Shown: positions 1 through 64,000 of the stretch, one piece after another
Position numbering within the stretch: the first letter of the stretch is position 1
Layout of the letters: the number at the start of each line of letters is the position of its first letter
Assembly: GCF_004698125.1 (NCBI RefSeq)
Contig: NZ_ML214297.1
Coordinates: 1,116,001 to 1,180,000, forward strand
Direction of reading: 5' to 3'
Length of the DNA: 64,000 nt
Origin: Halosimplex halophilum
GTDB taxonomy: Archaea; Halobacteriota; Halobacteria; Halobacteriales; Haloarculaceae
Program-made: the position numbers and the translations under genes
The notes under the pieces: model-generated
The model's input: only the letters and a program-made list of their open reading frames with translations
The model's database searches: none
Told to the model about the DNA's origin: nothing

Positions 1-41
1 GTGGAGGGGTCAGCCAGCGACCAGCGGTCGGGGAGCGGTCG

Positions 42-1001
42 TCAGTGTTCGAGGATGGTGCCGCCGGCGCCGACGGCGATCTCGACCTCGCTCTTCCGGC
101 AGGCGGCCTTCAGGTTCTGGCCGGTCGGGGTGGCGTCGGGCTTCCACTCCTCGTTCTCGCGGTCGAAGACCTTGCCGCCGCCGCCGACGGTGTACCCCTC
201 GCCGTCCTCGACCTCGATGTCGCGCAGGCCGGCGTCGCCGGTGTCGGCGGGTACCCACCGGGAGCCGGTCCAGTGGAAGACCATCCCGCCGCCGCCGGAG
301 ATCCACACGTCGTCGGCGCCGTCGGAGTCGACGCCGTAGAAGTTGACGTTGGCGTCGGCCAGCCCGATCTTGTCCCAGGTCGAGCCGTCCTGAGTGTAGA
401 AGACGGACTTGTTGCCGTCGACGATGTGACCCTTGCGGTCGTCGTAGAAGTCGACGGCGTTGATGGCCGACCCCGAGCCCGGCGTGACGTAGTCCCAGGT
501 CTGGGTGGCGCCGTTCTCGAAGCTGTAGTACATCTTCCCGGAGTCGCCGGCGACGTAGACGTTGGCCTCGCCGGCCTCGCCCGTGACCGACACGTCGTTG
601 AAGTTGTTGGTCACGTCCATCGGCGCCGAGTGGTCGTTCAGGTTGCCGGTCGTCACGTCGTACTCGCCGATGGCGCCGGAGGAGCCGACGAACCACAGGC
701 GCTTCCCGTCGTCGGTCACGTCCGCGCCGTAGAGGTTGTTGCCGTTGCCGGTCGGACCGCCGTCGAGGATCTTCCGCCAGCCCTTCTCGGTGCGTTCGAG
801 GACGACCCCCGCGTCGCCGACCGCGTACGCGCCTTCGCTCGTCTCCTCGACGTCGTAGAGGGTTCCGCCGACCGGGGACTTCACGGCCGTCCATTCGGAG
901 TCGTCGCCGGACGCGGCCGCGGCCGTCGGGACCGCCGCCGCGCCGATCGCTGCGCCGGCTGCCTTCAACACGGTGCGTCGAGTGGAGGTGCGTTCGGACA
1001 T
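42..1001 (-). CDS. Tat-exported seven-repeat beta-propeller-like protein
   Basis: This 319-residue protein begins with a twin-arginine signal (TRRTVLK at residues 7-13, then an Ala-rich stretch ending in AAAAS near residue 31), so it should be exported folded. The mature part contains about seven related short repeats, for example AVGDAGVVLER, WFVGSSGAIGEY, YVAGDSGKMYYS, WISGGGGMVFHW, YTVGGGGKVFDR and IAVGAGGTILEH. This spacing fits a seven-bladed propeller of the Ycf48/sialidase-like type. No catalytic residues are evident, so a binding or structural role at the cell surface is only an inference. There is no lipobox. It lies alone, with 312 bp of non-coding DNA upstream. Confidence 0.8.
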   Translation of the reverse strand: MSERTSTRRTVLKAAGAAIGAAAVPTAAAASGDDSEWTAVKSPVGGTLYDVEETSEGAYAVGDAGVVLERTEKGWRKILDGGPTGNGNNLYGADVTDDGKRLWFVGSSGAIGEYDVTTGNLNDHSAPMDVTNNFNDVSVTGEAGEANVYVAGDSGKMYYSFENGATQTWDYVTPGSGSAINAVDFYDDRKGHIVDGNKSVFYTQDGSTWDKIGLADANVNFYGVDSDGADDVWISGGGGMVFHWTGSRWVPADTGDAGLRDIEVEDGEGYTVGGGGKVFDRENEEWKPDATPTGQNLKAACRKSEVEIAVGAGGTILEH

Positions 1002-1313
1002 TGCATCCGGGACATGCGACGGGTTGCACTTAATGGGGGGTCGCCCTTGGCGCCGATTTAGGGCGTTTTAGGGCCTGAAACTCCCATTTTGGATCCGTTC
1101 ACTCGTCCGAACGGACGGATTCCGGGGTCCGCGCACCCCCCGCCGCTAGACCGACTTAATCGACATAAAACGACGAAAGATTGAAGTTTCGAAACTGAAC
1201 GCCCGCGAGCGGGCCGGTGAGGCCCGAATACGTTCGCCTCGTCGCAGCGTACGGACACCCGAATACTGTGGTACGGCGCGGGCGCGGCGAGGGCCAGCGG
1301 GGAGGTCCGGCGT
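1002..1313. other. Intergenic stretch with palindrome and GC hairpin
   Basis: No convincing gene lies here. The interval separates the start of the Tat protein from the 3' end of the MoaB-type gene. It contains a perfect 10-bp palindrome GTTTCGAAAC at 1186-1195 followed by a GC hairpin (GCCCGC-GA-GCGGGC, 1201-1214). The only open frame in it (reverse strand, 66 codons) has no family features. Confidence 0.5.
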
Positions 1314-2642
1314 TCAATCGTCCCGGCGAGCGAGCGAGACGAGGTGGGCCATCTCCTCGACGACGAGCTCCTCGGTCCCCAGGCGGGCCGCGGCCTCGCT
1401 GCCCGGGAGGCAGAAGACGGGGACGCCGTCGACCATGCCGGCGGTGGCCCGGGAGACCATCGCGCGGGTGCCGATCTCCTCGTAGGAGAGGATCCGGAAC
1501 AGCTCGCCGAACCCCGGGAGTTCGCGGTCGAAGAGGGGACGGGCGGCCTCGACGGTCACGTCGTCCGGCGTGACGCCGGTCCCGCCGGTCGTGACGACCA
1601 CGTCCACGTCGCCGCGGCCGGTGAGGTTCAACAGCGCGGTCTGGACGCCGTCGAGGTCGTCCCGGAGGATCTCGCGGGTGACGACCTCGTGGTCGGCGGC
1701 CTCGACGACCGCCTCGATCACGTCGCCGCTCGCGTCGTCCTCGCGTGTGCGCGTGGACGAGACCGTGACGACCGCGACGCCGAGCAGCCCGACGTCGGCG
1801 CCGTGAGCGTGGTCGTGCGAGTGGCCGCCCGCGCCGTGTGCGTGCTCCGCCGCGCCGTCCGAGTGGTCCGCGTTCTCCGGGTTGTCGACGCCCTCCTGGT
1901 GGCCGGGACCCTCCGAGTGGTCGCCCGTGTCCTGTGGGTGGCCGCTGGAGTCCGTCGAACGCGCGCCGGGCTCGGCGCGGTCGCCTCCCTCGCGGGCGGG
2001 TTCGCTCGACGAGTGGTCGACCGTTCCGCCGGCGTCGGTGCTCGGGGCGGCGTCAGCGGCGTCCGCGCCGTCCGCGTCGGCGAACGGGTGGTCGTCCGCG
2101 TTGTCGGCCGTCCCGTCCCCCTGCTCCGACTCGCTCGACGGCGCCAGCGGGTCGTCCGCCGTCGGGTCGGCGCCGCCGTCCCCTCCGGGGGCCTCGTCGT
2201 CGGTGTCGCCGGCCGGCGAGTCGTGGTCGCCGCTCTGTGGACCGCGGTCGCTGTCGGTCGGCGCACCGCGGTCGTCGGCACCCGACTCCGGGTCCGGACC
2301 GGACGTGTCCGGCGCCAGCGGATCGCCGCTCCCGTCTCCGGACGACGGCGCAAGCGGGTCGTCGTCCGCCCCGGGTCCCGCGCTCTCGTCGGCCGCGTCG
2401 TCCGCGTGCTCGTCGGCCGCGTCGTCCGCGCGCTCGCCGGCGGCTCCCCCTTCCGGCTCCGCCGGGTCGTCCCCCGCGGGGTCGGTCTCCGCCCCCTCGG
2501 TCCGCTCGCCGGACTCCCCGACGGGGTCCGTCCCGGTTTGCTCGTCGCCGGCGTCCTCGTCACCGTCGTCCGCCTCGGCGTCGTCCCCCTCCTCGTCGTC
2601 CCCGTACCCGTGGCTGGTGTCCCGTGACTGGAAATCGACCAT
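1314..2642 (-). CDS. moaB: MoaB/Mog-type molybdopterin protein with long acidic His-containing N-terminus
   Basis: The last 161 residues (282-442) form a MoaB/MogA domain, the adenylyltransferase fold that activates molybdopterin. The signature TTGGTGVTPDD is at about 351-361 and LPGSEAA near 412. The start MVDFQSRDTS is chosen because the upstream extension is Arg/Pro-rich and has no acidic bias. Unusually, about 260 residues before the domain are low-complexity Asp/Glu/Ser/Gly/Pro sequence ending in a His-rich stretch (GGHSHDHAHGAD). This tail is probably disordered and might bind metal. Family assignment of the C-terminal domain is solid; the role of the tail is unknown. Confidence 0.85.
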   Translation of the reverse strand: MVDFQSRDTSHGYGDDEEGDDAEADDGDEDAGDEQTGTDPVGESGERTEGAETDPAGDDPAEPEGGAAGERADDAADEHADDAADESAGPGADDDPLAPSSGDGSGDPLAPDTSGPDPESGADDRGAPTDSDRGPQSGDHDSPAGDTDDEAPGGDGGADPTADDPLAPSSESEQGDGTADNADDHPFADADGADAADAAPSTDAGGTVDHSSSEPAREGGDRAEPGARSTDSSGHPQDTGDHSEGPGHQEGVDNPENADHSDGAAEHAHGAGGHSHDHAHGADVGLLGVAVVTVSSTRTREDDASGDVIEAVVEAADHEVVTREILRDDLDGVQTALLNLTGRGDVDVVVTTGGTGVTPDDVTVEAARPLFDRELPGFGELFRILSYEEIGTRAMVSRATAGMVDGVPVFCLPGSEAAARLGTEELVVEEMAHLVSLARRDD

Positions 2643-2771
2643 GGGATCGCTACCCGGCAGCGAACCAAAAAGGCCAGCATCCGACCGGACCCGGGTCGCG
2701 GCGGCCGGGACCACCTGCGGTCGGCGGGGTGGAGACACCGCGGAGAGCGGCCCCGCCACGGGGGCCGGGGG

Positions 2772-3953
2772 TCAGGACAGCGCGGCGACCACGTCGTCGG
2801 CGGCGGCGTCGGCGTCGCGGTCCTGGAGGAACGTGGCGACGGCGTCCTTGAGCTGGACGACCTGCTCGGGCCGGACGGCCAGCCCGTGACACATCGACGG
2901 CAGCTGGGTCGCGCGGCCGCCGAACGCCTCGTGGAGCTCGCGGCTCATCGGGTGCAGCTCGGCGACAGACACGTCGCTCCGCGGCGGCACCGACCCGCTG
3001 ATCGTGTTGAACCGCTCGATCGTCTCGGCGGAGCCGAGGTACTCGACGAAGTCCGTCACGGCGTCGTCGCCCTCGGTGTGGGCCGCCGGGACGACGGCGT
3101 TCGTGTTGACGATGTGCGTGCCGTCGGTGCCGGGGAACGGGACGCAGTCCCAGTCGCGGCCGAACTCCATGTCGGTCCCGGCCATGTGACCCGTCGACCA
3201 CGACCCGTTGTTGATGCAGGCCGCCTCCCCGTCGGAGAAGGCGAACTCCAGGTCGCTGGAGTCCATGAACTCCGGGTTGTCCGGGCCGGCGGCCAGGAAC
3301 TCCCCGAGCGTGTCGAAGGCGGCGCGGATGGCCGTCCGGTGGGACGACGGCCGCCCGTCGGCCGCCTCCTCGTAGCCGCTCTCGCCCCCGTGGGCGAGCA
3401 GGAGCGTCTCCCACAGCTGGAGCAGTCCGAACGGGTTCCGGCCGAAGACGGCGATCGGCTGTTCGGCCCGTTCGGCCAGCGCCGGCAGGGCCTCGACGAG
3501 GTCGTCCGGGCCGGAGAGCCGCGCGGGGTCGACCCCGGCCGCCTCGAACAGCTCGACGTTGTAGTAGAGGTTGCTGATCCGGTGCATGTCCAGCGGGACG
3601 GCGTGGAACTCGCCGTCGAAGCGGGCCACGTCGACCATCCCGTCGAAGTACGCCCGCTCCATGCCCGCCCGGTCCCAGAGGTCGGTGATGTCGGCGGTCG
3701 CGCCGGCCTCGACGGTCGGCCGGAGGTTCGCGCCCGGCCACTCGTCCCACACGTCAGGCGGGTCCTCCCGGAGGATCCGGCTCTTGATCATCAGGCGGAG
3801 CGCGTTGATGACCGTCTGTTCCTCGGCGACCGACACGTCCGGGTTGCGGTCGGTGTACTCCGCCAGCACGGTGTCCATCGCCTCCTCCTCGCTCCCCCAC
3901 ACGAAGTGGTGGTGGATCTCTATCTCGCGCTGTCCGCCCACGGCCGTTGACAT
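2772..3953 (-). CDS. Family 1 extracellular solute-binding-like protein lacking a signal peptide
   Basis: The 393-residue product looks like an ABC sugar-transporter binding protein of family 1: PDVWDEWPGANL near residue 67, LYYNVELFEAAGVDP near 130, an NNGSWSTGHMAGT segment and a C-terminal helical part. Normally such proteins carry a Tat or lipoprotein signal. This one starts MSTAVGGQREIEIHHH directly followed by the first beta strand. A TATA-like CATTATGG about 26 bp upstream supports a leaderless start exactly at this ATG, leaving no room for a signal. No permease or ATPase genes are adjacent. It may be cytoplasmic, for example a ligand sensor, or be exported by an unknown route. Confidence 0.75.
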   Translation of the reverse strand: MSTAVGGQREIEIHHHFVWGSEEEAMDTVLAEYTDRNPDVSVAEEQTVINALRLMIKSRILREDPPDVWDEWPGANLRPTVEAGATADITDLWDRAGMERAYFDGMVDVARFDGEFHAVPLDMHRISNLYYNVELFEAAGVDPARLSGPDDLVEALPALAERAEQPIAVFGRNPFGLLQLWETLLLAHGGESGYEEAADGRPSSHRTAIRAAFDTLGEFLAAGPDNPEFMDSSDLEFAFSDGEAACINNGSWSTGHMAGTDMEFGRDWDCVPFPGTDGTHIVNTNAVVPAAHTEGDDAVTDFVEYLGSAETIERFNTISGSVPPRSDVSVAELHPMSRELHEAFGGRATQLPSMCHGLAVRPEQVVQLKDAVATFLQDRDADAAADDVVAALS

Positions 3954-3974
3954 ACGCTACCGTGCGGGCGACCT

Positions 3975-3982
3975 CCATAATG
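3975..3982 (-). promoter_or_regulatory. TATA-like box of the solute-binding-like gene
   Basis: On the reverse strand this reads CATTATGG. Its centre is about 26 bp from the ATG at 3953, the usual haloarchaeal distance from TATA box to transcription start, so the transcript is predicted to be leaderless. This fixes the start of the signal-less binding protein. Confidence 0.5.
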
Positions 3983-4119
3983 ACCTTGCCCCCGAGTTAT
4001 CCGAACTGAGAATCGGTCGGGACGGTCGGCCCGACGGGCCGCCGCGGCGACGGGCCGTAGCTTCGGTCGGACCGGGCGCGTTCGTCACTGTTTTGCACAC
4101 CGCGCGCGTCGGTCCGACC

Positions 4120-5166
4120 ATGTACGCAGTCCAGTATGCGGACCACGGCGACCGGGACGTGGTCGAGTACGCCGAGCGGCCCGACCCCGAGGTGGGCCGG
4201 GGCGACGTGCTCGTCGACGTGAAGGCCGGCGCGCTGAACCACCTCGACGTGTGGACCCGCAAGGGCCTGCCGGGGATCGACCTGGAGATGCCCCACGTCC
4301 CCGGCTGCGACGCCGCGGGCGTCGTCGAGTCGGTCGGCGCGGACGTGACCCGCTTCGAGCCCGGCGACCGCGTGGCGGTCACCGCGGGCGTCAGCTGCGG
4401 CGAGTGCGAGTTCTGCCGCGACGGCGAGGCGTCGATGTGCGTCGACTACCACATCATCGGCGAGCACGTCCCCGGCGTCCACGGCGAACTCGCGGCCGTC
4501 CCCGAGGACAACCTCGTCGCCGTCCCCGAGGGCGTCGACTGGGCGACCGCCGCCGCGGCGCCGCTGGTCTTCCAGACCGCCTGGCGGATGCTGGTCACCC
4601 GCGCCGACATCGACCCCGGCGAGTCCGTCCTCGTGCTCGGCGCGTCGGGCGGCGTCGGTCACGCCGCCGTCCAGATCGCCGACTTCGCCGGCGCGGAGGT
4701 GTTCGCGACCGCGAGCACCGACGAGAAGCTCGACTACGCCCGCGAGGTCGGCGCCGACCACGCCATCGACTACACGGAGGACGATTTCGCCGCACAGATC
4801 AGGGAACTGACGGACGGCCGCGGCGTCGACGTGGTGGTCGACCATGTCGCCGGCGAGACCTGGGACGACTCGCTGAAGAGCCTCGCGAAGGGCGGCCGGC
4901 TGGTCACCTGCGGCGCCACGGCGGGCGGTCGGCCCCAGACCAACGTCAACCGGGTGTTCTGGAACCAGCTGTCGATAATCGGGTCGACGATGGCGACGCC
5001 CGGCGAGGTCGACGACGCCCTCGCGAAGGTGTGGGACGGGACCTTCGAGGTGCGCGTGCGCGACCGCCTGCCGATGAGCGAGACGGCCCGCGCCCACGAA
5101 CTGCTGGAGGACCGCGAGGGCTTCGGGAAGGTCGTGGTCGTCCCCGACAGCGAGTTCGATGACTGA
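4120..5166 (+). CDS. Zinc-containing MDR-family alcohol dehydrogenase/quinone oxidoreductase
   Basis: A 348-residue medium-chain dehydrogenase/reductase. The GroES-like N-terminal domain carries the structural zinc cysteines C93, C96, C99 and C107. The NAD(P)-binding Rossmann motif GASGGVG is at 174-180. The usual catalytic-zinc cysteine is replaced by Asn in GALNHLDVW (residues 38-46), as in quinone-oxidoreductase-like members, while PGCDAAG (61-67) replaces the GHE motif. It therefore probably reduces an enone or quinone rather than oxidising an alcohol through zinc; the substrate cannot be told. The start at ATG 4120 was chosen because upstream in-frame sequence lacks family similarity. 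The next gene overlaps its end by 8 bp. Confidence 0.85.
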   Translation: MYAVQYADHGDRDVVEYAERPDPEVGRGDVLVDVKAGALNHLDVWTRKGLPGIDLEMPHVPGCDAAGVVESVGADVTRFEPGDRVAVTAGVSCGECEFCRDGEASMCVDYHIIGEHVPGVHGELAAVPEDNLVAVPEGVDWATAAAAPLVFQTAWRMLVTRADIDPGESVLVLGASGGVGHAAVQIADFAGAEVFATASTDEKLDYAREVGADHAIDYTEDDFAAQIRELTDGRGVDVVVDHVAGETWDDSLKSLAKGGRLVTCGATAGGRPQTNVNRVFWNQLSIIGSTMATPGEVDDALAKVWDGTFEVRVRDRLPMSETARAHELLEDREGFGKVVVVPDSEFDD

Positions 5167-5557
5167 GGCGTCCGCCCCCGAGGGCGAGGTCCCCGACGAC
5201 GAGGGCCGTCGCGGCGACCGGGGGACTGCCGGCGGTCCGGACGACCGGGACGGCGTCGACGGACACGTCCGCGGAACCGGCGGGGACGGCGACCTCCCGC
5301 CGGCCGACCCCGGCGGCTACGACGTGCCCGACCCCGAGTCGCGGGAGTTCGGACGCCGCGGGTGGGCGCTCGTGGCCGCGCTGGTCGTCGCCCTCGTCGT
5401 GATCCCCTGGACGATTATCGCGATCCCGCAGGCCCAGAGCCTGCTCGAAGCGCTCCCGCTCGGCTACCGCGACGCCTACCTCGTGCTCCCGTTCGTCCCG
5501 GCGGTCTTCCTCGGCCTGCTCGGCGTCTGGACCGCCGTCGCGAACCGGCGGCCCTGA
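5159..5557 (+). CDS. Small membrane protein with acidic N-terminus
   Basis: 132 residues. The first 65 are hydrophilic, acidic and Gly-rich; two hydrophobic helices follow (WALVAALVVALVVIPWTIIA at about 71-90, and AYLVLPFVPAVFLGLLGVWT at about 107-126), ending in a short Arg tail. The start overlaps the end of the MDR dehydrogenase gene by 8 bp, so the two are probably co-transcribed and translationally coupled. I recognise no family. The topology suggests a hairpin in the membrane with the acidic tail outside or in the cytoplasm. Confidence 0.75.
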   Translation: MTEASAPEGEVPDDEGRRGDRGTAGGPDDRDGVDGHVRGTGGDGDLPPADPGGYDVPDPESREFGRRGWALVAALVVALVVIPWTIIAIPQAQSLLEALPLGYRDAYLVLPFVPAVFLGLLGVWTAVANRRP

Positions 5558-5666
5558 CCGGGGTCCCCGACGCGACCCGCTACGCTCCCGGCGCCTCCGA
5601 CGTATCCAATTCTGATAGCGGGTCACGTACACTTATTTCGGGGAGGGAGAAACCCACCGGCTACCG

Positions 5667-7460
5667 ATGCCGACGCCGGCGTTCACGCCCGTCGTGTTGC
5701 TCGCCGCCATCGTCGCGAGCGGCGTCGCCGCGTTCGTGTGGACGTTCCGCGACACGCCCGCCGCCCGGCCGCTGTCGGTGTTCGTCGCCGCGGCCGGCCT
5801 GTTCGCGCTCGCCCAGGGGATCGGGCTCGCGACGCCGGGGCTGGCCGGGAAGCTCCGGTGGTCGAGCGTCGCGGCGACCGTCTCCGTGGTCCTCCCGGCC
5901 GCCTGGCTGGTGACCGCCCTTGCGTACACCGAGAGCGACCGCGCGCTCGGGGGTCGCCGGCTGGCGCTGCTGGCCGTCGAACCCCTCGTCTTCGCCGCGC
6001 TCGTCTGGACGAACGACGCCCACGCCCTCGTCTGGACCGACCGGTGGGTCGAGACGGCGGCCGGGACCGCGTACCTCGCCCAGGAGTTCGGCCTCGCGAT
6101 GTGGGCACACGTCGGCTACTCGTACCTGCTTGTCGCCGTCGGCAGTCTGGGGGTCGTCCGGCTGAACTTCCGGACGACGGACTTCTTCCGGGGCCAGGGG
6201 ACGGCGCTGCTGGCCGCGATAGCCGCCGTCGCGGCCCTGTGTGCGGTCTCGCTGTTCGGCGTCGTCCCGGACCGCTACCCCCTCTCAGGGATCGGGGCCG
6301 TCTTCGGCGGACTCGTCATGACCGCCGCCCTGTTCCGCGGCCGCCTCCTGTCTATCACGCCCGCCACGCGACAGCTCGGCCGCGAGGCCGTCATCGACGA
6401 GATGGACGACCGCATCGTCATCCTCGACGACGACGACCGCGTCGTCGACGTCAACCCCGCCGCCGCGCGGCTGTTCGACGTCGACCCCGAGGGCGTCGTC
6501 GGGACGCCGATCGAGACCGCCGCGCCGATGCTCACCGGCTCGGCCGACGACGTCTCCACCGGCCAGTCGGACCTCGAACTCGACGGCCCGGACGGCCGTC
6601 GCTACTACGACGTCCGGGTCTCGCCGCTGTACCGGAGCTACGGGGGCGTCGCGGGCTGCGTCCTCAGCCTCAGGGACGTGACCGACCGGCGCCAGCACGA
6701 GCAACGGCTCGACGTGCTCAACCGGGTCCTCCGGCACAACCTCCGCAACGAGCTGAACGTCGTCCGCGGCAACGCCGAACTGCTCCGCCGGGAGGCGGAG
6801 CTGACCGACGACGCCCGGCGCCGGCTCGACCGCATCGAGGAGACGGTCGACGGCGTCGTCGCCCGCAGCGAGAAGATCGGCCACGTCGCCCGGACGGTCG
6901 ACGGCGAGTGCGACAGCGCGTTCGCCGCCGCCGAGCGCGTCGAGGGGCTCGCCGACCGCGTCGAGTCCGCACACGACGGCGTGACCGTCGAGGTCGACCT
7001 GCCCGACGGGCTGGCCGTCGTCGGCGGGGCCAGCCTGGAGCGGGCCGTCGAGGAACTGCTGGCGAACGCCGCCGAACACGCCGGCGACGAGCCGAACGTC
7101 GAAGTGCGGACGGCCCGCCGCGGCGACGAGTTCGTCGAGATCCGCGTCGCGGACGACGGACCCGGGATCGAGGACCACGAACGCGCCGTCATCGAGGCGG
7201 GTCGCGAGACGGCGCTCGAACACGGCAGCGGCGTCGGCCTCTGGCTCGTCAAGTGGGTCGTCACCGAGTGCGGCGGCTCCGTCGAGTTCGTCGGCGACGG
7301 GGAGGGCTGCACCGTCGCGCTCACCCTCCCGCTGGCCGACACCGCCGGCGAGTCCGTCGGTAGCGGTTCGATCCCCTCCGAAAGCGAGGACGACGCCGCA
7401 TCAGGCAGGTCCGGCGGCTCACGGGACTCCGAACGGACGGGGGCCGGAGCGGACGACTGA
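5667..7460 (+). CDS. Membrane sensor histidine kinase (7TM-PAS-HisKA-HATPase)
   Basis: 597 residues. About seven hydrophobic segments within residues 1-230 fit the histidine-kinase N-terminal 7TM sensor type. A PAS domain follows (about 240-345, with DDDDRVVDVNPAAARLFD). The phosphoacceptor is H357 in RHNLRNEL. The ATPase domain has N467 in LLANAAEHA, a G1 box DDGPG at 496-500 and a G2 box GSGVGLWL at 520-527. The tail is Ser/Asp-rich. No response regulator lies beside it; haloarchaeal kinases are often orphans. The stimulus is unknown. A TATA-like ACTTATTT about 30 bp upstream suggests a short leader or none. Confidence 0.92.
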   Translation: MPTPAFTPVVLLAAIVASGVAAFVWTFRDTPAARPLSVFVAAAGLFALAQGIGLATPGLAGKLRWSSVAATVSVVLPAAWLVTALAYTESDRALGGRRLALLAVEPLVFAALVWTNDAHALVWTDRWVETAAGTAYLAQEFGLAMWAHVGYSYLLVAVGSLGVVRLNFRTTDFFRGQGTALLAAIAAVAALCAVSLFGVVPDRYPLSGIGAVFGGLVMTAALFRGRLLSITPATRQLGREAVIDEMDDRIVILDDDDRVVDVNPAAARLFDVDPEGVVGTPIETAAPMLTGSADDVSTGQSDLELDGPDGRRYYDVRVSPLYRSYGGVAGCVLSLRDVTDRRQHEQRLDVLNRVLRHNLRNELNVVRGNAELLRREAELTDDARRRLDRIEETVDGVVARSEKIGHVARTVDGECDSAFAAAERVEGLADRVESAHDGVTVEVDLPDGLAVVGGASLERAVEELLANAAEHAGDEPNVEVRTARRGDEFVEIRVADDGPGIEDHERAVIEAGRETALEHGSGVGLWLVKWVVTECGGSVEFVGDGEGCTVALTLPLADTAGESVGSGSIPSESEDDAASGRSGGSRDSERTGAGADD

Positions 7461-7562
7461 GCGCCGACCGGACCCGTGCGGCCGGTGTCGCGCTCTCGGT
7501 GCGGCCGCTGTGCGTCGCTTCGGCCGGGAGAGGTAACGGGTCGGAGGGTCGGTCGCCGTCGG

Positions 7563-8165
7563 TCACTCGAAGTCGCGTCGCATCGCGATCTCGAACCAGG
7601 GGCAGAGACGCAGTTGCCGGTACCACCGCGGGTGTTCGTACAGGCGCTCGTAGGGGACCCACATCAGGCCGCCGACCTCCTCGGGGTCGGGGTCGAGGGT
7701 CGTGTCGAGCAGCGTGGCCTTCAGCACCGCACAGACCTCGTGTTCGACCCCCTCGTCCATGTAGTAGCGCTTGTACTCGAAGCGGTCGGTCACCCGGAGG
7801 TTGTCGTACTGGTCGGGCGTGACGCCCAGTTCCTCCTCGAGTCGCTGGCGGGTCGCCTCGACCTGCGTCTGGCCCTTCCTGGGGTGGGAGGCGACGGTGC
7901 CGTCCCAGTAGGTGTCCCACAGCCGTTTCTTCGGGCTGCGCTGGGCGAGCAGGATGCGGTCGTCCTCGTCGAACAGCAGCGAGGTGAACGCGCGGTGGCG
8001 CCGGCCGTCGCCGGTGTGGGCGTCGAGGCGGTTGACCAGCCCCTGCTCCTCGTCGTTCTCGTCGACGGCGATCACCGACTGCTCGGCGTTCTCGTGGTAG
8101 TCGTCGGCCCCCTCGGCCGACGGCGCGCCGTCGTCTCCGGGGACCCCCTCGTCGTCCGTACTCAT
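7563..8165 (-). CDS. idi: Isopentenyl-diphosphate delta-isomerase, type 1
   Basis: A 200-residue Nudix-fold protein that interconverts IPP and DMAPP, feeding the isoprenoid lipids, carotenoids and quinones of the cell. The motif RLWDTYWDGTVASHPRKGQT is the type 1 IDI active-site region, and RQRLEEELGV is the Nudix-like helix. GEDGEVEHEVCAVL-type residues appear as DEGVEHEVCAVL. A start at MSTDDEG (8165) is preferred to an ATG nine codons upstream because the acidic N-terminus is typical. The enzyme supplies substrate for both cis-prenyltransferase genes in this window. Clear family match. Confidence 0.93.
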   Translation of the reverse strand: MSTDDEGVPGDDGAPSAEGADDYHENAEQSVIAVDENDEEQGLVNRLDAHTGDGRRHRAFTSLLFDEDDRILLAQRSPKKRLWDTYWDGTVASHPRKGQTQVEATRQRLEEELGVTPDQYDNLRVTDRFEYKRYYMDEGVEHEVCAVLKATLLDTTLDPDPEEVGGLMWVPYERLYEHPRWYRQLRLCPWFEIAMRRDFE

Positions 8166-8258
8166 GGGAGTCACGTCGGAGAGCGGGTTCAAACAGTCTT
8201 CGACTTGCAGTGCAGTCGATCCGCTACGCAGTGCGAACCGGGCCGCGGGGCGCTGCGC

Positions 8259-8672
8259 TCACCCGACCCGTTCGTCGAGGATCAGTCTCGTCTTCGTGCT
8301 CACGACCTCGTCGAGTTCGCGCGTCTGGGTGATGATCTCGTTGACCCGCTCGGTGTCCTGGGCGTCGACGACGAAGACGATGTCCTCCTCGCCGGAGACC
8401 TGCCAGACGAAGTCGACCTCCGTCCACTCGGCGACGCGGTCGCTGATGTCGTGGGTGTCGACGCTCACGTCGACGCCGACCTCGATCATCGCCTTGACGT
8501 TCCCCGTCCGCGTCGCCACGGTGAAGCGCTCGATGACGCCCTCCTCGACCAGCGACTCCACGCGGTTGCGGACGGTCCCCTCGGAGGTCCCCACGTCGTC
8601 GGCGATCTCCGTGTACGGCGTCCGCGCGTCCCTGCGGAGGATGTTCAGGATCTCCCGGTCGAGGTCGTCCAT
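8259..8672 (-). CDS. Lrp/AsnC-family transcriptional regulator
   Basis: 137 residues with start MDDLDREILNILRRD, the standard beginning of Lrp/AsnC regulators. A winged helix-turn-helix lies at about 1-55 (TEIADDVGTSEGTVRNRVESL) and a RAM ligand-binding domain follows (VSGEEDIVFVVDAQD). It is transcribed divergently from carA, 103 bp apart, and the intergenic DNA holds two copies of TACG-N5-CGTA, a fitting operator for a dimeric regulator. I infer autoregulation and control of carA, perhaps in response to an amino acid such as glutamine or arginine. The effector is not readable from sequence. Confidence 0.92.
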   Translation of the reverse strand: MDDLDREILNILRRDARTPYTEIADDVGTSEGTVRNRVESLVEEGVIERFTVATRTGNVKAMIEVGVDVSVDTHDISDRVAEWTEVDFVWQVSGEEDIVFVVDAQDTERVNEIITQTRELDEVVSTKTRLILDERVG

Positions 8673-8710
8673 CGAATACGCCACAGTTCCGAGCCACCCC
8701 ACTTGACCGT

Positions 8711-8775
8711 TACGAATTTCGTAACCTGGCTTCGAAAGCAAGGCTTATCACCGGAGGTGGTATACGCATCTCGTA
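8711..8775. promoter_or_regulatory. Paired TACG-N5-CGTA operator around the carA promoter
   Basis: Two sites match TACG-N5-CGTA exactly: 8711-8723, part of the perfect 15-bp inverted repeat TTACGAATTTCGTAA (8710-8724), and 8763-8775, ending at the carA ATG. Their centres are 52 bp apart, close to five helical turns, so both lie on one DNA face. The BRE/TATA-like element of carA (CGAAAGC...GCTTATC, about 8733-8750) lies between them. The Lrp-type gene starts 38 bp to the left. This is a likely binding site for that regulator. Confidence 0.65.
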
Positions 8776-9843
8776 ATGACGGACGCCTACGTGGCACTGG
8801 AGGGCGGACGCGTCGTCGAGGCGCGCGCGCGCTCGCCGGGCACGACTCGCGGGGAACTGGTCTTCACGACAGCGTACACGGGATACGAGGAGAGCCTCAC
8901 CGACCCCTCCTACGAGGAGCAGATCCTCACGTTCTCCTATCCGCTGATCGGCAACTACGGCGTCCGGGAGGAGCGCTTCGAGTCCGACCGCGTCCACCCC
9001 CGCGGCGTCGTCGCCCGCGACCTGACCGACGACGTGGTCGAGTGGCTGAAGGAGGAGGGCGTCCCCGCCGTCGACAAGCTCGACACCCGCGACATCGTCA
9101 CCGAGATCCGCGACTCCGGCGCGATGAAGTGCGGCATCGCCGCCGGCGAGGACGTGACCGAGCAGGACGCGCTGGACGAGCTCGACCGGTGCAAGCACAT
9201 GAGCGACCACACGGACATCGGCGACCAGGTCACCACGCCCGAGACGGTCGTCTACAACGAGGACGGGTCGGGCGCCGACGTGGCGCTCATCGACTGCGGC
9301 GCCAAGGGCTCGATCATCTCCTCGCTCGTCGAGCGCGACGCGACGGTCCACCTGATGCCCCACGACACCACCGAGGAGGAGGTCGCCGACCTCGACCCCG
9401 ACGTGCTCTTCATCTCCAACGGCCCCGGCGACCCGGAGAACTTCGACCAGGCCAACGAACTGGTCGACGACTTCGTCGGCGAGAAGCCCATCGCGGGCAT
9501 CTGTCTCGGCCAGCAGGTCGTCGCCAACGCGCTGGGCGGCGAGACCGAGAAGATGGAGTTCGGCCACCGCGGCGTCAACCAGCCGGTCCGCGACCTGCGG
9601 ACCGACCGCGTGGTGATGACCACCCAGAACCACGGCTACACGGTCGCCGACCCCGGCGACAACCTCGAGGTCACCCAGATCAACGTCAACGACGACACCC
9701 CCGAGGGCCTGGAGAACGACGAACTCGACATCCTCACCCGGCAGTACCACCCCGAGGCCAACCCCGGCCCCAACGACTCGAAGGGCTTCTTCGACGAGGT
9801 CCTCGCCATGGCCGAGGACGAGCCCGCCGCGACGACGAACTGA
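8776..9843 (+). CDS. carA: Carbamoyl-phosphate synthase small (glutaminase) subunit
   Basis: 355 residues. It releases ammonia from glutamine and passes it to CarB for carbamoyl phosphate, the precursor of arginine and pyrimidines. The class I amidotransferase triad is present: C243 in GICLGQQ, and H325 and E327 in YHPEANP. The N-terminal CarA domain begins MTDAYVALEGG. The ATG directly follows the second operator half and lies about 29 bp from a TATA-like GCTTATC, so the transcript is probably leaderless. carB is not adjacent: it lies 4 kb away on the opposite strand, facing this gene. Confidence 0.96.
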   Translation: MTDAYVALEGGRVVEARARSPGTTRGELVFTTAYTGYEESLTDPSYEEQILTFSYPLIGNYGVREERFESDRVHPRGVVARDLTDDVVEWLKEEGVPAVDKLDTRDIVTEIRDSGAMKCGIAAGEDVTEQDALDELDRCKHMSDHTDIGDQVTTPETVVYNEDGSGADVALIDCGAKGSIISSLVERDATVHLMPHDTTEEEVADLDPDVLFISNGPGDPENFDQANELVDDFVGEKPIAGICLGQQVVANALGGETEKMEFGHRGVNQPVRDLRTDRVVMTTQNHGYTVADPGDNLEVTQINVNDDTPEGLENDELDILTRQYHPEANPGPNDSKGFFDEVLAMAEDEPAATTN

Positions 9844-9878
9844 GGCGGCTCGTCCGCCGACCGTCGTCCGTCAGCGGC

Positions 9879-10541
9879 TCACTCGCCGGAGCGGTCGACC
9901 TGTTTTCCGCGATACCGTGTCTGTGAGCCGGCGTCCTCGTCGTCCCGTCGTTCGTCGTCCGACGGCGGTTCGTCGGGGACGCCGGGGTGGTTCTCGCGGC
10001 TGACCGGCCGGCCGCGGTAGGTCAGCTGGTTGGCGCCGTCGTCGGCCTCGATCTCCTCGGGCGACTCGGCGGTGCGGTCCTCGACGTACTCCGCGGCCGC
10101 CGCGAGCAGCGACTCGTCCGTCGACCGCTTCGCCCAGCAGTGGTACTGCTTGCGCGGCGTCCGCAGGACGAACCGCGTGGCGAACAGCCCCGTGCGGTAG
10201 GCGGCCGCGACCACCGAGTCGTGTGGGACCTCGACGGCGGTGTCCTCGTCGTCGCCGCCGACCAGACAGAGCGTCCGGCGGTCGGTGACCACGACGACGG
10301 TGCCGCGGTCGCCGGCCGGTTTCGTCGTGTTGCGCTTGGTGCCGAGGCCGATACCGCGTTTCCCGTTCGTCAGAACGTAAGCCGGCGCCTCCGTCCCGTC
10401 GAGATGGGTCACGGGCGGGTCGTGCAGCCGTCCGTCGGGGAACGACTCCTCGCGCCCCGCGAGCACGCCGACCGTCACTGACGGGTGGGGCGCCATCTCC
10501 GCGAGCGTCATCGCCCTGTCGAGGGCGGTGCCGTCGCTCAT
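9879..10541 (-). CDS. PH-like domain protein with two C-terminal YRG motifs
   Basis: 220 residues. The middle (about 55-155) has alternating strands, TNGKRGIGLGTKRN, VVVVTDRRTLCLVGG and PHDSVVAAAYRTG, that resemble bacterial PH (bPH/YokE-like) domains. The C-terminal 70 residues are hydrophilic and hold two near copies of a short motif, LTYRGRPVSREN and TRYRGKQVDRSG, about 45 residues apart. These resemble the small DUF4278-type YRG motif, though I cannot confirm it. Function is unknown; a membrane- or protein-binding adaptor is an inference. It is convergent with carA, with 35 bp between the stops. Confidence 0.75.
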   Translation of the reverse strand: MSDGTALDRAMTLAEMAPHPSVTVGVLAGREESFPDGRLHDPPVTHLDGTEAPAYVLTNGKRGIGLGTKRNTTKPAGDRGTVVVVTDRRTLCLVGGDDEDTAVEVPHDSVVAAAYRTGLFATRFVLRTPRKQYHCWAKRSTDESLLAAAAEYVEDRTAESPEEIEADDGANQLTYRGRPVSRENHPGVPDEPPSDDERRDDEDAGSQTRYRGKQVDRSGE

Positions 10542-10686
10542 CGACTCCCTCCGGGCGGCGTCGCGAGCGTCTCGTCGGTCATCACCCGGGCGTTGTCACC
10601 CGGTTCATATCAGAATACGCCTACGATTCCTTTGGGTGGGGGGAGGTCCTAATACGGTTCCAATGAGGGCCGCGGGGTCGGGCGAG

Positions 10687-10851
10687 CTAGCGCTCCCACT
10701 CGTAGAACCACCACGACGCGCCGAGCAACAGGAGTCCGGCGCCCAGGGCCGAGGTGGCGGGCTCGGGGAAGACGAACAGGACGAACCCGACCAGGATCAG
10801 GAGGCTCGGCTCGATCTCGTTCCAGTACTCGGAGTAGCTGGGGAACGCCAT
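10687..10851 (-). CDS. Small two-helix membrane protein (54 aa)
   Basis: A 54-residue frame starts MAFPSYSEYW and ends WWFYEWER. It contains two hydrophobic segments, about 17-28 (LLILVGFVLFVF) and 33-47 (TSALGAGLLLLGASW), separated by PEPA. Size and pattern resemble the small hypothetical membrane proteins common in haloarchaea. The amphipathic ends and clean stop support a real gene. No function can be assigned. Confidence 0.65.
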   Translation of the reverse strand: MAFPSYSEYWNEIEPSLLILVGFVLFVFPEPATSALGAGLLLLGASWWFYEWER

Positions 10852-10921
10852 GTGCACCCGTTGGCGGGCGACCGGGAAATACGTTGACCGGTCGCCGCGC
10901 CGAGTTCGCCCGCTCGCGGGA

Positions 10922-11236
10922 CTACTGGACAGTGTCCCCGACCCGGATCAGCCTGACGTGGCCCCGCTGGTCGATCGTGACCCTGTATCCCGCGTAGGAG
11001 AAGGCGATCTCCATCTGCGCCCCCGACGAGGGCGGCCGCTTGAAGAGGTTCTCGACGGCGTGGTCGACCTCGCGATACAGCGACGGCAACTCCGTCGCGT
11101 CGACCCCTTCGAGCCCCGCGATCAGTTCGAGGAACTCGTGTTCGGCCGTCTCTGACCGCGGTTCGATCCGCGCTCGCACGATTCCCGGCTGGTCCCCTCC
11201 CGTCTCGTCGGCGTCGTCGAACGGCTCGCGTGCCAT
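10922..11236 (-). CDS. HalOD1-type output-domain protein
   Basis: 104 residues, start MAREPFDDAD. The core ELIAGLEGVDATELPSLYR, then VDHAVENLF, then IAFSYAGYRVTIDQRGHVRL matches the pattern of the haloarchaeal HalOD1 output domain: a helix with ELPPLY, a second helix ending in LF, then a beta hairpin with F-x-Y-x-G-x-x-V. Such proteins occur alone or at the end of haloarchaeal signal-transduction proteins; their biochemical output is not known. It stands alone here. Confidence 0.8.
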   Translation of the reverse strand: MAREPFDDADETGGDQPGIVRARIEPRSETAEHEFLELIAGLEGVDATELPSLYREVDHAVENLFKRPPSSGAQMEIAFSYAGYRVTIDQRGHVRLIRVGDTVQ

Positions 11237-11452
11237 ACAGTATGAGGTGCGGAGCGCCGGGGACAAGTGTAATTGCCAGCTTTCGGTCAGCTACGCACCG
11301 ATAACCCCGGGTTGGTGACTCGGTGATGCGGTCGGGTTGCGGGTTCGGGGCCACCCTGGCACCGGACCCGGAGCGGTTCGCGCAGGCGCCGCTCGCGGCC
11401 CGACGGCGCGCTGTCCGGTCGCCCACAGCGCGGGAGAAGAGACGGCTCCGGG

Positions 11453-11857
11453 TCAGGCCGGCGACGGCGTCTGCACGCTGGAGATGTAGCCCGTCAGGTC
11501 GGTCGTCGAGACGATGCCGATGACGCCCTCCTCGTCGTCGACGACGGGGAGGTGGTGGATACTGTGGTCGATCATCAGGTCGGCCGCCTCGACGATGGAG
11601 GTCTGGGCGGTCGTCGTGACCACGTCGGTCGTCATGTACCGCTCGACGGTCGTCTGGGCCTTCGGCTTGGACTTGGCGACGATGTCGACGAAGTCCGTCG
11701 TCGTGAGGATGCCCAGAAGCCGGTTGTCCTCGTCGACGACGACCAGCGACCCGACCCCGTTGTCCTGCATCTGTGCGGCGGCGTCCTCGACGAGCGTGTC
11801 GGGGCCGACCGTCTGCAGGTCCGAACTCATCAGCCGCGCGACGAAGATGTCTTCCAT
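11453..11857 (-). CDS. Protein with two CBS domains
   Basis: 134 residues, start MEDIFVARLMSSDL, consisting of a tandem CBS pair (about 1-60 and 66-130). Typical strands are VGSLVVVDEDNRLLGILTTTDF and HHLPVVDDEEGVIGIVSTTDL. Such Bateman modules bind adenosine nucleotides (AMP, ATP or SAM) and usually report energy state to a partner. No enzyme domain is attached, so the partner is unknown. The in-frame region upstream of this ATG is Arg-rich and non-family-like, so the shorter start was chosen. Confidence 0.9.
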   Translation of the reverse strand: MEDIFVARLMSSDLQTVGPDTLVEDAAAQMQDNGVGSLVVVDEDNRLLGILTTTDFVDIVAKSKPKAQTTVERYMTTDVVTTTAQTSIVEAADLMIDHSIHHLPVVDDEEGVIGIVSTTDLTGYISSVQTPSPA

Positions 11858-12047
11858 AGACACTGCTACACATACCCAGCGTATAAACACCGTCGGTCCC
11901 GGCAGAGCGGTCGGGCGATAGCGCCCCCGCCACGACCCCGCGGTGCCCCTCGACTCCGGTGGCGCTCGAACGAGTCCGCCGGGCCGCTCCGACCGCCGGA
12001 CGACCCGAACCGCAAACCACAGGCGCGTCCTCCCGGAAGGAACGCCC

Positions 12048-12374
12048 ATGTCGTGGTATCTCCTCTTCGTCGCCGGGCTGTTCGAGATCGCGTGGGCGGT
12101 CGGGCTGGAGTACTCAGAGGGGCTCAGCCGACCCGTCCCGACCGCAGCGACGGGCGTCGCGATGCTGATCAGCGTCGTCCTGCTCGCGAAGGCGGTCGAA
12201 CAGTTGCCCGTCGGTACCGCCTACGCCGTCTGGACCGGGATCGGTGCGGTTGGCACTGCCGCGCTGGGGATCGTCCTCTTCGACGAACCGCTGAGCGCCG
12301 CTCGCGTCGCGTTCGTCGGCCTCATCGTCGTCGGCATCGCCGGGCTGAACCTCACCGCGAGCGGCGCCTCCTGA
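12048..12374 (+). CDS. Small multidrug resistance family exporter, Gdx/SugE-like
   Basis: 108 residues with four hydrophobic helices. The essential membrane glutamate is E13 in AGLFEIAWAVGLEYSEG. The loop VGTAYAVWTGIGAVGTAALGI is typical of the SugE/Gdx branch, which in bacteria exports guanidinium rather than broad quaternary amines. A single-gene SMR protein would act as an antiparallel homodimer; no partner SMR gene is adjacent. Substrate by family resemblance only. Confidence 0.85.
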   Translation: MSWYLLFVAGLFEIAWAVGLEYSEGLSRPVPTAATGVAMLISVVLLAKAVEQLPVGTAYAVWTGIGAVGTAALGIVLFDEPLSAARVAFVGLIVVGIAGLNLTASGAS

Positions 12375-12396
12375 GGCGGGCTGTCGGGCCCGTGTG

Positions 12397-12543
12397 TCAG
12401 GTCTGCCGGTACAGCAGCGTCGCGACCCCGAGCACGAGGAGGAGCAGTCCCCACATCAGGTCGCCGCCCGGGAGGACACCGAGCAGGAGCGTGACGATAC
12501 CCGAGGAGATCAGCGACCAGCCGAGCGTGGTCCGGAAGGCCAT
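12397..12543 (-). CDS. Small two-helix membrane protein (48 aa)
   Basis: 48 residues, MAFRTTLGWSLISSG to LLYRQT, with two hydrophobic helices (about 9-24 and 28-44) joined by PGGD. It resembles the 54-residue protein at 10687-10851 in size and design, but the sequences are not clearly related. It is convergent with the SMR gene. No known function. Confidence 0.6.
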   Translation of the reverse strand: MAFRTTLGWSLISSGIVTLLLGVLPGGDLMWGLLLLVLGVATLLYRQT

Positions 12544-12681
12544 GCGAACCAGTTGGTGGTCCGAACGGAAAGGTGTCCGGTCGGGGGTTCGATGACATCC
12601 GGTTTGCGAGCCAATATGAGGAGTCGTGGTACCTCGACCCTCGGAAGGGTTATCCCCCAGCCAAACCTCTGTTTGTTCGTA

Positions 12682-12888
12682 ATGGCAAACGGTAAGGTTG
12701 ACTTCTTCAACGACACTGGCGGCTACGGTTTCATTTCGACTGACGACGGCGATCTCGACGACGACGAAGACGTCTTCTTCCACATGGAGGACGTCGGCGG
12801 CGAAGACCTCACGGAAGGTACCGAGGTCGAGTTCGACATCGAGTCCTCGCCGAAGGGGCCTCGCGCGGCGAACGTCGTCCGGCAGTAA
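12682..12888 (+). CDS. Cold-shock domain protein
   Basis: 68 residues forming a complete CSD/OB-fold: the RNP1-like GYGFIS at about 14-19 and RNP2-like DVFFHM at about 30-35. It binds single-stranded nucleic acid, probably as an RNA chaperone. Haloarchaea carry several such genes. A TATA-like GGGTTATCC lies about 33 bp upstream of the ATG, giving a very short 5' leader. The protein is strongly acidic (DDGDLDDDED), in keeping with the salt-adapted host. Confidence 0.93.
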   Translation: MANGKVDFFNDTGGYGFISTDDGDLDDDEDVFFHMEDVGGEDLTEGTEVEFDIESSPKGPRAANVVRQ

Positions 12889-13261
12889 CACCGGGACACG
12901 GCTGTCGCTCACAGCGGCAGACACCGACCTCGATTTTTCAGACGGTTACGCGTCCGAGCCGGCGCTATCTGTACACGCTGTATTGAACCGTTCCGGACCG
13001 ATGGCTCCGGTCAATACTGGCGAAACGTATTGCTCACTCCACGCGCATACCGGACAACAGACAGTTGCAAACCGCCACAAAACCGTACGGGCACCTCTCG
13101 AATTCTCGGATTGAGGACGGTGACAACGGTTTTCGCGCCTTGCTCGGACTCACACTCTGACCCCTCGTGGAAGCGTATTCTATATGGCGAGTAGGCGAGT
13201 CGACATAATACTAGTACAAACTATTTTAGTAATACTATGTTATGATCGTGCGTAACGAGCG
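12889..13261. other. Intergenic stretch of lower GC content
   Basis: I see no supported gene in these 373 bp. The GC content drops compared with the neighbours, and 13200-13250 is markedly AT-rich, containing several TAGTA/TACTA words. This AT-rich part probably holds the promoter of the small membrane-protein gene at 13262. Confidence 0.4.
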
Positions 13262-13528
13262 ATGACGGACTACAGTCCAGTCTTCGCCTGGATGATTTTG
13301 GCAGTTTTATGTGGGGGTATGCTACGAGATTCCGAGATCCGGCGAGTGCGTCTTGGACTCGGCGTAACGTTACTGGGCCTCGTAATCGGTATCGGAGTGA
13401 TGAGTGTCAGCAGTCTGCCTCCCAAGATCACCTTTCCCGCTAGTGTCGTAGCATTCGGTTTCTTGCTCGCCGGGTTTCTACTCACCAGTGTTACCAAGAT
13501 TCGAAGATATCGCAATCAATCGACGTAG
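13262..13528 (+). CDS. Small membrane protein with atypical base composition
   Basis: 88 residues with three hydrophobic segments (about 7-21, 30-50 and 60-78) and a basic end, VTKIRRYRNQST. Codon use is unlike the neighbours, with many A/T-ending codons, and the protein lacks the usual acidic bias. This suggests recent arrival or weak selection. No family recognised. The start ATG is preceded by the AT-rich stretch 13200-13250. Confidence 0.55.
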   Translation: MTDYSPVFAWMILAVLCGGMLRDSEIRRVRLGLGVTLLGLVIGIGVMSVSSLPPKITFPASVVAFGFLLAGFLLTSVTKIRRYRNQST

Positions 13529-13797
13529 CGGCTCCATTTTCGGGATCGGATCGGGATCCGGCAGCTGGATCGAATCGTTTGCCAGTTCCGGGGGCGGTGC
13601 TTTACTGTCCGCGATGCGCGACAGTGTCTCTCTGCGACACGACGAAGGCACCGCGAGCGATGCGAGTGAGTGAGTCCGCTGTACTGACCGATACTTGTGC
13701 CGTCTGTACTGAGCACGATCGCCATCACCGCCGCTAGGGGACGGTCGGAACGGAGAGAGAAAGCGGAGAGTAGAGCGGTCTGAGGTCGAGTCGCGGC

Positions 13798-17085
<3,288 letters not shown>

Positions 17086-17110
17086 TACTCGGGCGGAGTC
17101 CGCTCATCGT

Positions 17111-17116
17111 AATAAA
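17111..17116 (-). promoter_or_regulatory. TATA-like box of carB
   Basis: On the reverse strand this reads TTTATT, about 28 bp before the carB ATG at 17085, the normal spacing for a leaderless haloarchaeal transcript. The upstream DNA is AT-richer than its surroundings (17120-17160). Confidence 0.5.
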
Positions 17117-17365
17117 CCCGGCGAAAGAATGCGGAAATCGAAATCGAGTTTCGAAAATCGTACCGGCGCGCTCCGGGTCGCGCAGCGGTACGGATCGGAC
17201 GCACGGCGCGGTGTGGGCGGGGGATCGGGACGAGCGCGGCCTCGCCCCGGCCGTCGGGTGTCTACCGGACATACTGTGACGGCACGTAAAGGGGCGACGA
17301 TACGGGGGGCGGCCAGCGGCGGTCGGCAGCGGCTGGTGGCGACCTCCGCTCCGGAAGGCACGGCC

Positions 17366-17596
17366 TCAGTTGTTGCGGTCGGTGAACTCGTAGCGATACG
17401 GCTGGTCGCGGATGACCTCGACCTCGCCGGACTGGGCGTGGCGCCCGAGGACGGTCGCCACGCGGTGAGCGCTGTCGAACTCCACCCCGTGGTCGTCGAG
17501 GAGGTTCAGGATCTCCCTGGCCGTCAGCGGCTCCTCCGCGTCGGCCTCCTCCAGCACGGACCGGATGCGCTCGAAGTCGCGCTGCCGTACGCGCAT
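17366..17596 (-). CDS. Small winged-helix-like protein
   Basis: 76 residues from MRVRQRDFERIRSVLEEA. The segment LTAREILNLLDDHGVEFDSAHRVATVLGRHAQSGEVEVI and the ending YRYEFTDRN fit a winged helix: two helices, a recognition helix and a beta wing. Small proteins of this shape are common haloarchaeal putative DNA-binding proteins. An ATG nine codons upstream is possible. It lies upstream of carB in the same direction, 280 bp away. Target unknown. Confidence 0.7.
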   Translation of the reverse strand: MRVRQRDFERIRSVLEEADAEEPLTAREILNLLDDHGVEFDSAHRVATVLGRHAQSGEVEVIRDQPYRYEFTDRNN

Positions 17597-17830
17597 ACAC
17601 ACCCGTACAGCCTCCCCCACCATTAAACGCCGTCAGACAGCCGTCAGACGGCCGATCTCTGGGAATCGCAGGACGGCACCGGCCCGGGTGTGTCGGCCGC
17701 TGTCATACGCACCACGCAACTACGTGCAACTGACCCGAACGTTCCGGACGGATGTTCGATATCCGCGGACAGCCGTTCCGCAGTAGTCGACAGCCCCGCG
17801 ACCCGCGGGCCCGACGGACGCCCGGCGCGC

Positions 17831-18364
17831 TCAGACCGCCGAGTCGTGCTCCGTCTCGAACTCGCGCTCCTCGCGGTACTGGTCGACGAACGCGCTCACG
17901 TCGAACTCGTGGAGCCACTCCTCGAACTGCGCGGCCGCCGCCTCGTCGTCGGCGTGGCTCACCGCGTGGTCCATCAGCTCGACGACGAGCTCGACGACGA
18001 TCTCGTGGAGCCGGCGGGCGTCGAAGTCGGTCAGCCACAGCAGCGAGTAGCCCACCTCCCCCTGGTCGGAGAGGTCCTCGCTGACCACGGCCTCGGGGAA
18101 CTCCTCCATCACGATGCCCATGACGTGGGCGGTCGTGAACTCGGGGAACTCGTCGGCCGTCTCGACGGTCTCGGTGAGCACCTCGACGAGGAACTCCGGG
18201 ACGAACCGGCCCAGCGGGTGCACGTCCATCACGACCGCGTGGGCCTCGCCGCAGGCGCAGTCGTACTCCCGCAGGCCCATGTCCAGGTCGTGGAGGGCGA
18301 CGGTCTCCCCGCAGGGCAACTCGATGTCCGCCCCCTCGCTCCCGGGGACGCGCGGCTCTGCCAT
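17831..18364 (-). CDS. Conserved haloarchaeal acidic protein of unknown function
   Basis: 177 residues. The N-terminus contains IELPCGETVALHDLDMGL followed by YDCACGEAHAVVMDVHPLGRF, with cysteines in a C-x(15-20)-C-x-C arrangement that could hold a small metal site. The rest is acidic and helical (FPEFTTAHVMGIVMEEFPEAV, HEIVVELVVELMDHAVSHAD). It looks like a haloarchaea-specific conserved family (possibly DUF5815, from memory). No function can be given. A nested palindrome lies upstream, between this gene and the next. Confidence 0.75.
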   Translation of the reverse strand: MAEPRVPGSEGADIELPCGETVALHDLDMGLREYDCACGEAHAVVMDVHPLGRFVPEFLVEVLTETVETADEFPEFTTAHVMGIVMEEFPEAVVSEDLSDQGEVGYSLLWLTDFDARRLHEIVVELVVELMDHAVSHADDEAAAAQFEEWLHEFDVSAFVDQYREEREFETEHDSAV

Positions 18365-18463
18365 TACCCGGTGTACCGCCGTCAGCCGTTTAAACGCCGC
18401 GGTACCGCCCGGCGTTCGACCGTCCCGTCGCGGAACGCGGGGCGCGCCGCCGTTCAGAAGTCG

Positions 18464-18543
18464 TACGGATTATCGCAGGTCATTCCGGGATCGACCGCAC
18501 GCAGTCGTGCGGTCGACCCGGTAAACGCTTGCGATAATCCGTA
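18464..18543. repeat. 80-nt nested palindrome between two genes
   Basis: The outer arms are perfect 14-bp inverted repeats: TACGGATTATCGCA (18464-18477) and its complement (18530-18543). Inside lies a second hairpin, arms 18485-18501 and 18506-18521 (16 bp with one bulged A), loop CAGT. The two stems are separated by 7- and 8-nt internal loops. The right arm touches the stop codon of the 18544-18960 gene. It could be a 3'-end/terminator structure, a structured RNA, or a small mobile-element (MITE-like) remnant. I see no obvious target-site duplication. Confidence 0.85.
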
Positions 18544-18960
18544 TCAGGGCCAGTCGTCGCGCTCGTCGTCGCCGGCGTCCTCGTCGGGCGTCTCCGGCTC
18601 GCCGAGTTCCCACTCGGCGGCCTCGGCCGCGTCGGAGACGGCGAGGTACTCCCAGCCGACCTCCTCGGCGAGTTCGGCGTCCTCGTCGTCGGTCCCGACG
18701 AAGACGTGTCGCTCGGTGCCGAACTGTTTCTGCACGTTTTCGAGGCTCTCGGCGCGGCTGCGGGGCCCGGAGAAGAAGTCCTGGCGGATGCGGTGTTTGC
18801 GCGTGAAGTTCGTCACCACGTAGGTCGGCTGCTCGGAGACGACGCCGACGTACTCGCTCCACTGGCGCGCGTCCTGGAACACCCGGTCCGGGTAGGCCAG
18901 GGCCTTCAGCGCGTCCAGGTCGAAGGCGAGGGTCATGTCGCTGCTGCCGCCGCTGTCCAT
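18544..18960 (-). CDS. Conserved haloarchaeal protein of unknown function
   Basis: 138 residues. The body MTLAFDLDALKALAYPDRVFQDARQWSEYVGVVS is followed by YVVTNFTRKHRIRQDFFSGP and ESLENVQKQFGTERHVFVGTDDEDAELAEEVGWEYL, ending in an acidic tail. The pattern of alternating strands and helices with TDDEDAELAEEVGWEYL resembles a small Rossmann-like or HAD-like half, but no catalytic set is visible. It looks like a conserved haloarchaeal family. An internal ATG at 18936 is a possible alternative start. Confidence 0.75.
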   Translation of the reverse strand: MDSGGSSDMTLAFDLDALKALAYPDRVFQDARQWSEYVGVVSEQPTYVVTNFTRKHRIRQDFFSGPRSRAESLENVQKQFGTERHVFVGTDDEDAELAEEVGWEYLAVSDAAEAAEWELGEPETPDEDAGDDERDDWP

Positions 18961-18998
18961 ACACGATAGGGGTACTGGCCCGGGGAAAACGCCTTCGA

Positions 18999-19820
18999 TC
19001 AGGCCCCGAGCGTGTCGCTCTGGCCCGCGGGCGCGCCGCTGGGCTGGCCGCCCGCGCGGCCGCCGACCGCCTGCAGGTACGCGCTCGTGAACAGCGACAC
19101 GCCGAACACGACGACCGTCGTCTCGACGGTCCGCCTGAACGGCCCGGTCAGGTCACCCAGCGGGACCAGTCCGCTGATGAACGTCACGACGACCCAGGTC
19201 AGCCAGAAGACCGCGACGAGCACGATCATCTGGAGTGCGTTCTCCTTCACCAGCCCGTAGCTGTTCGACATCGCCTCGAAGACGCCGTCGCCGTCGAGCA
19301 CGACCCGCTGGCGGACGAACAGGAACAGGATCGCCAGCACGAACCCCACGAGGAGCGGGGCCGTGAGTACGACCAGCAACAGCGCCAGGAAGCTCGCGAC
19401 CACCGACTTGACGTACGCGCTCGGAAGTCCCGAGACGATCTCGTCGACCGGGACGCTGTTGGGGTCCCGCGCCGCGAGCGCCCGGACCCCCACGACGTGC
19501 AGAAACTCCATGATGAACGGGAGCGTCAGGAGCAGGCCGACCGCCGCGACGAAGGGGATATCCATCCCCGTCGTGTCGACCATGTCCACGACCGGGAGCA
19601 GCTCCGTGTACCCCCGCTCGATCAGTTCGTCCTCCACATCGGCGAGCGTGTACCCCCCCGCCCGGTCGAGGGCGAACTCGACGCCGCGCGCGAGGAACGT
19701 GTTGTACACCACCGGGTTCGTGAGCCTGAAGACAGCGAACAGGACCAACACGAGTACGCCCGGAACGGTCGCGATCCGTCTGACCGCGTCTTCCAGCGTG
19801 TCACCCACGGACACTGACAT
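18999..19820 (-). CDS. Polytopic membrane protein of unknown function
   Basis: 273 residues with about five or six hydrophobic helices: VPGVLVLVLFAVFRL (20-34), FVAAVGLLLTLPFIMEFL (90-107), VVASFLALLLVVLTAPLLVG (143-162), LAILFLFVRQRVV, MIVLVAVFWLTWVVVTFISG, and TVVVFGVSLFTSAYL near the end. The segment DGVFEAMSNSYGLVKENALQ resembles the haloarchaeal DUF4013/DUF7847-like membrane families. Its tail is Gly/Pro-rich. No transport signature is visible. Confidence 0.75.
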   Translation of the reverse strand: MSVSVGDTLEDAVRRIATVPGVLVLVLFAVFRLTNPVVYNTFLARGVEFALDRAGGYTLADVEDELIERGYTELLPVVDMVDTTGMDIPFVAAVGLLLTLPFIMEFLHVVGVRALAARDPNSVPVDEIVSGLPSAYVKSVVASFLALLLVVLTAPLLVGFVLAILFLFVRQRVVLDGDGVFEAMSNSYGLVKENALQMIVLVAVFWLTWVVVTFISGLVPLGDLTGPFRRTVETTVVVFGVSLFTSAYLQAVGGRAGGQPSGAPAGQSDTLGA

Positions 19821-19930
19821 GTCCCCGAGTGTTCGCCTCTGTTACTTAAGCGATACGATCCGTCAGACAACAGGACGCCTCCGGTCCTGTCGGCGGTGAG
19901 CGCACGCCGCGGTACGGACGGAGACGGTAT

Positions 19931-20040
19931 CGGCGACGGCGGAAAGGCGGCGACGGCGGAAAGGCGGCGACGGCGGAAAGGCGGCGACGGCGGAAAGGCG
20001 GCGACGGCGGAAAGGCGGCGACGGCGGAAAGGCGGCGACG
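19931..20040. repeat. 17-bp tandem repeat array
   Basis: Six perfect head-to-tail copies of a 17-bp unit (GTCGCCGCCTTTCCGCC on the reverse strand) run from 19938 to 20039, with a partial copy before them. The array begins three bases after the stop codon of the oxidoreductase gene at 20044, so it forms the 3' UTR of that gene or the end of its transcript. Seventeen is not a multiple of three, so the array is not selected as coding sequence. There are no spacers, so it is not a CRISPR. Confidence 0.9.
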
Positions 20041-20043
20041 GAG

Positions 20044-21324
20044 TTACTCGGGCTTGGGGGCGGCCTCTTCGAGCTTGTCCATGTCCACGTCCTCCTCGAG
20101 GAGCAGGTCCTTGTGCTGGGCGACCTCGCGCTCCTCGCGCATGAGCTTCTTGAACTTGGACTGCTGGGAGAGGTCGCCGATGAGGACGCCGCCGACGATC
20201 TTGCCGTCCTTGAAGGCGAGGCGGCGCCACTCGGTGTCGCTGTACTTGCGGGCGGCGCCGTCGTCGCCCTCGGTCGGGTGGCCGAAGGAGAGGAACGGGA
20301 AGTCGAAGTGGGTGATCGAGTACGAGGAGACCCAGCGGAACTCCTCCGGGTCGTCGGTCTCGCCGCCGGCCTCCAGATCCTTGATCATGTTCTTGGCAGC
20401 GATCGAGCCCTGCTCCTTCGCCGAGCCCCACGAGCCGTTCTGGCCCATCTCGCCGAGGATGGTGTCGTAGAACCACGTCAGGTCGCCCGCGGCGTAGACG
20501 TCGTCGACGTTGGTGCGCAGATACTCGTCGACGACGACGCCGTTGTCGTTGGTCTCGACGGGCGTGTCCTGCAGGAACTCGGTGTTGAAGTTCAGGCCGA
20601 TGGCGACGCCGGCCCAGTCGCCCTCGAAGCGCTCGCCGTTGGGGTCGACGGCGGCCTGGACGCGGCCGTCGTCGTCGGTCTCGAACTCGTCGACGCCGGA
20701 GTTGAAGACGGGGGTGACGCCGCGCTCGCGCATCGCCTCGTGGAGGATCTCCGCGCCCTCCTCGTCGAGCGCGTAGCGCCACCAGCACTCGCCGCGCATG
20801 AGGTAGTTGGCCTCGAGCTCCTGGGCGCCGCAGATGGCCGCCAGGTCGATGCCCAGCAGGCCCGCGCCGACGATGATGCCCTGGTCGGCCGCCTCGACGT
20901 TCTCCTTGATCGAGCGGGCGTCCTGGAACGTCCAGAAGTGGTCGATGCCGTCGGCGTCGGCGTTGTCGATGCCGAAACTCGCCAGGCTGGCGGGCGTCCC
21001 GCCGGTCGCCACGAGGAGCTTGTCGTACTCGTAGACCGTGCCCTCGTGGGTCCGGATCTCGTTGTTCTCCGTGTCGACCGTCGTGACGTGGGTGTTGAGC
21101 TGGAGGTCGATGTCCCGCTCCTCGTACCACTCGGGCTCGTGGATCGAGATGGGTGCCTCGGGCAGCTTGCCCTTGGCGAACTCCTTGATCAGGATGCGGT
21201 TGTACAGCGCCTCACCCTCATCGGTGATGACGGTGATGTCCGCGTCGGGGTCCTCCTCGCGAATCGTCTCGGCCGCCGAACTCCCCGCGATGCCATCACC
21301 GATGATGACGTGGGATGCGCTCAT
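20044..21324 (-). CDS. FAD-dependent pyridine nucleotide-disulfide-type oxidoreductase
   Basis: 426 residues. The N-terminal FAD-binding motif is HVIIGDGIAGSSAAETIRE (5-23), the NAD(P)-binding motif IIVGAGLLGIDLA lies at about 150-162, and the second FAD motif NVDDVYAAGDL near 290. There is no redox disulfide CxxxxC, so it resembles NirB-like/rubredoxin-reductase or putidaredoxin-reductase type enzymes that pass electrons to small carriers. The C-terminal 30 residues are charged helix. No ferredoxin or dioxygenase gene is adjacent, so the partner is unknown. A 17-bp tandem array follows its stop. Confidence 0.88.
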   Translation of the reverse strand: MSASHVIIGDGIAGSSAAETIREEDPDADITVITDEGEALYNRILIKEFAKGKLPEAPISIHEPEWYEERDIDLQLNTHVTTVDTENNEIRTHEGTVYEYDKLLVATGGTPASLASFGIDNADADGIDHFWTFQDARSIKENVEAADQGIIVGAGLLGIDLAAICGAQELEANYLMRGECWWRYALDEEGAEILHEAMRERGVTPVFNSGVDEFETDDDGRVQAAVDPNGERFEGDWAGVAIGLNFNTEFLQDTPVETNDNGVVVDEYLRTNVDDVYAAGDLTWFYDTILGEMGQNGSWGSAKEQGSIAAKNMIKDLEAGGETDDPEEFRWVSSYSITHFDFPFLSFGHPTEGDDGAARKYSDTEWRRLAFKDGKIVGGVLIGDLSQQSKFKKLMREEREVAQHKDLLLEEDVDMDKLEEAAPKPE

Positions 21325-21549
21325 GCCCAGGGTGTTCGCAAGCGTGGTTAATGTGGGTTGCTATCTCTCCATGCGGGTGGTTGGCAAACACATTCCCACG
21401 AACGAAATATCTGATCGTTCCGTCATGTCGAACGCCGGCAGGTGCCGAAACGGCTACCGGTTCGCCGATCCGGTCGGCGTTCCGTCGGGATATCAGCTCG
21501 CGTTCGGTCGAGACGTTGAATACGGTCGGGTCCGAACGCTACGCACACG

Positions 21550-22137
21550 ATGAAGATACGCCAGAACGTCCGTCACTTCGCGGCCAAGCAGGCGTTGACG
21601 CTGCCCGTCGTCGGGGAGAAGGTCAACGACCGACTGGTCGGGATGCACACGGACATCTTCGCCGAGAAGGCCGACGAGGGCCGCCGCGAGGAGCGCCGGG
21701 ACCACCTCGACGACTTCTTCGACGCGACGATGGACACCTACGTCGCCGCGCTGGAGGACGGGTTCCCCGAGGCCGAGGCCAGGGAGATCACCCACGTCCA
21801 GGCCAACTTCGACTTCTACAACCACGGCTGGACCGAGATGATGGAGTTCCCGAGCGACGAGCTCGGCGACCACTACGACCGCTACCGCGAGTTCTTCGAG
21901 CGCTACGACATCAGTATCGACGACCCACTCGGCGAGTTCCGGCCCGCCGACGGGATCGCCGACGCCCCGTCGACGCCCGAGAAACTCGACGACCCCGAAC
22001 ACCCCTACGCCGAGGGCGGGTTCGCCGACGACGTGTACGTCGAGACCCCCGACGGCGACCTGGTGGTCGGCGGGCAGGACGAACCCGACGACGTGGACGT
22101 AGAGGAGGCGCCCGGCGTCGGCGAGTCCGACCGGTAA
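21550..22137 (+). CDS. Conserved haloarchaeal acidic protein of unknown function
   Basis: 195 residues, MKIRQNVRHFAAKQAL at the start with a basic amphipathic helix, then a helical body (ERRDHLDDFFDATMDTYVAAL; NFDFYNHGWTEMMEFP) and a long acidic tail. It looks like a conserved haloarchaea-only family (possibly DUF6149, from memory). No catalytic motif is seen. A TATA-like sequence lies about 30 bp before the ATG. Confidence 0.75.
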   Translation: MKIRQNVRHFAAKQALTLPVVGEKVNDRLVGMHTDIFAEKADEGRREERRDHLDDFFDATMDTYVAALEDGFPEAEAREITHVQANFDFYNHGWTEMMEFPSDELGDHYDRYREFFERYDISIDDPLGEFRPADGIADAPSTPEKLDDPEHPYAEGGFADDVYVETPDGDLVVGGQDEPDDVDVEEAPGVGESDR

Positions 22138-22238
22138 TCGGACAACTGGCGGCGCGGCGGCGCGGTACCGTCCGCCGGCCGCCCCGGGACACTCGTCGAC
22201 TGCCCCGGGGACGGCGGTCGGCCGGCTCGGAGAGGCCG

Positions 22239-23807
22239 TCAGTCGGCATCGGACGGGTTCGTCTCCGCGGCCGAGAGCGCGGTCACGACCGTCGACCGCC
22301 ACTCCTCGATGCTCTCGACGTCGTCGTCGAGCCGCGACACGTCTGACTCGACCGCCTCGACGGCGTCGCTGAGTTCGGCCCGCGTCTCCGAAAGCCCCGC
22401 GTCGAGCTCCTCGACCGACGCCGACAGCTCGTCTACCGACTCCATCTCCTCGTCCAGGTCGTCGAGTTCGGACTCCACGGCGGCCAGCCGGTCGTCGAGG
22501 CGGGACTGGGCCGCCTCGACCGCCTCGACGCGCCGGGCCACGTCCTCCGTCCGCGCCTCGACCCGCTGGAGGTCCTCGCGGACCTCGGCGAGGAGCCGCT
22601 CGGCCGTGCCCTCGTCGTCGAGGAACGCCTCCAGCGCGTCGACGTACGCGTCGAGTTCGCCGATGCGCGTCATGCAGTGGTCGAGCTTCGCCTCGACCGT
22701 CCCCGAGGTGTCCGGCGTCAGGTGCCGGCGGAGCGTCGCCACCGTCTGCGCCGAGGCCTCGTCGCGCCGGAGCTCCGCCGCGACACGGTCCGCGACCGAT
22801 TCCGCCCCGGCGACGCCGTCCGGCTCATCGTCGCCGCCACTTCCGTTCGGCTCGTCCTCGCCAGCGTTCCCGTCCGACCGGTCGCCGCCGACGCTCCCGT
22901 CCGACCGGTCGCCGCCGACGCTCCCGTCCGACCGGTCGTCGCCGACGCTCCCGTCCGACCGGTCGTCGCCGGGGGCCGCGTCTGGCCACTCCTCGTCGGT
23001 GGTGGCCCCGTCCTGCTGGTCGTCCCCGGTGGTAGCGCTCTCCGACTGGTCGTCGTCCGCGACAGTGCCGTCCGACTGGCCGTCGACGGCGGTAGCGCCG
23101 TCCGGCTGGTCGTCGGTGACGGCCGCGGACGGCGCCGCAGATCCGCCCGTCTCCCGGGCCGCGCTCCCGCCGCGGTAGAGGACGGACTCCTCGTCGTCCC
23201 CGTCCGTCGACCCGTTCGGTCCGCCCGCCTCTGTCGGCTCCGTCCGTCCGTCACCGCCCGTCGGTTCGGCCCGTTCGTCCCGCTCCGTTCGGTCGCCCTG
23301 TTCGCCCCGGTCGTTCGGATCGTCCTCGGTCATCGTATCGTTCGAATCGCCCCAATCCCCGTCCCTCGGACTGTTCTGTCGGTCCGGGTCCGGGGAGTCG
23401 TCGCCGACGGACAGCTCAAGTCGCCCGTCGCCGACCGTCCGCCACTCGTCGGGGCCGACCGCGTCGAGGTCGCCGCTCCGCGCGACTCGCACCGTCGGCT
23501 CGTCCAGACACGCCGACAGCTCGGCGGCGTCGGCGTCGGTGATCCCGTAGAGCGTCGAGACCGTCTCGCCCGCGTCGACGACGTTCTCGTAGACTATCCG
23601 ACCCTCACCCGCCACGGACCAGTGCCGGTACCCTTCGTCCGCGTGGAATCCCACGGCGGTCGCGTCCACGCCCTGTGGGAGCGACTCGACGAGCCGGACG
23701 GCGACCGGACCGTCCCCGTACGCCGTCAGCCGGATCCTGACGGACGGATACTTGTACTCGTCCGCGTCGAGCCGCTTCGAGACCGCCAGAGAGAGGTCGT
23801 CTTGCAT
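22239..23807 (-). CDS. Modular protein: beta domain, acidic repeat linker, C-terminal coiled coil
   Basis: 522 residues in three parts. Residues 1-135 are beta-rich (SVRIRLTAYGDGPVAVRLVE; YRHWSVAGEGRIVYENVV), like the small conserved domains found in haloarchaeal DUF11-type proteins. Residues 135-330 are low-complexity acidic sequence with Asp/Gly/Ser/Thr/Gln, including four near-identical 9-residue units (GDRSDGSVG). Residues 335-515 form a long coiled coil (RVEAVEAAQSRLDDRLAAVE; SVDELSASVEELDAGLSETR). There is no signal peptide or TM helix, so it is probably cytoplasmic. A scaffold or gas-vesicle/cytoskeleton-like role would be guesswork. Confidence 0.75.
   Translation of the reverse strand: MQDDLSLAVSKRLDADEYKYPSVRIRLTAYGDGPVAVRLVESLPQGVDATAVGFHADEGYRHWSVAGEGRIVYENVVDAGETVSTLYGITDADAAELSACLDEPTVRVARSGDLDAVGPDEWRTVGDGRLELSVGDDSPDPDRQNSPRDGDWGDSNDTMTEDDPNDRGEQGDRTERDERAEPTGGDGRTEPTEAGGPNGSTDGDDEESVLYRGGSAARETGGSAAPSAAVTDDQPDGATAVDGQSDGTVADDDQSESATTGDDQQDGATTDEEWPDAAPGDDRSDGSVGDDRSDGSVGGDRSDGSVGGDRSDGNAGEDEPNGSGGDDEPDGVAGAESVADRVAAELRRDEASAQTVATLRRHLTPDTSGTVEAKLDHCMTRIGELDAYVDALEAFLDDEGTAERLLAEVREDLQRVEARTEDVARRVEAVEAAQSRLDDRLAAVESELDDLDEEMESVDELSASVEELDAGLSETRAELSDAVEAVESDVSRLDDDVESIEEWRSTVVTALSAAETNPSDAD
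22864..22971. repeat. 27-bp tandem repeat inside the coiled-coil protein gene
   Basis: Four consecutive 27-bp units with few mismatches, start ACGCTCCCG on the plus strand, encode the 9-residue repeat GDRSDGSVG of the acidic linker on the reverse strand. The period is a multiple of three and keeps the frame, as expected for slippage in a disordered linker. Confidence 0.85.
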
Positions 23808-23976
23808 TCGTTACCGCCAGCCGAAACGTACGGTTCACTGTCTAATCAGTATGTGCCCTCTACATCCCACTCCCACCGACTGAGAATTCCGGATACGTCC
23901 AGTTACTTGCGGGAATATTTCGATTGTTAACGCGGATCGGCCGTCGACCGGGTCCGACCGGGGTCGACCGTCGCCG

Positions 23977-25284
23977 CTAGTCGGCGATCAGGTCCGCGCA
24001 GGCGTACCCCGCCTCGATCCCGCCGTTGAGCGACCGTTCGGGGTACTGCGCCCGCGAGGCCATCCCCGCGTAGTAGACGCCCTCCGCCACTTCCTCGCCG
24101 AGGTCGTAGGGGACGACCATGTCGAGGTAGCCCCGCTCGTAGATGGGTGCCGTCCGGGGGTTCCGGGCGGTCTCGACCCAGTTGACGCTATCGGGGTCGA
24201 AGTCCGGGAACAGCCCCTCGATCCCGTCGGCCCAGTGGTCCTCGACTTCCTCGTCGGACATCTGCCAGAGGTCCTCGGCGGGGTCCTGGATGTAGCTCGC
24301 GGTGTAGTAGAGGTGTTCGCCGCCGTAGCGCTCGGGGGGCACGAAGTTGGTGTGCTCGATGAACACGCCGAACGGCGCGTCGTCCTTGATGTTCAGCCAG
24401 TAGGTATCGGAGAGCGACTCCTCCATGCTCCAGACCGAGCAGACCGTCCCCTGGAAGTCGATCTCGCAGGGGTAGCCCGTCAACTCCTCCAGCACGTTCG
24501 GCATCGCCGCGACGACGGCGGCGTCCACGTCGTGCGTCTCCGTCCGCCCGTCCCGCTCGACGGTCATCGACTGGACCGCGCCGCCGGCCGTGTCGAGGGC
24601 CTTCACGCGCGCGCCGGTGGTGACGTTCCCCTCGCCGACCGCCGCCAGCAGTTCGTCCAGCAGGACGCCGAACCCGCCCCGCAGGTAGCCCAGTTGCTCG
24701 CCGCGCAGCGGGTCGCGCTCGCCGCGGAACTTCACCCGACCGAGCAGCCACGCCGCCGAGACATCCTCCTTCCGGGAGCCGAACTTCGCGTCCAGCAGCG
24801 GCTCCCAGAACGACTCGTAGACGTGGCGGGTCGTGTGGTCGAGCAGGAACTCCTTGATGGGCACGTCCTCGAAGTCGGTGATGTCGTCGTAGGTGTCGAA
24901 CTTCGGGACGCCGCCGCGCACGTCGATCTCCTTGACGAGCATCGCCAGCCGGAATTTGTCGTAGATCGAGAGGTGCGGGTAGGCGAGGATCTCCCAGGCC
25001 TTCTCCATCGGGTGGACGACCCCGTCGACGTAGTAGGAGTCGGTCTTGTAGCGCCACTCCAGGTCGTCGCCGAGTCCCAGATCCTCGATGAGTTCGACGA
25101 TCGTTTCCTCGGAGGCCGAGAGGTGGTGGTAGAACTTCTCGATGGGGTCGCCGGCCGTCCCGTAGACGGCGGCCAGCCCGCCCACGTCGTCGCTCGCCTC
25201 GAACACCTGGACCTCGCGGCCGCGCTCCTGGAGGCGATACGCGGCCGCGAGGCCGGCGATGCCGCCGCCGACGACTCCGATCAT
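23977..25284 (-). CDS. FAD-dependent amine-oxidase/protoporphyrinogen-oxidase-type flavoprotein
   Basis: 435 residues. The dinucleotide fold is MIGVVGGGIAGLAAAYRL, followed by REVQVFEASDDVGG, the classic flavin-containing amine oxidase pattern. The end VYYAGMASRAQYPERSLNGG with the closing GIEAGYACADLI is the C-terminal FAD motif. This group includes phytoene-desaturase-like, UDP-galactopyranose-mutase-like and HemG-like enzymes; the middle region (YHHLSASEETIVELIEDLGL) resembles haloarchaeal NAD(P)/FAD oxidoreductases often annotated as protoporphyrinogen oxidase. The substrate is not certain. It is divergent from thrB by 109 bp. Confidence 0.85.
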   Translation of the reverse strand: MIGVVGGGIAGLAAAYRLQERGREVQVFEASDDVGGLAAVYGTAGDPIEKFYHHLSASEETIVELIEDLGLGDDLEWRYKTDSYYVDGVVHPMEKAWEILAYPHLSIYDKFRLAMLVKEIDVRGGVPKFDTYDDITDFEDVPIKEFLLDHTTRHVYESFWEPLLDAKFGSRKEDVSAAWLLGRVKFRGERDPLRGEQLGYLRGGFGVLLDELLAAVGEGNVTTGARVKALDTAGGAVQSMTVERDGRTETHDVDAAVVAAMPNVLEELTGYPCEIDFQGTVCSVWSMEESLSDTYWLNIKDDAPFGVFIEHTNFVPPERYGGEHLYYTASYIQDPAEDLWQMSDEEVEDHWADGIEGLFPDFDPDSVNWVETARNPRTAPIYERGYLDMVVPYDLGEEVAEGVYYAGMASRAQYPERSLNGGIEAGYACADLIAD

Positions 25285-25393
25285 ACCCACCGTTCCGCGG
25301 TGACCGGAAAAGCCCTTTCGCTCGCCCCGCCGCGGTCGGCGACCGCCCGGCAGTCCGCTACCTTTTTGCCCGCAGTCGCGGAAATCGCTCGAT

Positions 25394-26269
25394 ATGGTGA
25401 CGGTGCGGGCGCCGGCGACGAGCGCGAACCTGGGGAGTGGCTTCGACGTGTTCGGCGTGGCGCTGGACAGACCGGCGGACGTGGTCCGCGTCGAGCGGGC
25501 CGCCGAGACCACCATCGACGTGACGGGCGCCGGCAGCCAGTTCATCCCGGAGGACCCCGCGGACAACACCGTCGGCGCGGTCGCCGAGGCGCTGGACGCC
25601 CCCGCCCACATCGAGATCGACAAGGGCGTCCGCCCCGCCTCGGGCCTGGGCTCGTCGGCCGCCTCCGCCGCGGCCGCCGCGGTCGCGCTCAACGAACTGT
25701 ACGACCGCGGGCTCACCCGGAAGGAGCTCGTCCCCATCGCCGCGGAGGGGGAGGCGGTCGTCTCCGGCGACGCCCACGACGACAACGTCGCGCCCGCCAT
25801 CCTCGGCGGGTTCACGATCGCCACGCCGAGCGGCATCTCGAAGGTCGACGCCGACATCTCGCTGGTGACGTGTCTCCCCGACATCGTCGTCTCGACCCGC
25901 GACGCCCGCGAGGTCGTCCCCGACGGCGCCCGCGTGAGCGACATGGTCGAGACCGTCGGCAACGCCGCGACCCTGACGACGGGCATGCACCGCTCGGACC
26001 CCGAACTCGTCGGCCGCGGGATGGAGGACTCCGTGGTCACCCCCGCCCGCGCCGAGCTCATCGACGGCTACAGCGAGGTCCGTCAGGCCGCCTTCGACGC
26101 CGGCGCCACCGGCGTCACCATCAGCGGCGCCGGCCCCAGCGTCATCGCCGCCTGCTACGAGTCCGACCGGCGCGCCATCGCCTCCGCCATGGTCGACGCC
26201 TTCGACGAGGAGGGCGTCGAGGCCCGCGTCTATCAGACCGAGATCGGCGAGGGCGCCACGTTCCACTGA
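25394..26269 (+). CDS. thrB: Homoserine kinase
   Basis: 291 residues of the GHMP kinase family. It phosphorylates homoserine with ATP on the way to threonine. The start VRAPATSANLGSGFDVFG matches ThrB, and the ATP-binding loop PASGLGSSAASAAA is at 81-94. The third GHMP motif, VTISGAGPSVIA, lies near 240. Length equals the usual archaeal form. The gene stands alone; thrC is not in the window. A T-rich CTACCTTTTT lies about 30 bp upstream and is a possible promoter element. Confidence 0.96.
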   Translation: MVTVRAPATSANLGSGFDVFGVALDRPADVVRVERAAETTIDVTGAGSQFIPEDPADNTVGAVAEALDAPAHIEIDKGVRPASGLGSSAASAAAAAVALNELYDRGLTRKELVPIAAEGEAVVSGDAHDDNVAPAILGGFTIATPSGISKVDADISLVTCLPDIVVSTRDAREVVPDGARVSDMVETVGNAATLTTGMHRSDPELVGRGMEDSVVTPARAELIDGYSEVRQAAFDAGATGVTISGAGPSVIAACYESDRRAIASAMVDAFDEEGVEARVYQTEIGEGATFH

Positions 26270-26345
26270 GCGAGCGCGCCGGGCCCGATCTCCCCGACTG
26301 CCCGGAGTCCGACAGAACCTTCAACGGAGCCGTCGACCTCGACGT

Positions 26346-26609
26346 GTGACGCCGCCCTCCGCTCCGTTCATCGAGCAGTCGGGAACGTTAGACACTGACC
26401 AGATCCGGACCGAAGCGGTCCCGCTCGCGGGGCTGATCGGGCTGTTCGTCGGACTGGCGCTCGTCCCGTTTCTGGGCGTGTTCCTGTTCGGTGGCACCAC
26501 CGGTCTCGGCTTCGTCTTCGCCCTCGCGACGCAGTTCGTGCTCGCCGTCGGCACGGGGGTCGTGCTCATCTACGTCGTCGCCAGAGGTGTCCAGCTCGCC
26601 GACCAGTGA
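26346..26609 (+). CDS. Small membrane protein (GTG start)
   Basis: 87 residues starting at GTG. Two long hydrophobic helices (VPLAGLIGLFVGLALVPFLG about 26-45, and FVFALATQFVLAVGTGVVLI about 57-76) follow an acidic 23-residue N-terminus (QSGTLDTDQIRTE). It lies 76 bp after thrB in the same direction and may be in the same transcript. No family recognised. Confidence 0.65.
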   Translation: MTPPSAPFIEQSGTLDTDQIRTEAVPLAGLIGLFVGLALVPFLGVFLFGGTTGLGFVFALATQFVLAVGTGVVLIYVVARGVQLADQ

Positions 26610-26837
26610 GAGACGCGGACGGGCCGCCGGCCGGTCTATGGCTCCGAGGCCGCAGTGGGTGTGAGACCACCCACTGAAACCCCGTCGGTTCCCGACCGAT
26701 CCGCCCGTTCTCCGCCGTCGTTGCCAAGCTTCTTGGGTCGAGGGCCCGCCCATACGTCTATACGTGTTTCCGCTCTCCTTCGACGGTCGACGAACCGAAC
26801 GTGTAACCGAGTGTCCCCCGCCTCGCTCGGGTGGACG

Positions 26838-27563
26838 ATGAACCCGAGCCGCGTCGACTCCCTGGTCGACCTGACCTACGGGCTGCTTATCGCGGTGTCC
26901 GTGGGGCTCATCGTCGTCGCCGACAACGCCGTCGGGCTGGCGTTCGGCTTCGGCGTCCTGCTGTCGTATCTCATCCACGTCGTCTGGAAGATGGCCCGGT
27001 TCGACCCCGACTGGATGACCACCGCGGTCAAGGAGACCGTCGAGGAGACGGTCGACGAGACGGTCGAGGAGAAGGTCGGCGAAACGGTCGAGAAATCAGT
27101 CGAGGAGACCGTCGGCGACACGGTGGAACAGACGGTCGGCGAGACGGTCGACGAAACCGTCAGCGAAGCCGTCGAAGCGAAGGTCGACGAGACGGTCAGC
27201 GAGACGGTCGAGGAAACCGTCGGCGAAACGGTCGAGGAGACCGTCGAGAAGTCCGTCGAAGAGACCGTCGAGAAGTCCGTCGAGGAGAAAGTCGGAGAGA
27301 CGGTCGAGAAGACCGTCGAAGAAACAGTCGGCGAAACGGTCGAGGAGACTGTCGAGGATACCGTCGAGGAGACTGTCGAAGATACCGTCGAGGAGACTGT
27401 CGAAGATACCGTCGAGGAGACTGTCGAAGATACCGTCGAGGAGACTGTCGAAGATACCGTCGAGGAGACGCTGGAAGAACAGCTGGAGGACGGCGAGACC
27501 GACGCCGACGGAACCGAGGCCGACGAAACTGACGACGACGAACCCGACGGCGAGGGGAACTGA
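26838..27563 (+). CDS. Membrane-anchored protein with 39 continuous tetrad repeats
   Basis: 241 residues. Two hydrophobic helices (about 10-27 and 31-50) anchor it. From residue 64 to 216 a hydrophobic residue (Val, finally Leu) occurs at every fourth position without a break: 39 tetrads of the form T-V-E-E with Gly, Asp, Lys, Ser and Gln variants. An acidic tail closes the protein. Strict spacing of 4.0 is outside the usual coiled-coil periods (3.5, 3.67), so this would be a strongly right-handed helix bundle or something different. Its stop overlaps the start of the PiT permease gene (TGATG), suggesting a partner role for phosphate uptake. I know no such family. Confidence 0.8.
   Translation: MNPSRVDSLVDLTYGLLIAVSVGLIVVADNAVGLAFGFGVLLSYLIHVVWKMARFDPDWMTTAVKETVEETVDETVEEKVGETVEKSVEETVGDTVEQTVGETVDETVSEAVEAKVDETVSETVEETVGETVEETVEKSVEETVEKSVEEKVGETVEKTVEETVGETVEETVEDTVEETVEDTVEETVEDTVEETVEDTVEETVEDTVEETLEEQLEDGETDADGTEADETDDDEPDGEGN
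27339..27458 (+). repeat. 24-bp tandem repeat inside the tetrad-repeat gene
   Basis: Five consecutive 24-bp units, each beginning GTCGAGGAGACTGTCGA, encode the eight-residue repeat VEETVEDT. Copies 2-5 are identical, while the first differs at one base. The upstream tetrads are more diverged, which suggests that the 3' end of the array expanded recently. Confidence 0.9.
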
Positions 27564-28741
27564 TGGTCGACCCGCTCCTCGTCGTCGGCGTACTCGTCTC
27601 GATGTTCGTCGCCTACAACATCGGCGGGTCGACGACCGGTCCGGCGTTCGGGCCGGCCGTGGGCGCCGACGCCATCTCGAAGACGGCGGCGGCGGCGCTG
27701 ATGGGCGTGTTCTTCTTCGTGGGCGCCTGGACGATCGGCCGCAACGTCGTGACGAAGCTCGGGACGGAGCTGGTCACCGACCCCGCCGTGTTCACGCTCG
27801 AATCGTCGATCGCCGTCCTGTTTTTCATCGGGGTCGCGCTGCTGGTCGGGAACGTCTTCGGCGTCCCGGCCTCGACCTCGATGACCGCGGTCGGCGCGAT
27901 CGCCGGCCTCGCGTTCGCCGGCGGCGTGCTCGACATGGCCGTCATGGGGGAGATCGTCACCTGGTGGATCGTCTCGCCGATCATCGGCTTCTGGGTCTCG
28001 CTGATCGTCGGCCGGTACTTCTACGCCCGGCTCAACCGGCTGGTGGCGATGGAGCGCAGCGAGGGGCCGCTGCTGGACGTCGACCGCTCCGGGCTCGTCC
28101 CGTCGGTGAGCGTCCACCGGACGACCAACCGTCGCGAGCTGGTCGGGACGGTCACGGTCGTCGCGATCGGCTGTCTGATGGCCTTCAGCTCCGGCACGTC
28201 CAACATCGCCAACGCCGTCGCGCCGCTGGTCGGGAGCGACGCGCTGGCGATGGATCCCGCGATCATCCTGGGCGGGGTCGCCGTCACCATCGGCGCGTTC
28301 ACCATCGCGCGGCGGACCCTGGAGACGATGGGCAGCGACATCACGGAGCTGCCGCTGACGGCCGCGATCGTCGTCGCAACGGTCAGCTCGGCGCTGGTCG
28401 TCTTCCTCTCGGCGCTGGGTATCCCCGCGAGTTTCGTCATCATCGCGACGGTGAGCATCATCGGTCTCGGGTGGGGCCGGGCGACCCGCCCGGTGACCGT
28501 CCCGGAGGCCGTCTCCGCTGAGGAGACCCCGCCGGTCACCGTCGACGCGCTGGCCGCCGACGAACCCGGCGAGGAGCTGCCCCCCATCGGCGAGGAGGAC
28601 TCCGAGGACATCCCCGAACCCGGCGACCTGTTCAACCCCGCGACGACCGCCCGCGTCGTCCTGATGCAGAACGTCGTGCCGGCCATCGCGACGCTGGGCG
28701 CGTACCTCACCTTCCGGTTCGTCCCGGTGTTCGGGTTCTGA
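27563..28741 (+). CDS. PiT-family inorganic phosphate transporter
   Basis: 392 residues with about ten hydrophobic helices. The duplicated PiT signatures are clear: YNIGGSTTGPAFGPAVGADA near residues 18-37 and SSGTSNIANAVAPLVGSDAL near 210-229. The central hydrophilic loop (about 165-195) and an acidic stretch near residues 315-355 lie between helices. It should import phosphate (or possibly a similar oxyanion) with H+ or Na+. Bacterial and archaeal PiT genes are often next to a DUF47 PhoU-like protein; here the overlapping upstream gene encodes the tetrad-repeat protein instead. Confidence 0.92.
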   Translation: MVDPLLVVGVLVSMFVAYNIGGSTTGPAFGPAVGADAISKTAAAALMGVFFFVGAWTIGRNVVTKLGTELVTDPAVFTLESSIAVLFFIGVALLVGNVFGVPASTSMTAVGAIAGLAFAGGVLDMAVMGEIVTWWIVSPIIGFWVSLIVGRYFYARLNRLVAMERSEGPLLDVDRSGLVPSVSVHRTTNRRELVGTVTVVAIGCLMAFSSGTSNIANAVAPLVGSDALAMDPAIILGGVAVTIGAFTIARRTLETMGSDITELPLTAAIVVATVSSALVVFLSALGIPASFVIIATVSIIGLGWGRATRPVTVPEAVSAEETPPVTVDALAADEPGEELPPIGEEDSEDIPEPGDLFNPATTARVVLMQNVVPAIATLGAYLTFRFVPVFGF

Positions 28742-28867
28742 CGGCCCGCGACCGGTCGACTCGTGCAGGTCGTCCCCGACGGCGCCCGCGTCGACGACGG
28801 ATCGTTCCCACCCGACCCCGGTAGCCCGCTCTTCTGCTCGGTCGGTATCCCCCGACCGGACCGCCGG

Positions 28868-29533
28868 TTACGGTCGACCCACGTCGCGTTCAGCCGGTCG
28901 CCCGGGCGGGCCAGCCGCGTCCGTCGGGCGGACCGACGGGACCGAGTCGGCCGGCGTGGACCGGTGGCTGACCGCGTCGGCGACCCAGACGTCCGCTTCC
29001 GGGTTCTGGAACGGTTCGACGACGAGGCGACCGTCGAGACGGGCCGTCTGGAGGAGTCCGCCCGCCGCAGGGCGACTCGTTCCGCCCAGGACCATCATCG
29101 CGTCGATCAGGAGGTGTCGCGGGACGGGTGGCGGCGGGTCGTCCGGGGCCGCGCCCTTGGTGGCCGCCAAGTCGGCGGCGATGACTTCGACGTACCGAGC
29201 GGGGTCGCGGACGCCGCCGAGCGTCCGGTGCCAGTGGGCGGGGTAGACGCTCACTCGATCGGCCCCGACCTCGTAGAGAGCGTCCGGAATCCAGAGGTCG
29301 AGGTCGGTGATGCGACCGTCGAGGATCCGTTCGAACCGCTCGACGGTGTACGGCGCTCGTGGCCCGAGCCGATCCAACAACTCGGTTACGTACCCTCTGA
29401 CGACAGTCCGCGGAACACCGGGTCCCGCTACCCCGTGGAAGCGCTCGATGACGTCGACCACGTCGGTCGGATAGAGGTACCGGCCCCTGCGAACCAACTC
29501 GTCGTGGATCCGCGGCTGTAGCTGGTCGCTCAT
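28868..29533 (-). CDS. Hypothetical protein with possible N-terminal helical domain
   Basis: 221 residues, start MSDQLQPRIHDELVRRG, preferred over an ATG 53 codons upstream whose extension is not conserved-looking. The sequence YLYPTDVVDVIERFHGVAGPGVPRTVVRGYVTELLDRLG suggests a helical, perhaps HTH-like, N-terminal part; a mixed region follows (DLDLWIPDALYEVGADRVSVYPAHWHRTLGG) and a Pro-rich linker. I do not recognise the family. Confidence 0.55.
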   Translation of the reverse strand: MSDQLQPRIHDELVRRGRYLYPTDVVDVIERFHGVAGPGVPRTVVRGYVTELLDRLGPRAPYTVERFERILDGRITDLDLWIPDALYEVGADRVSVYPAHWHRTLGGVRDPARYVEVIAADLAATKGAAPDDPPPPVPRHLLIDAMMVLGGTSRPAAGGLLQTARLDGRLVVEPFQNPEADVWVADAVSHRSTPADSVPSVRPTDAAGPPGRPAERDVGRP

Positions 29534-29725
29534 GACAGGAGTCACTTCGTCCACCAGCGGCATAAGTTGCCGCGTCGGTCGCGCCTCCGACTCGCGGAAC
29601 GCCCAGGGTGGCGCGACCGACCGGCCGAACCGCCACGAATCGGAGAGGCGCGTGATTCGGGCGCTCCAGGCACTCAGCATCCGAAATTCCAAGAGGGTAG
29701 TCGGGATCGTCCCTCGATGTTCGCC

Positions 29726-30334
29726 CTACCGCCCGAACCGCCGCTGGCGGTTCTGGTAATCGCGCAGCGCCCGCAGGTAGTCCCGGCGGCGGAAGTCCCG
29801 CCAGTTCACGTCGGTAAAGTACAGCTCGGAGTAGACGGACTGCCAGATCATGAAATCCGACAGGCGTTCGGCGCCGGTCTTGATGACCAGGTCGGGCTGG
29901 ACGGGGAAGACCAGCTCCCCCTCGATGGCGGCCTCGTCGATGTCCTCGGGCGCCAGATCGCCGGCTTCGACCTCCTCGGCGAGGCTCTGGACGGCGGCGG
30001 CGAACTCGTGTTTGCCGCCGAGGCCGATGCCGACCTGGATCGGCGCCTCGGCCTGTTCGTCGTCCCCGGGGCCGCGGACGGCCAGTTCGCGGGGCGCGTT
30101 CACGTCGGCGAGCTCCCGGCGGATGGTGTCGACGACCTCGCTGTCGAGGACGCTGACGTAGACGACGACGCGCTCGGCGCCGAACTCGAAGGCCCACTCG
30201 AAGCAGTCCTCCAGCGTCTCGTAGGCGTCGGCCTCGAGCAGGTCCCGCTCGGTGACGATGACCGCGACCGTCTCCGGGAGGGCGGCGTCGCTGTAGCGGA
30301 TGCGGAGGGCGAGATAGCGGTCGTACAGTCCCAC
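29726..30334 (-). CDS. cis-Prenyltransferase-like subunit lacking the catalytic N-terminal motif
   Basis: 202 residues, similar to UppS over its C-terminal half: VGIGLGGKHEFAAAVQSLAE (100-119) matches the GGR-helix region, and DLVIKTGAERLSDF then SELYFTDVNWRDF (148-181) matches the IPP-binding RxG loop and the metal-binding Glu region. The N-terminal catalytic D-G-N-R motif is absent; ETVAVIVTERDLL stands in its place. This is the arrangement of non-catalytic partners such as NgBR/Nus1 and of the two-subunit enzyme of Methanosarcina mazei. I infer a partner for the catalytic UppS at 53558-54484 in making the glycosyl carrier lipid. It is divergent from DUF92. Confidence 0.8.
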   Translation of the reverse strand: MGLYDRYLALRIRYSDAALPETVAVIVTERDLLEADAYETLEDCFEWAFEFGAERVVVYVSVLDSEVVDTIRRELADVNAPRELAVRGPGDDEQAEAPIQVGIGLGGKHEFAAAVQSLAEEVEAGDLAPEDIDEAAIEGELVFPVQPDLVIKTGAERLSDFMIWQSVYSELYFTDVNWRDFRRRDYLRALRDYQNRQRRFGR

Positions 30335-30536
30335 ACACCCGCTTTCCCCGGACGCGCCCTAAATCTCACGCTCGACGGCCCCGGTCGAACGCTCGGCAGT
30401 CCGCGGTCGAACGCTCGGCGGGTCCGAGCAGGGCCCGTCCGGCGCGACCGAGCGTGTGCCGGACGTGTCACGCGACCGCCAGCGGGCGAAGTGGTTCGGA
30501 AACGGTAAGTAGCTCACCGGGGATACCGGACATAGC

Positions 30537-31886
30537 GTGACAACGACAGTCCGGCGCGCGGGCGCGTTCGCCCTCGTCGGGACGCTGGCGCTCGCCGTCC
30601 CGCCGATCGCGAGCCGAACGAGCGCGGCGCTCGCGACCGTCGCCGCGCCCGGCCCGTTCCTCCTCGTCGCCGCGCTGGCGCTGTACGTCGTCGACGAGGG
30701 ACCGGTCTTCGAGCTGTTCGCCCGGCCGGGCGACCGCCGCGACGGCCGGCTGTACGGGCTCGCCGGCTTCGCGCTGGCCGCCGCGGCCCTGGCGCTGTTG
30801 TCCGTGCGGTTCACCCTGCCGATGCCCGTGTTCGTCGGCACCGTCTTCCTGCTCGCGTGGGGTAACCTCGGCGGCCACCTCGTCCGCTCGGTGCGCGACG
30901 AGCCGTTCGTCGCCACTGCCGGGTTCGTCCTCGCGGGCTTTCTCGCCGGGACCGTCGGCCAGTACGCCGCCGCCGTCCTGATCGGCGTCCCGACCGAGTG
31001 GCCCCTCGTGGCATTCCTCGCCGCCAGCGGCGCCCTGCTCGGCGCGCTCCTGCGAGCGGTCCTCTTCGAGCGCGACGACCCGCTGGTGATGATATCGATC
31101 GGCCTGCTGCTGTGGCTGTTCGCCGACCTCCCGCTGTCGATCGACCCGACGGGCGTCGCGATCGCGCTGGCCGTCGCCTTCCTGTTCGGCTACCTCGCCT
31201 ACGCGCTGGAGACGGCGTCGCTCCCGGGGATGATCACCGGCGTCTTCCTCTGTCTGCAGACGATCGTCCTCGGCGACTTCGGCTGGTTCCTGCTGCTGGT
31301 CACCTTCTTCGGCGTCGGCGGCCTCTCGACGAAGTTCCGCTACGAGGAGAAGGAACGCCGCGGCATCGCCGAGGAGAACGAGGGCGCCCGCGGCAGCGGG
31401 AACGTCCTCGCCAACTCGCTGGTCGGCCTGTTCGCCGTGCTCGGGTGGTCGGCGAGCCCGACGCTGACGGGGCTGCACCCCGATCTCTTCCTGTTCGCGT
31501 TCGCCGGCTCGGTCGCCGCCGCGATGAGCGACACGCTGTCCAGCGAGATCGGCGGCGTCTTCGACAACCCGCGGCTGATCACCACCTTCGAGCGCGTCGA
31601 GCCCGGCACCGACGGCGCGGTCACCTGGCAGGGCGAGGTGGCCGGCCTCGCCGGCGCCTGCCTCATCGCGGCCATCGCGGTCGCGGCGTTCGGGCAGGTC
31701 GGCGGCGTCGGCGCCGGCATCGTCGTCTTCGGCGGCGTCGTCGGCATGACCGTCGACAGCCTGCTGGGCGCCACCGTCGAGGGCGTGTTTCTGGAGAACG
31801 AGGGCGTCAACTTCTTCGCGACGCTCGCGGCCGGGATCGCCGCGGCCGCCGTCGCCGCCGCGGCGCTCCCCATCCCCGTCGCATGA
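30537..31886 (+). CDS. DUF92-family integral membrane protein (prenyl-phosphate kinase-like)
   Basis: 449 residues, GTG start, more than ten hydrophobic helices. The C-terminal half (about 265-445) is the DUF92 domain: NEGARGSGNVLANSLVGLFA, MSDTLSSEIGGVF and VDSLLGATVEGVFLENEGV. The plant/cyanobacterial relative VTE6 phosphorylates phytyl phosphate with CTP, and archaeal members are suspected prenyl-phosphate kinases. The N-terminal half adds another multi-helix region. It is divergent from the degenerate cis-prenyltransferase, in line with a role in prenyl phosphate metabolism. Its stop overlaps the next gene (ATGA). Confidence 0.85.
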   Translation: MTTTVRRAGAFALVGTLALAVPPIASRTSAALATVAAPGPFLLVAALALYVVDEGPVFELFARPGDRRDGRLYGLAGFALAAAALALLSVRFTLPMPVFVGTVFLLAWGNLGGHLVRSVRDEPFVATAGFVLAGFLAGTVGQYAAAVLIGVPTEWPLVAFLAASGALLGALLRAVLFERDDPLVMISIGLLLWLFADLPLSIDPTGVAIALAVAFLFGYLAYALETASLPGMITGVFLCLQTIVLGDFGWFLLLVTFFGVGGLSTKFRYEEKERRGIAEENEGARGSGNVLANSLVGLFAVLGWSASPTLTGLHPDLFLFAFAGSVAAAMSDTLSSEIGGVFDNPRLITTFERVEPGTDGAVTWQGEVAGLAGACLIAAIAVAAFGQVGGVGAGIVVFGGVVGMTVDSLLGATVEGVFLENEGVNFFATLAAGIAAAAVAAAALPIPVA

Positions 31887-32356
31887 GCGACCGACCCCGC
31901 GTCCGCGAGGGCCGGTCCGCGGACCTCCCCGCCCTCCGGGCCATCCAGGCCGCCGTCCTCGCCGAACCCTGGACGGAACTGCTGGCCGTCGCCGCCGACG
32001 GACCGCCGGTGCTACTGGTCGCGATACCCCGAGACTCCGGGAGCGCGACCGGCGGGACGGCCACGCCCGTCGGCTACGCGCTCGCGGTCACCGACGGCGA
32101 CGACGACGCCGGCTACCTCGCCGAGCTCGCGGTCGCGCCCGACCACCAGGGCGAGGGGTACGGGTCGGCGCTGCTGGACGCGCTCGTCGAGCGACTGCGC
32201 GCGTCGGGCGTGGAACGGCTCCGCGTGACGGTCCGCGAGGTGGACGAGGACGCGCGCGCGTTCTACCGCGAGCGGGGCTTCGAGCGGGCCGAGCGGCTCC
32301 CCGACCACTACGAACGGGGGGACGGGTTCCTGCTGGAGCGGCCGATCGACGGCTGA
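31883..32356 (+). CDS. GNAT-family N-acetyltransferase
   Basis: 157 residues with the standard acetyl-CoA fold: YLAELAVAPDHQGEGYGSAL (motif A, with Q-x-x-G-x-G/A as QGEGYG) and VREVDEDARAFYRERGFERA (motif B). It resembles RimI-type acetyltransferases that act on protein N-termini or small amines; the substrate is unknown. The start ATG overlaps the stop of the DUF92 gene by 4 bp (ATGA), so the two are translated from one mRNA. Confidence 0.88.
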   Translation: MSDRPRVREGRSADLPALRAIQAAVLAEPWTELLAVAADGPPVLLVAIPRDSGSATGGTATPVGYALAVTDGDDDAGYLAELAVAPDHQGEGYGSALLDALVERLRASGVERLRVTVREVDEDARAFYRERGFERAERLPDHYERGDGFLLERPIDG

Positions 32357-32401
32357 GAATCGGGCTCCGCCGGAAATACTGATGCCCGCGCGGTCCGGCG
32401 C

Positions 32402-34033
32402 TCAGACCTCGTCGGCGGCGAGCACCCGGACGTTGACCGGCTGTTTGACGAACTCGCCCTCCTCGCGGGCGACGACGAGGTCGACGCCGCGCTGGGCCGC
32501 CACGTCGAGGACGCGCTGGGGGAGTTCGCCGTCGAGGACGACCGACGCCGGGACCGTCTCGGCGCCCTCGACGAGGTCGAACGCCTCGTCGGCGTCGCCC
32601 TCGGCGATCGTGTCGTACGCGGCGTCGAGGAGCCGCACGCGACCCGTTCCCTCGTCGACGACCGCCTCGACGTGGCTCGCGAGCGTGTCCGGGGGCGACC
32701 CGGCCGGCGACTCCACTTCCGATGGCGACGCCTCTTCGGTCGTCCCGTCGCCCGCCTCGGCGGGCGGTTCCTCGGCATCGTTCGTCCCCTCGGTCGCCCC
32801 GTCGGCCGTCTCGGCGGCCGACGCCTCGGCGTCTGCCGCCCCGACGGACGGCTTCCCGGCGTCCGCCGTCCCGGGGGCACCGTCCGGCTCGTCACCCCCG
32901 GGCTCGCCGTCGGAGTCGGTGCCGGCGGGATCGACGGCGGCGTCGGTACCGGGACCGTCGGCGTTGTCGGTACCGGGACCGTCGGCGGTGTCCGCCCGCG
33001 CTCCCGTCTCGTGGGACGGGGGCGCCGCCTCGACGGCGGAGTCGTCGGGGTCCGTCGGCGACTCGGGGTCCGTCGGCGACTCGGGGTCCGTCGGCGACTC
33101 GGGGTCCGTCGGCGACTCGGGGTCGGCCGTCCCGGTGTCGCCGTCCGGCGGCGAGGGCTGGGCGGAGCCGTCGGTGGCGGCCAGCCCCGTCGTCTCGTCG
33201 GTCGCTCCCTCGGCCATCTCGGACGCGTCGTCGGTCGGGACCGCCTCGAAGGGCACCTTGTCGCGCAGCGCGTCCATGACCGCGCTCCGCGGGAGGTCCT
33301 CGACGGACCGGCCGGTCGGGGCGAGCGCGACGTAGTCGATGTCGCCGACCTGCGACAGCTCCTTCAGGATGAGGTCGCCCCCGCGGTCGCCGTCGAGGAA
33401 CGCCGTCACGGTCCGCTCCTCGGTCAGTTCCGCGACGGCGTCGGGCACGTCGGTCCCCTCGACCGCGATGGCGTTCTTGATACCGTACTTGAGCAGCTGG
33501 AGCACGTCGGCCCGGCCCTCGACGACGATGACGGCGTCGCTGTCGGCGACGCGCGGGCCGGCCGGCATACCCGCGAACTCGGTCGCGTCCTCGACGCGGA
33601 CGCTCCGCCGGACCTCCTCGACCAGGTCCTCGCTGGACATCGTGGTCGCGTCGAACTCCGCGAGCAGCTCCTTGGCGCGCTCGACGACGCGGCGCCGTTT
33701 CGCGGAGCGCACGTCCTCGATGTCGCGTATCTCGACGTCGGCCGTCGACGGGCCGACGCGCTCGATGCTCTCCAGGGCGGCCGCGAGGATCGCCGTCTCG
33801 ACGCGGTCGAGCCCGCTGGCGATGGTTACCTCGCCGAACGAGCTCCCGCGCTCGGACTCGATCTCGACGTCGATGCGGCCGAGCTTGCCCGACTCCTGGA
33901 GGTCGCGGAGGTCGAGCTCGTCGCCGAGCAGGCCTTCGGTCTGTCCGAAGACCGCGCCGACCACGTCACTCCGCTCGACCACCCCGCTGGTCCTGATGTC
34001 CGCGTGGATCAGATACTTGGCTGAATCGTACAT
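32402..34033 (-). CDS. dnaG: Archaeal DnaG (Toprim-domain RNA-associated primase homologue)
   Basis: 543 residues. The start MYDSAKYLIHADIRTSGVVE and the Toprim motifs, E172 in VVEGRADVLQLLKYG and D214/D216 in AFLDGDRGG, match archaeal DnaG. In archaea this protein binds the exosome and can act as a primase in vitro. A low-complexity acidic insert (about 275-455) splits the core from a C-terminal domain (PASVVLDGELPQRVLDVAAQ; KQPVNVRVLAADEV). The insert contains a 6-residue repeat ESPTDP. Divergent from the SSS symporter pair; the DNA between them holds inverted repeats. Confidence 0.94.
   Translation of the reverse strand: MYDSAKYLIHADIRTSGVVERSDVVGAVFGQTEGLLGDELDLRDLQESGKLGRIDVEIESERGSSFGEVTIASGLDRVETAILAAALESIERVGPSTADVEIRDIEDVRSAKRRRVVERAKELLAEFDATTMSSEDLVEEVRRSVRVEDATEFAGMPAGPRVADSDAVIVVEGRADVLQLLKYGIKNAIAVEGTDVPDAVAELTEERTVTAFLDGDRGGDLILKELSQVGDIDYVALAPTGRSVEDLPRSAVMDALRDKVPFEAVPTDDASEMAEGATDETTGLAATDGSAQPSPPDGDTGTADPESPTDPESPTDPESPTDPESPTDPDDSAVEAAPPSHETGARADTADGPGTDNADGPGTDAAVDPAGTDSDGEPGGDEPDGAPGTADAGKPSVGAADAEASAAETADGATEGTNDAEEPPAEAGDGTTEEASPSEVESPAGSPPDTLASHVEAVVDEGTGRVRLLDAAYDTIAEGDADEAFDLVEGAETVPASVVLDGELPQRVLDVAAQRGVDLVVAREEGEFVKQPVNVRVLAADEV
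33045..33116 (-). repeat. 18-bp tandem repeat in dnaG linker
   Basis: Four perfect 18-bp units, TCGGGGTCCGTCGGCGAC on the plus strand, encode the repeated hexapeptide ESPTDP in the acidic linker of DnaG. The frame is kept, and the linker is probably disordered. Confidence 0.88.
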
Positions 34034-34210
34034 CGGTGAACTGCCCCGGTCGGGGGCGTGGTGATGGTGGTGTGGATGATGGTGAACCGCCGTCCATGAA
34101 CGCCCTCATGGAACAACCCGTAACTTGTCACTCGACGACTGTAATATCTGCCGATGCCCCCGAAATTTCCGCACCGCGGCGCGGCGGCCCGCCCGCCCCC
34201 CGCGGGGTCG

Positions 34211-34263
34211 AAGAGAAAATCTCTTCGAACGTATCGTTCGTAGGCGAACGACGAAAGGTTAAG
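34211..34263 (+). promoter_or_regulatory. Operator-like inverted repeats and promoter of the SSS transporter pair
   Basis: A perfect 15-bp repeat AAGAGA-AAA-TCTCTT (34211-34225) is followed at once by three alternating arms: CGAACG (34226-34231), CGTTCG (34235-34240) and CGAACG (34245-34250). The middle arm can pair with either neighbour. Directly after them come BRE-like CGAAAG and TATA-like GGTTAAGG (34256-34263), 28 bp before the ATG at 34288. This is the layout expected for a repressor or activator site at a leaderless promoter. The regulator is unknown. Confidence 0.5.
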
Positions 34264-34287
34264 GGGCGAGTAGTCGAACGGGCGTAC

Positions 34288-34509
34288 ATGAACGAGCGCA
34301 TGCGGGTGGTCGGCTGGGCAGCGGTGGCGGTCGCGCTGGCGGCGCTGTCGGTCCCGTGGTTCATGTGGGGCGCCGACGGCGTCGTCGCGGGACTGCCGGT
34401 GTGGGTCGCCTACCACGTCGGCTGGCTCTGTCTGGTCGCGGTCGTCCTCTGGGCGTTCACGCGGCGCGCCTGGGGGCTCGGCGTCGAGGGGGTGGGTCGC
34501 GATGGCTGA
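34288..34509 (+). CDS. DUF3311-type small membrane partner of an SSS symporter
   Basis: 73 residues with two hydrophobic helices (VVGWAAVAVALAALSVPWFM and VAYHVGWLCLVAVVLWAF) and the loop GVVAGLPVWVAYHVGW typical of DUF3311 proteins. These small proteins are regularly found directly before sodium:solute symporter genes and probably form a two-part transporter. Its end overlaps the symporter start by 8 bp. ATG 34300 is an alternative start. Confidence 0.85.
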   Translation: MNERMRVVGWAAVAVALAALSVPWFMWGADGVVAGLPVWVAYHVGWLCLVAVVLWAFTRRAWGLGVEGVGRDG

Positions 34510-35968
34510 CACCGCCCTCCAGGTCGGGATCATCGTCGGCTACATGCTCGTCGCGCTGGGAGTCGGCGTCGTCGCCTACCGGCTGACCGAGCGGACCGCC
34601 GAGGACTACTACCTCGCGAGCCGGACGCTCGGGACCGTCGTCCTCCTCTTCACCACGTTCGCGACGCTGCTGTCGGCCTTCACGTTCTTCGCCGGCCCGA
34701 ACATCAGCTACGGCGCCGGCCCGGAGTGGATCCTCGTCATGGGCCTGATGGACGGCGTCATCTTCGCGGTCCTGTGGTACGTGCTGGGATACAAACAGTG
34801 GCTCGTCGGGAAGGCCAACGGCTACGTCACGCTCGGCGAGATGCTGGGCGACCGCTTCGGCTCGCTCCGCCTCCGGCTGCTCGTGGCAGGGGTCAGCATC
34901 TTCTGGCTGTTCCCGTACGTGATGCTCCAGCAGCAGGGCGCCGGCACGGCCATCGAGGCGCTGACCGGCGGCGCCGTCCCCTACTGGGCCGGCGCCGGCG
35001 CGATCACCCTCTTCATGATCGGCTACGTCGCGCTCTCGGGGATGCGCGGCGTCGCCTGGACCGACACCCTCCAGGGCGCGTTCATGCTCGTGATGGTCTG
35101 GGCCGCGTTCGTCTGGGTGGCGAGCGCCGTCGGCGGCGTCGGCTCGGCGACCGCGACGCTCGGCGACGTGGACGGCAACTTCCTCGCGCTCGGCGGCGGC
35201 ACCTACACCCCCGAGTACATCCTCTCGACGGCCATCTCGATCGCCTTCGGCGTCACGATGTTCCCGCAGGTCAACCAGCGATTCTTCGTCGCCGAGTCGA
35301 AGGCCGTCATCAAGCGGACGCTCCCGCTGTGGCCCGTCCTCGTCGTCCTCCTGTTCGTCCCGGCGTTCATGCTGGGGTCGTGGGCGCGCGGCCTCGGCAT
35401 CCAGGCGGGCGCCAACGAGAACGTCCTCCCGCTGCTGCTCGCGGAGTACACGCCCGCGTGGTTCGCGGCGCTCGTCATCGCGGGCGCGATGGCCGCGATG
35501 ATGTCCTCCAGCGACTCGATGCTGCTGTCGGGCTCGTCGTACTTCACCCGCGACATCTACCGCCCGTTCGTCGCCGAGGCCTCCGAGCAGCGCGAGGCGT
35601 TCCTCGGTCGGGTCGGCGTCGCCGTCTTCGCCACCCTGTCGTTCGTCGCCAGCCTGTTCCAGCCGGCGACGCTGCTCGATATCGGCGACTTCGCCTTCGG
35701 CGGGTTCGCCCAGTTAGCGCTGCCTGTGGGGGTGGCGCTGTACTGGACGGACACGACGCGGTGGGGCATGTACGTCGGGATCGTCGGGAGCCAGGCGTTC
35801 TACCTGTCGAGCGAGTTCACCGACGTCGTCCCCGCGAGTTTCCTCGGCGGCTGGTCCTCGTCGGTGGTCGGGATGGTGCTGGGGCTGGTGCTGACGGTGA
35901 CCGTCTCGCTCGTCACCAGCCACGCGCTCGGCGAGGACGCCTCGGTGTACGCGACGGGCGCGGACTGA
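34502..35968 (+). CDS. Sodium:solute symporter (SSS family)
   Basis: 488 residues with about 13 hydrophobic helices. The SSS pattern is clear: RTAEDYYLASRTLG near residue 30, LSAFTFFAGPNISYGAGPEW near 60, GMRGVAWTDTLQGAFMLVMV (core) near 180 and AMMSSSDSMLLSGSSYFTRD near 335. It should import a solute, probably an organic acid or sugar acid, driven by the sodium gradient, which is plentiful in the host's habitat. The substrate cannot be told. It forms an overlapping pair with the DUF3311 gene. Confidence 0.93.
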   Translation: MADTALQVGIIVGYMLVALGVGVVAYRLTERTAEDYYLASRTLGTVVLLFTTFATLLSAFTFFAGPNISYGAGPEWILVMGLMDGVIFAVLWYVLGYKQWLVGKANGYVTLGEMLGDRFGSLRLRLLVAGVSIFWLFPYVMLQQQGAGTAIEALTGGAVPYWAGAGAITLFMIGYVALSGMRGVAWTDTLQGAFMLVMVWAAFVWVASAVGGVGSATATLGDVDGNFLALGGGTYTPEYILSTAISIAFGVTMFPQVNQRFFVAESKAVIKRTLPLWPVLVVLLFVPAFMLGSWARGLGIQAGANENVLPLLLAEYTPAWFAALVIAGAMAAMMSSSDSMLLSGSSYFTRDIYRPFVAEASEQREAFLGRVGVAVFATLSFVASLFQPATLLDIGDFAFGGFAQLALPVGVALYWTDTTRWGMYVGIVGSQAFYLSSEFTDVVPASFLGGWSSSVVGMVLGLVLTVTVSLVTSHALGEDASVYATGAD

Positions 35969-36041
35969 CGACCCGTTCGGACCGACGGATCGGTCCGGCG
36001 AGTCTGCTGAATTTATACGCCGCGGGGGCCACCTACCGCGT

Positions 36042-36944
36042 ATGCAGACCCACATCGTCCCGGTCGGGTTCGACTACGACCGGCTGATCGCGCCGCTGGT
36101 GCGCGACAGGCTCGACGTGGACCGCGTCGTCCTGCTGGAGGGCGCGGTCGGCAGCGAGGCCAACGTCGAGTACTCCCGCAATCTCGCCGCCAAGCTGGAG
36201 CAGGACTACCGCAACCTGCTGGGCGCCGAGACCGAGCGGTTCGTCGTCGAGGACGTCTACGACTACGACGAGGCCTTCGAGCAGGCCTTCGAGCTCATCA
36301 ACGCCGAACTCGACCGCGAGGACGACGCCGGCGTCTGGGTCAACATCTCCGCGATGCCCCGCACGGTCTCGTTCGCCTTCGCGACGGCCGCCCACTCCAT
36401 CATGGTCGAGCGCGAGGAGGACCGTCAGCGCATCCACACCTACTACACGGTCCCCGAGAAGTACCTGGAGACGGAACTCGCGGAGGAACTCCGGCGGGGC
36501 ATCGACCTGCTCTCGGACCTGGAGGGGAGCGTCGACGACCCGGAACTGGCCGAGCGCGTCGACGAGCGGCTGGACGCCGCCGAGGAACTGCTCTCGGAGT
36601 TCGACGAGCGCGGCACCACTATCGGCGCCAAGGAGTTCGACGGCAAACACATCCTCGAACTCCCCGTCGCGTCGTTCTCGAACGTCAAACCGTTCGAGGA
36701 ACTCATCCTCTTCACTCTCGGCGAACACAGCGAGTTCGAGTCCGTCTCGGAGCTGGCCCAGGAGCTCGCCCGCGAACTCGGCGAGGAGTACACCGACAGT
36801 TTTCGATCCAAGGTCATCTACAACGTCGACCGCCTGGGCCCGGGCGGGAAGGGCTACATCGAGCAGGAGGAACAGGGCAAGTCCTACCGGACGCGCCTGT
36901 CGCGGATCGGCGAGCTGTGGGTCCGGGCGCACTCCGACGACTGA
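36042..36944 (+). CDS. HFX_2341/DUF6293-type regulator: CARF-like sensor plus winged helix
   Basis: 300 residues. The N-terminal 130 residues (MQTHIVPVGFDYDRLIAPLV; GVWVNISAMPRTVSFAFATA) form a Rossmann-like domain of the same type as Csa3/CARF nucleotide sensors. The C-terminal part (FSNVKPFEELILFTLGEHSE to YIEQEEQGKSYRTRLSRIGE) is a winged helix. In known haloarchaea this family is annotated as a transcriptional regulator (HFX_2341 family). There is no CRISPR array near it, so a role in CRISPR is not suggested. A TATA-like ATTTATAC about 28 bp upstream fits a leaderless transcript. Confidence 0.85.
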   Translation: MQTHIVPVGFDYDRLIAPLVRDRLDVDRVVLLEGAVGSEANVEYSRNLAAKLEQDYRNLLGAETERFVVEDVYDYDEAFEQAFELINAELDREDDAGVWVNISAMPRTVSFAFATAAHSIMVEREEDRQRIHTYYTVPEKYLETELAEELRRGIDLLSDLEGSVDDPELAERVDERLDAAEELLSEFDERGTTIGAKEFDGKHILELPVASFSNVKPFEELILFTLGEHSEFESVSELAQELARELGEEYTDSFRSKVIYNVDRLGPGGKGYIEQEEQGKSYRTRLSRIGELWVRAHSDD

Positions 36945-37010
36945 GCCGGGGTCAAAGCGGGTTCGGCCGGCGCGACAAGCGTAAAGACCGCCCGGGTCGG
37001 AGACGGACCC

Positions 37011-38093
37011 ATGACGAGGATCGGACTGATCGGCGCCGGCGGCATCTCGGAGTTGCACCTGCCGGCCTACGAGGACCACCCCGACGAGGCGACGCTCGCG
37101 GGCGTCTGTGACGTGGACGCCGAGAAAGCGGAGTCGGTAGCCGACGACTTCGGCGTCGACTGCTGGACCGACCACGAGACCTTCCTGGCGGAGGCCAACA
37201 TCGACGCGGTGGACATCGCGCTGCCGCACCACGTCCACTACCCGGTGGCGAAGGCCGCGCTGGCGGCCGGGAAACACGTCCTGATCGAGAAGCCGCTGGC
37301 ACCTTCACTGAGCGACTGCGTCGAACTCGTCGACCTGGCCGACGAGCGCGACCTGACCCTGCTGGTCGGGCAGATGCAGCGGTACCACCCGCCCTACCGG
37401 GCGCTGAAGGAGCGCGTCGCCGCGGGCGATCTGGGGGAGGTCCGCCACGCCCGCTGCGACGCGCTGGTCAATCAGGCCGACCTGTTCCCGGAGGGCCACT
37501 GGCTCTACGACGGCGAGAAGGCGGGCGGCGGGGGCGTCATCGGCTACAGCGTCCACAAGCTCGACCTGTTGCGGTACTACCTCGGCGACGTGGCCCGGGC
37601 GGCGGCCTGGACCCGGACGATCGACGAGGCCTTCGACGGCGCCGAGGACTACGCGACGGGGATGCTGGAGTTCGAATCCGGTGCCATCGCCGACTTCTCG
37701 GTGGCGCTGTCGGCGCCCGCGATGCCCTACACGGAGTCGTTCTGGCTGCTGGGCGACGACGGCGTCGTGCACACGCTCCCGGAAGGGCGACAGCAGGAGG
37801 GCTACGTCGGGTCGCCGACGCCGCGGATCAACACCCGGGACGACCCCGATTCGCGGAAGGAGTTCGCCCCGGTGGAGCCGGAGGGGACGGACCTGCCCAC
37901 CTCCGACGCGTTCGTCAACGAGATCCTGCACTTCGTCGACTGCGTCGACTCCGGGGCGGAGCCGCTCACGAGCGGCCGCGACAACCTCGGGACGATGGCC
38001 GCCGTCCGGGCGATCTACCGGAGCGCGGCCCGCGACGGCGAGCGCGTGACGACCGACGAGGTACTCGCGGACGCCCGGGAGGCCGCGCGATGA
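37011..38093 (+). CDS. Gfo/Idh/MocA-family oxidoreductase
   Basis: 360 residues. The Rossmann domain starts RIGLIGAGGISELHLPAYE, and HVLIEKPLAPSLSDCVELV near residue 90 holds the EKP motif with the catalytic Lys. A second, mixed alpha/beta domain follows (GGGGVIGYSVHKLDLLRYYL). It should reduce or oxidise a sugar, cyclitol or sugar derivative with NAD(P). The following DUF6807 gene overlaps its end by 4 bp (ATGA), so the two probably act on one sugar pathway. Confidence 0.92.
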   Translation: MTRIGLIGAGGISELHLPAYEDHPDEATLAGVCDVDAEKAESVADDFGVDCWTDHETFLAEANIDAVDIALPHHVHYPVAKAALAAGKHVLIEKPLAPSLSDCVELVDLADERDLTLLVGQMQRYHPPYRALKERVAAGDLGEVRHARCDALVNQADLFPEGHWLYDGEKAGGGGVIGYSVHKLDLLRYYLGDVARAAAWTRTIDEAFDGAEDYATGMLEFESGAIADFSVALSAPAMPYTESFWLLGDDGVVHTLPEGRQQEGYVGSPTPRINTRDDPDSRKEFAPVEPEGTDLPTSDAFVNEILHFVDCVDSGAEPLTSGRDNLGTMAAVRAIYRSAARDGERVTTDEVLADAREAAR

Positions 38094-39013
38094 CCCTGGA
38101 GACCGCCGTCGCGGACGGCGCGGTGTCGGTGTCCGTCGACGGGACGCGAGTCGCTCGGTACGACGCGGAGCCGGCGGGCAGCAAGCCCGGCTTCGACACG
38201 CTCGCGCTCCCGCCGGGCGTCGACACCAAGCCCGGCGAGAACCTCGTGGTGTCGTCGCCCCACGACCACCCCTGGCACCTCGGCCTGTTCTTCTGTCAGA
38301 AGCTCGTCGACGGGGTCAACTGCTGGGAGTCCGAGCCCAACGCCGCCGCGGGGAACCCCCACGGCTACGCGGAGGCCGGCGCGTACGACGTTCGGACGGC
38401 GGACGACGGTGACGGAGCGAGCGCCGTGATCGAACAGGAGGCGACCTGGCGGACGGATTCCGGAGAGGAACTGCTCAACGACGAGCGGGTCATCCGGGTC
38501 GGCGAGCCCGACGACGAAGGGTACCTGCTGACGTGGGAGCAGGAACTGACCGCGCTGGAGCAGTGCCGGCACCTCTCAAGCGAGACGCTGCACGGCCACT
38601 ACAGCGGGCTGAGCCTGCGGTTCGCACGCAGCCTCCGCGAGGGGCGCGTGCTGTTGCCCGACGGCCAGGATCCGGGCGAGACATCTCCGCCGCGGGCCGC
38701 GAGCGGTCCCGCCGCTCGGTGGTGCGATTACTCGGGACCGCTGGACGGGCGGCCCGGCGCGGCCGCGGTCGGCGATCCCTGGTCGGCAGGGGTCGCCATG
38801 TTCGACCACCCCGACAACGGCGACGAGGCCGTCAACTGGTTCGTCATGGACGAGCCGTTCGGCTTCCTGGCGGCGAACCCGACATGGGGCACCGTCGAGA
38901 CGCTGGCGGAAGGGGAGTCGCGGTCGTGGACCTGGGGGCTGTGGGTCCACTCCGGGACGCCCGACGAGAAGCGGGTGGAGCGGGCCTACGAGTCGTTCGT
39001 CGACGCCGTGTAG
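38090..39013 (+). CDS. DUF6807/PmoA-like protein in a sugar oxidoreductase operon
   Basis: 307 residues. HDHPWHLGLFFCQKLVDGVNCWE near residue 60 and the ending NPTWGTVETLAEGESRSWTWGLWVHSG fit the DUF6807 (PmoA-named) family, a beta-sandwich group found with Gfo/Idh dehydrogenases and sugar-catabolic genes in bacteria. Conserved His/Trp residues suggest a carbohydrate site. The biochemical role is unknown. Co-transcribed with the upstream dehydrogenase. Confidence 0.8.
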   Translation: MTLETAVADGAVSVSVDGTRVARYDAEPAGSKPGFDTLALPPGVDTKPGENLVVSSPHDHPWHLGLFFCQKLVDGVNCWESEPNAAAGNPHGYAEAGAYDVRTADDGDGASAVIEQEATWRTDSGEELLNDERVIRVGEPDDEGYLLTWEQELTALEQCRHLSSETLHGHYSGLSLRFARSLREGRVLLPDGQDPGETSPPRAASGPAARWCDYSGPLDGRPGAAAVGDPWSAGVAMFDHPDNGDEAVNWFVMDEPFGFLAANPTWGTVETLAEGESRSWTWGLWVHSGTPDEKRVERAYESFVDAV

Positions 39014-39104
39014 ATGAACCGCCCGGTAGCGTACTGGCGATCTCGACACGAGTCCAACGGAAGTATCCGTACGCTTTTGATAGTCGACCGAATGCAACCC
39101 GCAC

Positions 39105-39815
39105 GTGACCGGCAGGTTCGCACTAGACATCGAGACGATCAGCCCGTCGCTCGACTACTACGAGCGACCGCCCGATTTTCAGGACCCGGAACACTTCGAA
39201 CTGCTCGCGGTCGTCATCGGGTACGAGAGCCCGGACGGCGAGCGGGAAACCGAGATGCTGTATCGGGAGGCGGACGGACCCGGCGGGGAACTCGACCTCG
39301 TCGACCGGACCTGGGAGTGGATCGCTGACCGTCCGGGAGAGGTGTGCCTCACCTACGGCGGGGAGGGGTTTGACCTCGTGCATCTCGTCGGTCGTTCCGA
39401 GGCCGCGATGGAGGAGTGCCCCGACCGAACCGCCCCGTACCAGCGAATCAGGTCGCTGTTCGAGGAGGAACTGACTCACGACGACATCCAACCGGCTGCG
39501 TGGGACGCGTTCGGGGAGTACACTCGTCTCGAAGAGGTATGTGCCGAGGTCGGTATCGAAACCGCCGATACTCGGTGGGCCGACTACGACCACGGTATCG
39601 ACCTCGACGAACTGCGACCGCCGAAGTACGAGGGATTCGAGAAAGTGATCAACAAGGACGTTCCAGTGTTCGGCGAACGGTACTTGGCGCTCGCCGACGC
39701 CGGGGCGACCGAGACGCTCACCTTCCGCTCGCTCCGCGACCTGCTCGACCACTACGGCCGCGAGGACATCGTCCACCTGTTCGATCTCGCCGACGAGCGC
39801 CCCTTCGGTGGCTGA
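39105..39815 (+). CDS. DEDD-type 3'-5' exonuclease-like protein (GTG start)
   Basis: 236 residues. FALDIETISPSLDYYERPPD (Exo I, D-x-E), LTYGGEGFDLVHL (Exo II, with Asp) and a C-terminal LRDLLDHYGREDIVHLFDLA (Exo III-like Asp) give the pattern of RNase H-like DEDD exonucleases related to the PolB exonuclease domain. It carries no polymerase domain. The acidic residues are in plausible places but I could not align them. Lower codon bias than the neighbours. A repair or RNA-processing role is possible. Confidence 0.7.
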   Translation: MTGRFALDIETISPSLDYYERPPDFQDPEHFELLAVVIGYESPDGERETEMLYREADGPGGELDLVDRTWEWIADRPGEVCLTYGGEGFDLVHLVGRSEAAMEECPDRTAPYQRIRSLFEEELTHDDIQPAAWDAFGEYTRLEEVCAEVGIETADTRWADYDHGIDLDELRPPKYEGFEKVINKDVPVFGERYLALADAGATETLTFRSLRDLLDHYGREDIVHLFDLADERPFGG

Positions 39816-39880
39816 TCGAAGGGAGGGCGAGACGCGCGCGTATCATTCGTCATGTCGTGACGACGAACCGCTAGTCGACG

Positions 39881-40921
39881 CTACGGCGTGATGACGGCGC
39901 GGCCGTCGATCTCGCCGTGTTCGAGCCGTTCGGCGACGGTGTTGATCTCGCCGAGGTCGTAGCGGCTGGTGTGGAGGTCGACCTCGTCGCGCTCGACCAG
40001 CGCGACCAGCTCCTGCAGTTCGGTGAACCGGCCGACGATGTTGCCCTGGTAGGCGAACTCGCCGTTGACGAGCGCCTGCGAGGGCTCGTGGATGTGGCCG
40101 CCGTAGCCGACGATCTGGTGGTCGCCGCCGGCGGCGACGATGTCGGGCGCGAGCGCGGTCGTCTCGTCGGCGCCGACGAAGTCGAGCACCTGCTCGGCGC
40201 CCGCGCCGTCGGTGAAGTCGTCGACGACCGCGGGCACGTCCTCGCTCGTCGGGTCGACGGTCAGGCGGGCGCCCAGGTCCTCGGCGAGGTCGCGGGCCGA
40301 CTCCTTGAGGTCGACGGCGACGATGTCGGCGGCGGACATCGCGTCGAGACACTGGAGGCCGATGTGGCCGAGACCGCCGACGCCGACCACGACCGCTGTG
40401 TCACCGGGGTTCAGGTCGGCGACGGCCCGCTTGGCGGCGTGGTAGGCGGTGATCCCGGCGTCGGCGTGGGGCGCGATGTCCGCGGGGTCGACCCCGTCGG
40501 GTAGCGGGACGACCGATCGCTCGCCGGTCTGGAGGTACTCGGCGAACCCGCCGTCGACCGTGAGGCCGTTGAACGCCTGGTTCTCGCAGTACATCGTCTC
40601 GCCCTCGCGGCAGGCCCGGCAGACCCCGCAGGTCTGGACGGGGTGGCAGACCACCCGGTCGCCGGGTTCGACCGTCCGCACGTCGTCGCCGACCTCTACG
40701 ACGGTCCCGGCGTTCTCGTGGCCGAGCGTCAGCGGGAGCTCTTGGTCGACGTAATCGGTCCACATCCCCTCGATGATGTGGTTGTCCGTCTGGCACCAGC
40801 CCGCGCCCTCGACCTCGACGACCACGTCGTCGCCCGCCGACACCTCGGGACGGTCGATCTCCTCGACGGTCAGCCCGTTCGCCATGTCCTCGGTGTACTC
40901 GTGGAGTCTGGCAGCGCGCAT
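39881..40921 (-). CDS. adh: Zinc-dependent NAD(P) alcohol dehydrogenase
   Basis: 346 residues of the MDR family. The catalytic zinc ligands C43 (GWCQTDNH), H68 and E69 (GHEN) are present, and the structural zinc cysteines are C98, C101, C104 and C112. The Rossmann motif VVVGVGGLGHIGLQ begins near residue 185. It should interconvert an alcohol and aldehyde/ketone with NAD(H) or NADP(H). A TATA-like TTTAAC about 28 bp upstream on the reverse strand suggests a leaderless transcript. It is divergent from the ferredoxin stub. Confidence 0.92.
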   Translation of the reverse strand: MRAARLHEYTEDMANGLTVEEIDRPEVSAGDDVVVEVEGAGWCQTDNHIIEGMWTDYVDQELPLTLGHENAGTVVEVGDDVRTVEPGDRVVCHPVQTCGVCRACREGETMYCENQAFNGLTVDGGFAEYLQTGERSVVPLPDGVDPADIAPHADAGITAYHAAKRAVADLNPGDTAVVVGVGGLGHIGLQCLDAMSAADIVAVDLKESARDLAEDLGARLTVDPTSEDVPAVVDDFTDGAGAEQVLDFVGADETTALAPDIVAAGGDHQIVGYGGHIHEPSQALVNGEFAYQGNIVGRFTELQELVALVERDEVDLHTSRYDLGEINTVAERLEHGEIDGRAVITP

Positions 40922-40999
40922 GGACGACGGTACGGACGAGAGCCGGTTAAATCCGGGCGCCGCCCCAAACTATATTGGTTTTTCATTATAATTGCCGCC

Positions 41000-41281
41000 A
41001 TGCCCACGCTCCAGTGCGGCGACCGGTCGCTCGACTGTGACCGCGGCGAACTGCTCCGCGACGAGTTCATCGACGAGCGGACCGACCGGGAGTTCGGTCC
41101 CGGTCGCGAAGTCGGCGGGGGATACGGCGTGTCGGCAGTCGCGTTCGGGCGCCGGGGGAGCAGTCGCCCGTGGGAAGACGGCAGCGGGGCGGTCGCGCCG
41201 TCGGACGGCGGGGAGCGCGACGACCGGGGCCACGACGGTCCCCAGCGGTGGACGCCCAGCCCGTCGGAGGGCGACGGCTGA
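41000..41281 (+). pseudogene. Truncated 2Fe-2S ferredoxin-like remnant
   Basis: The first ~22 residues, MPTLQCGDRSLDCDRGELLR, look like the start of haloarchaeal 2Fe-2S ferredoxins (MPT-x-E-Y-G-D-x-S-x-x-C-x-R-G-x-x-L-R). After that the frame (93 codons) loses similarity and lacks the cysteine cluster (C-x4-C-x2-C). The other two frames also show no cluster. So this is probably a broken ferredoxin gene or a new small protein that kept its beginning. A TATA-like ACTATATTGG (40970-40979) about 27 bp upstream suggests that its promoter remains. Confidence 0.4.
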
Positions 41282-41325
41282 GACGGCCGGAACCGCGGGC
41301 GGAGCGCCCGTGGCGATGACGTAAG

Positions 41326-41336
41326 AGTTATTTTCG
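41326..41336 (+). promoter_or_regulatory. TATA-like element of the valS leader transcript
   Basis: AGTTATTTTCG with its centre about 27 bp upstream of the ATG at 41358. If it is the promoter, transcription begins at or just before that ATG, so the 28-codon leader ORF is leaderless, whereas valS itself has a leader of about 248 nt. Confidence 0.4.
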
Positions 41337-41357
41337 AGCCTCGTCCACTCTCTACCG

Positions 41358-41444
41358 ATGACAGGGCCGTTCGACGGAGCCGCCGCTCGCGCCGCGAACG
41401 AGCCCCGGCTGTCCGTAGCCGCCGTACGTGTAGGGGCTCCCTAG
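41358..41444 (+). CDS. Putative valS leader peptide with three GTA valine codons
   Basis: A 28-codon frame begins MTGPFDGA and ends SVAAVRVGAP. All three of its valines are encoded by GTA (41415-41417, 41424-41426, 41430-41432), within 6 codons of each other. In the neighbouring valS gene valine is written almost always as GTC (with some GTG), so this is striking. The last GTA lies in the 5' arm of a strong hairpin that follows. Placed before a valyl-tRNA synthetase gene, this resembles an attenuation leader peptide in which ribosome stalling at Val codons senses charged tRNA-Val. There is no homologue known to me; translation is unproven. Confidence 0.45.
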   Translation: MTGPFDGAAARAANEPRLSVAAVRVGAP

Positions 41445-41452
41445 CCCCACAC
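41428..41452 (+). promoter_or_regulatory. Hairpin at the end of the valS leader ORF
   Basis: Left arm GTGT (41428-41431), bulged A, then GGGGCT (41433-41438); loop CCCT; right arm AGCCCC (41443-41448) then ACAC (41449-41452). The total is 10 base pairs with one bulge. The right arm's AGCCCC also occurs at 41401-41406, so GGGGCT could pair with either copy, as in antiterminator/terminator switches. No U-tract follows, so termination would have to be of another kind, or control may be translational. Confidence 0.6.
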
Positions 41453-41510
41453 CACCCCCATTCTGACCTCCGCGTTCGCACCGTTCGACGACCGGCCGAC
41501 AGACAGACCG

Positions 41511-41609
41511 ATGTACGACACCACGATACCGACCGACAGCACGCACCGCCCGACAGCCGCCGCGCTCGGACCCCGAGCGCGCCCGACCGCCGGGAGTGAG
41601 CAGCGATGA
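41511..41609 (+). CDS. Second small ORF overlapping the valS start
   Basis: A 32-codon frame, MYDTTIPTDST to TAGSEQR, ends with a TGA that overlaps the valS ATG (ATGA). The sequence is Thr/Pro/Ala/Arg-rich and has no family. If translated, it would couple valS translation to ribosomes coming from the leader. It may be chance; the 33-codon length is modest. Confidence 0.3.
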   Translation: MYDTTIPTDSTHRPTAAALGPRARPTAGSEQR

Positions 41610-44326
41610 GCACCGACAGCGACGCCGGGGACGCCGACGGCCCCGACGCTCGCGAGGACGACGGCGCGCTCCCCGGCGAGTACGAGCCCGACGAGGTCGA
41701 GTCGAAGTGGCAGCGCCGCTGGGTCGAGGAGGACACCTACGCCTACGACCGCGAGGCCGCCCTCGACGCCGACACGGCCTTCAGCATCGACACGCCGCCG
41801 CCGACCGTCTCGGGCGACCTCCACATGGGTCACCTCTACCAGTTCACGCTGCAGGACTTCGTCGCCCGCTACCACCGGATGGCCGACCCGGCCGTCTACT
41901 TCCCGTTCGGCTACGACGACAACGGCATCGCCTCCGAGCGGCTCACCGAGCGCGAACTGGGCATCCGCCACCAGGACTTCACCCGCCGGGAGTTCCAGGA
42001 GAAGTGCCGCGAGGTCTGTACCGACTACGAGGCCGCCTTCACCGACGACGTTCAGTCGCTCGCCGTCTCCGTCGACTGGGACAACACCTACAAGACCATC
42101 GAGCCGCGGGTCCAGCGCATCTCCCAGCTCTCCTTCATCGATCTGTACGAGCAGGGCCGGGAGTACCGCCAGCGCGCGCCGACCATCTGGTGCCCCGACT
42201 GCGAGACCGCCATCTCGCAGGTCGAACAGGAGGACGAGGACAAGCACACGAAGTTCAACGACATCCACTTCGACCTCGTCGAGACCGGCGAGGGGCCGGC
42301 CGACGAGGACGCGACGTTCACCATCTCGACGACCCGGCCGGAGCTGCTGCCGGCCTGCGTCTCCGTCTTCGTCCATCCCGACGACGAGGACAACCAGCAC
42401 CTCGTCGGCGGCACCGCGCGGGTCCCCATCTTCGGCCAGGAGGTCCCCATCATCGAGGACGAGCGCGTCGACATGGAGACCGGCAGCGGCATCGTCATGT
42501 GCTGTACGTTCGGCGACCAGACCGACATCGAGTGGTACCAGGCCCACGACCTCCCCCTCAGGATCGCCATCGACGAGTCGGGCACGATGACCGACCTCGC
42601 CGGCGACTACGAGGGCATGTCCACCGAGGAGGCCCGCGAGGCGATCATCGACGACCTCGACGACGCGGGCGCGCTCGTCGAGAGCCGCAACCACGAGCAC
42701 ACCGTCCAGGTCCACGAGCGCTGCGAGACCGAGGTCGAGTACCTCGTCACCGAGCAGTGGTACGTCGAGATGCTCGACAAGACCGACGAGTACCTGGCGG
42801 CCGGCGAGGAGATGGACTGGTACCCCGAGAAGATGTTCACCAGGTACCAGCACTGGATCGAGGGCCTGGAGTGGGACTGGTGTATCTCCCGCCAGCGCGA
42901 CTCCGGGATCCCGATCCCCGTCTGGTACTGCGACGACTGCGGCGAGACGGTCATGGCCCGCAAGGAGGACCTCCCCGTCGACCCCCTCTCGGACGACCCG
43001 CCGGTCGATAGCTGTCCGGAGTGCGGCGGCAGCGACTTCCGCCCCGAGGAGGACGTCTTCGACACCTGGGCCACCTCGTCGCTGACCCCGCTGGTCAACG
43101 CCGGCTGGGACTGGGACGCCGACGCCGAGGAGTTCACGATGGAGCGGCCGGAGCTCTACCAGTTCGACCTGCGGCCGCAGGGCCACGACATTATCTCCTT
43201 CTGGCTGTTCCACACCGTCGTCAAGTGCTACGAGCACACCGGCGAGGTCCCCTTCGAGAGCGTCATGATCAACGGGATGGTCTTGGACGAGAACCGCGAG
43301 GCCATGTCCAAGTCGAAGGGCAACGTGATCCCCCCGGAGGAGGTCACGGCGAACTTCCCGGTCGACGCCGCCCGCTACTGGGCCGCCGGCACCTCCATCG
43401 GCGACGACTTCCCCTACAAGGAGGGCGACCTGGAGGCCGGCGAGCGCCTGCTCCAGAAGCTCTGGAACGCCTCGCGGCTCATCGACCAGCTGACGGGCGA
43501 GCCCGGGAGCATCGAGCGGCCGGCCGACGAGGACCTGGCGGCCGTCGACCGCTGGATGCTCGCCGAGCTGGACGACGCCGTCGCCTCCCTGACCGAGCAG
43601 TTCGAGGCCTACGAGTTCTCGAAGGCCCGCAACGAGCTGCGGTCGTTCTTCTGGAACAGCTTCTGCGACGACTACCTGGAGATCGCGAAACAGCGACTGG
43701 ACGACGCCGACGGCGGCGCGGACGCCCGCTCGACGGAGTACGCGCTGCTGACGGCCCACCAAACCTTCCTGAAGCTGTTCGCTCCCTTCCTCCCGCACGT
43801 CACGGAGGAACTGTGGCAGCGCCTCTACGCGGACGACGGCGACGGGCTGGACTCCATCCACACGACGGACTGGCCGGAGACGCGGGGCTACGAGGCCGAC
43901 CTGGCGGCCGGCGAGACGGCGATGGAGGTCATCGCCGCGCTGCGCCGCTACAAGACCGACAACGGGCTGGCGCTCAACGCCGACCTCGACCGCGTCCAGG
44001 TCTACGGCACGATTGCGGGCTTCGAGGACGCCGTCGCCGAGGCGATGCACGTCGCCGAGCTTGAGACGCTCGACGAGGCGCCCGAGGTCACCACCGAGGT
44101 CACCGGCGTCGATCTGGACTACTCGCTTGTCGGCCCCGAGTACGGCAGCGAGGTCGGCGACATCGACGCCGCCATCGAGAGTGGTGAGTTCGAGGAAGTC
44201 GACGGGAAACTCCACGTCGCCGGCGTCGAACTCGACAGCGAGATGTACGAGATCGAGGAAGAGCGGACGTATTCGGGCGAGGGCGAGATGATCGAGACCG
44301 AGTCGGCGGTCCTCATCGTCGGCTGA
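41606..44326 (+). CDS. valS: Valyl-tRNA synthetase
   Basis: 906 residues, class I synthetase that charges tRNA-Val. The HIGH motif is HMGH at 73-76 within IDTPPPTVSGDLHMGH. The editing (CP1) domain covers about 200-370 with TISTTRPELLPACVSVFVHP. The KMSKS motif appears as MSKSK at 567-571. An anticodon-binding helical domain and a short tail finish the protein. An in-frame TGA at 41597 fixes the start near 41606, and a GGGAG sequence 9 bp before it may be a ribosome-binding site. It has an unusually long upstream leader with small ORFs and a hairpin. Confidence 0.97.
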   Translation: MSTDSDAGDADGPDAREDDGALPGEYEPDEVESKWQRRWVEEDTYAYDREAALDADTAFSIDTPPPTVSGDLHMGHLYQFTLQDFVARYHRMADPAVYFPFGYDDNGIASERLTERELGIRHQDFTRREFQEKCREVCTDYEAAFTDDVQSLAVSVDWDNTYKTIEPRVQRISQLSFIDLYEQGREYRQRAPTIWCPDCETAISQVEQEDEDKHTKFNDIHFDLVETGEGPADEDATFTISTTRPELLPACVSVFVHPDDEDNQHLVGGTARVPIFGQEVPIIEDERVDMETGSGIVMCCTFGDQTDIEWYQAHDLPLRIAIDESGTMTDLAGDYEGMSTEEAREAIIDDLDDAGALVESRNHEHTVQVHERCETEVEYLVTEQWYVEMLDKTDEYLAAGEEMDWYPEKMFTRYQHWIEGLEWDWCISRQRDSGIPIPVWYCDDCGETVMARKEDLPVDPLSDDPPVDSCPECGGSDFRPEEDVFDTWATSSLTPLVNAGWDWDADAEEFTMERPELYQFDLRPQGHDIISFWLFHTVVKCYEHTGEVPFESVMINGMVLDENREAMSKSKGNVIPPEEVTANFPVDAARYWAAGTSIGDDFPYKEGDLEAGERLLQKLWNASRLIDQLTGEPGSIERPADEDLAAVDRWMLAELDDAVASLTEQFEAYEFSKARNELRSFFWNSFCDDYLEIAKQRLDDADGGADARSTEYALLTAHQTFLKLFAPFLPHVTEELWQRLYADDGDGLDSIHTTDWPETRGYEADLAAGETAMEVIAALRRYKTDNGLALNADLDRVQVYGTIAGFEDAVAEAMHVAELETLDEAPEVTTEVTGVDLDYSLVGPEYGSEVGDIDAAIESGEFEEVDGKLHVAGVELDSEMYEIEEERTYSGEGEMIETESAVLIVG

Positions 44327-44398
44327 GTCCGGGTTTCAGATTTCCCGGAGGAAGGTCCGCCCGCCGACTGGAACGAGATTTCGGCGGCCGAGAACGTA

Positions 44399-44677
44399 TC
44401 ACTCCGCGTTCGTTGTCAGCTCCTCCGTCTCGGCTTCGGGCCGGTCCTTCCAGACGACGGTGCGCTGGCTATCGGTGAAGTACTTGTACGCGGCGTACAG
44501 CAGGTTCGGGACCCCTGCTGCCCACCAGATCGTGAAGATGGCGATGAGGATGTGGATACCCACGTCGCCGAACTCCCGTCGCACGAGCGTCACTCGATCC
44601 CGTGTCTCCTCCTCGATCCGCCACCCGGATTCGACCTTCGCGGTGACCTCACGCCGATAGGAGTCGGAGTATTCCAT
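44399..44677 (-). CDS. Small protein with one or two membrane helices
   Basis: 92 residues. The N-terminal half is soluble (MEYSDSYRREVTAKVESGWRI), a hydrophobic stretch IHILIAIFTIWWAAGVPNLLY lies at about 46-66, and the end is charged. The first half resembles the short domain of haloarchaeal small membrane proteins with a C-terminal TM helix. It is convergent with valS; no function known. Confidence 0.65.
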   Translation of the reverse strand: MEYSDSYRREVTAKVESGWRIEEETRDRVTLVRREFGDVGIHILIAIFTIWWAAGVPNLLYAAYKYFTDSQRTVVWKDRPEAETEELTTNAE

Positions 44678-44843
44678 GGGCACCGTACGGCGCCGCACCG
44701 AAAAGGGGTATGTCCCTGTTAGATGGCAGTTACACCGAACCTGCTTTGCGCTTCATCCCCTGTATTTCAGTACCTGCAGCGATCACGCGAGATCGGTATC
44801 CTGTAGGACGCGGGCTCTCACATCGGCCTGATTTCGAATCGCT

Positions 44844-45578
44844 TCAGTCGATTTTCACCGGCAGATCCGTCTCCCGGAGCCGGTACCGCGGCGGTTGGAA
44901 CGCGGTGGTCAGCGCCCGCACGTCGACGCCCGACTCCACTACATCCCCAAGCAAATCCGCGAACTCGGGGTCGACCTCGCGGAACGGCTCCCACCGACGC
45001 ACGTCGGGCCGCTGGACGACGAAGACCAGATGCGCCTCGGTCCCGTCCTCGACAAGCGACCGTAGGCTCTCCAGATGCCGACGGCCCCGCTCCGTGGGCC
45101 GGTCGGGGAACTTCGCCACCCCCTCGTCCACGTGCGTCGTCGACTTCACCTCGACGTAGGCGACGCGCTCGCCGTCCGCCGACTCAAGCCGGAAGTCACC
45201 CCGGCCGTGGTCCGGCAGTTCGGGCTCGCGGACGACGGTCTCGGCCCAGTCGAACGCCGGGAGGTGGCCGCCGTGCAGCGCCGCGGCGAACAGGTCGTTG
45301 GCCAGCGCCGCGCGGAGGCTGACCCAGGTGTCGCCGACGCGGGCCGCGACGGCGTCGTAGTCGGTCGCCCGCTCGGGGTCGTCGACGGGCTCGCACATGA
45401 TCTCGTGGCCGGGGACGAGGATGTTCCGGAGCTTTCCGGGGTCGCCGAGGTACGCGTCGCCGACGCCGGTGACTCTCCCCTCGTCGCCGAAGTCGACGCG
45501 GACCACGAAGCGGTTGACCCGATCGACGAACTCCCCGATCACTGGATCGCCGTCGCGCGTCAGGAGCGGCTCGGTCAT
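44844..45578 (-). CDS. sfsA: SfsA-family protein
   Basis: 244 residues. The family's motifs are clear: RVTGVGDAYLGDPGKLRNILVPG near the start, YVEVKSTTHVDEGVAKFPDR near residue 140, and TERGRRHLESLRSLVEDG. The E-x-K pair is the nuclease-like core (PD-(D/E)XK fold) of SfsA, a nucleic-acid-binding protein first named for sugar fermentation stimulation. Its in vivo role in archaea is not known. The shorter start MTEPLLTRDG is preferred because the upstream extension looks random. Confidence 0.93.
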   Translation of the reverse strand: MTEPLLTRDGDPVIGEFVDRVNRFVVRVDFGDEGRVTGVGDAYLGDPGKLRNILVPGHEIMCEPVDDPERATDYDAVAARVGDTWVSLRAALANDLFAAALHGGHLPAFDWAETVVREPELPDHGRGDFRLESADGERVAYVEVKSTTHVDEGVAKFPDRPTERGRRHLESLRSLVEDGTEAHLVFVVQRPDVRRWEPFREVDPEFADLLGDVVESGVDVRALTTAFQPPRYRLRETDLPVKID

Positions 45579-45665
45579 CGCGGGCCGGTAGCCGGGCGAC
45601 CGCCGTATGGGTTCCGTTCCGGTCCTTCGGCCGGCGGCGGTCGGCGGCTCCGTCGAACTCGGCAT

Positions 45666-46508
45666 TCACTCCGGGACGACCGGCTCGCCGCCGTCGACGA
45701 ACGGGACGCCGGCCATCGCGGGCCAGTACTCGAAGAGATTCGCGGCGGCCTCCCGACGAACGTCCTCGACGTCCTCGCGGGCGAACCGCTCGATGCCGGC
45801 TATCCGGACGCGCTCGCCGGTGTTGATCCCGGCCGCGTGGGTCAGCAATCCGTGCCAGAGGACGACCGTGCCGGCCGAGCCCGCGACCTCGTAGGGGTCC
45901 CACTGGTCGTGGAGGCGACGGTCGTAGTCCCACTCGCCGGACTCCTCGCCCGTCGCGGGGAGCTGCGCGTTGTTCGGCTTCCCGCCGACCGTTTCGAGCG
46001 CATGGTCCTCGAAGTACGCCGCGGCGGCGCGATGGGAGCCCGGCCAGACGGTGAACCCGCCGCCGCGGGTCCCCACGTCGTCGAAGTAGACCGCCGCGCC
46101 GAGCTGGAAGGTCGTCACCTCGGGGTTCTCGTCGAACGCCGCGTAGCCGTCGAGGTGGCCGTCGACGGTCTTGGCGCCGGGGACCGGGTCGGCGGCGTCG
46201 CCGTCCGGGAACTCCAGCGCGACCTGCATCCCCGAACTCGGGGGTTCGAGGACGCCCTCGCCGACGAGCGCCTCGGCGGCCGGGTGGAGCCGCTCGGCGA
46301 TCTCGGTCAGCGGGGCCTGGTCGACCCCCTCCAGGGCCACCTCGTACCCGCGGCCGAGCACCGCGTCGGGGTCGACCGGGTCCGCGTCCATCGCGTCGAC
46401 GACCGCCGCGCGAGCGTCGTCGACCAGCCCGGCCGGCAGCAGGTCGTCGCGCACGAGGAAGCCGTCGCGCGCGAACGCCCGCCGCTCCGGGTCGGTGAAC
46501 GATACCAT
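45666..46508 (-). CDS. Phytanoyl-CoA dioxygenase-like Fe(II)/2-oxoglutarate oxygenase
   Basis: 280 residues. The start FARDGFLVRDDLLP is typical of PhyH-family enzymes. The iron ligands are probably the His and Asp of KTVDGHLDGY (about 112) and a distal His in LTHAAGINTGERVRIAG (about 238), giving the 2-His-1-carboxylate triad, while the Arg in GERVRI binds 2-oxoglutarate. It should hydroxylate a small molecule; the true substrate is unknown. Divergent from the zinc-ribbon gene. Confidence 0.85.
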   Translation of the reverse strand: MVSFTDPERRAFARDGFLVRDDLLPAGLVDDARAAVVDAMDADPVDPDAVLGRGYEVALEGVDQAPLTEIAERLHPAAEALVGEGVLEPPSSGMQVALEFPDGDAADPVPGAKTVDGHLDGYAAFDENPEVTTFQLGAAVYFDDVGTRGGGFTVWPGSHRAAAAYFEDHALETVGGKPNNAQLPATGEESGEWDYDRRLHDQWDPYEVAGSAGTVVLWHGLLTHAAGINTGERVRIAGIERFAREDVEDVRREAAANLFEYWPAMAGVPFVDGGEPVVPE

Positions 46509-46698
46509 ACCCCAGAGATGGCCGACCCGGGGGTATAGCTTCGGACCGCGGAAGCACCTTCCCGGAGTTCCCGGCGCGCTCACGGCGGGCGGGGACGGTG
46601 AGCGGATACCCCGAGAAACGTCACCACAGCGCGTCAGCGCGCAATACTTGGCCGGTTCGAAACCCATAGCCGTCCACGTTCGAAGGGCTAGCCGACCG

Positions 46699-46968
46699 AT
46701 GTCACTCGCGACCGCGGCCGGTGTCTGCCTGTCACTCGCCGCCGTCTCGACGCTCGTGGCCGTCGCACGTCACGGGCGACCGGAACCGAAGCGGACGCAC
46801 CTCTTCGAGGGCGACGACGGCGAGCGGGCGAACCCGTTCGCCGACCTCTCGGCCGGCGCCGAGGCGGCCGCCGCGACCTGTCGGGACTGCGGCGCGCCGC
46901 TGGCGTCGGAGACGTTTCGGTACTGCGGCGGGTGCGAGACCGGCGCGCGTCCGATCGCGGACGACTGA
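46699..46968 (+). CDS. Single-TM zinc-ribbon protein
   Basis: 89 residues. An N-terminal hydrophobic helix (AAGVCLSLAAVSTLVAVA) is followed by a soluble linker and a zinc ribbon, CRDCGAPLASETFRYCGGCETG (two C-x2-C knuckles, about 61-79). It resembles the haloarchaeal small membrane-tethered zinc-ribbon proteins. No partner is apparent. The ATG at 46699 is the only start that keeps the helix at the front. Confidence 0.75.
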   Translation: MSLATAAGVCLSLAAVSTLVAVARHGRPEPKRTHLFEGDDGERANPFADLSAGAEAAAATCRDCGAPLASETFRYCGGCETGARPIADD

Positions 46969-47018
46969 GAGGACGGGAAGCGGCTGGGGGGAGCGGAAGG
47001 CTGTCCCCGCCTCGGGAC

Positions 47019-47792
47019 TCAGGCCGCGCCTCGCTTGACCTTCTCGACGCGGGTCGCCAGCGCGAGGAAGGTCGCGACCAGCGTGAGGACGACCGCCCAG
47101 GCCGCCGCGAGGTCGTGTGCGAGGACTGTGTGGTCGGGGACGCCGGGCGCGACGAACGGTTCGGCGCGCAGCCACGTGTGGTGGGGCCCCTCCAGGACCG
47201 GCCAGAAGTAGTCGACCACGTCGTTGAACCCGTACCACGCGAGCGCGACGGCGACCGACCCGACCGTGAATCGGGCGTACCGGTGGATCAGGAACGCCTC
47301 GACGGCCATCGCGAGGTGGCTGAGGACGAGGAACCAGTAGAGCCAGGCGGCGATGCCGCCTGGGCCGTTGAGGACGAGCTGGACGAACGGCGTCCAGAGG
47401 CCGAGCTTGATACAGCCGAAGAAGGCCAGCGCGTGCAGCGGCCCGGCGTCGATATCGAGCCGCCAGGCGACCAGCGAGAGGCCGATGAACATGGTCGCGA
47501 CCGGCGAGTCGGGGACGAGCGGGTAGGCGAGCAGCGGCGCGGCGCCGAGCTGTCCCTCGACGAGCGGCGGCGCGAGGTCGAGCGGTCGGCCGGCGTAGTA
47601 CCAGAAGCCGAAGAGGGTGCCGACGAGGTTGACCAGCGCGATCGGCCACGCCAGCCGCAGTCCCAGGTCCTCCAGCCAGTCGGGCAGCGGCGCCACGTGG
47701 GCGGGGAGGCCCTCGCCGTCGGGCAGCGGAGCGTCGAAGTACCGGGCGACGGCCCGTTCGATGCGACGACCCGCTCGGTTCACGGCCGACAT
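47019..47792 (-). CDS. DUF1405-type integral membrane protein
   Basis: 257 residues with about six hydrophobic helices: LAWPIALVNLVGTLFGFWYY, SPVATMFIGLSLVAWRL, LHALAFFGCIKLGLWTPFVQ, WLYWFLVLSHLAMAVEAFLI, GSVAVALAWYGFNDVVDYFW and the C-terminal helix. The segments GFWYYAGRPL and FIGLSLVAW match the pattern of DUF1405 membrane proteins found in archaea and Bacilli. No biochemical function is known. Start at MSAVNRAG, nine codons inside the longest frame. Confidence 0.82.
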   Translation of the reverse strand: MSAVNRAGRRIERAVARYFDAPLPDGEGLPAHVAPLPDWLEDLGLRLAWPIALVNLVGTLFGFWYYAGRPLDLAPPLVEGQLGAAPLLAYPLVPDSPVATMFIGLSLVAWRLDIDAGPLHALAFFGCIKLGLWTPFVQLVLNGPGGIAAWLYWFLVLSHLAMAVEAFLIHRYARFTVGSVAVALAWYGFNDVVDYFWPVLEGPHHTWLRAEPFVAPGVPDHTVLAHDLAAAWAVVLTLVATFLALATRVEKVKRGAA

Positions 47793-47849
47793 GCCCGACC
47801 CTGTGGACGCCGCGCGCAAAACGATAGCGGTCGGGCGGTCGACGGCGGA

Positions 47850-50003
47850 TCAGTCGACGCGAACTCGCGCCACCGCCGACGGCGCGAGCCCGACCGTCAC
47901 GGTCCCGTCCTCGCTCACGGGCTCGGTCGAACGGTCGATCCGGTAGGCGTCGGGTTCCGACCGGGACTCCTGTCGGTCGTGCGGACTCCCGGTCGGTTCC
48001 AGCACGTCGACGGCGACGGAGCGACCGGCGGCGTCGGAACCGAGGTCGACCGTCACCGTCCCTGCCCGGCGGAGGTCGCGATTGGCGAGGAACACCGCCA
48101 GTTCCTCGCCCGCGTCGTCGACGACGGCCGTCGCGTCGACGTACGGGACGCCGTCCATCCGCTCGATCCGGGTGCCCAGTTCCGGGAGTGTCCGCGTCGG
48201 ACCGTCCACGTCGACGCCGACGGCGTGCCACGACCGGCCGTCGGCGAGCACCTCGGCGTAGAGTCGCTGGACCCGCGCGACGGGGTCCAGCGGCGAGGCG
48301 TTCGACCCGCCGGTGTCGGGGAACTGCTTGACCGGCATGTGGGTGTGGGAGGCCCGGCGGACGGCCTCGCCCTGCCGGACGAACGCGCCGAACATCCCCG
48401 CCGTGTAGGCGGCGCTGGCCGTCGTCCCCATCCCGATCTCGGGCCAGTCCTCCCCCAGATGCGGGTAGAGCCCCCACTCGCCGACGTTGATGGTGAACGA
48501 GTCCAGGCCGTGCTCCTCGGCGTCGGCGGCGAGATCCGCCAGTTCCCGCTCGTACTGGGTCGGGTACGCCACGAGCGTCTCCATGTAGTCGACGGGCTCG
48601 GCGTCGTGGGCCTCGACCCACGCCTCGGGGCTGTCCTCGTCGCCGCGGCGGATCCCGAAGTTGTAGTGGTGGGTGTCGACGCCGTCGATGCGGTCGCCGA
48701 CCTCGGTGAACAGCGCCTCGGCCCACTCGTCGGCGTCGGCCTCGAAGCGGGTGTATCCCGGGTCGAGCAGGTCCGCGAACACCGTGATAGAGGGGTCGGC
48801 GGCGGTCATCGCGTCGTAGTACGCGTCGACGCCCTCGCGGTCGTCGGACCCGCCGGCGAACTCCCACGGGTCCGCGGTGTGGCCGAACTGCCAGTCCCCC
48901 CAGACCTCGTTGCCGATCTCCCAGTAGCGCACGTCGAACGGCTCCTCGTAGCCGTGTTCGGCGCGGAGCGCCCCCATCTCCGTCTCCTCGGGGTCGCCGT
49001 TGCAGTACTCCACCCAGTCGGCGGCCTCCCCGGGACCGATCTCCGCCCACCAGCCGACCGTGATCATCGGTTCGACGCCGATCTCCCGGCAGAGTTCGAC
49101 GTACTCGGCGGTCCCGAGGAAGTTCGGTTCGAGCCCGCTCCACCCGGGGGCCTCGCTGACGGGCCGGTCTTCGAGCGGACCGACGCCGTCGCGCCAGCGG
49201 TAGTGGCTGGCGAAGTTGCCGCCCGGCCACTTGATCGACTGAACCGCCAGCTCGTCCATCCGCTCCAGCATCTCGGGGTTGAACTTGCCGTCGACGGCGT
49301 CGCCCGACACGAGCATCACCCAGTCGAAGTCGACGTGACCCTCGCCCTCGGCGACGAACTGGAGGCGGTACTCGCCGTGTGGGGCGGAGATGTCGCGGAA
49401 GCGCCCCTCGCTCCCCTCGGCGGGGTAGCGGGTGTCGCTCCCCCCGGCGAGTTCGAGCCGTCGGTCCTCGTGGCGGACCCACTCGTTGGCGACGGGGAGG
49501 GTCACGGCGGCCAGCGTCTCGCCGTCGAGGTCGGTCAGTCGCGCCTCGACCGCGTCGACGCCCCCGCCGCGGACGGAGACGGACAGGTCGTACTCGCGGG
49601 TGCGGTAGTCCGGCAGCGGGACCCGCTGGGAGACGCCGCCCGTGCCGCCCTCGACGGCGACGCGCTGGAACTGGCGGTCGTCGCCGCCGTGGACGCCGCC
49701 GGAGGGCGTCTCGTAGTCGGCGTCGCCGACCGGCTGCCAGGGGAAGGCGATCCCGTCGTGTTCCGGGAGGGCGTCTTCCTCGTAGGCGAGGCGGCTCCGC
49801 TCGGCGGTCTTCCGGTCGAAACACCACGACTCGAAGGAGTTGTTCGTCGCGTGCTCCGCGTAGACGCCCGGGTAGATCTCGCGACCGTAGTGTTCGACGT
49901 ACGCCCCGAAGATCCGCGGCGAGACCGACCAGTCGCTCCGGTCGTCGGCGTCGACCGTCACCGCGGCCGCGAACGACTCGTCCGCCGACTGCGTGTCCGT
50001 CAT
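47850..50003 (-). CDS. GH51 alpha-L-arabinofuranosidase-type glycosidase
   Basis: 717 residues. It begins with a carbohydrate-binding-like region (ARLTDLDGETLAAVTLP) and a long beta/alpha-barrel: IKWPGGNFASHYRWRDGVGP near 250, VRYWEIGNEVWGDWQFG with the acid/base E366, and TINVGEWGLYPH with the nucleophile E509. A C-terminal beta domain follows. It should remove terminal arabinofuranosyl residues from plant polysaccharide. There is no signal peptide, so it probably acts inside the cell on imported oligosaccharides. No other pentose genes are adjacent. Strongly acidic as expected for salt tolerance. Confidence 0.92.
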   Translation of the reverse strand: MTDTQSADESFAAAVTVDADDRSDWSVSPRIFGAYVEHYGREIYPGVYAEHATNNSFESWCFDRKTAERSRLAYEEDALPEHDGIAFPWQPVGDADYETPSGGVHGGDDRQFQRVAVEGGTGGVSQRVPLPDYRTREYDLSVSVRGGGVDAVEARLTDLDGETLAAVTLPVANEWVRHEDRRLELAGGSDTRYPAEGSEGRFRDISAPHGEYRLQFVAEGEGHVDFDWVMLVSGDAVDGKFNPEMLERMDELAVQSIKWPGGNFASHYRWRDGVGPLEDRPVSEAPGWSGLEPNFLGTAEYVELCREIGVEPMITVGWWAEIGPGEAADWVEYCNGDPEETEMGALRAEHGYEEPFDVRYWEIGNEVWGDWQFGHTADPWEFAGGSDDREGVDAYYDAMTAADPSITVFADLLDPGYTRFEADADEWAEALFTEVGDRIDGVDTHHYNFGIRRGDEDSPEAWVEAHDAEPVDYMETLVAYPTQYERELADLAADAEEHGLDSFTINVGEWGLYPHLGEDWPEIGMGTTASAAYTAGMFGAFVRQGEAVRRASHTHMPVKQFPDTGGSNASPLDPVARVQRLYAEVLADGRSWHAVGVDVDGPTRTLPELGTRIERMDGVPYVDATAVVDDAGEELAVFLANRDLRRAGTVTVDLGSDAAGRSVAVDVLEPTGSPHDRQESRSEPDAYRIDRSTEPVSEDGTVTVGLAPSAVARVRVD

Positions 50004-50177
50004 GCTCGCCGGGACGGGCGAACCCCCCAAGAGTGTTCTGACGGCGGAGACACGCTCCGGACCCGGACGGGACGGCGGCTCCCTCCGGGTCGGCCGGGCC
50101 GGCGGTGACCGACGCCGGCTCGCGCCGGACGGCGGCGAACGATACTCGTTAAGTGATTCCGACGCCAAGTCGCGGTT

Positions 50178-51086
50178 ATGACCGACGAAACGGACCTGGA
50201 GGAACTCCGCCGCGGGACCGACCTGGTCAAGCGCGGGTTCGCGAAGATGCAGAAGGGCGGCGTCATCATGGACGTCGTCGACCGCGAGCAGGCCCGCATC
50301 GCCGAGGACGTGGGCGCCGTCGCGGTGATGAACCTCGAAGCCGTCCCCGCCGACATCCGCAAGCGCGGCGGCGTCGCCCGCATGGCCGACCCCGCATCCC
50401 TGGAGGAGATCATCGACGAGGTCTCCATCCCCGTGATGGGCAAGGCCCGCATCGGCCACACCAAGGAGGCCCAGATCCTCGAGGCGACGGGCGCGGACAT
50501 GATCGACGAGAGCGAGGTCCTCACCCCGGCCGACGACCGCTACCACATCGACAAGCGCGAGTTCACCGCCCCGTTCGTCTGCGGCGCGCGCAACCTCGGC
50601 GAGGCCCTGCGCCGCATCGACGAGGGCGCGGCGATGATCCGGACCAAGGGCGAGGCCGGCACCGGCGACGTGAACCAGGCCGTCCACCACCAGCGCAACA
50701 TCAAGTCCGCCATCCGCGAGCTGGAGGGCGCGACCCACGAGGAGCGCGAGAAGTGGGCCCGCGAGAACGAGGCGCCCGCGGAACTCGTCCACGAGACCGC
50801 CGAGATGGGCCGGCTTCCGGTCGTCAACTTCGCCGCCGGCGGCATCGCGACGCCGGCCGACGCCGCCTTGATGATGCACCACGGCTGCGACGGCATCTTC
50901 GTCGGCTCGGGCATCTTCGGCGCCGAGGACCCCGAGGCGATGGGTCGCGCCATCGTCGAGGCCGTCAACAACTGGGACGACCCCGAGACGCTCGCCGAGA
51001 TCGCCTCGAACACCGGGGCGGGCATGAAAGGCGACGCCAACGTCGACCTGCCCGAGGAAGAGAAGATGCAGGGCCGCGGCGTCTGA
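50178..51086 (+). CDS. pdxS: Pyridoxal 5'-phosphate synthase, lyase subunit
   Basis: 302 residues of PdxS, the barrel enzyme that makes PLP from ribose 5-phosphate, glyceraldehyde 3-phosphate and ammonia. [20 protein letters not shown] near 15-35 and [17 protein letters not shown] at about 155-171 carry the active-site lysines. The partner glutaminase pdxT is not in the window, although it is often close in haloarchaea. A TATA-like GTTAAGTG lies about 28 bp before the ATG, pointing to a leaderless mRNA. Confidence 0.97.
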
Positions 51087-51139
51087 GCGCGGCCGGCCGA
51101 GTTCTCGCTTCGCCTTCGAACCGACGGCCACGGCGTCAC

Positions 51140-51682
51140 TCAGCCGCCGGACCCGTCCGCCGGGACGCCGGCCGCGGCACTCGACCGGCGGCGGAGGTGA
51201 CCGAGCGCGACGCCGACTGCGCCCGTGACGAGTATCGGCGACCCGAGCGTCGCGAGGAGGGCGATCAGCGTCCCGAAGAGGCCGTAGCCGACGATGGTGA
51301 CGAGATAGCCGGCGACCAGCAGGGGCGTGATCGGCGAGACGTTCGTCACCGGGCCGGCGTACGTCGGGACCGTCATCCCGAGCAGCGCCAGCGGCGGCGC
51401 GACGATCAGGGTCAACCAGCCGACGAACATCCCCGAGAACGCGTCCGTCCGGGCCCGCGACCGCGGGTCGACGGCGGATTCGAGCCGGCGGACCGCCACG
51501 CCGGAGACAAACGCGGCGACGGTCGCCGAGGCGACGAGCGTCCCCGCCGAGATCAGAAACAGACCGTACGGACTCACGAACGTCACGTACGCGGCCGTGT
51601 AGGCCGTCGCCGTCAGCCCGTAGACGGCCCCGACCACGAGCGGCCTGTCCCACCACGCCCTCGACGCGGCCCAGAGACCCAT
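51140..51682 (-). CDS. Four- to five-helix membrane protein of unknown function
   Basis: 180 residues. Hydrophobic helices: VVGAVYGLTATAYTAAYVTF, LFLISAGTLVASATVAAFVS, FSGMFVGWLTLIVAPPLALL, ITPLLVAGYLVTIVGYGLFG and LIALLATLGSPILVTGAVGV. The C-terminus is Ser/Gly-rich. I do not recognise a family. Convergent with pdxS. Confidence 0.65.
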   Translation of the reverse strand: MGLWAASRAWWDRPLVVGAVYGLTATAYTAAYVTFVSPYGLFLISAGTLVASATVAAFVSGVAVRRLESAVDPRSRARTDAFSGMFVGWLTLIVAPPLALLGMTVPTYAGPVTNVSPITPLLVAGYLVTIVGYGLFGTLIALLATLGSPILVTGAVGVALGHLRRRSSAAAGVPADGSGG

Positions 51683-51908
51683 ACCGCCCCGGACGGCGCC
51701 CGCTCATTTGTAGGTTCGTTGTCCGGACGGCGACGTAGCACGGGGTGGCGACGACCGGTGGGGACCGCGACACGGCGGTCCTCGGGCGACGCAGCGACGG
51801 GACGCGGGGCTTCGGTTGCGTCGAGCCGGACAGTAGCGTCCCGCTCGGGCCGCCCGCCGGGCCCCACAAGCGCAACGCCCAATACCGTCGACTCACGATG
51901 GGCGGTGT

Positions 51909-53072
51909 ATGCTACAGGCGACGCCGGTCGACGCCGCACGCTCGTTCCTCACGGGGTTCGAGACGCTGGGCGCCCGGCTCGGCGTCACCGTGCTGGTGCT
52001 CGTCGTCGTCGCGGGCTTCGGCTGGCTGCTGTTCCCGCGGCTCGTGGAGGGCGTCCAGGACTCCGCGCTCCAGTGGGCCGTCAGCGGCGCGGTGTTGCGC
52101 GCCGCCCAGCTGTGTCTGCTCGTCGGGGGCGGCCTCTCGCTCGTCTACCTCTGGGGGTACGGTCCCGCGCTCTCGACGCTGGCCGACGAGGCGACCAACG
52201 ACCAGGAGCTGCGCGTCCTCGGGCGGGCGATCGGCTCCGTGGCCGTGTTCTTCGCCGCCTACGCGGTCGCCCGGTACCTCTCGAACGCGGTCGCCAACCT
52301 CGGCAAACACGCGGAGTGGCTGACCGACCACCAGGAGGAGATCCTGCTGCGGACCGCCCAGCTGTTCCTGTTCGGCTTCGCCGGGATCGTCATCCTCGGG
52401 ATCTGGGACACCAACCTCGGCGGCCTCCTCGTCGGGGCCGGCTTCCTCGGCATCGTCGTCGGCTTCGCCGCCCGCCAGACGCTCGGATCGCTCATCGCCG
52501 GGTTCGTCCTCATGTTCTCGCGCCCGTTCACCATCGGCGACTGGGTGGAGATCGGCGACCAGGAGGGCATCGTCACCGACATCACCATCTTCCACACCAG
52601 GCTGGAGAACTTCGACGGCGAGTTCGTCATCATCCCCAACGACCGCGTCTCCGACCGCCCGGTGACCAACCGCAGTCAGAAGGGCCTGCTACGCATCCGC
52701 GTCGACGTAGGCATCGACTACGAGGCCGACCCCGAGCGCGCCCGGACCGTCGCCGTCGAGGCCATCTCCGAGTGCAACGAGGTCGTCGACGCCCCGCCGC
52801 CGCAGGTGTTCCCCAAGGCGTTCGGCGACTCGGCGGTCGTCCTCGAGACCCGCTTCTGGATCGACCACCCCACGCCGCCGCGCAAGTGGAAGGCCGTCTC
52901 CGCCGTCGTGACCTCCGTGAAGTCCGCCTTCGAGGACGAGGGGATCAAGATCCCCTTCCCCCAGCGGGAACTGACCGGCCGCGCCGAGAACGGGGGCTTC
53001 CACGTCCGCGGCGAGGCCGGCCCCGCCGCCGACTCGGGGGAAGCCCAGCCCGAGCCGCGCAGCAACGACTGA
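51909..53072 (+). CDS. MscS-family mechanosensitive channel
   Basis: 387 residues. Several hydrophobic helices occupy the first half (LGVTVLVLVVVAGFGWLLFP; GSVAVFFAAYAVARYLSN; FLFGFAGIVILGIWDTN). The MscS core begins GLLVGAGFLGIVVGFAARQT, the pore-lining helix, then SRPFTIGDWVEIGDQEGIV, the beta domain, and the cytosolic alpha/beta domain. It should open on osmotic downshift and release small solutes; halophiles use such channels against dilution. The acidic tail is dispensable in relatives. Confidence 0.92.
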   Translation: MLQATPVDAARSFLTGFETLGARLGVTVLVLVVVAGFGWLLFPRLVEGVQDSALQWAVSGAVLRAAQLCLLVGGGLSLVYLWGYGPALSTLADEATNDQELRVLGRAIGSVAVFFAAYAVARYLSNAVANLGKHAEWLTDHQEEILLRTAQLFLFGFAGIVILGIWDTNLGGLLVGAGFLGIVVGFAARQTLGSLIAGFVLMFSRPFTIGDWVEIGDQEGIVTDITIFHTRLENFDGEFVIIPNDRVSDRPVTNRSQKGLLRIRVDVGIDYEADPERARTVAVEAISECNEVVDAPPPQVFPKAFGDSAVVLETRFWIDHPTPPRKWKAVSAVVTSVKSAFEDEGIKIPFPQRELTGRAENGGFHVRGEAGPAADSGEAQPEPRSND

Positions 53073-53128
53073 CCGGTCGGTCGTCGGCGAATCTGCGGGC
53101 GACTTCCGGAAGACGGCGCTGCGGAGCC

Positions 53129-53446
53129 CTATTCGACGCCGAAGTACCCCTCGACGACGAGCGCGAAGCCGACGATCCACACCCCGGCGAGTCCGGTGAC
53201 CGCGGCGACGTGGAACGCCCAGGCGAGGCCGGTCGCGCCGACCAGCGGCGTCGCCATCGCCTCGCCCACCCAGGCGACCGGACCGGCCGTCCCCGGACGG
53301 GTCAGCGCCACCAGAAACGCCGTCACGACCGCCGGTCCCGCCGCACCCATGAGCGCGAGCCCCAGCCGACGGCTCGCCCGCGCGACGCTGCGCGGCCGCG
53401 TCCCGTGCGTCACGAACGCGTCGGCGTCCGACCCGGAGTGTGCCAT
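53129..53446 (-). CDS. Small three-helix membrane protein of unknown function
   Basis: 105 residues, start MAHSGSDADAFV. Three hydrophobic helices: LGLALMGAAGPAVVTAFLVA, PLVGATGLAWAFHVAAVTG and AGVWIVGFALVVEGYFGVE. It begins near the AT-rich stretch at about 53450. No family recognised. Convergent with mscS. Confidence 0.65.
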   Translation of the reverse strand: MAHSGSDADAFVTHGTRPRSVARASRRLGLALMGAAGPAVVTAFLVALTRPGTAGPVAWVGEAMATPLVGATGLAWAFHVAAVTGLAGVWIVGFALVVEGYFGVE

Positions 53447-53557
53447 GATAGATGATGTCACACGCCTCCCGTACTTAAGCGTACCGTCACGCGGGGGCAA
53501 GTGGCACACGGTCGGGAACCGAACTGTCGGGTCGAGAGGCGCCCGGAAGAGCGGCCG

Positions 53558-54484
53558 TCAGTCGGCGGTGCGTTCGAACTCGGCGTCGGTCTCCGCCTCG
53601 AGTGCCTCGCGTTCGGCGCTCGGGAGGGCGTCCTTGAACCGCCGGAGGACGCGGCGAGCGTCGTTGACCTCGGCGCCGCCCAGCGCGCGGACCAGCGCCA
53701 GCGCCCGCCGGGCGCGGGTCTTCCGCCAGGACTCCTCGCGGTGTTCGTAGGTCCGGATCGCCCGCAGGAAGTCGACCTTCCGGAACTCCGGCCAGTAGGG
53801 CGTACAGAAGTAGACGGCCGCCTCGTTGCCGTTGGCGTGCCACGGCAGGAAGTTCGACGTGCGCTCGTCACCGCCGGTCCGCACGATCAGGTCCACGTCC
53901 CGCGTCGGTCCCTCGTAGAGCCGCCGTTCGACCGTCTCGACGTCGATCTCGTCGGACCCGAGGGCGCCGTCCTCGACCTCGCGGGTCACGTCCCGAGCGG
54001 CCGAGAGCAGTTCGGCGCGGCCGCCGTAGGCCAGCGCGATGTTCAGCTGGAGGTTGTCGTACCCCGCGGTGCGGCGCTCGGCGTAGTCGACCGCGTCGCG
54101 CACCCGCTCGGGCAGTTTCCCCGTCTCGCCGATCGCCCGGATGCGGACCCCCGAGTCGTGGACCCGGTCCGCGTCCGCGAACTCCCGGAGCTTCTCGCAG
54201 AGGAGGTCGAACAGCGCCTCGGTCTCCTCCTCCGGGCGCTCGAAGTTCTCCGTCGAGAAGGCGTACAGCGTCAGCTCGTCGACGCCGACCTCCCGACACC
54301 ACTCCAGGACCTGCTCGGTCGTCTGCGCGCCGGCGCGGTGGCCCTCGGAGGCGTCGTCGCCCCGCTGGCGCGCGTACCGCCGGTTGCCGTCCTGGATGAC
54401 CGCGACGTGGCTCGGCGTCCCCGACAGCTCCAGTTCGAGCAGCCGCTCGTACGCGCCGCGCGCCCACTGCCGCACTCTGTCCAT
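53558..54484 (-). CDS. uppS: cis-Prenyltransferase (undecaprenyl diphosphate synthase-type), catalytic subunit
   Basis: 308 residues. It carries the catalytic HVAVIQDGNRRYARQRG (D32-G33-N34-R35), the AFSTENF motif (75-81) and the RTGGDERTSNFLPWHANGNE segment (202-221). The expected bacterial -WQ-x-AYAELYFTD-W- region is altered here (HANGNEAAVYFCTPYWPEF). It should build long cis-polyprenyl diphosphates for the dolichol-type glycosyl carrier lipids of archaea. The second homologue at 29726-30334 keeps the metal-binding C-terminal half but lacks the DGNR motif, so the two may form one enzyme. Extra C-terminal helices are present. Confidence 0.95.
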   Translation of the reverse strand: MDRVRQWARGAYERLLELELSGTPSHVAVIQDGNRRYARQRGDDASEGHRAGAQTTEQVLEWCREVGVDELTLYAFSTENFERPEEETEALFDLLCEKLREFADADRVHDSGVRIRAIGETGKLPERVRDAVDYAERRTAGYDNLQLNIALAYGGRAELLSAARDVTREVEDGALGSDEIDVETVERRLYEGPTRDVDLIVRTGGDERTSNFLPWHANGNEAAVYFCTPYWPEFRKVDFLRAIRTYEHREESWRKTRARRALALVRALGGAEVNDARRVLRRFKDALPSAEREALEAETDAEFERTAD

Positions 54485-54610
54485 CTGGTTACGTTCTTTC
54501 AGCCCCGCGATATGAGTTTTGTGTTTGCCTGGCCGCGGCCCGCTTCCCTCCGAAGCCGTTTTGACACCCTGCGGTGTATCCCGCAGTTGACAGACGAATC
54601 CCTCGCCGCC

Positions 54611-55534
54611 ATGCTCGATCTCACTCCCGACTCCGACGGCTCGATGCCCCGCGGCGCCCGCGACGGCGTCGGCGCGCTCGACGCGTCCAGCCCGCGTATC
54701 GTCAGCATCAGCGACATCCACGGCTACCTCGACGCCGCCCGCTCCGCACTGGCGGCCGTCGGCGACCACCCCGACTTCGACCCGCTCGTCGAGGCCGACG
54801 GCGACGGCCGGCTCCACTGGGCCGGCGGCGACGAGTCGGTGCTGGTGTTCAACGGCGACCTGGTCGACCGCGGCCCCGACAACGCCGCCGTCGTCGACCT
54901 CGTCGAGCGCCTCGCCCGCGAGGCCCCGCCCGGCCACGTCCGCGTCACGCTCGGCAACCACGAGTGGGGCGTCCTCTTCCAGGACCTGGTCGGCTGGGAC
55001 AGCTGGTTCTCCGGCCGCCGGTCGGACGAGGACCGCCGCCGGCTCTGCGAGGCCATCGCCGACGGCCGCGTCGTCGCCGCCTACGACGGCTACGCGTTCA
55101 CCTACGCCCACGCCGGCCGCGTCAGCGACTACGACGCCGCCCGGCTCAACGACCGTCTCGTCGAGGCCGCGACGGAACTCCGCGAGGCAGTCGGGACCGA
55201 CGACGACGCGGCGACACAGAAACGGCTCGTCGACGAGTACCGCGAGGTGCTCGGGATCGGCCGCGGCGGGGGCCGTGCCTTCGGCGCCGGCATCGCCTGG
55301 CTCGACTTCCAGTTCCTCAACGAGTCCGCCCCGCCGCAGATCGTGGGGCACACCCGCCAGCAGCAGGCCGTCCAGAAGGGCAACGTCGTCTGCGAGAACG
55401 TGATCCGCGCGAACCTGGAGGACTCGGGCGGCGAAGGCGTGCTGGTCGAGACCGACGAGGAGGTGGTCGCGCTGGAGCGACGAGGTAACGGGAGCGTGCG
55501 GAAGCGCAAGCTGGAGATTCCGGACGGGGAGTGA
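54611..55534 (+). CDS. Calcineurin-like metallophosphoesterase
   Basis: 307 residues. The PPP-type motifs are present: SISDIHGYLDAA (D-x-H), FNGDLVDRGPDN (GD-x2-DR), LGNHEWGVL (GNH-E), YAHAGR and a distal IVGHTRQ. It should hold two metals and cut phosphoesters. The pattern resembles symmetrical diadenosine tetraphosphate hydrolase/ser-thr protein phosphatase types, so the substrate may be protein or nucleotide. Convergent with nothing nearby; the promoter lies between it and uppS. Confidence 0.88.
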   Translation: MLDLTPDSDGSMPRGARDGVGALDASSPRIVSISDIHGYLDAARSALAAVGDHPDFDPLVEADGDGRLHWAGGDESVLVFNGDLVDRGPDNAAVVDLVERLAREAPPGHVRVTLGNHEWGVLFQDLVGWDSWFSGRRSDEDRRRLCEAIADGRVVAAYDGYAFTYAHAGRVSDYDAARLNDRLVEAATELREAVGTDDDAATQKRLVDEYREVLGIGRGGGRAFGAGIAWLDFQFLNESAPPQIVGHTRQQQAVQKGNVVCENVIRANLEDSGGEGVLVETDEEVVALERRGNGSVRKRKLEIPDGE

Positions 55535-55730
55535 CTGCGAGTTCGAATTTCTGTCTGGTGTCGCGGTGCTGTCCGAGCGAGAGGAAAGGTTGTAGCGGGT
55601 AGCGTCTCACCCGGGTCGACGTTATCCGTGGACGAGCTACCGCTCTACGGGGTGCTCTCGAACGGTTTCGAGGGTGTCGACAGAGACGTGACTACCCGGT
55701 CGTCGATAAAAACGAAAAGTGCGGCGTGGA

Positions 55731-56276
55731 TTAGGCGTCGGGGCCTTCCTGCTCGTTCAGCGTCGAGGAGGAGTCACCCTCCTGAGCCTGCCAGACGACG
55801 CTGATCTCGTAGTCCGAGTCGACGGGAACGTTCGTCTCGTCGCCGGAGACGATGGTCGATTCATCGCCGCCGGTCGTTCCGTTCCAGGTACCGGCAGATC
55901 GCTGCTGGACTGCTCCAACATTGCCGATTTCCTTCACGTCAAGGATGTTTGAGTCACCACTTCCTGCGTCGTCGTAACTGTCCTTCGTCGCGTTGATCCC
56001 GCTACCGCGGATATAGATCTCCTGAGCGCTCACAGAATCCCCGCCATCGTGCGTAACTTCCAGCACGCCAAGGTTCGGGGAATCAGAGTTCTCCCACACC
56101 TGTTCGTAGTCCATACCGATCGTCGAGGTCGGTGCGCCCTGCTGTGCCTGGTTCCCCAGCCCGAGCACGAACGACGCGATGACGGCCGCGAGGATGACCG
56201 TGATCGCCACCATCAGGATGACGCCGATGACCGGCGACACCGCGTCGTCGTCGTTGAGTAGCTGCTTTAGCTGCAT
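55731..56276 (-). CDS. Type IV pilin-like protein (PilA family)
   Basis: 181 residues. The N-terminus holds the haloarchaeal pilin pattern: short charged leader (MQLKQLLNDDD), then AVSPVIGVILMVAITVILAA, a hydrophobic H-domain used for PibD cleavage and assembly. The cut is expected before AVSPVIG. The mature part is acidic with a beta-rich globular domain. It should form adhesion pili. The start MQLK was preferred over an ATG five codons earlier. A TATA-like TTTAATATGG is about 30 bp upstream on the reverse strand. No pil secretion genes are adjacent. Confidence 0.9.
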   Translation of the reverse strand: MQLKQLLNDDDAVSPVIGVILMVAITVILAAVIASFVLGLGNQAQQGAPTSTIGMDYEQVWENSDSPNLGVLEVTHDGGDSVSAQEIYIRGSGINATKDSYDDAGSGDSNILDVKEIGNVGAVQQRSAGTWNGTTGGDESTIVSGDETNVPVDSDYEISVVWQAQEGDSSSTLNEQEGPDA

Positions 56277-56743
56277 GTGTGCAACTCGCAACTATCCGGA
56301 TACCATATTAAAGACACCCTGTCGTTTCTGTGGATTGTGTATTCAGTCGCGAGTTTCGGGCTATTACACAGCAAGACAATCGCATCAAGACGCCGTTGAA
56401 CTGCCGCGAGAAAGTTTATACTGCGAAAAACCGATTTCGGGCCGGAGAGAACAGCGTAACACTCAACTACATAACCAGAAACAGAGACACGTTATCCGTC
56501 CGTTAATCCCATCCGGCAACCGCCGGCAATCGCGGGCACTTCGGCACTGCTCCAGATACCATCAGCCAATTATCATTCTGAGAGCCGTATGGGATCGGGA
56601 GCGAAGCAAGTAGCAGTGATGTCGTCTCCTGTGGGGCCTGCCGGAGAGTCACGACCGGACGGTACTGCTGCCGTCCGTAGCCGGATCTGGACCTGGTAGT
56701 ACGGGTACGGACTGTCGGAAATCCCGAAGAGGGAAAGTTGGAG
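56277..56743. other. AT-richer intergenic region between pilin and tRNA-Pro genes
   Basis: 467 bp with no convincing gene. The pilin promoter lies at 56303-56312 (TTTAATATGG on the reverse strand). The rest is AT-richer than the surrounding genome and carries A-rich stretches such as CAGAAACAGAGACACG. The only open frame over the tRNA has no family features. Confidence 0.5.
56303..56312 (-). promoter_or_regulatory. TATA-like box of the pilin gene
   Basis: On the reverse strand this reads TTTAATATGG, about 30 bp before the ATG at 56276. It is the clearest TATA-like element in this interval, and the leader would be very short. Confidence 0.5.
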
Positions 56744-56814
56744 TGGGACCGCCGAGATTCGAACTCAGGTCCGACGCACCCCATGCGCCGAGGATACCGC
56801 TACCCCACGGTCCC
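56744..56814 (-). tRNA. tRNA-Pro (anticodon GGG)
   Basis: A 71-nt cloverleaf on the reverse strand. Acceptor GGGACCG pairs with CGGTCCC; D-arm GGGG...TCCT; anticodon stem GGCGC/GCGTC with loop ATGGGGT, anticodon GGG (56780-56782); T-arm CTGAG-TTCGAAT-CTCGG; discriminator A. CCA is not encoded. All arms fit without mismatch except G-T pairs. It is followed, 50 bp after its 5' end, by the cbf5/truB gene end. Such tRNA genes are common integration sites, but no integrase is near. Confidence 0.95.
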
Positions 56815-56864
56815 GCGTATCGGCAGACGAGCCTACCCGGATTAAGCCCTTCGCTTTCGGTCGG

Positions 56865-57734
56865 TCAGACCAGCACGCGTTCGAGGTCGAGCACCACACC
56901 GCTGTCGGCCTCGGGGTCGCCCGCGAGCGTCCCGAGACACACCGCCCCACCGTCGGGGGTGTAGCAGGCGACCAGGTCGCCGCGGAACACGTCGTCGATA
57001 TCGAGCAAGCCCGGTGCATAGACGGGCGCGCCCTCGGCGACCTCCCGGGCAGCCGACTCGGCGATGGTCGCGCTCGGGAGGTCGGTCAGCGCCCGCTCGG
57101 CCGGCTGGACGACCTCGCGGAGCGGATCGGTGTCGCCCTCCTCGGCCCACGCGATCGCGTCGGCGAGGTCGTACAGCGAGACCAGCTTCCGGTCGTCGAA
57201 CGAGCCGGTGGTCGTCCGGCGGAGGTGACCCATGTGCGCGCCGGTCCCGAGCGCGAGCCCCAGGTCGTGACACAGCTTCCGGACGTAGGTCCCGCTCTCG
57301 CAGCGGATCCGGAGCAGCGCCCGCCGGTCCTCGACTTCCAGCGCGTCGAGGGCGTGGATCTCCCGCGAGCGGAGCCGGCGGACGACGGCGCTCTTCTTGG
57401 GCGGTTTCTGGTAGACCTCGCCCTCGAACTCGGCGAGGACGGACTCGAAGTCGGCGGGCGCGGGGCCGTGGAGTTCGAGGACGGCGACGTACTCCTTGAC
57501 GCTGTCGTCGAACACCTGGGCCATCCGCGTCGCGTCGCCGAGCAGCATCGGGAGACAGCCGGTGACCTTCGGGTCGAGGGTCCCGGCGTGGGCGGCGCGC
57601 TCGACGCCGGCCATGTCCCGGACCCACGCGGCGACCTGGTGGGCCGAGGGGCCGGGGGGCTTGTCGAGGTTGACGACGCCGAACTCGAGGAGGTCGTCGA
57701 CGGACCGGTCGTCGGGCGGGCCGCGAAGGGTCAT
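56865..57734 (-). CDS. cbf5: tRNA/rRNA pseudouridine synthase, Cbf5/TruB type
   Basis: 289 residues. GVVNLDKPPGPSAHQVAAWV is motif I and HAGTLDPKVTGCLPMLLG holds the catalytic D54. A C-terminal PUA domain is present (APVYAPGLLDIDDVFRGDLV). In archaea this is the catalytic subunit of H/ACA guide complexes. It overlaps the upstream cmk by one base (TGATG), a conserved archaeal gene pair. I cannot tell the TruB and Cbf5 branches apart with certainty, but its length and context favour Cbf5. Confidence 0.93.
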   Translation of the reverse strand: MTLRGPPDDRSVDDLLEFGVVNLDKPPGPSAHQVAAWVRDMAGVERAAHAGTLDPKVTGCLPMLLGDATRMAQVFDDSVKEYVAVLELHGPAPADFESVLAEFEGEVYQKPPKKSAVVRRLRSREIHALDALEVEDRRALLRIRCESGTYVRKLCHDLGLALGTGAHMGHLRRTTTGSFDDRKLVSLYDLADAIAWAEEGDTDPLREVVQPAERALTDLPSATIAESAAREVAEGAPVYAPGLLDIDDVFRGDLVACYTPDGGAVCLGTLAGDPEADSGVVLDLERVLV

Positions 57735-58312
57735 CAGAAGTCGTAGTCGACGCCGGTGACCGGCGGCTTGCCCTCGTCCTCGGCGGGGTCGTAGGACTCG
57801 ACGGCCGCGAGGACGATCTCCAGTTCCGCGGCCGGCGTCCACCGCGAGGTGTTGAGGACGAGATCGTAGATAGAGCGGTCCTCGATGTCGATGTCGTAGT
57901 ACTCGGCGTAGCGTCTGGCCTCGCTCTCGGCGCGGGCGGTCGTCTCCTCGCGCGCGGTCTCGACGGACTTGTCCTCGCGGTCGGCGATGCGCTCGGCGCG
58001 CACGTCCAGCGGGGCGTCGAGCCAGACCCGCAGATCGGCGTGGTCGCCGGCCATCCAGCCGGCGAGCCGCGACTCCAGGACGAGGTCCTCGTTCTCGGCG
58101 GCGATCTCCCGGAGCCGCCGGTCCAGGTCGCGGTCGACCTGGTCGTCCTCCTCGGCGAGCTCGTTGAACGCGACCAGCGACATGTCACGCTCGTCGGCCA
58201 TCTCGCGGAAGATGTCGCCGCCGCTGACGTGGTCAACCTCCAGCGCGTTCGCCAGCGCCGCGGCGAACGTGCTCTTGCCACTCCCGGCCGGGCCGGAAAC
58301 GGTTATCAACAT
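57734..58312 (-). CDS. cmk: Cytidylate kinase (archaeal type)
   Basis: 192 residues. The P-loop GPAGSGKS is at 7-14, followed by [20 protein letters not shown] and the D-x-x-L-D-R segment. It makes CDP from CMP (and dCDP). Length fits the short archaeal family. It belongs to the conserved archaeal order adk-DUF106-cmk-cbf5, but here the replication origin and orc1/cdc6 stand between cmk and DUF106. Its start lies 109 bp from the first ORB repeat. Confidence 0.95.
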
Positions 58313-58420
58313 ACCCGGTTTCCGTCCGGTCCGTAAATAGAGGTTGCGGAACGGCCCGTTTCGTCGCCGGCGGCGCGGGCGTCGCCTATCGGTTTCGCCG
58401 ACCGATCACGTTCCGGCGGG

Positions 58421-59155
58421 GACACACACCCGATTCCGAGTTAGTCGGGGGCGAGCGGGGCGAGGCCGCGGCTGCGAGCCGTGAACTAACTCGGAACGAG
58501 GTGTGTCTAGACTAGTTACTAGGTTCTAGAACGAAGAAAGAAAGAGAAAGAGCACGAACAGGAACCACGAAGAGAGAGCGCTCGCGGGGAGCGGGCCCGA
58601 CCGCAGTGAATCCCGTCCCCGCACCACCTGCCCAGCCGCGATCCGTCGACTAACTCGGAATCAGGTGTGTGTGCCGCTGTGGCTCGACTCCCGACTAACT
58701 CGGAATCAGGTGTCCCCCCGGTGTGTCGTCCGTCGACCGGCTCACGTCGCCGGGAACTAACTCGGAATCAGGTGTCCCGGCGGCGCGCCCGCCCAGTGGA
58801 CCCCACAGGCGAGCTCGAAAACACACCGACTGGTCCGGGATCGCCCCCGTGCACCGCGGAAGTCGAACGACCGACCCGACAGACACTCGGGGCGGATGCC
58901 GAAAGCACGGGTGTAGAGGCGCTGAAAGGTGAAAACTAACTCGGAATCCGGTGTGTGGGACTGTGCTGCACTCCCCGGCACCAGGGCGGTCCGGTCCCCG
59001 ACCTCCATGTCCGCACACGTTGCGACGGGAGCGGGCGGGTGACACGCCGGGTAACTCGGAATCGAGTGGGCTCGACGCCGTTCGGAGTTACGGCGAGTCG
59101 CCCCAGGGTCGGTCGCTGGCCGCTGGTGGGCGGCAACTAACTCGGAGTGCAGTGG
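58421..59155. other. oriC: Replication origin (oriC) with ORB repeats
   Basis: Eight copies of an origin recognition box, core CTAACTCGGAATCAGGTGT or close, lie at 58421-58446 (reverse strand), 58483-58507, 58648-58672, 58693-58715, 58754-58777, 58934-58957, 59050-59069 and 59134-59155 (all plus strand). The last two are more diverged. An A-rich stretch lies between copies 2 and 3 (58503-58585). The array adjoins the Orc1/Cdc6 gene, whose start is 59191. This arrangement is standard for haloarchaeal chromosomal origins. Confidence 0.93.
58503..58585. other. Candidate DNA unwinding element
   Basis: An AT-rich segment, largely purine on the plus strand (for example AACGAAGAAAGAAAGAG), and the only AT-rich part of the origin, sits between ORB copies 2 and 3. 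It is the expected place for strand opening. Confidence 0.7.
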
Positions 59156-59190
59156 AAACGCTTTTCCACGGGGCCGCGAACGGACAAGCC

Positions 59191-60441
59191 ATGCAGGAGC
59201 ACGGTGAGGAGTCGGCCGACGCGGGCGACGAGCTGTTCCAGGCCGTCGAGGAGGGCGGCGGCGACACTATCTTCGCGAACCGCGAACTGCTCAACATCGA
59301 CCACGTCCCCGACGAGACGCGGATCGTCGGCCGCGACGAGCACATCCGGGACCTGGCGAACGAGGTCGGGCCCGCGGTGACGGGCTCGCCGCCCAACTCG
59401 GTGATCCTCTACGGCAAGACCGGGTCGGGCAAGTCCCTCGTCGCCAACCACGTCATGGAGCGGGCCCGGAGCGAGGCCCGGCGCCGCTCCAACCGGCTGG
59501 CGACCGTCACGGTCGACTGCGCCCAGGCGAAGGGCGAGGCCGACGCCGTCCAGACGATCGCGACCGGGATCAACTCGCCCGGCTCGGGCGTCGACATCCC
59601 GACGCGGGGCATCTCGACCAACGAGTACTACAACCGCCTCTGGGAGATCCTCGACCGCGAGTACGACGCGGCGCTGGTCACCCTCGACGAGGTCGACCGC
59701 CTCGACGACGACAACGTCCTGATGTTGCTCTCGCGGGCGCGCGAGGCCGGGAAGGTCGACGTGCCGATCGGCATCATCTCCATCTCGAACAAGGTGAACT
59801 TCCGCGAGCAGATGACCGAGCGGGTCAAGTCCAGCCTCGGCCACAACGAGTTCATCTTCGACCCCTACGACGGCGAACAGCTCCGTCAGATCCTCGAGAA
59901 CCGGCGCGACGCCTTCTGCGACGGCGTGCTGGAGGCCGGCGTCATCCCGAAGACCGCCGCCCTGGCCGCCCAGCGCCACGGCGACGCGCGCAAGGCCATC
60001 CGCCTGCTGCGCCACGCCGGCGACTACGCCAAGAACAAGGGCCTCGACGAGGTGACCGAGGACCACCTCGAACGCGCCCAGGAACAGGCCGAGGTCGAGC
60101 GGCTCAAGGAGCTCATCGCCGGCCTGCCGCCCCACAGCAAGTACGTCCTCTACGCGCTGGCGAACCTCACCGCCAACACCGGCCCCGAGGAGGACTGGTT
60201 CCGGACGACCGTCATCTACGATGTCTACCAGAAGGTCTGCGCGGCCGAGGGCGCCGACGACCTGACGACCGACTCGATCCGCGGGCTGCTCAGCGAACTC
60301 GCCTTCCTCGAGGTCACCGAGTCCAACCAGGAACACGGCGGCATGGGCAAGGGCACCTACAAGGAACACCGCCTGCTGTGGGAACCGAGCGTCGTCTTCA
60401 AGATGGACCCCGACCCCGCGCAGGTCGACGTCGAGCGCTGA
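59191..60441 (+). CDS. orc1/cdc6: Origin-binding initiator Orc1/Cdc6
   Basis: 416 residues. Walker A GKTGSGKS at 75-82, Walker B LDEVD at 165-169, sensor regions ISISNKVNFREQ and HGDARKAIRLLRHAG, and a C-terminal winged helix (DSIRGLLSELAFLEVTES). It should bind the ORB repeats directly upstream and load the MCM helicase. The shorter start ATG 59191 was chosen because upstream in-frame sequence overlaps the repeats. It is transcribed away from cmk, with the origin between. Confidence 0.96.
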   Translation: MQEHGEESADAGDELFQAVEEGGGDTIFANRELLNIDHVPDETRIVGRDEHIRDLANEVGPAVTGSPPNSVILYGKTGSGKSLVANHVMERARSEARRRSNRLATVTVDCAQAKGEADAVQTIATGINSPGSGVDIPTRGISTNEYYNRLWEILDREYDAALVTLDEVDRLDDDNVLMLLSRAREAGKVDVPIGIISISNKVNFREQMTERVKSSLGHNEFIFDPYDGEQLRQILENRRDAFCDGVLEAGVIPKTAALAAQRHGDARKAIRLLRHAGDYAKNKGLDEVTEDHLERAQEQAEVERLKELIAGLPPHSKYVLYALANLTANTGPEEDWFRTTVIYDVYQKVCAAEGADDLTTDSIRGLLSELAFLEVTESNQEHGGMGKGTYKEHRLLWEPSVVFKMDPDPAQVDVER

Positions 60442-60517
60442 GGTCACCTCGTCGGCGACGACGGCGAAGTCGACGGCCGACACGCAGCCGCGACCGGGAG
60501 AAGGGGGGCGGACGGCG

Positions 60518-61486
60518 TTACGACGTCGAGGGCGTCGTCTGCACGTCGAGCGCCTTGCGGACGATCTGGGTGAAGCTCATCGAGCAGACGAAGTACCAGA
60601 CGATCCACGCCCACATCGGGCCGATGCGCTGGTTCCAGGTGGCGATCTCGCCGATGAGCGGGAGGACCATGGCCGGGCCGGTGCCGGCGACCATCTCCGG
60701 CGTCTGGACCATGAAGTAGATCCAGAGGAACACGGGGATGTTGACGAGCATGATCCACACCATCGGCCGGAACTGCTCTTTGAACATGCCGAGCTGGTCG
60801 CCCATCGCCTCCATCTGCTCCTCCTGGATCTCCTCCAGGGCCTCGTCGTCGCCGCGCTCCTTGGCCTCCTTGCGGCGCTCCTGGATCTCCTGCATGCGCT
60901 CCTGGTACTCGCCCATCTTCTCCATGTTCATCAGCTTGCCCTGCAGCACCGTCGAGCTGAAGCCGGTGAACGTGGCGAGCACGAGGATCATGATGTAGAA
61001 GGGCATCACGTCCGCCAGCGGCCCGAGCGCGAGGTCGATCACGCCGCCGACGCCGTTGCGGATCGGCGCCTGCGAGTAGCCGAGAAAGAGGGCGACCGTC
61101 GCGACGGCCGCCAGCTTGTCCCAGCGGGACCAGCCCTCGTCTTCGTCGTCGGTGGAGCCGCTCGACGCGGTCGAGGTGCCGCTCGACGCCGACGACCCCG
61201 AGCTGCCCGACGACCCGTCGGTCGAGCCGGCCTCGGCGGGCGCGTCGTCGCCGAGCGCGTCGCGGACGCCCTCGGGGTCGTCGACGACGAACCCCTCGCC
61301 GTCGACGTCGACGAGGATGCCCTGCTCGATGAGCCGGCCCCACTCGCCGCTGGTGATGTCGCCGCTGACGTCGCTCCACTCCACGGTGCCCTGCTCGTCG
61401 GCCACCCGGAGCACGCGCGCCATGGCGTCGGCCATCGACTGGCTCTCCTCGGCCAGCGACTCCGCCTTTTCTGCCGTCCGTGCCAT
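60518..61486 (-). CDS. DUF106 membrane protein (EMC3/TMCO1-like)
   Basis: 322 residues. About 115 N-terminal soluble residues (MADAMARVLRVADEQGTVEW; a Ser/Gly-rich acidic linker), then several helices (LAAVATVALFLGYSQAPIRN; MPFYIMILVLATFTGFSSTV) with a long cytosolic coiled helix (YQERMQEIQERRKEAKERGD) between TM2 and TM3. This is the layout of the archaeal DUF106 relatives of YidC/Oxa1 and EMC3, which insert membrane proteins. The gene belongs to the conserved adk-DUF106-cmk-cbf5 order. Confidence 0.9.
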   Translation of the reverse strand: MARTAEKAESLAEESQSMADAMARVLRVADEQGTVEWSDVSGDITSGEWGRLIEQGILVDVDGEGFVVDDPEGVRDALGDDAPAEAGSTDGSSGSSGSSASSGTSTASSGSTDDEDEGWSRWDKLAAVATVALFLGYSQAPIRNGVGGVIDLALGPLADVMPFYIMILVLATFTGFSSTVLQGKLMNMEKMGEYQERMQEIQERRKEAKERGDDEALEEIQEEQMEAMGDQLGMFKEQFRPMVWIMLVNIPVFLWIYFMVQTPEMVAGTGPAMVLPLIGEIATWNQRIGPMWAWIVWYFVCSMSFTQIVRKALDVQTTPSTS

Positions 61487-61551
61487 TGCTATCTATCTCC
61501 GTCCTCGGTCGTTATCAACCTTTAATTCTCCCGGTCGCTCCCGCAGGGGAG

Positions 61552-62196
61552 TCACGCCTCGGCCTCGACGGCCGCCTTCACGTCCGCCCAGACCTCGTCG
61601 GGCGTCTGGTCGCCGTCGATCTCGACGTAGCCGTCGTGGTCCTCGTACAGCTCCAGCACGGGCTCGGTGTTCTCGTGGTAGACCGACAGCCGGTTGCGCA
61701 CGGACTCCTCGTTGTCGTCCTCCCGCTGGTAGAGCTCGCCGCCGCACTTGTCGCAGACGCCCTCCTCCTCGGGCTGGTTGAACTCGACGTGGTAGTTGGC
61801 GCCGCAGTCCTCGCAGACCCGGCGGCCGGTGAGGCGGTCGACCAGTTCCTCCTCGGGCACGTCGAGGACGAGCACCACGTCGAGGTCGGTCATGTCCTTC
61901 AGCGCCTCGGCCTGGTCGCCGTTGCGCGGGTAGCCGTCGAGGACGAACCCGTCCGTGTCCGACAGCGCCTCGCCGACCATGGCGTCGACGACCACGTCCG
62001 GGACCAGGTCGCCCCGGTCCATGTACTCGCCGGGCGTGTCGTACTCGGTGTCCATGTCGCTGATGTCCATCTCCTTGTTCGCCCGCAGGGCGTCGCCCGT
62101 CGTGACGTGTTCGACGCCGAATTCGTCGGCGAGACGCTCGCTCTGGGTGCCCTTGCCGGCGCCCGGCGGACCGAGAATCAGGATCTTCGGGTTCAT
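61552..62196 (-). CDS. adk: Adenylate kinase (long form with zinc-type LID)
   Basis: 214 residues. P-loop GPPGAGKGT at 9-17, [10 protein letters not shown] (87-96) and the AMP-binding TTGDALR. The LID carries four cysteines, C128, C131, C148 and C151, a metal-binding set as in many Gram-positive and archaeal enzymes. It balances AMP, ADP and ATP. It is 65 bp from DUF106 and probably part of the same transcript. Confidence 0.96.
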
Positions 62197-62343
62197 GTCG
62201 CCCGCTTCGACGCACCGCCGCTTTATAGTGTCGTTCTCGTCGCCGACCGCGGGGCGCCGGGAGCGGCGGCGACCGGCGGCCGGGGCCCCGGGCGGCGCTC
62301 CCGTCGGTGGACTTACCACCTCGCCGCGCGGACGCCGACCCGT

Positions 62344-63051
62344 ATGGACGAACGCGTCCGGCGGACGGTCGAGACCTACGAACGGGTCGCCGACACCTAC
62401 GAGGAGATCCACGGCGACCGCTCGGTCGTCGCCGACATCGTCGAGCAGTTCGTGACCGCGGTCGGCCGGGCCGACACGTGGACCCGCGCCGACGGGAGCG
62501 ACTCCACGGGTCCGCCGCGGGTCCTCGACGTGGGGTGTGGCCCGGGCTGGGAGTCGGCGGCCTTCGCCGAGGCCGGCTTCGAGGTCGTCCCGTTCGACCT
62601 CACGCGGTCGTTCCTCGGGCAGGCGCGCGAGCGCGTCCCGGAGGCGACGCCCGTCCGCGGGGACATGCGAGCGCTCCCGTTCGCCGACGGCGGCTTCGAC
62701 GGGCTGTGGGCCTGCGCGTCGCTGTTGCACGTCCCCGAGCGCGAGGTCCCCGGGACCCTCGCCGAGTTCGAACGGGCGCTCGCCGACGGCGGCGTCACAG
62801 TGGTCTCGCTGAAGGCCGCCGGCACCGACGACGAGGCGGCCGCCGGCACGGCGGGCGGGGGCGACCGCGCGGGCGTCGACCGCAGTCCCTACGACGACGA
62901 CCGCCGCCACTTCGAGCGCTACGGCCCCGATCGCGTCCGCGAACTGTTCGCGAACGCGGGCTTCGAGGTGGTCTCGGTCGAGACGGACGACGGGGACGGC
63001 ACCGGCTCCGAGGACGCGTGGGTGGCCGTGACCGCGCGGGCCGGGGACTGA
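62344..63051 (+). CDS. SAM-dependent methyltransferase (class I)
   Basis: 235 residues. Motif [21 protein letters not shown] (about 62-81), then [20 protein letters not shown] and [20 protein letters not shown] (Motif II/III), as in small-molecule methyltransferases. The substrate is unknown. Its start lies 147 bp from adk, divergently transcribed. Confidence 0.88.
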
Positions 63052-63082
63052 GGTCACAGCCGGCCGACCGGCGACCGGCGAG

Positions 63083-64000
63083 TCACAGCCAGCCGACCAG
63101 CGGCGCGACCAGCAGGGTCACCCACAGCAGGGTCCCGGCGGCGACGAGCGGGTTGACCGTCTCGGTCGACGACCGGCGGCTGACCGCCCCCGCGGCGAGC
63201 AGGCCGATCGCGACGACGACGCCGACCCGGTGGAGCACCACGTCGAGCGACAGCACCGTGACGCCGAGCGCCCGGTAGTCGACGACGATCGCCGCCCCGA
63301 CGCCGAGGGCCGCGACCGAGAAACTCCTGACCGGGTCCAGGTCCCGGCCGAACACGTGGGCGACGGCGGGGAGCCCCAGCGCCAGGACCGGGTACAGCCC
63401 GGCGGCGATGACCTTCGGCGAGATGTCGGCGAAGCGGTTCTCGAGCGCGATCCCGCCGAACCGGACCGACAGGTAACAGCCGAACAGCGCCGCGAACAGC
63501 AGGGCGTACGAGAGCCCGCGGACGACGAGCAGGGCGTCCTCGCGGTCGAGCCACCCGCGCGCGAGCAGCCCGGAGACGACCGCCCGCTTCGCCGCCCCGA
63601 CGGGGCCCGCGCTCGCCCGCAGCGACCGGTCGAACTCGCGGGGGGACGGCCGGTTCCCGGCCGTCGCGGTGCGCCGCCGGACGAGCGCCGTCGCGTCGCG
63701 GCCGGCGACCAGCCCCACCGCTGCGAGGCCGGACCCGATACCCCCGGCGCCGAGCAGGCCGACGAAGTCGACGACCGTCGCCCAGCCGTCCGAGCCCAGC
63801 GCCCGGCGGTTCCCGAGGTACATCCGCCAGACGGTCTCGACCGAGGGCTCGCCCATGAACTCCCGTTCCAGCCGGTCGCGCGTCGCGTCGGTCGCGTGGA
63901 CGGTGTGGCGCAGGCGGAACCAGTCCCAGTGGTCGCTGTGGGCCTGGACGGCGACCCACTCGTCGGACTCGAACGGCGACTCGTAGATCCGGAGGTGGTC
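63083..64000 (-). CDS. Partial membrane protein; start lies beyond the window
   Basis: The reverse-strand frame ending at 63083 continues without a stop to the last base (305 codons seen), so the true start lies beyond the window. The visible N-terminal part is soluble ([20 protein letters not shown]) and the second half has several hydrophobic helices ([54 protein letters not shown]; and a C-terminal pair). No family recognised. Confidence 0.7.

Follow-up and report, generated by a model that had tools for sequence, protein, structure and literature searches.

A haloarchaeal protein family with a strict four-residue hydrophobic period, recurrently encoded next to divergent PiT-type permeases

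The window, a stretch of 64,000 nucleotides from Halosimplex halophilum (contig NZ_ML214297.1, positions 1,116,001 to 1,180,000), contains two overlapping genes on the forward strand, one for a protein that consists largely of four-residue repeats and the other for a permease of the PiT superfamily. The features of this pair, in window coordinates, are as follows.

26838..27563, + strand: gene of the tetrad-repeat membrane protein; the translation gives 241 amino acids plus the stop (P0001)
26844..26999, + strand: predicted two-helix membrane hairpin, residues 3-54 (model helices 3-27 and 30-54)
26985..27020, + strand: juxtamembrane motif WKMxRFDPxWMT, residues 50-61, the family signature; W50, K51, M52, D56, P57, W59 and M60 are invariant in the alignment
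27027..27485, + strand: 39 uninterrupted tetrads, residues 64-216, consensus T-V-E-E, period exactly 4.0 (translation, spacing and codon analysis)
27348..27467, + strand: recently expanded part of the DNA, five near-identical 24-bp units encoding TVED TVEE (tandem-repeat period 24, unit list)
27486..27560, + strand: acidic C-terminal tail, 25 amino acids, 14 D/E and zero K/R (residue count)
27561..27565, + strand: TGATG stop/start overlap, with TGA at 27561-27563 and ATG at 27563-27565 (sequence)
27563..28741, + strand: PiT-superfamily permease, 392 amino acids (P0002); PF01384 at 140.8 bits (cut-off 33.7), TmPiT 6l85 at E=1e-11
27623..27646, + strand: first PiT signature, which reads GGSTTGPA instead of GANDVANA (D to T), from the alignment to 6l85
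28193..28216, + strand: second PiT signature, which reads GTSNIANA instead of GANDVANA (D to N, and the preceding H to S), from the same alignment

The start of the tetrad-repeat gene at 26838 is backed by homologues with the same Met/Val beginning, unlike the longer mechanical ORF from 26655. The first-pass annotation of this DNA had described two N-terminal membrane helices, an acidic tail, 39 tetrads with a hydrophobic residue at exactly every fourth position between residues 64 and 216, and a stop codon overlapping the permease start, and all of these are borne out by the translation, the charge counts (14 acidic and no basic residues in the tail) and the coordinates. The distribution of charge around membrane helices is indicative of the cytoplasmic side (the positive-inside rule). 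Averaged over 123 distinct N-termini, K+R residues number 1.08 ahead of the first helix, 0.09 between the helices and 1.98 beyond the second, which, under this rule, points to an N-in/C-in hairpin, so that both ends of the protein and the tetrad array would be cytoplasmic.

The hydrophobic period of the array is strict. Every fourth position from V64 to L216 is occupied by valine (37 cases) or leucine (2 cases), and M60 lengthens the run from 39 to 40. Chance and composition can be ruled out as the source of this pattern because 2000 shuffled versions of the sequence had a longest period-4 run of 3.6 on average and never of more than 9; the spectral power at 4.0 is 596 compared with a shuffle maximum of 83, and is below 3 at periods 3.5-3.67. 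The same spacing prevails throughout the family: among 4259 hydrophobic spacings in 126 distinct homologues, 3977 equal 4, 28 equal 8 and 187 equal 3, so that 94% are 4 or 8, and in 44 of these homologues, no other spacings occur; many of the spacing-3 cases lie in heptad-like segments of a paralogous clade. The length of the array is no family constant, with anything between about 10 and 65 hydrophobic positions and great differences between close relatives, but the register is strict even in the longest array of 65 positions. The longest arrays, with 57-65 positions in strict register, are found in loci L082 (395 amino acids), L114, L112, L137 and L146. Because array length changes so fast, a molecular ruler is disfavored, and a length-tolerant rod or multivalent surface appears to be the better description.

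Comparison of adjacent 12-bp units in 108 family members shows what holds the register in place. At the V position, there are 1082 synonymous and 286 nonsynonymous differences (ratio 0.26), compared with ratios of 1.9, 7.3 and 3.1 at the other three positions of the tetrad. Because the V codons differ mainly synonymously, it is selection at the protein level that maintains the register, that is, the 4.0 period is subject to purifying selection at the V position, even as the arrays grow and shrink by tandem duplication. Tandem repeats also occur elsewhere in the window: a 17-bp unit in 6.5 copies of 100% identity at 19931-20041, which is apparently intergenic and whose unit is not a multiple of three, and two near-perfect repeats with units that are multiples of three, one of 27 bp x 3.9 at 22868-22971 and one of 18 bp x 4.4 at 33045-33124.

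The family is defined by the first 68 residues, in which D7, D11, Y14, G15, G33, A35, F36, G39 and H47 are invariant along with the seven residues of the juxtamembrane motif. This N-terminal domain was detected in 271 of 391 Halobacteria genomes, representing 70 of the 86 surveyed genera. Of 294 genomes surveyed across the phylum, 41 were positive, and all of these belonged to the order of the window's own genome. The family carries no Pfam or NCBIfam name: none of the profiles in these collections matched the tetrad protein above the curated cut-offs, and the matches of the array to CdrL_M, DUF445, MarP and others fall below the cut-off and look composition-driven. Likewise, the N-terminal domain had no matches in the PDB, and the PDB matches to the array were discarded as weak and compositional; among the papers searched, none dealt with a four-residue coiled-coil repeat or with this haloarchaeal family. 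Close relatives with named records come from Halosimplex pelagicum and other Halosimplex. A tree built from the short alignment, which is weakly resolved, splits the family into two clades, that of the window protein and the paralogous one, which has a conserved heptad-like C-terminus with RRPREDE and a final motif like ERVDRRPREDEVEEL. The host genome itself encodes a paralogue (G000:C1:2010791-2010994; locus L089, 4055-4495, minus strand) convergent with a PiT-UspA pair, and this is the only other tetrad protein found there; a weak match at locus L216 proved to be an unrelated DTTVDDTAD stretch.

The neighborhood of the tetrad genes is far from random. Of 123 distinct loci, 90 have a PF01384-type gene no more than 1.1 kb away, whereas, given the eight PF01384 genes in the 4.47 Mb host genome, a PiT neighbor would be expected by chance in roughly 1% of loci. 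The arrangement varies: the PiT gene is directly downstream on the same strand in 46 of these 90 loci, divergent in 13, convergent in 13 (usually with a UspA-like gene in between), on both sides in 17, and upstream on the same strand in 1. Stop/start overlaps (offset 0, -3 or -7) occur in 29 of 53 tandem neighbor pairs. In the remaining 33 loci, there is no PiT gene nearby, and no consistent alternative neighbor was found for them across genera. In several Natrialbaceae loci (including L160, L164, L171, L177 and L183), PiT genes flank the tetrad gene on both sides, accompanied by UspA, and these clusters also include a large permease that, by appearance, resembles SLC13 with TrkA-C domains. 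Near-identical N-termini and PiT neighbors recur across Haloarculaceae, Haloferacaceae, Haladaptataceae, Halorubellaceae and Natronomonadaceae, which suggests that the tandem pair moves or is inherited as a unit.

The association extends to genome content. In a hand tally, the family is present in 54 of the 57 genomes that encode a close homologue of the window PiT (E about 4e-145 or better), compared with 18 of the 89 other genomes (Fisher p=2e-20, uncorrected for kinship), and the three exceptions among the 57 are all incomplete genomes. Genomes G001, G003 and G006 keep both genes but apart from one another; given this genome-wide co-occurrence, the loci that lack a PiT neighbor do not overturn the association. 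Several genera, in turn, combine the tetrad gene with only distant PiT homologues. Thus, the pairing with a PiT gene proposed in the first-pass annotation is real and recurs far above chance, but is looser than the expectation that the tetrad gene always precedes PiT.

The identity of the permease calls for similar caution. Its membership in PF01384 is clear-cut, but phosphate as the substrate, also part of the original description, is doubtful because the aspartates of both signatures are replaced: in human PiT2, the GANDVANA aspartates, together with the histidine preceding the second signature, are critical for phosphate transport (PMC3126765), and the permease lacks the two aspartate-containing signatures on which Na+-dependent phosphate transport depends. 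The term 'phosphate' is therefore a label for this permease rather than a finding. Across the family loci, GGSTTGPA recurs 55 times, and the second motif or a close variant 37 and 21 times; neither signature aspartate is retained in the PiT-superfamily permeases next to the tetrad family, nor is the C-terminal histidine. The other PF01384 paralogues of the host genome that were read (L001, L002 and L004) also lack GANDVANA. Haloarchaeal 'phosphate permeases' with broken signatures may transport something else.

The period of the array does not fit the coiled-coil range. A treatment of alpha/beta coiled coils places the lower limit of coiled-coil periodicity at 3.33 (assumed) and the upper limit at about 3.9 (expected), gives 3.8 as the most extreme value known, and names 4.0 as lying outside the accessible range (PMC4786415). 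The spectral peak of the array at exactly 4.00 is beyond the core periodicity of about 3.33-3.9 expected of coiled coils, in agreement with the initial remark that this period is abnormal, and conventional coiled-coil self-association thus cannot be taken for granted. AlphaFold modeling of monomers predicts helices at residues 57-126 and 134-221 of the window protein, with pLDDT mostly 45-72 (overall pLDDT 62, pTM 0.24), and an all-helical short paralogue with similarly low confidence (pLDDT 61, pTM 0.26). By simple geometry, a period of 4.0 would yield a supercoil pitch of about 39 residues (59 A), compared with 98 residues for heptads and 113 for pentadecads.

Taken together, these observations are best accommodated, at a probability of roughly 0.45, by a membrane-anchored, cytoplasm-facing, self-associating helical rod that would serve as an accessory subunit of a divergent PiT-type anion permease. 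Under this scenario, the N-in/C-in hairpin and the WKMxRFDPxWMT motif would anchor the haloarchaea-specific rod to the membrane on its cytoplasmic side; the tetrad array, which is strongly acidic, would form a mostly helical rod in the cytoplasm; the stripe of one valine in four residues would be selected for burial, most likely via lateral self-association; and the rod would cluster or gate the permease. The 33 loci without a nearby PiT gene, the genera that have only distant PiT homologues, the low confidence of both models and the period beyond the coiled-coil range count against this scenario.

Two alternatives concern the array itself. If the period were a by-product of a DNA minisatellite, duplication of 12-bp and 24-bp units would yield it by default, with the protein unselected; the five near-identical 24-bp units, the TRF periods of 24 and 72 and the quick change of array length would all follow. 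This origin, in its pure form, is barely credible, being largely refuted by the codon analysis, in which the V position changes mainly synonymously and the other positions are free to change; moreover, the array includes 27 distinct 12-mers among 38 units, and the register persists across unit types as divergent as TVEE, EVSK and NVEE. The array could also be an intrinsically flexible acidic polyelectrolyte, a tether or brush that would act as an entropic spacer suited to the high intracellular KCl and would have no defined fold. The strong net charge (61 acidic and 8 basic among 153 residues), the large variation in array length and the low confidence of the models are all compatible with such a spacer, but nothing in a spacer would call for a hydrophobic residue in strictly every fourth place, or for purifying selection at that place only, so that we consider it rather improbable.

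The other alternatives to the accessory rod concern its relationship with the permease. The tetrad protein could be a general membrane scaffold or surface-organizing rod, linked to PiT through a shared regulon that responds to the same anion or stress signal, and not through a physical complex. The 33 loci without a near PiT gene, the divergent and convergent pairs, the UspA-like genes near the tetrad gene in 38 loci and the diversity of the neighboring PiTs, which are of several types (L006-like, L008-like), are in line with such an arrangement, whereas the stop/start overlap, the signs that the tandem pair has been transferred jointly between families and the co-occurrence with one PiT type even when the genes are unlinked argue against it; on balance, it is the strongest rival, though less probable than the accessory rod. 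The tetrad protein had also been suggested to occupy the position of the DUF47 PhoU-like partner of PiT. This suggestion fails here: the host genome has eight PF01384 genes, no PF01865 (DUF47) gene was found in it, and P0001 itself has no PF01865 match, so the tetrad protein does not take the place of a DUF47 partner in a genome that relies on one elsewhere. Functional replacement, whereby a specific cytoplasmic regulator would sense intracellular phosphate or a nucleotide and gate PiT, could be read into the location of the tetrad gene upstream of PiT and the lack of PF01865 in the host genome, with Haloferax volcanii likewise absent from the PF01865 controls. It is nevertheless highly improbable: the sequences are unrelated, only some of the eight PiT genes have a tetrad-family partner, the array has no visible ligand-binding domain, and the permease may not carry phosphate.

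A period of 4.0 has been named inaccessible for coiled coils, yet purifying selection maintains it in this family, which occurs in most haloarchaeal genera, over stretches as long as about 260 residues. It is conceivable, as a more tentative proposition, that the arrays represent an undescribed regular assembly, either a right-handed helical bundle with tight supercoiling or a helix of mixed alpha/pi type, stabilized by high KCl and employed across the haloarchaea to serve an anion permease as an accessory rod anchored in the membrane. A solved structure of the array would directly probe how far helical supercoiling can go or expose another fiber fold.

Among the closest known systems, alpha-helical coiled coils resemble the tetrad family in the predicted helix, the regular hydrophobic core positions and the length of the rods, and some family members change to 3-4 spacing near the C-terminus; the difference lies in the periods, namely, 3.5 for heptads, 3.67 for hendecads, 3.75 for pentadecads and up to 3.8 locally in YadA, compared with the strict 4.0 over up to 65 positions in the tetrad family. 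Single alpha-helix (SAH) domains resemble the array in being long, highly charged predicted helices, but their alternation of acidic and basic residues with i,i+4 ion pairs is missing in the array, where basic residues are too few for an E/K pattern and a valine regularly occupies every fourth position. The DUF47/PhoU_div (PF01865) partners of PiT share with the tetrad protein what would be a cytoplasmic accessory position beside a PiT gene, but are unrelated to it in sequence, and the tetrad protein differs also in its predicted membrane anchor. As for the PiT/CysP transporters, the partner permease exceeds the PF01384 cut-off, and its closest NCBIfam model, that of the CysP-type sulfate permease (NF053884), is matched below the cut-off; it departs from these transporters in the replacement of both GANDVANA aspartates and the C-terminal histidine.

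Follow-up and report, generated by a model that had tools for sequence, protein, structure and literature searches.

Leader ORFs with pathway codons abutting a conserved hairpin upstream of valS and ilvB in haloarchaea: a candidate ribosome-mediated attenuator

The valyl-tRNA synthetase gene (valS) in the DNA analysed here (a 64-kb stretch, in the following the window) is preceded by a short, probably leaderless ORF with Val codons, the last of which stands directly against a hairpin that takes in the stop codon. Translation of this leader probably senses amino-acid supply in the manner of a ribosome-mediated attenuator (probability about 0.83), a reading that comes from the comparison of sequences. 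The same device, with Ile-Val codons, is found before ilvB across haloarchaea, which makes it probable that these organisms sense amino-acid shortage through ribosome stalling. The preliminary description had proposed that stalling on a leaderless leader peptide with Val codons controls valS. This core idea is strongly supported by the comparison, since the Val codons, the frame, the stop, the hairpin and the position of the promoter recur from family to family, and ilvB carries Ile-Val codons; from these we infer the regulatory effect itself. The features of the region are as follows.

41321-41334, plus strand: BRE/TATA-like promoter element of the leader transcript, predicted from A+T peaks
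41358-41444, plus strand: leader ORF of 28 codons; frame, Val codons and stop are conserved in 63 valS leaders
41415-41417, 41424-41426 and 41430-41432, plus strand: putative regulatory Val codons GTA; the hairpin GTA is invariant in valS and ilvB leaders
41433-41448, plus strand: core hairpin GGGGC/GCCCC, supported by covariation; the TAG (41442-41444) extends into the 3' arm
41445-41464, plus strand: G-free tract ending in ATTCT, terminator-like in base composition; the first G is at 41465
41511-41609, plus strand: second small ORF (32 codons); its stop and the start of valS share the overlap ATGA, which may couple their translation
41562-41580, plus strand: local hairpin GCGCTCGG-ACC-CCGAGCGC ahead of the valS start; its conservation within Halosimplex is no more than partial
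41606-44326, plus strand: valS, the presumed controlled gene, an ORF of 906 aa with relatives in every genome searched

The leader ORF translates as MTGPFDGAAARAANEPRLSVAAVRVGAP followed by the stop, with the C-terminal end V-R-V-G-A-P. It had been described as a 28-codon ORF at 41358-41444 with three valines, all GTA, and this reading holds: the GTA codons at 41415, 41424 and 41430 are all the Val codons it has. On both strands of the 64-kb window it is the sole ATG-started ORF of 10-40 codons with at least three GTA. The distance from 41358 to the valS ATG at 41606 is 248 nt, in agreement with the leader length given before. The Val codons of valS itself, previously reported as GTC/GTG, are almost exclusively GTC (56 of 58), with GTG and GTT once each and GTA not at all. 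The TATA-like element noted ahead of the leader ORF was found as TTATTTT at 41328-41334. Across the 63 valS leaders the A+T maxima lie 36 to 34 and 29 to 27 nt before the leader ATG, with similar positions in 67 ilvB leaders; no A+T peak of this kind is present upstream of the valS or ilvB gene ATGs in the same sets. This BRE/TATA spacing is as expected of a leaderless haloarchaeal transcript, and the leader ORF therefore probably begins the mRNA, with the transcript start at its ATG.

The window belongs to a Halosimplex-type genome, whose nearest named relatives are species of Halosimplex. The valS loci were taken from 80 contigs and 40 whole genomes, and their leaders were read. The core GTA-GGG-GCN-NNN-TAG-CCCC, in frame with a short ORF, stands upstream of valS in several haloarchaeal families; its carriers are Halosimplex, Halomicrobium, Haloarcula, Halomicroarcula, Halovenus, Halorhabdus, most Natrialbaceae and some others. 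In each of the 63 non-redundant valS leaders that carry the element, the ORF ends 12 nt past the GTA, with TAG or TGA as the stop, or, in the Haloarcula group, 21 nt past it. Members of that group have lost the TAG from the arm and have an in-frame stop three codons further on, and in one species (locus L092) the loop is one base longer, the stop is TGA and the frame is kept. The element is missing at valS in many of the haloarchaeal families compared and was not present in either Haloferax genome checked (H. gibbonsii and H. elongans); judged by these loci, it is lineage-specific within haloarchaea. In the last eight codons of Haloarculaceae-type leaders, the hairpin GTA left aside, GTA accounts for 45 of 62 Val codons; in valS coding sequences it accounts for 48 of 3609 (about 55-fold enrichment in the leaders). 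The extra Val codon of Natrialbaceae leaders is mostly GTT, likewise rare. The tRNA-Val genes in the genome have the anticodons UAC, GAC and CAC, and decoding of GTA presumably depends on the UAC tRNA, which would be a minor species.

Some valS loci deviate from this pattern. Haloterrigena sp. H1 and Natrinema hispanicum DSM 18328 (loci L016 and L019) carry a palindromic insertion of about 100 bp, TATCAGGGCGGACGTAACG...TTACGTCCGCCCTGATA, in the valS leader; it is located at the hairpin GTA and disrupts the leader. At loci L103 and L106 nine-codon ORFs with Val-Val as GTAGTA (MYRSPVVRV and MALMSSVVR, each followed by the stop) are found upstream of a divergent valS of the other haloarchaeal type, about 41% identical, and do not have the same hairpin.

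The hairpin itself had been placed at 41428-41452 and is present there, with the extended stem GTGT-A-GGGGCT / AGCCCC-ACAC and the last GTA (41430-41432) directly against GGGGCT-CCCT-AGCCCC. Its strength alone is unremarkable: about 200 comparable GC-rich 6-bp stems occur on one strand of the window (70% GC), so that its significance is decided only by comparative conservation. In 27 diverse sequences 97.0% of the cells are paired, against 86.9% after shuffling, and the covariation score is 0.239 against 0.069, a value reached in 0 of 500 shuffles; slid controls scored lower. In a set of 127 distinct segments, pairing holds for 627 of 635 cells; shuffled sets average 607 and reach at most 617. 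Natural arm swaps that keep both pairing and frame were seen at valS as GGGCC/GGCCC (loci L051 and L100) and as GGCCC/GGGCC (Halosegnis, the Halorarius-like L024 and one more genome). The conserved part of the hairpin is 5 bp, and the loop is variable. Conserved Val codons and compensatory changes in the hairpin, which the preliminary description had named as possible support to be sought upstream of valS in related haloarchaea, are thus both present across several families.

Of 394 Halobacteriales genomes covered by a pattern scan, 212 contain the element, usually with one or two matches per genome and very often with exactly two; matches to the reversed control pattern were much less frequent. 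The sites are valS and/or ilvB at nearly every locus examined, the second site being ilvB, the gene for the acetolactate synthase large subunit, with one chance-like exception (L111). In the present genome the ilvB leader, MRPTAGGEAFELPSSGALRAIVGAP, lies between a leuA-family gene and ilvB-ilvN-ilvC-leuC-leuD, names assigned from sequence motifs and gene order. A hairpin-bearing 19-mer is identical between the valS and ilvB loci of this genome. The codons before the shared GTA differ by gene: at -1, 68 of 72 ilvB leaders but 0 of 63 valS leaders have Ile, and at -2, 49 of 63 valS leaders have Val. Over the last eight codons, Ile makes up 20% in frame and 0% in the other frames of ilvB leaders, and Val 21% in frame and 4-6% in the other frames of valS leaders. 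IlvB acts in the synthesis of both valine and isoleucine, so the Ile-Val codons match the gene that would be controlled. A generic hairpin with stop, GGGGCNNNNTAGCCCC, searched so as to admit other codons before it, gave hardly any site beyond valS and ilvB in the 8 and 10 genomes searched; the pattern GTAGTAGGGGNNNNNNGCCCC, searched at class level, gave 9 matches and was uninformative.

A further leader was found in Halosimplex before ileS2, the second isoleucyl-tRNA synthetase gene, where it reads MTRHRVPAAAVSIIAPSGA or MTRHVVPAATIIIAPSGA, followed by the stop, in six genomes. Here Ile-Ile(-Ile) codons immediately adjoin another hairpin, (C)GCCCC-GTCA-GGGGC(G), after which the stop comes. 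The architecture is that of valS and ilvB with another sequence and another amino acid, and a like function is predicted. A leader ORF with codons that match the pathway is thus found in all three cases, Val at valS, Ile-Val at ilvB and Ile at ileS2. The leuS gene and the main ileS have no leader of this kind in the six genomes checked. At loci L253 and L254 the ileS2 leader stop is followed by CTCGGGGCACGACGG, which is able to pair with a TCGTGCC further on and whose GGGGC repeats one arm of the hairpin; a second structure is possible.

The proposed mechanism is as follows. Transcription would start at the ATG of the short leaderless ORF, as indicated by the promoter position. The ORF ends in Val-x-Val-Gly-Ala-x-stop, the last Val being always GTA, and GGG GCN NNN with TAG and CCCC make up the GC-rich hairpin, which shows covariation. 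When charged tRNA-Val is plentiful, the ribosome would reach the stop and depart, the hairpin would form ahead of the G-free, T-ending tract, and transcription would end early or the gene would be silenced otherwise. When charged tRNA-Val is short, the ribosome would stall with GTA in or near the A site and cover the 5' arm, and with folding prevented, valS would be expressed, as the codon spacing suggests. The ribosome covers roughly 11-13 nt beyond the A site, and with GTA or the codon one or two earlier in the A site, much or all of the 5' arm would be masked. The putative regulatory codons, at -2 and 0 for valS and at -1 and 0 for ilvB, lie in the range that direct blocking would require.

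The preliminary description had also noted a second AGCCCC at 41401-41406 and suggested that GGGGCT pairs in two ways. The copy exists and is kept in most Halosimplex leaders; the switch is not supported. The longest upstream complementarity to the 5' arm is below expectation, at 4.65 nt for valS (5.63 shuffled) and 5.11 nt for ilvB (5.75 shuffled), and a mutually exclusive antiterminator was rejected because the arm has no conserved alternative partner in valS or ilvB leaders. The design departs from the classical two-structure switch: a stalled ribosome that blocks the hairpin directly is a better fit than two-way pairing, and the ribosome itself would antiterminate.

As the output step, transcription termination is slightly favoured. 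The covarying hairpin precedes a G-free tract whose T run is short. At +20 to +31 from the G of GTA, the share of G is 1.6% in valS leaders and 4.1% in ilvB leaders, compared with about 33% upstream, and at +30 to +36 T makes up about 39%, against about 16% upstream. Intergenic termination sites of Haloferax volcanii are marked by a T stretch and a TC dinucleotide, a motif with which the G-free, T-ending tract is compatible, and one hairpin tested in a reporter terminated 59% of transcripts (PMC7237163). A terminator-like role of hairpin and tract is plausible, although the T run is short.

With the same sensor, stalling could instead control translation initiation of valS through the second ORF or a structure at the start codon. 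This output is the less probable one and the main, tentative alternative to termination. An ORF overlapping the valS start as ATGA is present in Halosimplex and Natrialbaceae, a stem over the SD-like GGGCGGTGA near the valS start is conserved in Natrialbaceae, and the shortness of the T run past the hairpin also speaks for control of translation. The Haloarcula group, however, has neither feature and yet keeps leader and hairpin, and the G-free, T-ending tract directly after the hairpin is common to valS and ilvB. A translational layer in some clades is possible. The Natrialbaceae counterpart of the ORF at 41511-41609 ends in a conserved RRRPxRAVRA. Also, in Natrialbaceae valS leaders (L014, L022 and L047 among them), GTTTCGACGGATGTATTGT and the next 40 nt, 3' of the hairpin, are far more conserved than their surroundings; together with the SD stem this segment hints at an extra or different output step.

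The palindrome GGGGC-N6-GCCCC might serve a transcription factor of branched-chain amino-acid genes as its DNA operator, with the ORF incidental; in favour of this, valS and ilvB have the identical inverted repeat, which is nearly confined to them in the genome. This is very unlikely: GTA and TAG share a frame and lack symmetry, the repeat comes after Ile/Val codons that differ by gene, lost stops are restored in frame, the arm swaps alter the half-sites and keep the pairing, and the repeat at ileS2 is a different one. It is no more credible that valine, ValRS or uncharged tRNA-Val binds a structured RNA in which the ORF is incidental, even though the hairpin is conserved as RNA with covariation and T-boxes are frequent at bacterial synthetase genes, since conservation is limited to the 5-bp hairpin with its variable loop, and the codon pattern is frame-specific and unlike between valS and ilvB. 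Rfam also gave no match: a scan with Rfam 15 of 40500-42000, up to E=5, returned sub-threshold chance matches only and no T-box. Arrest by the nascent peptide, with the C-terminal VxVGAx stalling the ribosome from the exit tunnel, is the least likely of all, for the RNA sequence GTAGGGGC dictates the V-G-A conserved in most leaders, there is wide variation in the last residue and in the upstream residues, and arm-swap variants have V-G-P.

The preferred reading, sensing by stalling in the leader, has relatives among bacterial systems. In attenuation of the E. coli trp/ilv/his type, stalling on a leader peptide with pathway codons sets downstream read-through by alternative hairpins; the haloarchaeal leaders, in contrast, have one hairpin, immediately next to the putative regulatory codons, and probably lie on a leaderless mRNA. 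The T-box riboswitches of synthetase genes in bacteria recognise uncharged tRNA by direct binding, for which no ORF is required; the likeness is a synthetase gene that would be controlled by tRNA charging, and the difference is that a T-box match is absent at the valS leader. Actinobacterial ilvB leaders (Corynebacterium, Mycobacterium, Streptomyces) have a short ORF with Ile/Val/Leu codons that overlaps a candidate terminator hairpin (PMC1262725). The haloarchaeal ilvB leaders resemble them in such an ORF and hairpin and differ in having no long U tract like that of the poly-U terminators, in being archaeal, in the stop codon inside the 3' arm and in the use of one hairpin for valS and ilvB. 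The Corynebacterium ilvB-II motif, a conserved uORF rich in branched-chain amino-acid codons, with lengths divisible by three, controls ilvBNC through a terminator/antiterminator pair (PMC10272879), whereas no antiterminator is detectable in the haloarchaeal leaders.

Taken as a whole, valS, ilvBNC-leuCD and ileS2 would form a haloarchaeal attenuator family of leaderless mini-ORFs with a single hairpin that contains or abuts the stop and is antiterminated by the stalled ribosome. This reading is considered fairly probable; the family would be the first amino-acid-responsive, ribosome-mediated attenuation described in Archaea, the mechanism having been described so far from bacteria, and its design would be simpler than the bacterial one with two hairpins. 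A literature search, with most subscription journals outside its reach, found no described case of leader-peptide attenuation in archaea, including haloarchaea. Archaeal transcription is described as promoter-controlled, and one elongation study gives promoter recruitment as the only known target of regulation (PMC8448881). If the reading is true, archaea use translation-transcription coupling to sense amino-acid supply, in more than half of the sampled Halobacteriales genomes. The leaders would then provide a natural sensor of valine and isoleucine charging and would let such coupling, as well as hairpin-dependent termination, be readily assayed in archaea, with one hairpin and different codons at two genes as a built-in specificity control.

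Some minor observations concern genes related to or near ilvB. Loci L165 and L117 have a second ilvB-like gene with a Val-Phe-Val leader (..SPVFVGAA, followed by the stop), which resembles the valS leader of Natrialbaceae and not the Ile-Val type. At the leuA-family gene beside ilvB (same contig, about 1079.8k, minus strand), a short ATG-started ORF (MS...R-V-L-P-G...) overlaps the LeuA-type frame at the highly conserved GAGTTCTTCCAGGG in six genomes (loci L289, L290, L291, L292, L293 and L294). The LeuA frame (..VEFFQGTL..) is +1 to the short ORF, and its own ATG is mostly missing; the overlap is a candidate for a programmed +1 frameshift (CUU-CCA) or an unusual start. A second leuA-like gene of the HMGL family (L295, L296, L298 and L299) has a similar short ORF with the conserved GAGGATAGAGGAAGTCG; this ORF overlaps the upstream part of that gene's frame.
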